Source of the DNA: Prevotella sp.
Lineage (GTDB): Bacteria > Bacteroidota > Bacteroidia > Bacteroidales > Bacteroidaceae
Reading direction: 5' to 3'
DNA: 19,012 bases
Assembly: GCA_022732315.1 (NCBI GenBank)
Contig: JAIJUV010000033.1
Coordinates: 1-19,012, forward strand
Shown: positions 1 to 19,012 of the stretch, piece by piece
Numbering within the stretch: the stretch's first letter is position 1
Layout of the letters: every line of letters begins with the position of its first letter
The notes under the pieces: model-generated
What the model was told of the DNA's origin: nothing
The model's database searches: none
Seen by the model: only the letters and a program-made list of their open reading frames with translations
Position numbers and translations under genes: made by a program

Positions 1-249
1 AAGCAGATGACTTCTGATTTGAAGAAGACCTACGGTTACAGCGATGCCGAGGCAGCATCCAAGGCAACGCTCACCGCCTATTGCTTCCTCCTCTTCGTAT
101 TGCTCTACTTCCCTTGCATCGCCACCATCGCCGCCATCAAGGGCGAGACGGGCAGTTGGAAATGGGCAGGTTTCGCCGCCGGTTACACCACGCTCCTGGC
201 ATGGGTAGTATCGGCCCTGGTCTTCCAGATAGGAAGTTTGTTCATCTAA
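1..249 (+). CDS. feoB: Ferrous iron transport protein B, C-terminal end (partial)
   Basis: Only the last 82 codons are in the window; the frame is open from base 1, so the ATG at position 7 is internal. FeoB is the inner-membrane Fe(II) transporter with an N-terminal GTPase domain, which lies outside the window. The visible part has a hydrophobic helix (CFLLFVLLYFPCIATIAAI), a short loop with the KGETGSWKW segment, and a final hydrophobic helix ending in GSLFI. The PCIATIAAIKGETGSWKW pattern followed by a last helix matches the C-terminal Gate/core region of FeoB as I know it. It is convergent with the GH2 gene, and both share the terminator that follows. Identification rests on this short tail only. 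Confidence 0.82.
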   Translation, partial: KQMTSDLKKTYGYSDAEAASKATLTAYCFLLFVLLYFPCIATIAAIKGETGSWKWAGFAAGYTTLLAWVVSALVFQIGSLFI

Positions 250-272
250 AACATCTGGAACATATATCAAAT

Positions 273-326
273 AAAAAAAGAATATCCTGCATGCCTTTTC
301 TTGGCACACAGGATATTCTTTTTTTT
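273..326. terminator. Bidirectional rho-independent terminator
   Basis: A perfect stem pairs AAAAAAAGAATATCCTG (273-289) with its complement CAGGATATTCTTTTTTT (309-325). The loop itself contains a small TGCC/GGCA stem. The arm carries a run of A on the left and T on the right, so it can end transcription from both sides. It sits between the convergent feoB and GH2 genes. Confidence 0.9.
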
Positions 327-354
327 TATTTGAACTTTATCTTCAACTCATTTT

Positions 355-3315
355 TTATTTAAGTTTCGGCTTCAGTTCATCCGGTGAATCGTTGGTAAAC
401 ATATTCACGGGTGGCGCCGATTTCGTGAAGAGATTTTCAATCACCTGCTTATCCACCTCCATTGCCGGCTGGAAATCATCGCTCATCATATACTTCAGGA
501 TGGCATAACGCATCTGGTTTGCCACCAGGCGATGTTCCAAGTCGCTGGTTACATCCATCGTAGTCATCAGAAGCTTGCCTCTACCCACCTTGGCTTCAAT
601 CATCATACCGAGCTTTCGGCTCACGTGCCAGGTATCTATCGGCTGGATTGCCGGCTGATAATCCTTCGGGAACTCACGGAGATTCATCACCTGCGCCTTG
701 TTCAGCAACTCCCACCAGTTCAGGTTTGCCCAGTCATCCGTAGGGAAATTGCTGAAGAGTGGATGAGTCTTGTCGATGGTAGCACCCGTGGTATGAGGCG
801 GACGCATCTTAAACCAACTGGTGTTCCAGAACACCGGCAGATAGGTTTGCTTCACATCTTCGCCCATCTTCACCTTTCCGGCAGCCAGAAGCAGCACCTT
901 GCCACCCTTCTGCAACACCTTCTGCGCCTTGGCATCCAGACTATCAGCAATATAGATATCCTTAAGCGCCTTGGTATTCGGCATCTCTATCTGAGATGGA
1001 TACACCCAGAAATCCCAATGGTTACGGGCTACAGGAGCATTGGAAGACTTCACCTGAATCTCCAAGACCAATTGCGATGGAGACGGAATATGGAGATGAG
1101 GGAAATCCAGGGATACATTGCCTAAACCGATGTTCTTACCCACAGGAAGCGAATTCTGATTATCAGCAAGCGAATTACCTGGAAGCGAAGACTTTTCTAA
1201 TTTTCCGGAAGCCAAAACCTGCTGATTTTCGTCCTTCACCTCGTATGTAACCTCCGCATTCTGCAACGGCTCGTGATACGCATTATAGAGTTCCACAGGA
1301 ACCTGCACCTTGTTTTCTGAAGAGAAAACGAATCTCGGGAACTTAGCCAGAGGAACGATTGGCGAACAGAACTCCGTCCAATCCTTGGCATCACAATATC
1401 CCTTTTCCTTCCAATGCACATTCAATACGCCCACAAGAGCAGTACCCTGTCCGCTATAATCATTCAAGCCCAGCAACTGGAAGCCCGCATAATCCTTGGT
1501 TCGCAGATTGCGCTCCAAATCATACTTATATGCCAGGGTCTGCAACTTGCCGCTGGCATGAAGGAATTTCTCAGCCTGACTCGCCATACCGTTATCTCTC
1601 AGCAAATCAGAAAAAATCTCGAAGTTGCGGGCCTTATAGGCTCCCGTGTATTGCGAAATCTCCTTGAAATCTGGGAAGACGCACCACTGTCCCATCTCGT
1701 GGGTCACTCTAGGCTCGTTCACATCAAAGGTAATCGGCGTTCTTCCTTTCTGAACCACACGAACCATATCCCCATCGAAGTTGTCTTCCGATTGCGGAGC
1801 CTTCTTGTCCCAATCCAATCCGCGCGCACCACCCTTTACATGATACTCGCTCTTAGGATCCCAGGCCCAACCGCCACCAACAGATGCACCACAATATACA
1901 CGTCGCTTATCGCCTGTTTTCTTCCATTCTTCCACAAAGTTGCCAACCCATTTCACCCAGTTTCCCGCAGGTTCATTGCCCGCAGCAAGCATGCAGAAGC
2001 TAGGATGATTGCCATATTTCTCAACCATTCGCTGGGTTTCCTGCATCAGATAATGGTCGATGGTCATGCCATTGCCCAACTTTACACCATGATTTGGCCA
2101 AGATGGACCTTCGGGCTGAAGATAGATTCCCACCTGATCGGCTGCCGAGAAAGCTGCCTCGGGAGGACAATAGGAATGGAATCGCATCATGTTGAGGCCA
2201 TACTCCTTGCATTTCCTGAAGATACGGAGCCACGAAGCCTCATCGGTTGGCGGATAACCGGTTTCCGGGAAACAGCAGTTGCCCACGGTTCCACGCATCC
2301 AAATCTTCTTGCCGTTCATATAAAACTGTCTGCCTTCGATAGAAATCTCGCTCATACCAAAGGTGGTACTGATAGATTCCTTGCCCATCGTAGCAGTCAG
2401 GGTATAAAGATTCGGATGGAATTCATCCCAAAGCCTGATATCCTCGCCCATCGGAATAATGACGGAGAATTTTCCATCACTTTCTCTCTTTATTTTAGAA
2501 AACGAATGCTTGACGCCACTTACATCAAACTGGAAATCAGCCTTCCGGGCTTTCCCCGTCACATCCATCTCCACCTTAATCTGCTTGCCCTTTACATCAG
2601 GATAAACCTGTAGGTTGCGGATATACTGCTGCTGATGCGCCTGCAATTCCATTTTTCCGATGATGCCGTTCCAGTTGCCCTGGGTCTGGTCGGTTACGCT
2701 ATGCGAGTCCTGACCCACGCATACATTTTCTATGCCATTATACACCTTGATGCTGATTTCATTATCCTTGCCATATATAATATAAGGTGTAACATCAAAC
2801 TCATGAGGCACACTCAGCAAAGAATCCCTGCCCGCCAACTTGCCGTTGATATAAACCGAAGTCTCTATATGAGGACGTTCCAGATAGAGGATAACGCGCT
2901 GCTTCTTCCACTCCTTAGGCACAAACACCGATTTGCGATACCACGCATTGCCGATGTAGTGCTTCTCAGGAGTAAGGAAGAAAGGAAACTTCATGGTTCC
3001 CTTGATGCGATGCTTCCCATTTGCCATCACTTCTTCCTGGCGATATTTCTCCATATAAGGATTGAAATAGAAGGAAGAATCGTAGAGACTTCCCGTCCAT
3101 TGCGTATGGGTACAGACATCATCACCCTTGCCGTTGGTGAGCATCGATCCCGGCAACATGACCTCATCCTCATAGGTAGGCGCATCTCCCTGCGAGAATC
3201 GCCATTGCCCCGAGAGGTCAATCTTATTATTTGAGCTGAAGCCCTGTGCCTGCAAGGAAGCACAAGACATCAGACCCAGCATAAAAACAATATTTCTCAT
3301 TGATGGTAGAATCAT
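355..3315 (-). CDS. Exported glycoside hydrolase family 2 protein (beta-galactosidase/glucuronidase-like)
   Basis: A retaining exo-glycosidase with the GH2 layout: a jelly-roll sugar-binding domain (about residues 30-225), an immunoglobulin-like domain (about 230-320), a TIM barrel (about 325-640) and about 340 further residues. The catalytic acid/base is expected at E448 (AAGNEPAG) and the nucleophile at E540 (THEMGQWCVFP). The THE-GQWC nucleophile context is unlike LacZ, so the substrate should not be assumed to be lactose. A start 15 bases downstream (position 3300, MRNIVFMLGLMSCASLQAQ) gives a cleaner signal peptide. LMSC resembles a weak lipobox, so either a free periplasmic enzyme or a lipoprotein is possible. 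It starts 39 bases after the GH35 gene on the same strand and is probably cotranscribed with it. The exact substrate is unknown. Confidence 0.88.
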   Translation of the reverse strand: MILPSMRNIVFMLGLMSCASLQAQGFSSNNKIDLSGQWRFSQGDAPTYEDEVMLPGSMLTNGKGDDVCTHTQWTGSLYDSSFYFNPYMEKYRQEEVMANGKHRIKGTMKFPFFLTPEKHYIGNAWYRKSVFVPKEWKKQRVILYLERPHIETSVYINGKLAGRDSLLSVPHEFDVTPYIIYGKDNEISIKVYNGIENVCVGQDSHSVTDQTQGNWNGIIGKMELQAHQQQYIRNLQVYPDVKGKQIKVEMDVTGKARKADFQFDVSGVKHSFSKIKRESDGKFSVIIPMGEDIRLWDEFHPNLYTLTATMGKESISTTFGMSEISIEGRQFYMNGKKIWMRGTVGNCCFPETGYPPTDEASWLRIFRKCKEYGLNMMRFHSYCPPEAAFSAADQVGIYLQPEGPSWPNHGVKLGNGMTIDHYLMQETQRMVEKYGNHPSFCMLAAGNEPAGNWVKWVGNFVEEWKKTGDKRRVYCGASVGGGWAWDPKSEYHVKGGARGLDWDKKAPQSEDNFDGDMVRVVQKGRTPITFDVNEPRVTHEMGQWCVFPDFKEISQYTGAYKARNFEIFSDLLRDNGMASQAEKFLHASGKLQTLAYKYDLERNLRTKDYAGFQLLGLNDYSGQGTALVGVLNVHWKEKGYCDAKDWTEFCSPIVPLAKFPRFVFSSENKVQVPVELYNAYHEPLQNAEVTYEVKDENQQVLASGKLEKSSLPGNSLADNQNSLPVGKNIGLGNVSLDFPHLHIPSPSQLVLEIQVKSSNAPVARNHWDFWVYPSQIEMPNTKALKDIYIADSLDAKAQKVLQKGGKVLLLAAGKVKMGEDVKQTYLPVFWNTSWFKMRPPHTTGATIDKTHPLFSNFPTDDWANLNWWELLNKAQVMNLREFPKDYQPAIQPIDTWHVSRKLGMMIEAKVGRGKLLMTTMDVTSDLEHRLVANQMRYAILKYMMSDDFQPAMEVDKQVIENLFTKSAPPVNMFTNDSPDELKPKLK

Positions 3316-3335
3316 TTATTGTTAAATCATTTATT
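3310..3335. repeat. 11-bp direct repeat around the GH2 start codon
   Basis: AATCATTTATT occurs at 3310-3320 and again at 3325-3335 (period 15). On the coding strand each copy reads AATAAATGATT and contains an ATG. The promoter-proximal copy gives ATG ATT TAA, a two-codon mini-ORF; the other contains the annotated GH2 start. It marks a small duplication of a start region. Confidence 0.75.
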
Positions 3336-3354
3336 ATTGAATAATACGTCACAT

Positions 3355-5505
3355 TTATAATGTGTCGTTGATGATTTCCAATTTCACAAGTTCTTCTCCT
3401 TCCTTCGTCACATCTGCTTCGCGAGGGAAATAAACCGGCATATCCTTCTGCAAAGGAAGAATGCGGAGTTCCAACTTCTGGCAATCGGCAGGCAGGCGCC
3501 ACAATCCCATCAGGAACGGGCGACCATTATAGAAATTATCAGCCACCAGTTTGCCATCGGCATAGAGTCGGGCACAATCACCACGATATTGAATTTGCAG
3601 GAGATTTCTGCCCTGCAGCATTTCAGGCGAAAGATTTAGCTGATAAACCGCAGCCTTCTTGAAGTCGGCATCAGATGGTTCCTCTGCCACTTTCTGCACA
3701 CCCATAGTTATCTTGCGAACACCCTCTGCTTCCTTGATTTTCTTGAAAGATGGAGCCAGAGACATCATTGGAACCATTTTCTTAGATTTGGAAGTCTGCG
3801 ACTTTACCGAACCATTTTTCTGCTCAACCGATATTCCTTCCTCCTGCAGGAACAGATGTTCCGCCGTCTTGGAATCTACAAGATAGATGTTCTTATAAAC
3901 AGGCTTGGCGATACCCTTCGCCTTCACATTCTTCAGCACCTTTCCATCTACAGCAATCTCGGTAGGAATACCCTTGATCTGTTCCAAATAGATTTTTCCA
4001 TCCCGCTTGGCAATCAACTGTGCCGTAGCGTATCGGATGCCATCGATATTTACCGGGAAGATGCACATCGCACCGGCAGGAACCGTCATCGGACGCTGAG
4101 GGAACTTCACGCCACATACCTCAAACTGCACATTCTTCCTGGCAGACAACTGCTGCAATCGCTCATAGTTATTGATGAAAACAAAACCACTCTTATCTTT
4201 AGAACGAAGCGACCAGCGAAGATGCGAATCATCACCCTTCTCTATATCCTGACGGCATGGGAAACTAGCCTCCATCGGAGCCAGCACTTCTGCATAATCA
4301 TGCATAAAGAGATGCAGCTTGCGGAGCATAAAATAATGCGCATTCTTCTGGCCGAACTCGCCCAGAGGCGCCTGGAAATCATACGTCTTCACCGGCATAT
4401 CATTATAATTGGTAGCCTGAGTACGCTGATTTTCATTCAGATAAACCGCACTACCATCGTCCAGATTACCCGACATCATCGCAGTAGGATTGGTTCCGCC
4501 ATGATACATATAATATCCAAGAAGATTGCTTCCGCTACCCAACTTGATGATAGCTAGAGAATACGCATCTTCCGGATAAATATACGGACGGCGATGATAG
4601 GAAGTCATCATACCTCCACCCAGTTCGCAGGTGAAATAAGGATAGGCTTCATCCCCCTTGTTGATCTTCGCCTCTTGTTTGCCAAGCTGTTCGGTAGCGA
4701 TTGCCGTACTGCTTCGGAAAGCCTTGAAGTTGAATGCCTTGTAGTAATTACCAGCAGTCTCCTTCAGGCTTCGCTCCCAGAAGCCATCGGCATAGTCGCC
4801 ATAAAGCGGAAGCATCTCGCCGAAAGGCACAGGCGTTTTCAGTTCAGGCCATCCAGTACGGGTATAGAAAGGCAAATCGAAACCTATCTGCTGGGCTATC
4901 TTCTTCAGCGCCATCAGATAACTACCCCTGCCACGATATTCGTTATCAAACTGTGCCGCAACTACCGGACCACCATCTTTCCATTGTAACCCCTGCATCT
5001 GCGAATAAATCTGACGATAAAGTTCGGTTGCATATTTCAGGAAAGTGGTATTCTCCTCTCTCATCTTGCATCCCTTGGTAAACATCCAGTCTGGTATGCC
5101 ACCATTGCGAACCTCGCCATGGCAGAAAGGGCCCAGTCGGAGAACCACTGGCATCTCTTCCTGTTTACATACCTCAAGGAAACCACGAAGATTGCGCTGT
5201 CCACTCCAGTTGAACACACCTTCTACTTCCTCCACATGGTTCCAGAACACATAGGCAGCAATCATGGTAACGCCACCCTCCTTCATCTTTCTCACTTCCT
5301 CTCTCCACTCATTCTGAGGGATTCGGGAATAATGCACCTCACCCATCACCGGCACCACTCGCTTACCATCGAAGATGAGGCTATGCTTATCCCATCGGAT
5401 AGATTGCTGCGGAATCTGTGCCTGGGCTTCCACCGGTTGAAATGAGCTTGAAATTACAGCCGATACCAATAACGAATACACTATAATCTTTGTCTGGTTA
5501 TTCAT
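3355..5505 (-). CDS. Exported GH35 beta-galactosidase-type glycosidase
   Basis: 716 residues with a Sec signal peptide (residues 1 to about 28, ending VEAQA) and a GH35 TIM barrel from about residue 35 to 350. Family landmarks are FDGKRVVPVMGEVHYSRIP at the start of the barrel, VLRLGPFCHGEVRNGGIPDW, the acid/base E189 in AAQFDNEYRG (usual form Q-ENEYG), the nucleophile E294 in FTCELGGG, and YYMYHGGTNP. The C-terminal part (about 450-716) is beta-rich and matches the accessory sandwich domains of the family. GH35 enzymes remove terminal beta-galactose; the substituted motif flanks mean another substrate is possible. It is the first gene of the operon with GH2 and is divergent from the AraC regulator, with a leader of about 160 bases if the distal promoter is used. 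Confidence 0.92.
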   Translation of the reverse strand: MNNQTKIIVYSLLVSAVISSSFQPVEAQAQIPQQSIRWDKHSLIFDGKRVVPVMGEVHYSRIPQNEWREEVRKMKEGGVTMIAAYVFWNHVEEVEGVFNWSGQRNLRGFLEVCKQEEMPVVLRLGPFCHGEVRNGGIPDWMFTKGCKMREENTTFLKYATELYRQIYSQMQGLQWKDGGPVVAAQFDNEYRGRGSYLMALKKIAQQIGFDLPFYTRTGWPELKTPVPFGEMLPLYGDYADGFWERSLKETAGNYYKAFNFKAFRSSTAIATEQLGKQEAKINKGDEAYPYFTCELGGGMMTSYHRRPYIYPEDAYSLAIIKLGSGSNLLGYYMYHGGTNPTAMMSGNLDDGSAVYLNENQRTQATNYNDMPVKTYDFQAPLGEFGQKNAHYFMLRKLHLFMHDYAEVLAPMEASFPCRQDIEKGDDSHLRWSLRSKDKSGFVFINNYERLQQLSARKNVQFEVCGVKFPQRPMTVPAGAMCIFPVNIDGIRYATAQLIAKRDGKIYLEQIKGIPTEIAVDGKVLKNVKAKGIAKPVYKNIYLVDSKTAEHLFLQEEGISVEQKNGSVKSQTSKSKKMVPMMSLAPSFKKIKEAEGVRKITMGVQKVAEEPSDADFKKAAVYQLNLSPEMLQGRNLLQIQYRGDCARLYADGKLVADNFYNGRPFLMGLWRLPADCQKLELRILPLQKDMPVYFPREADVTKEGEELVKLEIINDTL

Positions 5506-5544
5506 TTTTATCTGTTTTAAAGTTTAATATGCTTTTTTCGTTTG

Positions 5545-5552
5545 CAAATATA
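5545..5552 (-). promoter_or_regulatory. Possible proximal -7 box for the GH35-GH2 operon
   Basis: The minus strand reads TATATTTG, a fit to the Bacteroidota -7 consensus TAnnTTTG, 39 bases before the GH35 start. No TTTG is found at the usual distance upstream and no operator motif lies near it, so it is a weaker candidate than the distal box at 5675-5682. Confidence 0.4.
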
Positions 5553-5674
5553 ACTATATAAATACAAAATAGGAATATAATATCGTCCGAAAATATGAGA
5601 TATCTATCATTTCATACCAAATCGCTTTTGTAATCAGATATATTCATATAACATCAATTGTTTTAATGATGCTG

Positions 5675-5682
5675 CAAAAGTA
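5675..5682 (-). promoter_or_regulatory. Distal -7 box of the GH35-GH2 operon
   Basis: The minus strand reads TACTTTTG. The box lacks a good -33 element, as expected for an activator-dependent promoter. The bipartite operator motif lies upstream at exactly the spacing found at the MFS promoter: 22 bp from the near TCTAT and 52 bp from the ATCATAAGA core. That shared geometry is the main reason to prefer this box as the regulated promoter. Confidence 0.6.
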
Positions 5683-5704
5683 CAAACAAAAAGGGGAAAA
5701 ACAG

Positions 5705-5746
5705 ATAGACTTATTAGCAGAAATACATAGACTATCTTATGATTTG
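5705..5746 (-). promoter_or_regulatory. Candidate AraC-family operator between araC-type gene and GH35
   Basis: Read on the minus strand, ATCATAAGAT is followed by TCTAT (5727-5731) and a second TCTAT (5705-5709), a 22-bp period as expected for two AraC-type half-sites on one DNA face. The half-sites extend as AGTCTATGTATTT and AGTCTATCTGTTT. The element lies about midway between the -7 boxes of the divergent operon (5675-5682) and of the regulator gene (5792-5799). The same arrangement occurs upstream of the MFS gene. That the neighbouring AraC protein binds here is inference. Confidence 0.6.
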
Positions 5747-5791
5747 AAGAAAGAAACACCGGAAAATAGGACTAGTCTCAAAAATATTTTG

Positions 5792-5799
5792 TATTTTTG
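5792..5799 (+). promoter_or_regulatory. -7 box of the AraC-family regulator gene
   Basis: TATTTTTG followed by C matches TAnnTTTG and lies 21 bases before the ATG at 5821. No clear TTTG is seen at the -33 position. The box overlaps a possible upstream TTG start codon (5797), which argues against that start being used. Confidence 0.6.
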
Positions 5800-5820
5800 C
5801 AGAAAAAATACAAGAAAGCG

Positions 5821-6732
5821 ATGGAAAATATCAAAATAAAAAACGGATTTCAAGGGGAACGCTCATTGGTAATGCCGGAGATGATTCTGGATCTGGCAGA
5901 ATCAGACCCGGTATTGCGGACCTTGCATATCACAGATATAGGCTACTATCCACATGCTACCTATCATTATAGAGAACGGACGGAGCCCATCGACCAATGC
6001 GTGCTTATCTATTGTGTAAAGGGCAGCGGACATTACAGCATCAATGGCAAGCAATATAAAGTAAAAGCCAACCAATACTTCATCGTGCCAGCCAATACAC
6101 CCCATGCCTATGCCTCCAATAATGACGATCCCTGGACCATCTATTGGATTCACTTCAGTGGCACATTGGCACACATCTATGCCGAAGGTGCAGAGATGCC
6201 AACCACTATATCCCCCAATCTGAATTCAAGAATAGCTGACAGAAACAACATCTTCGAAGATATGTTTCTGACCCTATCCGATGGATATAGCCTGGAAAAT
6301 CTGCGATACACCTCATCGCTCCTGCATTTCTATCTCGGTTCGTTGCGCTATATGCCACAATACAGGAAATTCCACAAGAGAGAGGAACAAAATGATAACG
6401 AGATACATAGCATCATCAATGCTGCCTTGAAATATATGGAGGAGAACATAGAAAAATCTATAAGTCTGAAGGAACTTGCTGACTATACAGGTTATTCTGT
6501 CTCCCACTTTTCTGCTATTTTCAAAAACAGCACAGGACATAGTCCATTGAGTTATTTCAATCTTCTAAAAATAAACAAAGCCTGTGAACTTCTTGAAACA
6601 ACAGATATGAAAATCATTCAAATCAGCTACAAACTGGGAATAGATGACTCTTACTATTTCTCACGTCTTTTCACAAAGACTATCGGAATATCACCCAAGA
6701 AATATAGAGAAAAAAGGATTGAAAAAACATAG
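5821..6732 (+). CDS. AraC-family transcriptional regulator
   Basis: 303 residues. An N-terminal cupin sensor domain (about 35-150) contains the CVLIYCVKGSGHYSINGK strand pattern and FIVPANTPHAYAS, typical of sugar-sensing AraC proteins. The C-terminal double helix-turn-helix (about 205-300) shows SLKELADYTGYSVSHFSAIF and the signature DSYYFSRLFTKTIGISPKKYR. I chose the ATG at 5821; a TTG 24 bases earlier lies inside the -7 box. The gene lies between two minus-strand sugar operons whose promoters share a motif, so it most likely activates both on binding a sugar or oligosaccharide. Its ligand is unknown. Confidence 0.93.
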   Translation: MENIKIKNGFQGERSLVMPEMILDLAESDPVLRTLHITDIGYYPHATYHYRERTEPIDQCVLIYCVKGSGHYSINGKQYKVKANQYFIVPANTPHAYASNNDDPWTIYWIHFSGTLAHIYAEGAEMPTTISPNLNSRIADRNNIFEDMFLTLSDGYSLENLRYTSSLLHFYLGSLRYMPQYRKFHKREEQNDNEIHSIINAALKYMEENIEKSISLKELADYTGYSVSHFSAIFKNSTGHSPLSYFNLLKINKACELLETTDMKIIQISYKLGIDDSYYFSRLFTKTIGISPKKYREKRIEKT

Positions 6733-6749
6733 ACTTTCTTACGATTGCC
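6727..6749. promoter_or_regulatory. Extra copy of the operator core at the regulator's stop codon
   Basis: This stretch matches the copy at 5725-5746 at 18 of the first 22 positions (ACATAGACT, then TCTTA, then GATT) and shares TCTTACGATWGCC with the copy at 11687-11699. It overlaps the stop codon of the AraC-type gene. There is no second half-site at 22 bp and no -7 box at the right place, so its role is unclear. Confidence 0.4.
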
Positions 6750-6760
6750 TGCAATAGCCC

Positions 6761-6790
6761 TAAGAATAACTAAGAATAACTAAGAATAAG
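6761..6790. repeat. Three tandem copies of a 10-bp unit
   Basis: TAAGAATAAC is repeated at 6761, 6771 and 6781, the last copy ending in G. It lies between the regulator stop codon and its terminator hairpin. No function is evident; slippage could change the copy number. Confidence 0.85.
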
Positions 6791-6820
6791 GGACCTTACT
6801 GTGATAACAAGTAAGATCCC
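6790..6820 (+). terminator. Terminator hairpin after the AraC-type gene
   Basis: GGGACCTTACT (6790-6800) pairs with AGTAAGATCCC (6810-6820) with one internal mismatch and a 9-base loop, followed by TTTCC. The T tract is short, so termination may be partial. It lies between convergent genes and could also serve the minus strand. Confidence 0.6.
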
Positions 6821-6879
6821 TTTCCTGAAAAAACAACTCAATCCTATGAAGAAAACATATATAAACAGAGCACTACAAC

Positions 6880-9800
6880 TTAGAATCCTAATTCAAGCAA
6901 TGTCTTGAACGACAAGATGCCCAAGTGATTGACATCCAAGGCAGAAGCCTCAGCAAGATAACGCTCGGCATGTTTCTTGTCGCCCAATCCCTCGAATCCG
7001 AGCGCAAGCATGTACTTGCAATGAATCTGGTTAGAGAGGTTCAAGTTACCCTCCCATATCTGAAGATCTGGCAGCGATACTGCAAAATAATCCATCACTA
7101 CATCCTCGAAGAGATGGTTCTTACCATAGTTCACGAGCTTGTAGAATCTGCCGTTAGCCTCGTCTTGCCTGCCCAACTTAATGAGAGCCAATCCCTGATA
7201 GAAGATCTTGTCTGGCTTGGCATCGTTGTAGTACATGGCTGCTGCTGGCTTCTGAGGTCCCTCGGTAGCCTTCTCCCAGCACTCCTTGGCCTTTTCCTTC
7301 TCGCCCTTAGCTTCGTAAGCACAACCCAAGAAGTAATAGAAGTCATTCTCCTGGGCACCATAGAGTTTGCCTTCACCCAAATGATGAGGATACTCCAGAC
7401 ACTGCTCCAACAAAGTTATGGCCTTGTCATTGTCATTTGCCACCAAGGCTTTCTTCGCCAATTCCAGACGAGAGAGCTGATACTGTCCGCTCACCTTGCC
7501 TTCGCCACCTTCCCATGGGTGGAACTGGTGGGCATCAAGCTTCTTCATTGCCTCCTCATACTTACCTGTCTGGTTCAAGAGGGTGATTTCCTCCAGTAAG
7601 AGGTCGTCACGCTTGGCTATCAACTCTGGATACTTCTGGAGATTTGCCAATCTATCGGCATGAGCCTTACCCATACGCTTGTAGAGCTGGTCTAGCTCCA
7701 TCAAGATACGAGCATCGGTGGTATCAAGCGCAAACGCCTTCTCCATGTGAACAAGGGCTGTATCCTCTTCATGCAACTTATTGAACTCAGCCAAGGCGAG
7801 GTTGCGCCATACTGTTGGGAACTGAGCATCCTTTGCAGCAGAATTTTGCCAATAACCGATGGCCAACTCATACTGACGCTTGTCATAATAGAGACAACCG
7901 AGATAATAATTGGCCTTGCTACCCAAAGTTGCATCTGCCCCACCCTCGAAAGCGCTCAAAGCTGCCTTCAAGGCAAGTGAAGCCTCAGCGTGGTTAGGGA
8001 AACAGTAATCAGATGCATATTTCTCAGCCTCCTTGAATGCTTCCGTATCACCAATCCACCCCATATAATAATAGGTCATCGGTGTAACCGCACCCTGCTC
8101 AATAGCAAGTTGCCATATCTGGAGAGCCTCAGCATAGAGACCAGTTGAAACATAGTCAAGTGCCAACTCATCGTAGTTGTTTGACATGCCATGCATCATC
8201 TCTGCCACCTGCTCCATATATTTCTTGTCATCTGTCAAGAGATACAACTCATAGAGGCAGTGATAGTTGAAGCGGTCGATGGCAAGCGATGCCTCACACC
8301 ACTCGATAGCCGCCTGCTTACGGCCTGTCAATCGCAAGATAGAAGCCTTCAAGCCACGTGCCTTGTGGTTATGGGTGTTGCGGATGAGACAGCTCTCAAT
8401 CTCCTCCTCGGCATCGTCCATGCGATGTTGCATCACGGAAATCTCTGCACAAGAGAAGAAGCCTGCATCCTGCCAAGCGGCATTCCATGTTGACTTATAG
8501 AACATATCGTAAGCCTCATCCATCTTATACTGATACTTCAAGGCAAGACCCAAGTTGAAGATAGGCTCGCCATCGTATGGGTTAGGATTGCGCTTCATCA
8601 ATACCTTCACGGCACGACGGAGATATTCCTCCGCCTTGTCGAAACGACACTTACGGATATACCACAAGCCGAGGGCGTTATTACAACGATAGTCCATAGG
8701 GTCGCGACGGAGAGCCTCCTCGTAGTAATCCACTGGGCTGTAAGTGGCATGACGATACTGCTCCAAGTGAAGACCTGTGAGATAGAGCTGGTCATTGGTC
8801 TTGATCTGCTCTGGCAAGAGGGCTGACTCCGCTGGGTCAGGGATAGGACGAATCTCATCTGGCTCTGCATGCCATGACAAGAGATGCTTGCCTTCAGGAG
8901 AAGTCAACTCGAAAGTGAGCTGGCCGATGCTGCTATCACCTACGGCAACCGTCTCGTCCAAGAGGTTCTCAGGATCAACGGCTGCTTCCTTTTCATAATA
9001 TACAGTGCCATCGTCATTGCGCAAAACCACCTTCACCTGCTGCTTGGAAGTAGCAAACAACTTGAAGTTCACCTTGCCTGTAGCATCAGCAGTGGTCATC
9101 TTGCCATCCTCATCCACCATATTGATGTTCATAATCAAGTCCTTGTTGGCACATTTCACGACTCCCAACTCACGATATGGCATGAAGTACTGGGTGAATC
9201 GCTTCTCCTCGTATGGCATGAGCCATGTGAAGTCAGGCTGGTTCTCGGTGAACACACCTGCCATCAACTCGATGTATGGACCATCGGTATCGGTGAGGTT
9301 GCGGTCCCAAGCCTGTCCGAAGTCGCCATTACCCCATGTCCACTGCTTCTTGCCTGGAGATACATGGTGATTGGCCACATGGAGCATACCAGCCTGGGTA
9401 TCATTCTCATAACCACCCTCAAAGTCGAACTTAGAGTTCACGCCCATGTAGGATGTAGGCACCTTGATGTTCTTGTAGTTGGAAATATCCACACCAGCGG
9501 AATAGTCCATCTTATAATAGGTACCCGTGGCGATAGGGAAACTGCTCACGGCACGCTTGCCATGGTCAAACACGGCATTGATGTCCTGAGGGAACACACT
9601 CTGGTAATAGTCGTTCACAGCCACGGCAGGATTCGCCCACCAAAGGAAAGTCTGAGGCATGTTGGTACGATTATAGAGGCGACCCTTGATTTCGAGATAA
9701 GCCTTGCCAGGACGAAGTGTGAATCCAGCCATACCCTTCTGATGGAACATCTTTTCCATCTCGTTCACCCATACGGTAACGGAGCCATCCTCATTCTCCT

Positions 9801-10200
9801 CGATGGTGCTATCCACTGGGAGATAGGTACTTGGACGATGGTGTTGAGGCCAGTTGAACTCAATGCCACCGCTAATCCACGGACCAGTCAAGCCCACCAA
9901 TGCCGGTTTGATGACATGATTATAATATACAAAGTGACGCTGCTTGATCTTATCGTATGCCATCTGCACACGACCGCCCAACTCGGGCAGAATCATCACC
10001 TTGATGTATTCATTCTCAATCCAGATGGCATGCCACTCCTTATCTACCTTTTCATCGCTGATACGCTCAATAACAGGATAAGGATAAACCACTCCACTCG
10101 AACCCTGATAAACTCGTTTCTCCAGGAAAATAGGATTCTTCTCAGGGGTTCCAACCTCATAAGTTGGAATCACCACTGTTTCTCTCCAAGCTTTAACCAT
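6880..10200 (-). CDS. DUF5107 domain protein with C-terminal TPR repeats
   Basis: 1106 residues with no signal peptide, so probably cytosolic. Residues 1 to about 450 look like the DUF5107 beta-sandwich, related in fold to aldose mutarotases and known from carbohydrate loci. Conserved-looking stretches include ILPELGGRVQMAYDK (70-84), GPWISGGIEFNWPQHH (106-121), TFLWWANPAVAVND (184-197) and GDFGQAWDRN. From about residue 480 the protein is helical with repeated TPR-like pairs, for example NALGLWYIRKCRFDKAEEYL and YYLGCLYYDKRQYELAIGYW. It starts 6 bases after the MFS gene ends, so the two are translated from one message. I infer a role in processing or sensing the imported sugar. The reaction is not known to me; the histidine, tryptophan and acidic residues of the N-domain suggest an enzyme. 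Confidence 0.85.
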   Translation of the reverse strand: MVKAWRETVVIPTYEVGTPEKNPIFLEKRVYQGSSGVVYPYPVIERISDEKVDKEWHAIWIENEYIKVMILPELGGRVQMAYDKIKQRHFVYYNHVIKPALVGLTGPWISGGIEFNWPQHHRPSTYLPVDSTIEENEDGSVTVWVNEMEKMFHQKGMAGFTLRPGKAYLEIKGRLYNRTNMPQTFLWWANPAVAVNDYYQSVFPQDINAVFDHGKRAVSSFPIATGTYYKMDYSAGVDISNYKNIKVPTSYMGVNSKFDFEGGYENDTQAGMLHVANHHVSPGKKQWTWGNGDFGQAWDRNLTDTDGPYIELMAGVFTENQPDFTWLMPYEEKRFTQYFMPYRELGVVKCANKDLIMNINMVDEDGKMTTADATGKVNFKLFATSKQQVKVVLRNDDGTVYYEKEAAVDPENLLDETVAVGDSSIGQLTFELTSPEGKHLLSWHAEPDEIRPIPDPAESALLPEQIKTNDQLYLTGLHLEQYRHATYSPVDYYEEALRRDPMDYRCNNALGLWYIRKCRFDKAEEYLRRAVKVLMKRNPNPYDGEPIFNLGLALKYQYKMDEAYDMFYKSTWNAAWQDAGFFSCAEISVMQHRMDDAEEEIESCLIRNTHNHKARGLKASILRLTGRKQAAIEWCEASLAIDRFNYHCLYELYLLTDDKKYMEQVAEMMHGMSNNYDELALDYVSTGLYAEALQIWQLAIEQGAVTPMTYYYMGWIGDTEAFKEAEKYASDYCFPNHAEASLALKAALSAFEGGADATLGSKANYYLGCLYYDKRQYELAIGYWQNSAAKDAQFPTVWRNLALAEFNKLHEEDTALVHMEKAFALDTTDARILMELDQLYKRMGKAHADRLANLQKYPELIAKRDDLLLEEITLLNQTGKYEEAMKKLDAHQFHPWEGGEGKVSGQYQLSRLELAKKALVANDNDKAITLLEQCLEYPHHLGEGKLYGAQENDFYYFLGCAYEAKGEKEKAKECWEKATEGPQKPAAAMYYNDAKPDKIFYQGLALIKLGRQDEANGRFYKLVNYGKNHLFEDVVMDYFAVSLPDLQIWEGNLNLSNQIHCKYMLALGFEGLGDKKHAERYLAEASALDVNHLGILSFKTLLELGF

Positions 10201-10206
10201 AATTAT

Positions 10207-11595
10207 TTAATGTTTTATTAATTCTTTTTCCAATTCCTCGAGCGATTTGCCTTTGGTCTCCGGTAACATCAGGGAGACGAAGAGGAAACCACCTAGACAT
10301 ACTGCACTATAAATCCAGAAGGTGCCATAACTGCCCAGTGCCACATTGAGCAATGGGAATGTATAAGTAAGCGTAGAACTTCCCACCCAGAGGGCAAAGG
10401 TACTGGTAGCTACCGCTACGGCACGCACCCTGTTGGGGAAGATTTCAGCTAAAAGCACCCAGGTAACAGGTCCCAGGGTCATCGCATAGCAGGCGATGGC
10501 TGCCACTACCAGGACTATCATAAACCATCCTGTAATCTGGAAGAAATAACAGATGCCCAGAATAAGATAGATGCCGCAAAGTCCGCCGGCACCCAGTTTC
10601 ATCAAAGCCTTTCTACCCCATTTATCTACCGTGAAGATGGCCACAAATGTAAAGATAACATTGGCTATTCCCGTTACCACAATATTGAAAAGCACATCAC
10701 CGATGGCATAACCTGCTGACTGGAAAATCTCCTGCGCATAATTGAAGATGACATTCGTTCCGCACCATTGCTGGAAGAAGGCAACCACCACACCCAGTAG
10801 GAGCACCTTGCGATAAGGTTTGCTGAACAAGGTCTTCAATCCTGCCTGCGAAGAATCCTTTTCGTTAGCCTCTCTCACGGCCTGCAACTCTGCCTGCGCA
10901 TAGCTGTTTCCACCTATCTTATTCAATGTAACGAAAGCATTCTTTTCTCTATTTTTCATAGCCAGCCAACGGGGACTCTCTGGAATGAAGCAAGCCATCA
11001 CACAGAATACTGCCGCAGGAAAGGCTGCCGCCCAGAACATCCATCTCCAAGCCATCTGCCCATTCCAGGATGCAGCAATATCTGCTGAGGAGAAAGAAAC
11101 TGGGATAGGTTCTGCTATCAGCCAGTTGGTTATCTGCGCCGCCAGAATACCAAGCACGATGGTCAATTGGTTCAAAGAAACCAGTTTTCCTCTGATGGAG
11201 GTAGGTGCCACCTCAGCAATATACATAGGTGAAAGTCCTGAAGCCACTCCGATACCGATGCCTCCGAAGAAACGGGCCACCAGAAAGTAGCTGAAGGTAT
11301 CAGCCATTCCCGTTGCTATCGCCGAGAAGAAAAAGATCAGGGCGGCAACAATCAGGAGTTTCTTTCTGCCGATACGGTCGGCAAGCGTACCGCAGAGCAT
11401 CGCTCCTATCAGACAGCCTATCAAGGCGATAGTCATCGCCAGACCTTGGTCTGAAGGGTTATCGGCTATCTGATAATACAGTTCGTAGAAGGGTTTGGCA
11501 CCGCCAATCACTACCCAATCATAACCGAACAGCAATCCACCCATCGCCGATACCAGACAAATGAAATACACAAATCCTTTGTTTATCGTTTCCAT
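10207..11595 (-). CDS. Sugar porter family MFS transporter (sugar:H+ symporter)
   Basis: 462 residues with 12 predicted membrane helices. Sugar-porter signatures are all present: GGLLFGYDWVVIGGA in helix 1, LADRIGRKKLL after helix 2, PESPRWLAMKNREKNA before the central loop, FFQQWCGTNVIFNYAQEIF in helix 7, DKWGRKALM after helix 8 and PETKGKSLEELEKELI at the C-terminus. This places it with XylE/AraE/GalP-type monosaccharide-proton symporters of the inner membrane. It is the first gene of a two-gene operon with the DUF5107-TPR gene and has its own promoter with the shared operator motif. The sugar cannot be named from sequence; galactose, arabinose or xylose would fit the neighbours. Confidence 0.93.
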   Translation of the reverse strand: METINKGFVYFICLVSAMGGLLFGYDWVVIGGAKPFYELYYQIADNPSDQGLAMTIALIGCLIGAMLCGTLADRIGRKKLLIVAALIFFFSAIATGMADTFSYFLVARFFGGIGIGVASGLSPMYIAEVAPTSIRGKLVSLNQLTIVLGILAAQITNWLIAEPIPVSFSSADIAASWNGQMAWRWMFWAAAFPAAVFCVMACFIPESPRWLAMKNREKNAFVTLNKIGGNSYAQAELQAVREANEKDSSQAGLKTLFSKPYRKVLLLGVVVAFFQQWCGTNVIFNYAQEIFQSAGYAIGDVLFNIVVTGIANVIFTFVAIFTVDKWGRKALMKLGAGGLCGIYLILGICYFFQITGWFMIVLVVAAIACYAMTLGPVTWVLLAEIFPNRVRAVAVATSTFALWVGSSTLTYTFPLLNVALGSYGTFWIYSAVCLGGFLFVSLMLPETKGKSLEELEKELIKH

Positions 11596-11626
11596 GCTAG
11601 TTGTTTTTATTTGTTTTTTCCGGGTG

Positions 11627-11634
11627 CAAAGGTA
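11627..11634 (-). promoter_or_regulatory. -7 box of the MFS-DUF5107 operon
   Basis: The minus strand reads TACCTTTG followed by C, 31 bases before the MFS start codon. No TTTG is seen at the -33 position, which fits dependence on an activator bound at the adjacent motif. Confidence 0.7.
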
Positions 11635-11656
11635 TCGCTTTTATCGGAAAGATGGA

Positions 11657-11699
11657 ATAGAATAAAAGCGGAAAAATAATGGAGAATCTTACGATAGCC
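11657..11699 (-). promoter_or_regulatory. Candidate AraC-family operator upstream of the MFS operon
   Basis: The minus strand reads GGCTATCGTAAGAT, then TCCAT (11679-11683) and TCTAT (11657-11661), 22 bp apart. The near half-site is 22 bp and the ATCGTAAGA core 52 bp from the -7 box. These are the same distances and the same orientation as at the GH35 promoter, while the rest of the two upstream regions differs. Confidence 0.6.
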
Positions 11700-11766
11700 A
11701 TTCTGATATTCATAAAAAATAGTGGTTTGCGAAGAAGTATAAGAAACATCAATGTATTTATATAAC

Positions 11767-11804
11767 AAAAAACCGTGGATGCTTCCTTACATCCACGGTT
11801 TTTT
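11767..11804. terminator. Bidirectional rho-independent terminator
   Basis: AAAAAACCGTGGATG (11767-11781) pairs perfectly with CATCCACGGTTTTTT (11790-11804) around an 8-base loop. It lies downstream of the minus-strand YbjJ-like gene and upstream of the MFS promoter region. It therefore isolates the sugar operon from transcription coming from 13051. Confidence 0.92.
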
Positions 11805-11863
11805 GTATTTTTATTCTGATATTCATCTCATTTTCACGAAATTCATCATGTTCAGGATATTCA

Positions 11864-13051
11864 TTATATTCTCTTTCCAACCTTTGCGGCAACAAACGCA
11901 ATCATCAAACCCAGACAGGCGGCGATGCTGATGGCTATGCGGAGACCGGTGGCCTCAGCAAGCCATCCGATAACCGGTGGTCCTACCAGGAAACCGAAGA
12001 AACTGATGCTCGAAACGATGGTGATGGCAATGCTAGCCTTGATGGTTCCGAGTTTTCCGGCGATACTGTAACAGATAGGAACCGATGAAGAGATGCCGAA
12101 ACCTACCAGCAGGAAGCCCAAGGTGGCAGGAATCAGATAAGGCAAGGCGGCAGCCAGCCACAAACCACCCACAATCAAACCACCACAAACCTTCAATACC
12201 TTGGATGGTCCGTATTTCGTAACGAAACCATCAGCCATGAATCTGCCCAAGGTCATCGCTCCCATGCCAGCCACATAGCCCGCACGGATAAAAGCCTCAT
12301 CGGGTTTTACTACAGATGAGAAATACACACCACTCCAATCGTAAACAGTTCCTTCACAGAACATGCCGGCAAATCCCATCAATCCCAGGAGAAAAAGAAT
12401 CGGGTCGATGGTCTTGAAAGAGAACTTCGGCACATCCTCCTCTTCTGCCTTCGCCGTAGCATCATCTACAAGAAAACGGAATCCGATGGCGATGATAAGA
12501 AGACTCATCGCCAGGATGGCTCCAAAGTGAACCTCTATCGGAAGCAGGGTATTGGCAAAGACGGCTCCGATGATACCGCCCGAGAATCCGCCCAAACTCC
12601 ACAAGCCATGAAATGAAGACATGATGTTGCGCCCATACATCTTCTCTACCAGGCAAGCCTGGGTATTGGTGGCGATGTTCATCAGATTCGCCATCATTCC
12701 GAAAGCCATCAGACTCAATATCAGTTTGAAAACCGTAGTGCTGCTTCCTATGCAGAAGAGCACCAATGCATAGAGAATTTCAGATAAGGCAAGCATCCTC
12801 TTGCTGCCAAACCTGCTCACCAAGACACCCGAGAAAGCCATCATCAGAAGCTGACCGATAGGAATGGCGAAAAGCACCGATCCCAACTGTCCGTTGCTCA
12901 AGTGCAACATTTGCTTTACATCCGGAATGCGGCTTGCCCAACTGGCAAACACCACGCCCGGCACAAAATAATAAGCTGCAACAGCCACTCGCTTACGGGT
13001 TAAATCTCCCAAATTACTCAAACTATTCATATTACTCAAACTTACAGTCAT
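11864..13051 (-). CDS. MFS transporter, YbjJ-like
   Basis: 395 residues, 12 predicted membrane helices, inner membrane. The N-terminal VPGVVFASWASRIPDVK, the loop VSRFGSKRML, and SSFHGLWSLGGFSGG in helix 5 are typical of the YbjJ-like branch of the MFS, whose substrates are poorly known. It is distinct from the sugar porters: the RxGRK and PESPRW motifs are missing. Two starts are possible, 13051 and 13030. The N-terminus reads SLSNMNSLSN because of an 18-base duplication, so the extra seven residues may be a recent addition. It is divergent from the SGNH hydrolase gene and transcribed alone, ending at the strong terminator. Its link to the sugar locus is unproven. Confidence 0.85.
   Translation of the reverse strand: MTVSLSNMNSLSNLGDLTRKRVAVAAYYFVPGVVFASWASRIPDVKQMLHLSNGQLGSVLFAIPIGQLLMMAFSGVLVSRFGSKRMLALSEILYALVLFCIGSSTTVFKLILSLMAFGMMANLMNIATNTQACLVEKMYGRNIMSSFHGLWSLGGFSGGIIGAVFANTLLPIEVHFGAILAMSLLIIAIGFRFLVDDATAKAEEEDVPKFSFKTIDPILFLLGLMGFAGMFCEGTVYDWSGVYFSSVVKPDEAFIRAGYVAGMGAMTLGRFMADGFVTKYGPSKVLKVCGGLIVGGLWLAAALPYLIPATLGFLLVGFGISSSVPICYSIAGKLGTIKASIAITIVSSISFFGFLVGPPVIGWLAEATGLRIAISIAACLGLMIAFVAAKVGKRI
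13013..13042. repeat. 12-bp direct repeat in the start region of the YbjJ-like gene
   Basis: ATTACTCAAACT occurs at 13013-13024 and 13031-13042, a period of 18, so the frame is kept. It produces the duplicated SLSN peptide and a second in-frame ATG. Confidence 0.8.
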
Positions 13052-13120
13052 CCTTCTTAATACCTTATTTTATATGCCTTTTAATATGCCTATTTATGTA
13101 CTTATTTATATTTGCGGCTG

Positions 13121-13128
13121 CAAAATTA
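13121..13128 (-). promoter_or_regulatory. -7 box of the YbjJ-like gene
   Basis: The minus strand reads TAATTTTG followed by C, a match to TAnnTTTG, about 69 bases before the first start codon. No good -33 TTTG is seen. Confidence 0.5.
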
Positions 13129-13173
13129 CAAAAAAATGCAGAAAAACACCGATATTTGAACAAAAAATGTAGC

Positions 13174-13201
13174 TTTGTTTAAGAAATTAGCCGTAACTTT
13201 G
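13174..13201 (+). promoter_or_regulatory. Promoter of the SGNH hydrolase gene
   Basis: TAACTTTG (13194-13201) fits the -7 consensus and lies 32 bases before the ATG. A TTTG at 13174-13177 is 16 bp upstream, somewhat short for a -33 element. Confidence 0.6.
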
Positions 13202-13233
13202 CACTTAGAAAAAGAATTAAAAACAAACTAGCA

Positions 13234-14100
13234 ATGAAGAAACAGACAATGATTACCCTGGCACTCGCCTTGACTTTGGCGATGCCAACCATGCCCGCCT
13301 TCGCCCAGAAGGCGATGAGCAAGAAAGAAATCGCCGAAAAGGAAAAGGCTTTCAAGAACCTTCAGCATCCCTGGAAGGGAAAGAAGGTGGCTTACTTCGG
13401 CGACTCCATCACCGATCCAAGAATCAAGGCATCGAAGGTGAAATACTGGGGATTCCTGCAGGATTGGCTCGGCATTACCCCCTACGTTTATGGCGTGAGC
13501 GGCAGACAGTGGAACGACATTCCCCGACAGGCTGATCTACTCCAGAAAGAGCATGGTGATGATTTCGATGCCATTCTCATCTTTATGGGTACGAACGATT
13601 ACAACAACGGTGTGCCTATCGGTGAATGGTATACGGAGACTTTCGACAGCGTAAGGGTAGCCCTTCACAAGCCAAGCGAAATGGTTCAGCGTCGCCATCG
13701 TCATTTTGCCATGGATGGGAACACCTTGAAAGGTCGCATCAACATAGCCATGTCGAAGTTGAAGCAGATGTATCCTACCAAGCAAATTGTGGTGATGACT
13801 CCTATCCATCGTGCTTACTTTGGAAGCAGCGACAAGAACATTCAGCCAGATGAGATGTTTGAGAACGTTCGTGGCATTTTCTTCGATGAATACGTGAAGG
13901 CGATTAAGGAAGTGGGCAATGTGTGGGCAGTACCGGTCATCGACCTCAACTCCCTTTCGGGACTCTTCCCTCTTTACGATGCTGGTGCCCAGATGTTCAA
14001 CAAGCCGAATACCGACCGTCTTCATCCTAATGATGCCGGCCACTCGCGCATGGCGAAGACCATCATGCAGCAGCTCTCTGCATTGCCTTGCGACTTCTAG
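13234..14100 (+). CDS. Secreted SGNH/GDSL hydrolase (esterase/lipase family)
   Basis: 288 residues with a Sec signal peptide (residues 1 to about 24, ending AFAQ). All four SGNH blocks are visible: block I AYFGDSIT with nucleophile S58, block II YGVSGRQ with a glycine, block III GTND (119-122), and block V TDRLHPNDAGH with D261 and H264 of the triad. Such enzymes cleave acyl or acetyl esters from sugars or lipids in the periplasm or outside. The neighbouring glycosidases make a carbohydrate esterase plausible, but it is separated from them by another gene and has its own promoter. No motif tells the substrate. Confidence 0.9.
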   Translation: MKKQTMITLALALTLAMPTMPAFAQKAMSKKEIAEKEKAFKNLQHPWKGKKVAYFGDSITDPRIKASKVKYWGFLQDWLGITPYVYGVSGRQWNDIPRQADLLQKEHGDDFDAILIFMGTNDYNNGVPIGEWYTETFDSVRVALHKPSEMVQRRHRHFAMDGNTLKGRINIAMSKLKQMYPTKQIVVMTPIHRAYFGSSDKNIQPDEMFENVRGIFFDEYVKAIKEVGNVWAVPVIDLNSLSGLFPLYDAGAQMFNKPNTDRLHPNDAGHSRMAKTIMQQLSALPCDF

Positions 14101-14161
14101 AGAAGGGGCAGCAGATATTGAAAAGTGTATTATTTCACCCCTATTTTATATTGAAAAAAGT

Positions 14162-14295
14162 GTAAATTTCCGCAGGGATTTGCCTATATTTTAGGTAAAT
14201 TTCTGCGTTTTTTGCCTATTCTTTAGGAAGGTTATCATATAAGTTGCCTATGTTTTAGGAAAGTTTCACTATATTTTTGCCTATGTTTTAGGAAA
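14162..14295. repeat. Four phased 19-bp palindromes upstream of the DUF4143 ATPase
   Basis: Copies of TTGCCTATnTTTTAGGWAA start at 14180, 14212, 14244 and 14277, so the period is 32, 32 and 33 bp, close to three helical turns. Each is an inverted repeat of the form TTnCCTA-N5-TAGGnAA. The first two spacers also share GTAAATTTCYGC (14162, 14195), which shows that the units arose by duplication. The last copy covers the -33 TTTG of the promoter. This looks like an operator array for a dimeric regulator. Confidence 0.85.
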
Positions 14296-14309
14296 AAAGA
14301 GTAACTTTG
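14276..14309 (+). promoter_or_regulatory. Promoter of the DUF4143 ATPase gene
   Basis: TTTG (14276-14279), a 22-bp spacer and TAACTTTG (14302-14309) fit the Bacteroidota promoter consensus. The -33 element lies inside the fourth palindrome. AGAAGG at 14324-14329 is an unusually good ribosome binding site, 8 bases before the ATG at 14338. Confidence 0.75.
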
Positions 14310-14337
14310 CAGCATAACTTAAAGAGAAGGAAACGTT

Positions 14338-15681
14338 ATGATATATAGACAATTGACAGAAGAACTCCAGAAATGGAGTGAAAGAGACAACAGGAAGCCA
14401 TTGGTTTTACGAGGCGCAAGACAAGTTGGAAAGACAACATTAGTCAATGAATTGGGTAAGAAATACGATATATATATCAAACTGAATCTAGAAAAAAGCT
14501 CAGATGCAGAAATCTTTGCCAAATCAGACAATGTAAAAGAGATATATCAATACATCTGCCTCAAGAAGAAAATTAAGGTAGATGAACGTAAGCGTACCCT
14601 ACTTTTTATTGATGAGATACAAAACGAACCAAAAGCAGTTGGTCTGCTGAGATACTTCTATGAAGAGATGCCCTGGTTGCACATCATAGCAGCAGGTTCC
14701 AGACTTCAAACCCTCATCAAGCAGCGCATCTCTTTCCCAGTGGGAAGAGTGGATTATCTATCCCTCCGTCCATGCTCCTTCCTGGAATATCTCGATGCTA
14801 TAGGTGAAGACCAATTGGCACAAATGGTGAAAGAAGTCAGCGTATCACCTTTATATCACGAGATGTTACTGAACCATTTCAACCATTACACCTTGATAGG
14901 TGGTATGCCTGAAGCCCTAGTGGAATATGCTAAGACTCATAACCTGACCAAGTTAGCCCCTATCTACCGTTCACTGCTTGATGGCTACAATGAAGATGTA
15001 GAAAAATATGCTCGTAATGAAAACCAAGTAAAGGTTATCCGCCATCTGCTTACACATGGCTGGGCAGAGGCAGGACAAACTATTACCTTCGCTCGATTTG
15101 GAGGCAGCAACTACACAAGCAAGGAGGTACATGAGGCTTTGGAAGTGATGCAGAAAGCATTCCTGCTCAATTTGGACTATCCCGTCACATCAGTGAAAGC
15201 CCCAGCTGTACCAGCCATAGCAAGACAACCCAAGCTAGTATGGGTAGATACGGGCATCATGAATTTCTCCGTTGACATTCAGACAGAATATCTGCAAGGC
15301 AATTCCCTCTTGGATGTATGGAAGGGGCATGCTGCGGAACAAATCGTAGCCCAAGAGCTGCGTATTGTTTTGGATCGCAACTTCCGCAACGAGCAATATT
15401 ACTGGGTAAGAGACAAAAAGGGATCTTCAGCAGAGGTAGATTTCGTTTGGCAACATCACTCACAGATTCTCCCGATAGAAGTGAAGTCTGGCACAAATGC
15501 CCATCTTCGCTCCCTCCACTCCTTCATGTCTCAGCCTGATGCCCCAAGTATTGCCATCCGCATTTGGCCAGGAGAATATAGCATAGACGAAGTGGTATCT
15601 CCTACAGGTCATCCCTTCCGCCTCATCAATCTTCCCTTCTATTATATGGGGATACTGGATAAGATATTGGAAATGGTATAA
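14338..15681 (+). CDS. AAA ATPase with DUF4143 domain
   Basis: 447 residues. Walker A is GARQVGKTT (26-34) and Walker B is TLLFIDEIQ (87-95, D92 and E93). A sensor-like AAGSRL and the family segment GRVDYLSLRPCSFLEYL follow. The C-terminal DUF4143 region ends in a nuclease-like fold with E366, D368 and E381-V-K383, the order of a PD-(D/E)XK active site (SAEVDF, then LPIEVKSG). Members are common in many copies in Bacteroidota and their job is largely unknown; defence, DNA transactions and toxin-like roles have been proposed. It is transcribed alone from a promoter carrying a palindrome array and lies next to a decayed restriction gene, which suits an accessory island. Confidence 0.9.
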   Translation: MIYRQLTEELQKWSERDNRKPLVLRGARQVGKTTLVNELGKKYDIYIKLNLEKSSDAEIFAKSDNVKEIYQYICLKKKIKVDERKRTLLFIDEIQNEPKAVGLLRYFYEEMPWLHIIAAGSRLQTLIKQRISFPVGRVDYLSLRPCSFLEYLDAIGEDQLAQMVKEVSVSPLYHEMLLNHFNHYTLIGGMPEALVEYAKTHNLTKLAPIYRSLLDGYNEDVEKYARNENQVKVIRHLLTHGWAEAGQTITFARFGGSNYTSKEVHEALEVMQKAFLLNLDYPVTSVKAPAVPAIARQPKLVWVDTGIMNFSVDIQTEYLQGNSLLDVWKGHAAEQIVAQELRIVLDRNFRNEQYYWVRDKKGSSAEVDFVWQHHSQILPIEVKSGTNAHLRSLHSFMSQPDAPSIAIRIWPGEYSIDEVVSPTGHPFRLINLPFYYMGILDKILEMV

Positions 15682-15702
15682 TTTATGCAAAATTGCATAT
15701 TT

Positions 15703-15721
15703 GGGTAGCCTTACGCTACCC
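15703..15721. terminator. Hairpin between the convergent ATPase and HsdR fragment
   Basis: GGGTAGC (15703-15709) pairs perfectly with GCTACCC (15715-15721) around CTTAC. A short palindrome TATGCAAAATTGCATA precedes it at 15684. There is no T tract on either side, so intrinsic termination is uncertain. The hairpin overlaps the stop codon of the HsdR fragment. Confidence 0.4.
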
Positions 15722-16487
15722 ATCCATATCCTTGCACCGCCATATCCACAAAGTGATTGAACAGCAGATTCGTCTTATCATTGAATGATACTCGGTCGTA
15801 ACTCATCGGCAAGTCTTCATTGAGCGATGTCTGTATCAAGGCAAACACCTGATGGCGAGGCTGTTCGTCCTTATACCAATCCACCACCATCACCTTCTCC
15901 TTCTCTGCCAAGAGTTTCTGATAGAGATTCTTCGAAGCCAATATCACCTTCTGCTCTTCCTCCTTTGTCAACTTGCGGTCAGACCTCAAAAGGTCGAAGA
16001 TTTCCAGTTCCTCTTCCTCCAATCCCAAGTCTGTGGTGCGACTCTGCTCCTTCTTCAAGTCAGCGATGAGCTGAAGCAGCATATCATAATAATCCTCATT
16101 CTCACTACCGCCAGCATTATATCTGTCGATGATATTCTTATATCGCTGAGAGAATGGAATGCGAGTACAATTCTTATTAATCAATTGCTTCAATGTTCGC
16201 TCAATAAAAGCACGCAGGTCATCTATCTCCAACGCCTTATAAGGAGTGCTGTTGATTTCCTTGCGCAATGCATCCACATCCAGTTTGCTCAGGTCAATGA
16301 CCTTGCCTTGATGGATGGTATATTCAGAAGAAGGATGAATATCATCGGCAACCATATCTCCGGATGCATACGCCGACACACTGTATCGGGGTGACATTCC
16401 TCTAGCTTTGGGAACAGGATCAAAATAGAAGCGGATTGACCTTCTTCCTTTTGCATCAAAATCAGCAAACCGAGATAAAATATTGAT
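15711..16487 (-). pseudogene. hsdR: C-terminal remnant of type I restriction subunit HsdR
   Basis: The open frame runs from just after an in-frame stop at 16488-16490 to 15711; the first ATG, at 16397, gives 228 residues. The text fits the C-terminal helical region of HsdR (DUF3387 type): KVIDLSKLDVDALRKEI, ALEIDDLRAFIERTLKQLI, the NCTRIPFSQRYKNIIDRYN block and EEELEIFDLLRSDRK. The N-terminal nuclease and the motor domains that make HsdR an enzyme are missing, since full-length subunits have about 1000 residues. No hsdM or hsdS is nearby and no promoter is visible. I read it as a broken gene. A short expressed protein from 16397 cannot be excluded, as the frame is intact over 258 codons. Confidence 0.75.
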
Positions 16488-16493
16488 TTATGA

Positions 16494-16643
16494 GAGAAAA
16501 ACTATGGTTTTAGGCATGTTTCGGGGCCTGGATACTATACAATTAAGCCAAAACAGCTTTTGAACATCATAGAAAAAGATATACCTGTTTTATTACCACA
16601 AATCAGACAACTACTTGATTCTATGCTAATTACAGAAGAATAA
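16494..16643 (+). pseudogene. 3' remnant of an unrecognised gene
   Basis: An open frame of 49 codons plus a stop begins right after a TGA at 16491-16493 and has no start codon near its beginning. It reads like real protein: YGFRHVSGPGYYTIKP, then KQLLNIIEKDIPVLLPQIRQ, and it ends ITEE. I do not recognise the family. Its 5' border lies within 6 bases of the 5' border of the HsdR remnant on the other strand, so both seem to have been cut at one junction. Confidence 0.4.
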
Positions 16644-16654
16644 GCAAAAATAAG

Positions 16655-16707
16655 GCGTGGCAATAAGTGGCAACACGTGGCAATAAAAACACGTCTTATT
16701 GCCACGC
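16655..16707. repeat. GTGGCAA tandem and inverted repeats
   Basis: GTGGCAATAA, GTGGCAACAC and GTGGCAATAA follow one another (16657-16686). CTTATTGCCACGC (16695-16707) is the exact complement of GCGTGGCAATAAG (16655-16667), and its inner part pairs also with the third copy to form an 11-bp stem with a 9-base loop. Such alternative hairpins may be a mobile-element end, a terminator or a binding array; nothing decides between them. Confidence 0.65.
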
Positions 16708-16974
16708 GTTACTTACTATATATCAACCACTTATACTTCAGCGTGGTAGAAATGGCATTAAATTAGAAAAACTTTTTCTATACATGCAATGAAACATAGC
16801 CATCAATAACACCCGATTATCCACTTCCATAACGGTGCAAAATATCCTTAACGGAGAAGATTTTGCTGATCTCTTCCAATTCCATAAATCTAAACTATTT
16901 TACCATATTTCAACTCATCTTTCAGCAATTATACTAAGAAATATCGAAATAAATTCATTTTTCTAAAAGAAATA
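16708..16974. other. AT-rich stretch without a supported gene
   Basis: No plausible gene is seen. On the minus strand two short frames follow each other with a frame change: 16817-16885 (starts MELEEISKIF) and 16738-16830 (starts MEVDNRVLL). They could be scraps of a decayed gene, but they are too short to assign. Confidence 0.3.
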
Positions 16975-17006
16975 TTTGGTGTATTGAAAGATTAATCGTA
17001 TTTTTG
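16975..17006 (+). promoter_or_regulatory. Promoter of the glycohydrolase-methyltransferase operon
   Basis: TTTG (16975-16978), a 20-bp spacer and TATTTTTG (16999-17006) form the best match to the Bacteroidota consensus in the window. It lies 28 bases before the ATG at 17035. Confidence 0.8.
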
Positions 17007-17034
17007 CGGTGAAAGAACGTAAAATTATACAAAT

Positions 17035-17883
17035 ATGATTAACGACAGAAGACAACTGGCTGATGTATATCAGCAAACCATAGATATCGTGCAGGAGGGA
17101 AACTATACTTCTGTGAATGGGGAGGAAGTGGAACTCTTGGACAATGAACCCATGCTCAAGGGTAGTAGATTCTATACCAAGGCTTTAGATGCCACAAGCA
17201 TACCTACCATTGAGGGAGGAACAAAGATCATTGTAGAGAATGATGACAGCATACATTGCGGACATCAATTACAGCAAGAAGGTTACAATCCGGTGGTGCT
17301 CAACCTTGCCAGCCGTCGCAACCCTGGCGGTGGTGTATTGAATGGCAGCAGGGCTCAGGAGGAAAGTCTCTTCCGCTGCACCAACCTCTTCCTTTCCATG
17401 TACCGCTATGCCTCTTATGCAGAAGAATATGGACTAGAGAAAAGCAAATACCAGTATCCGATCGCCATTCCTTTTGGTGGCATCTATGTTCCTAAAGCCA
17501 CTGTATTCAGAGCTGGAGCCAAGCACGATTTCGCTCTGCTCGACAATCCTTATTATATGTCGTTCGTAGCCGTGCCAGCCATCAATCACCCACTACAGGA
17601 TGAAAATGGAAACATGGGCAAAAGAGATGCCGAGATTACTAAGAATAAGATGCGAACGATATTGAGAATTGGATTGCTGCATGGTCATGACAGCATCGTA
17701 CTTGGAGCCTTTGGCTGTGGAGCTTTCCGCAATCCTCCTCGCAGCATCGCCCAATTATTCCATGAAGTGATAGATGAGACGGAATTCAAAAACAAATATA
17801 AGCTCATTGCTTTTGCCATCCTCGAAGACCATAATTCACCAAAAGGAGGAAACCTCCAACCTTTCGTTGACGAATTCAAGTAA
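17035..17883 (+). CDS. Microbial-type poly(ADP-ribose) glycohydrolase (TIGR02452 family)
   Basis: 282 residues, close to the usual family length. The macrodomain-type fold carries the bacterial PARG signature: VVLNLASRRNPGGGVLNGSR with GGG at 98-100, then QEE at 108-110, where the second glutamate (E110) is the expected catalytic residue. GAFGCGAFRNPP is the second ribose/phosphate-binding loop of macrodomains. These cytosolic enzymes remove ADP-ribose chains or single ADP-ribose from targets. A DarT-like partner toxin is not seen nearby. The gene is first in an operon with a DNA alkylation repair gene 30 bases downstream. That suggests a role in DNA damage response or ADP-ribose turnover, which is inference. 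Confidence 0.9.
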   Translation: MINDRRQLADVYQQTIDIVQEGNYTSVNGEEVELLDNEPMLKGSRFYTKALDATSIPTIEGGTKIIVENDDSIHCGHQLQQEGYNPVVLNLASRRNPGGGVLNGSRAQEESLFRCTNLFLSMYRYASYAEEYGLEKSKYQYPIAIPFGGIYVPKATVFRAGAKHDFALLDNPYYMSFVAVPAINHPLQDENGNMGKRDAEITKNKMRTILRIGLLHGHDSIVLGAFGCGAFRNPPRSIAQLFHEVIDETEFKNKYKLIAFAILEDHNSPKGGNLQPFVDEFK

Positions 17884-17913
17884 TAAAGATTCCGTTTAAT
17901 CGTATTTGATAAA

Positions 17914-18417
17914 ATGCAGCAAATAAACATCCAATATTACAACTCGCCCTGCGGAGAGTTAATTCTGGCATCTGTGGGTGATGATTTGTGTCTTTGTGAT
18001 TGGAATGAAATGCCATGTGCAGGGCGCAATAAGCTTCGGGTTTCGCGGTATATGAAGGCTGAGTTCAAGATTGAAACATCCCCTATCCTGGAACTGGCCA
18101 AGAAGCAGCTGAATGAATATTTCACCGGCAACCGCAAGACATTCGATATTCCGTTGCATCCTATAGGAACCGATTTTCAGAAAAAAGTATGGAGTGCATT
18201 GCTCGATATACCTTACGGAGAAACAAGAAGCTATAAGGAAATAGCCATAAGTATGGGTAACTCCAATGGCACAAGAGCCGTGGCAAGCGCCATCGGAGCT
18301 AATGGCATCAGCATTTTCATTCCCTGCCATCGCGTTATCGGCAGTAATCGTTCCTTGACTGGCTTTGCTGGAGGACTGGAAGCTAAGAGAATATTGCTGG
18401 AGCTGGAGACGGAATAA
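17914..18417 (+). CDS. ogt: Methylated-DNA--[protein]-cysteine S-methyltransferase
   Basis: 167 residues, the usual length of Ogt-type proteins. It moves the methyl group from O6-methylguanine (and less from O4-methylthymine) to its own cysteine, in the cytosol, once per molecule. Landmarks are FQKKVWSALLDIPYGETRSY (88-107, the winged helix), RAVASAIGANG (121-131, with the arginine that flips the base) and IPCHRVIG, with C138 as acceptor. The N-terminal domain (1 to about 80) is the short ribonuclease H-like part; no AdaA metal-binding region is present. It is the second gene of the operon with the PARG-like protein. Confidence 0.95.
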   Translation: MQQINIQYYNSPCGELILASVGDDLCLCDWNEMPCAGRNKLRVSRYMKAEFKIETSPILELAKKQLNEYFTGNRKTFDIPLHPIGTDFQKKVWSALLDIPYGETRSYKEIAISMGNSNGTRAVASAIGANGISIFIPCHRVIGSNRSLTGFAGGLEAKRILLELETE

Positions 18418-18421
18418 TCAT

Positions 18422-18469
18422 AAAAGACTGTTTGACGAAGTCATCTACGAGAAGGAATTCAAGTCATAA
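18422..18469 (+). pseudogene. Scrap of a PARG-like gene tail
   Basis: Read in one frame, this stretch encodes KRLFDEVIYEKEFKS and a stop. It parallels LFHEVIDETEFKN inside the upstream glycohydrolase (LF-EVI-E-EFK shared), although DNA identity is only moderate. It starts 5 bases after the methyltransferase stop. It may be left from a second glycohydrolase gene or from a rearrangement that brought in ogt. Confidence 0.4.
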
Positions 18470-18471
18470 GC

Positions 18472-18636
18472 TCCCACAGATTTCACAGATTTACACAGAT
18501 TTACTCGGATGGGGCTTAATTCATATCGAGAAGAATTCATTGTTTCTCAGATTTCACAAATCTATCCTACAAAACGGAAAGATTTGTGAAATCCGAAAAT
18601 CTGTGAAATCTGTGTAAATCTGTGAAATCAGTGGGA
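18472..18636. repeat. Nested inverted repeat with CACAGATTT units
   Basis: The outer arms are 31 bp, 18472-18502 and 18606-18636, complementary except for one base, and are built from repeats of CACAGATTT. An inner stem of 14 bp pairs 18550-18563 with 18580-18593 around a 16-base loop. RNA from this segment would fold into a long branched hairpin after ogt and may act as terminator. Similar ATCTGTG-rich repeats are, to my knowledge, dispersed in Bacteroidota genomes. Confidence 0.85.
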
Positions 18637-18645
18637 AACATTCCC

Positions 18646-18942
18646 TTACTTCCAGCAGTAATCAAAGTCTCGCTTCTCGCACTCACCTCGCAGGGCGGCG
18701 AGGAAGTAACTGCGCTCGCTGCCCCAACCACGAACCTTGCGCTCGTGATCCACGGTCTGCTTCAAACGCTCATCGCTGTATGCGGCAAAACGGGCTGCAT
18801 ACTCTGAAATTCTTGACTCGGCATAGCCTGCATCAACAATTGAAGACTCGGCATAAACTGCCTTAATTGTTGAAGACTCGGCATTAGCTGCCATTACATT
18901 CTCATTGTTCTTTTTGTTCTTTAAATCTGAATTTGGATTCAT
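18646..18942 (-). CDS. Small hypothetical protein with three 10-residue repeats
   Basis: 98 residues. The start MNPNSDLKNKKNNEN is polar. Then come three units beginning AES (AESSTIKAVY, AESSIVDAGY, AESRISEYAA). The C-terminal half SDERLKQTVDHERKVRGWGS then ERSYFLAALRGECEKRDFD looks like a compact helical domain and is the part most likely conserved. No signal peptide or membrane segment is seen. The real start could also be the second methionine (M17). No promoter is evident; the gene may follow another minus-strand gene that leaves the window. I do not recognise the family and assign no function. Confidence 0.55.
   Translation of the reverse strand: MNPNSDLKNKKNNENVMAANAESSTIKAVYAESSIVDAGYAESRISEYAARFAAYSDERLKQTVDHERKVRGWGSERSYFLAALRGECEKRDFDYCWK
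18812..18887. repeat. 30-bp tandem repeat inside the small gene
   Basis: GACTCGGCAT starts at 18815, 18845 and 18875, an exact 30-bp period that keeps the frame and encodes the AES decapeptides. The bases between have diverged, so it is not a fresh expansion. Confidence 0.85.
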
Positions 18943-18963
18943 AAAGATAATTATTTTAAGTTG

Positions 18964-19011
18964 TTAAACACTTACACATTCTTTTACCACCGTGGTTATC
19001 TCTATGCGAAA
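18964..19011 (-). CDS. Possible 3' end of an upstream gene (partial)
   Basis: The minus strand is open from the window edge to a TAA at 18964-18966 and reads FRIEITTVVKECVSV, an alternating beta-strand-like tail. It would end 21 bases before the small hypothetical gene and form an operon with it. Another frame is also open here (to 18955), so the call is weak. Confidence 0.3.
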   Translation of the reverse strand, partial: FRIEITTVVKECVSV

Positions 19012-19012
19012 C

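Follow-up and report, generated by a model that had tools for sequence, protein, structure and literature searches.

An array of four near-identical 19–21 bp copies of the repeat TTGCCTATnTTTTAGGnAA ends at the promoter of an AAA_14/DUF4143 ATPase gene in a 19,012-nt stretch of Prevotella sp. DNA (the window). Homologous genes in relatives are preceded by tandem repeats of different sequence that are likewise 32–33 bp apart. Judged from the sequences, what is common to the family, in some DUF4143 clades only, is the spacing and the place of the repeats and not their sequence. We propose that the window array serves the ATPase gene as a private operator, and that the ATPase probably (at roughly 65%) binds its own array and represses itself.

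Results

The array at the window locus

The features of the locus are collected in Table 1. The start-to-start steps of the array are 32, 32 and 33 bp, and CCTA-N5-TAGG is exact in all four copies, confirming the four copies at a 32–33 bp period upstream of one gene that the initial annotation had described. The longer pattern it gave, TTnCCTA-N5-TAGGnAA, is exact in three copies and fails in copy 2 at the last base (AAG). The core with at most one mismatch is not rare (8 occurrences in the window against 5.15 expected); the four exact occurrences all lie inside the array. Bacteroidota promoters have a −33/−7 consensus. Copy 4 opens with TTTG, ahead of TAACTTTG, which places the last copy over the −33 region, as first annotated.

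Table 1. Features of the ATPase locus (window coordinates).
Feature	Position	Strand	Remarks
Second, weaker repeat pair, TATTGAAAAGTGTA-like	14115..14168	+	33 bp apart, just upstream of main array
Array copy 1	14179..14199	+	19-mer 14180–14198; also within terminator-like hairpin
Array copy 2	14211..14231	+	19-mer 14212–14230
Array copy 3	14243..14263	+	19-mer 14244–14262
Array copy 4	14276..14296	+	19-mer 14277–14295; over −33 TTTG 14276–14279
−7 box TAACTTTG	14302..14309	+	Bacteroidota type
ATPase gene, 447-residue ORF	14338..15681	+	AAA_14 + DUF4143; PADLOC PDC-S01
Walker A GARQVGKT	14413..14436	+	residues 26–33
Predicted winged-helix domain	15019..15276	+	residues 228–313; within part covarying with repeat sequence
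PD-(D/E)XK-like motif AEVDFV...PIEVKSG	15430..15492	+	E366, D368, E381, K383 invariant in 25 aligned proteins

The upstream neighbour of the ATPase gene is a GDSL hydrolase gene on the same strand, and a 16-pair, T-tailed terminator-like hairpin (14171–14207) that encloses copy 1 could terminate it. No transcription factor gene adjoins the ATPase gene in the window, in agreement with the initial annotation. A lone 228-aa ORF (15711–16397), convergent with the ATPase gene, matches only an HsdR-like type I restriction C-terminal domain and is perhaps a remnant. At 17035–18417 lie a microbial PARG-like (TIGR02452) gene and then a methylated-DNA cysteine methyltransferase gene.

The weaker repeat pair is similar to the operators of other family members (L451, L137) and might reflect cross-regulation or remnants. 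Second arrays were found upstream of 7/154 genes, five of them unlike the main array (0/154 in shuffled sequences).

We also considered an RNA element and rejected it: Rfam gave no match at the gathering threshold in window positions 13000–16500, and most tabulated Bacteroidota promoters carry no copy downstream of the −7 box (see below).

Arrays of constant spacing and changing sequence

The exact tandem motif of the window was found in 0/100 relatives, and on this ground a single family-wide operator sequence was rejected. The nearest genome among those compared (G001) has 42% of sampled 31-letter words in common with the window. As a single copy, the pattern occurs in at least 119 scattered stretches across genome contigs, which we read as chance. 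Four viral-contig stretches matched a looser motif; their repeats are of GCCTATTTTTT type, and a tblastn search of them gave no ATPase relative. The backward-pattern control of the tandem-motif scan turned up pairs of GGATTTGCAATCC-type units with a step of about 30 bp, dispersed over 61 places per strand in G066 (L459, L461) and 5 in G001 (L460, L462).

Arrays before homologous genes include CCCCTGATTTACACCAAA in four copies (L123), TTCGTTAGAAAAAATGTA in four (L129) and AAAATGTGATTTT in three (L136). With an array defined as at least 15/18 identical letters at 31–34 bp, 137 of 198 long-clade genes carry one, compared with 8 of 286 other genes (Fisher p 9e-61, which gives the scale only, since the genes are related); genes shorter than 330 residues were left out of this comparison, as were those with less than 150 nt upstream. 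The controls, ORFs of 100 or more residues, came from 20 stretches in 16 of the same genomes. Control genes with at least 100 nt to the upstream ORF reached the threshold in 7/154 cases, and dinucleotide shuffles of the upstream regions in 1/990 (lags 31–34). The annotated association of a promoter-overlapping, three-turn-spaced array with the ATPase gene is supported, and the random scatter without a link to ATPase genes that would have spoken against it was not seen.

The spacing rule was formed on early homologue loci and then seen in later sets (genus, viral contigs and plasmids). Long-clade arrays were present in 31/39 genes from relatives (L144 gave no match; nine loci with partial N-termini and L127, with a short upstream region, were left out), 67/79 from the genus (L350 and L369 dropped), 15/28 from viral contigs (29/34 loci scanned, with the near-duplicates L318/L319, L321/L322/L325, L324/L328, L333/L334 and L336/L337 counted apart) and 10/15 from plasmids (15 of 72 matching records). 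The proportion was 9/18 in genomes reached through contig-scan records and 4/16 in the phylum sample; among small sets it was 0/2 for further G001 genes and 1/1 for the window. The 61 long-clade genes below the threshold include some with weaker or 66-bp arrays and others with none (L440, L444). A script chose the start codons, and some upstream regions may be misplaced as a result; that of L349 looks so.

The array criterion was passed at first by 82/181 upstream regions, and 84 more genes brought the total to 155 arrays, with two copies in 43, three in 78, four in 29, five in 2 and six in 3. Their 309 spacings (31 bp, 3; 32 bp, 91; 33 bp, 210; 34 bp, 5) are 32 or 33 bp in 301 cases, with a mean of 32.70 and a standard deviation of 0.51 bp, a spread bounded by the method because copies were searched for in steps of 30–35 bp. 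In an unbounded test over lags of 14–80, the best lag was 31–34 in 68/84 genus genes, 63–67 in 6 and elsewhere in 10.

Distribution among clades and phyla

The rule does not extend to DUF4143 genes at large, and the other clades mostly lack an array at this spacing. Non-long DUF4143 genes reached the threshold in 23/81 cases, and among the best 30 PF13635 matches of the phylum sample only L218 and L220 reached 15/18 at 31–34 bp. In a 151-protein tree, 32–33 bp arrays fall mainly in two clades (49/73 and 12/21 rows), compared with 3/57 elsewhere. The clade labels, derived from a regular expression and from length, are rough, in that some genes truly of the long clade lie outside 'long' and the truncated L130 and L139 fall in 'short'. 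With ties broken towards 31–34 and then 21–23, the best lag was 31–34 in 20/24 short genes, 21–23 in 5/7 EPR-type genes, and 23 in two of three GPKxxGKT genes (46 in the other); controls under the same tie rule gave 44/286 at 31–34 and 35/286 at 21–23. Genes of the GPRQ(S/T)GK label are mostly bare (2/21 reach 15/18 at any lag). Other PDC-S01 clades seem to have arrays with a period of 22–23 (or 46) bp, two turns and not three, in few genes (L223, L241, L242, L257, L258, L260, L261, L233).

Beyond the Bacteroidota, arrays precede homologues in Candidatus Izemoplasma, Erysipelotrichaceae, Lachnospiraceae, Clostridiales and Treponema (23/30 loci of the further-phyla set were scanned; the script made no gene call at L284, which is not read as absence). 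Plasmid-collection records add Collinsella, Glaesserella, Vibrio coralliilyticus, Acinetobacter, Fusobacterium animalis and Agathobacter, and a Criblamydia record has a weak array (p 0.06). Records below the threshold are those of Segatella copri DSM 18205 (L440), Fusobacterium vincentii (L444) and two Vibrio (L447, L454); Bacteroides plasmid L446 has a 66-bp pair only. Arrays are therefore seen in Bacteroidota and on records of Bacillota-type lineages, Spirochaetota, Actinomycetota, Pseudomonadota and Fusobacteriota, and perhaps Chlamydiota.

Asymmetric repeats over the promoter

The initial annotation had taken each copy for a palindrome bound by a dimer. The first copies of the two nearest array-bearing homologues, TTTGCCTATGTTTTGCATAAA (65% identical protein) and TTGCCTATGTTTTAGAAA (57%), lack the short CCTA...TAGG symmetry of the window, and palindromy in array consensi is no higher than in shuffled letters (0.499 and 0.507, respectively). 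We therefore rejected a conserved palindrome; single binders arranged head to tail fit better than dimers. The likeness between the repeats of homologues is also confined to the same strand (see below).

A TAnnTTTG box is present upstream of 113/119 Bacteroidota array genes and of 96/286 controls. The most downstream such box, which we took as the −7 box, begins 14–31 nt beyond the first base of the last upstream copy in 74/110 genes. Among the 12 commonest layouts, which cover 111 of the 113 genes, copies downstream of the −7 box are absent from 79 promoters and present in 32. The −33 region would mostly lie under an occupied copy, so that repression is favoured, by geometry only.

The ATPase

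The window protein matches PADLOC PDC-S01 (PDLC04788, E 6e-179, residues 1–446), a phage defence candidate composed of an ATPase and a PD-(D/E)XK domain, and PDC-S01 models match 10/10 chosen clade representatives too. The match lends support to the "perhaps defensive" role in the initial annotation. AAA_14 (PF13173) scores 88 bits, the DUF4143 domain was found, and the Walker A and B motifs are intact, with G26, G31, K32, D92 and E93 invariant in 25 aligned proteins. The D...E-x-K catalytic signature is likewise present (D368, E381 and K383), and the C-terminal part is a candidate PD-(D/E)XK-type domain and a putative nuclease.

An AlphaFold2 model of the ATPase has a pLDDT of 88.9 (the winged-helix part folded alone, without an alignment, reached 50 and was not used). 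Structure matches mostly cover residues 1–329. Foldseek places the AAA+ fold close to ORC/Cdc6, RuvB and MuB filaments, and alignments to CED-4 and NLR structures cover residues 1 to 313–331, an NBD-helical-WHD arrangement as in STAND/NLR-like ATPases. A sequence search of the PDB gave a sole match, by chance (E 1.6). From the STAND/AP-ATPases and archaeal ATPases (CED-4, plant NLRs, Sso1545 [2fna] and PABY2304 [2qen]), with which it shares 13–16% identity, the window ATPase differs by its PD-(D/E)XK-like C-terminus.

The repeat sequence follows the protein

Distances between motifs and between proteins correlate on the same strand (Mantel r 0.44, permutation maximum 0.07) and not on the opposite strand (0.00), in a set of 115 of 131 long-clade arrays from which rows at least 90% identical had been removed. 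The repeat sequence is best tracked by residues about 226–360, the predicted winged helix included, and the partial correlation peaks at residues 241–285 (z about 7). Column-level covariation is noisy, with 18 of the top 30 columns in residues 226–345 yet the strongest at residue 105, so that specificity residues cannot be named. Covariation and shared descent are not fully separable in these sequences.

In 41 cross-genome pairs with 60–97% protein identity, the repeats are 71% identical, compared with 35% for spacers in register and 47% for spacers shifted to their own best fit. In 120 pairs with 45–60% identity the repeats (54%) are barely more similar than best-shifted spacers (51%). Pairs within one genome share a motif in 0/31, 0/38 and 1/10 cases (15–25, 25–35 and 35–50% identity), but sharing is also rare between genomes (2, 7 and 17% of pairs of like identity), so the same-genome figures say little alone. 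The three motifs tested are nearly confined to their own promoters: in the single-contig genome G062 two motifs match their own promoters only, except that one of the two also matches five places at 3 mismatches, and in the single-contig genome G212 a third matches its own promoter and one place at 3 mismatches.

Discussion

We infer that the ATPase is the binder, as the initial annotation had allowed, since the part that covaries with the repeats lies within it, and that repression is the effect and release is tied to activation by an invader. Copies of the ATPase would sit head to tail on the array, one on each repeat, with each winged helix reading one asymmetric ~18-bp repeat and the protein oligomer fixing the 32–33 bp step (about 3 x 11 bp). 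With the −33/−7 region under occupied copies, transcription of the ATPase gene would be shut off and the ATPase kept low. Paralogues would avoid cross-talk because the repeat and the winged helix of each have diverged in step.

It is unlikely that the binder of each array is another host protein, made from a gene elsewhere and controlling the ATPase gene in trans. Dedicated small repressors can run defence genes, as RptR does on three direct repeats (PMC12255303, in part), and a helix-turn-helix, LuxR- or MerR-type gene lies in the 1.5 kb flanks of three of 14 annotated plasmid stretches (L443, L446, L450). No neighbour recurs in these 14 stretches, however, three Vibrio plasmids excepted, and the window has no transcription factor gene next to the ATPase gene; unlike arrays in one genome would each need their own regulator, the three tested motifs are nearly confined to their own promoters, and the covarying part sits in the ATPase itself. 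Slightly less probable again is that the array serves mainly for loading or assembly, in the manner of a centromere or of iterons, or as a substrate or decoy of the nuclease, with transcription a by-product. The nearness of the fold to ORC/Cdc6, RuvB and MuB filaments in Foldseek points that way, as do regular repeats that suit an oligomer and the fact that clades differ in period, near 33 or near 22 bp, each a multiple of 11; against this, the motifs are absent downstream of the gene (0/104), rare in the coding part (2/154, 1/154 shuffled) and far upstream (2/151, one an extension of its array), and the −7 box goes with the arrays.

It is very improbable that the repeats arose by neutral tandem duplication or belong to a dispersed repeat element. 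Copy number does vary, from 2 to 6, and Vibrio plasmid ATPases that are 97.5–98.9% identical have three repeats (L449) or one (L447, L454), a difference of 64 bp or two repeat units; the spacing, which the initial annotation had linked with copy number as a possible free variable, hardly varies, the repeats are kept over the spacers in close pairs, and arrays are rare before other genes. A dispersed MITE such as BrickBuilt was rejected: it is a minisatellite MITE with 23-nt repeats, and the word ATPase is absent from the main text as excerpted (PMC4596501).

The nearest functional parallel to the preferred reading, autoregulation by the ATPase, is RptR, to judge from excerpts of its description. 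This 9-kDa repressor of a restriction-modification/DarTG2 defence island, separate from the effectors, represses its own defence promoter by binding three direct repeats that overlie it; these repeats are 9 bp long and have one conserved palindrome, TAGCTA (PMC12255303). The ATPase arrays differ in having gene-specific, ~18-bp asymmetric sites about 33 bp apart, and the window repeat, TTGCCTATnTTTTAGGnAA, is not of the 9-bp TAGCTA type. Autoregulating antitoxins, C proteins and phage repressors use operators specific to themselves, by which paralogues or plasmids stay orthogonal; in the present case the large ATPase-nuclease would itself do the reading. Antitoxins and C proteins are also named in excerpts of the RptR paper (PMC12255303). 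A Thermus DUF4143 gene, TT_P0211, is 6.6-fold up in a plasmid-bearing strain, in an Argonaute-bearing background only (PMC4406477, in part), which is suggestive and not evidence of autoregulation.

In excerpts of its description, PDC-S01 is a very common, unvalidated defence candidate, with validation pending for most PDCs (PMC12988326). Excerpts of that paper and of PMC13356809 contain no operator, regulation or mechanism for PDC-S01, and a search among openly licensed papers yielded none on repeats before PDC-S01/DUF4143 genes; what is new relative to PDC-S01 as described in those excerpts is the private arrays.

The winged helix of CED-4 and NLRs acts in autoinhibition and is not known to read an operator, and in NLRs it moves on activation. 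A more tentative extension of our proposal, possible though doubtful, is that PDC-S01 is an NLR-like bacterial sensor parked on its own promoter. At rest, the ATPase would grip the array through its winged helix and keep the gene silent. An invader would move the winged helix, and the DNA would be released, the gene induced, and the oligomer and nuclease freed at once. Each paralogue would have a private address, a genome could hold many orthogonal self-addressed sensors, and winged helix and repeats would amount to a protein-DNA code that can be read.

Of the putative defence systems, this gene family is one of the most abundant. A gene-specific conserved operator would give a direct handle on it, predicting the binding target of the protein and offering a reporter of its trigger. 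Private operators would explain the coexistence of many paralogues, and from the natural protein-site pairs, over a hundred here alone, a winged-helix recognition code could be derived.
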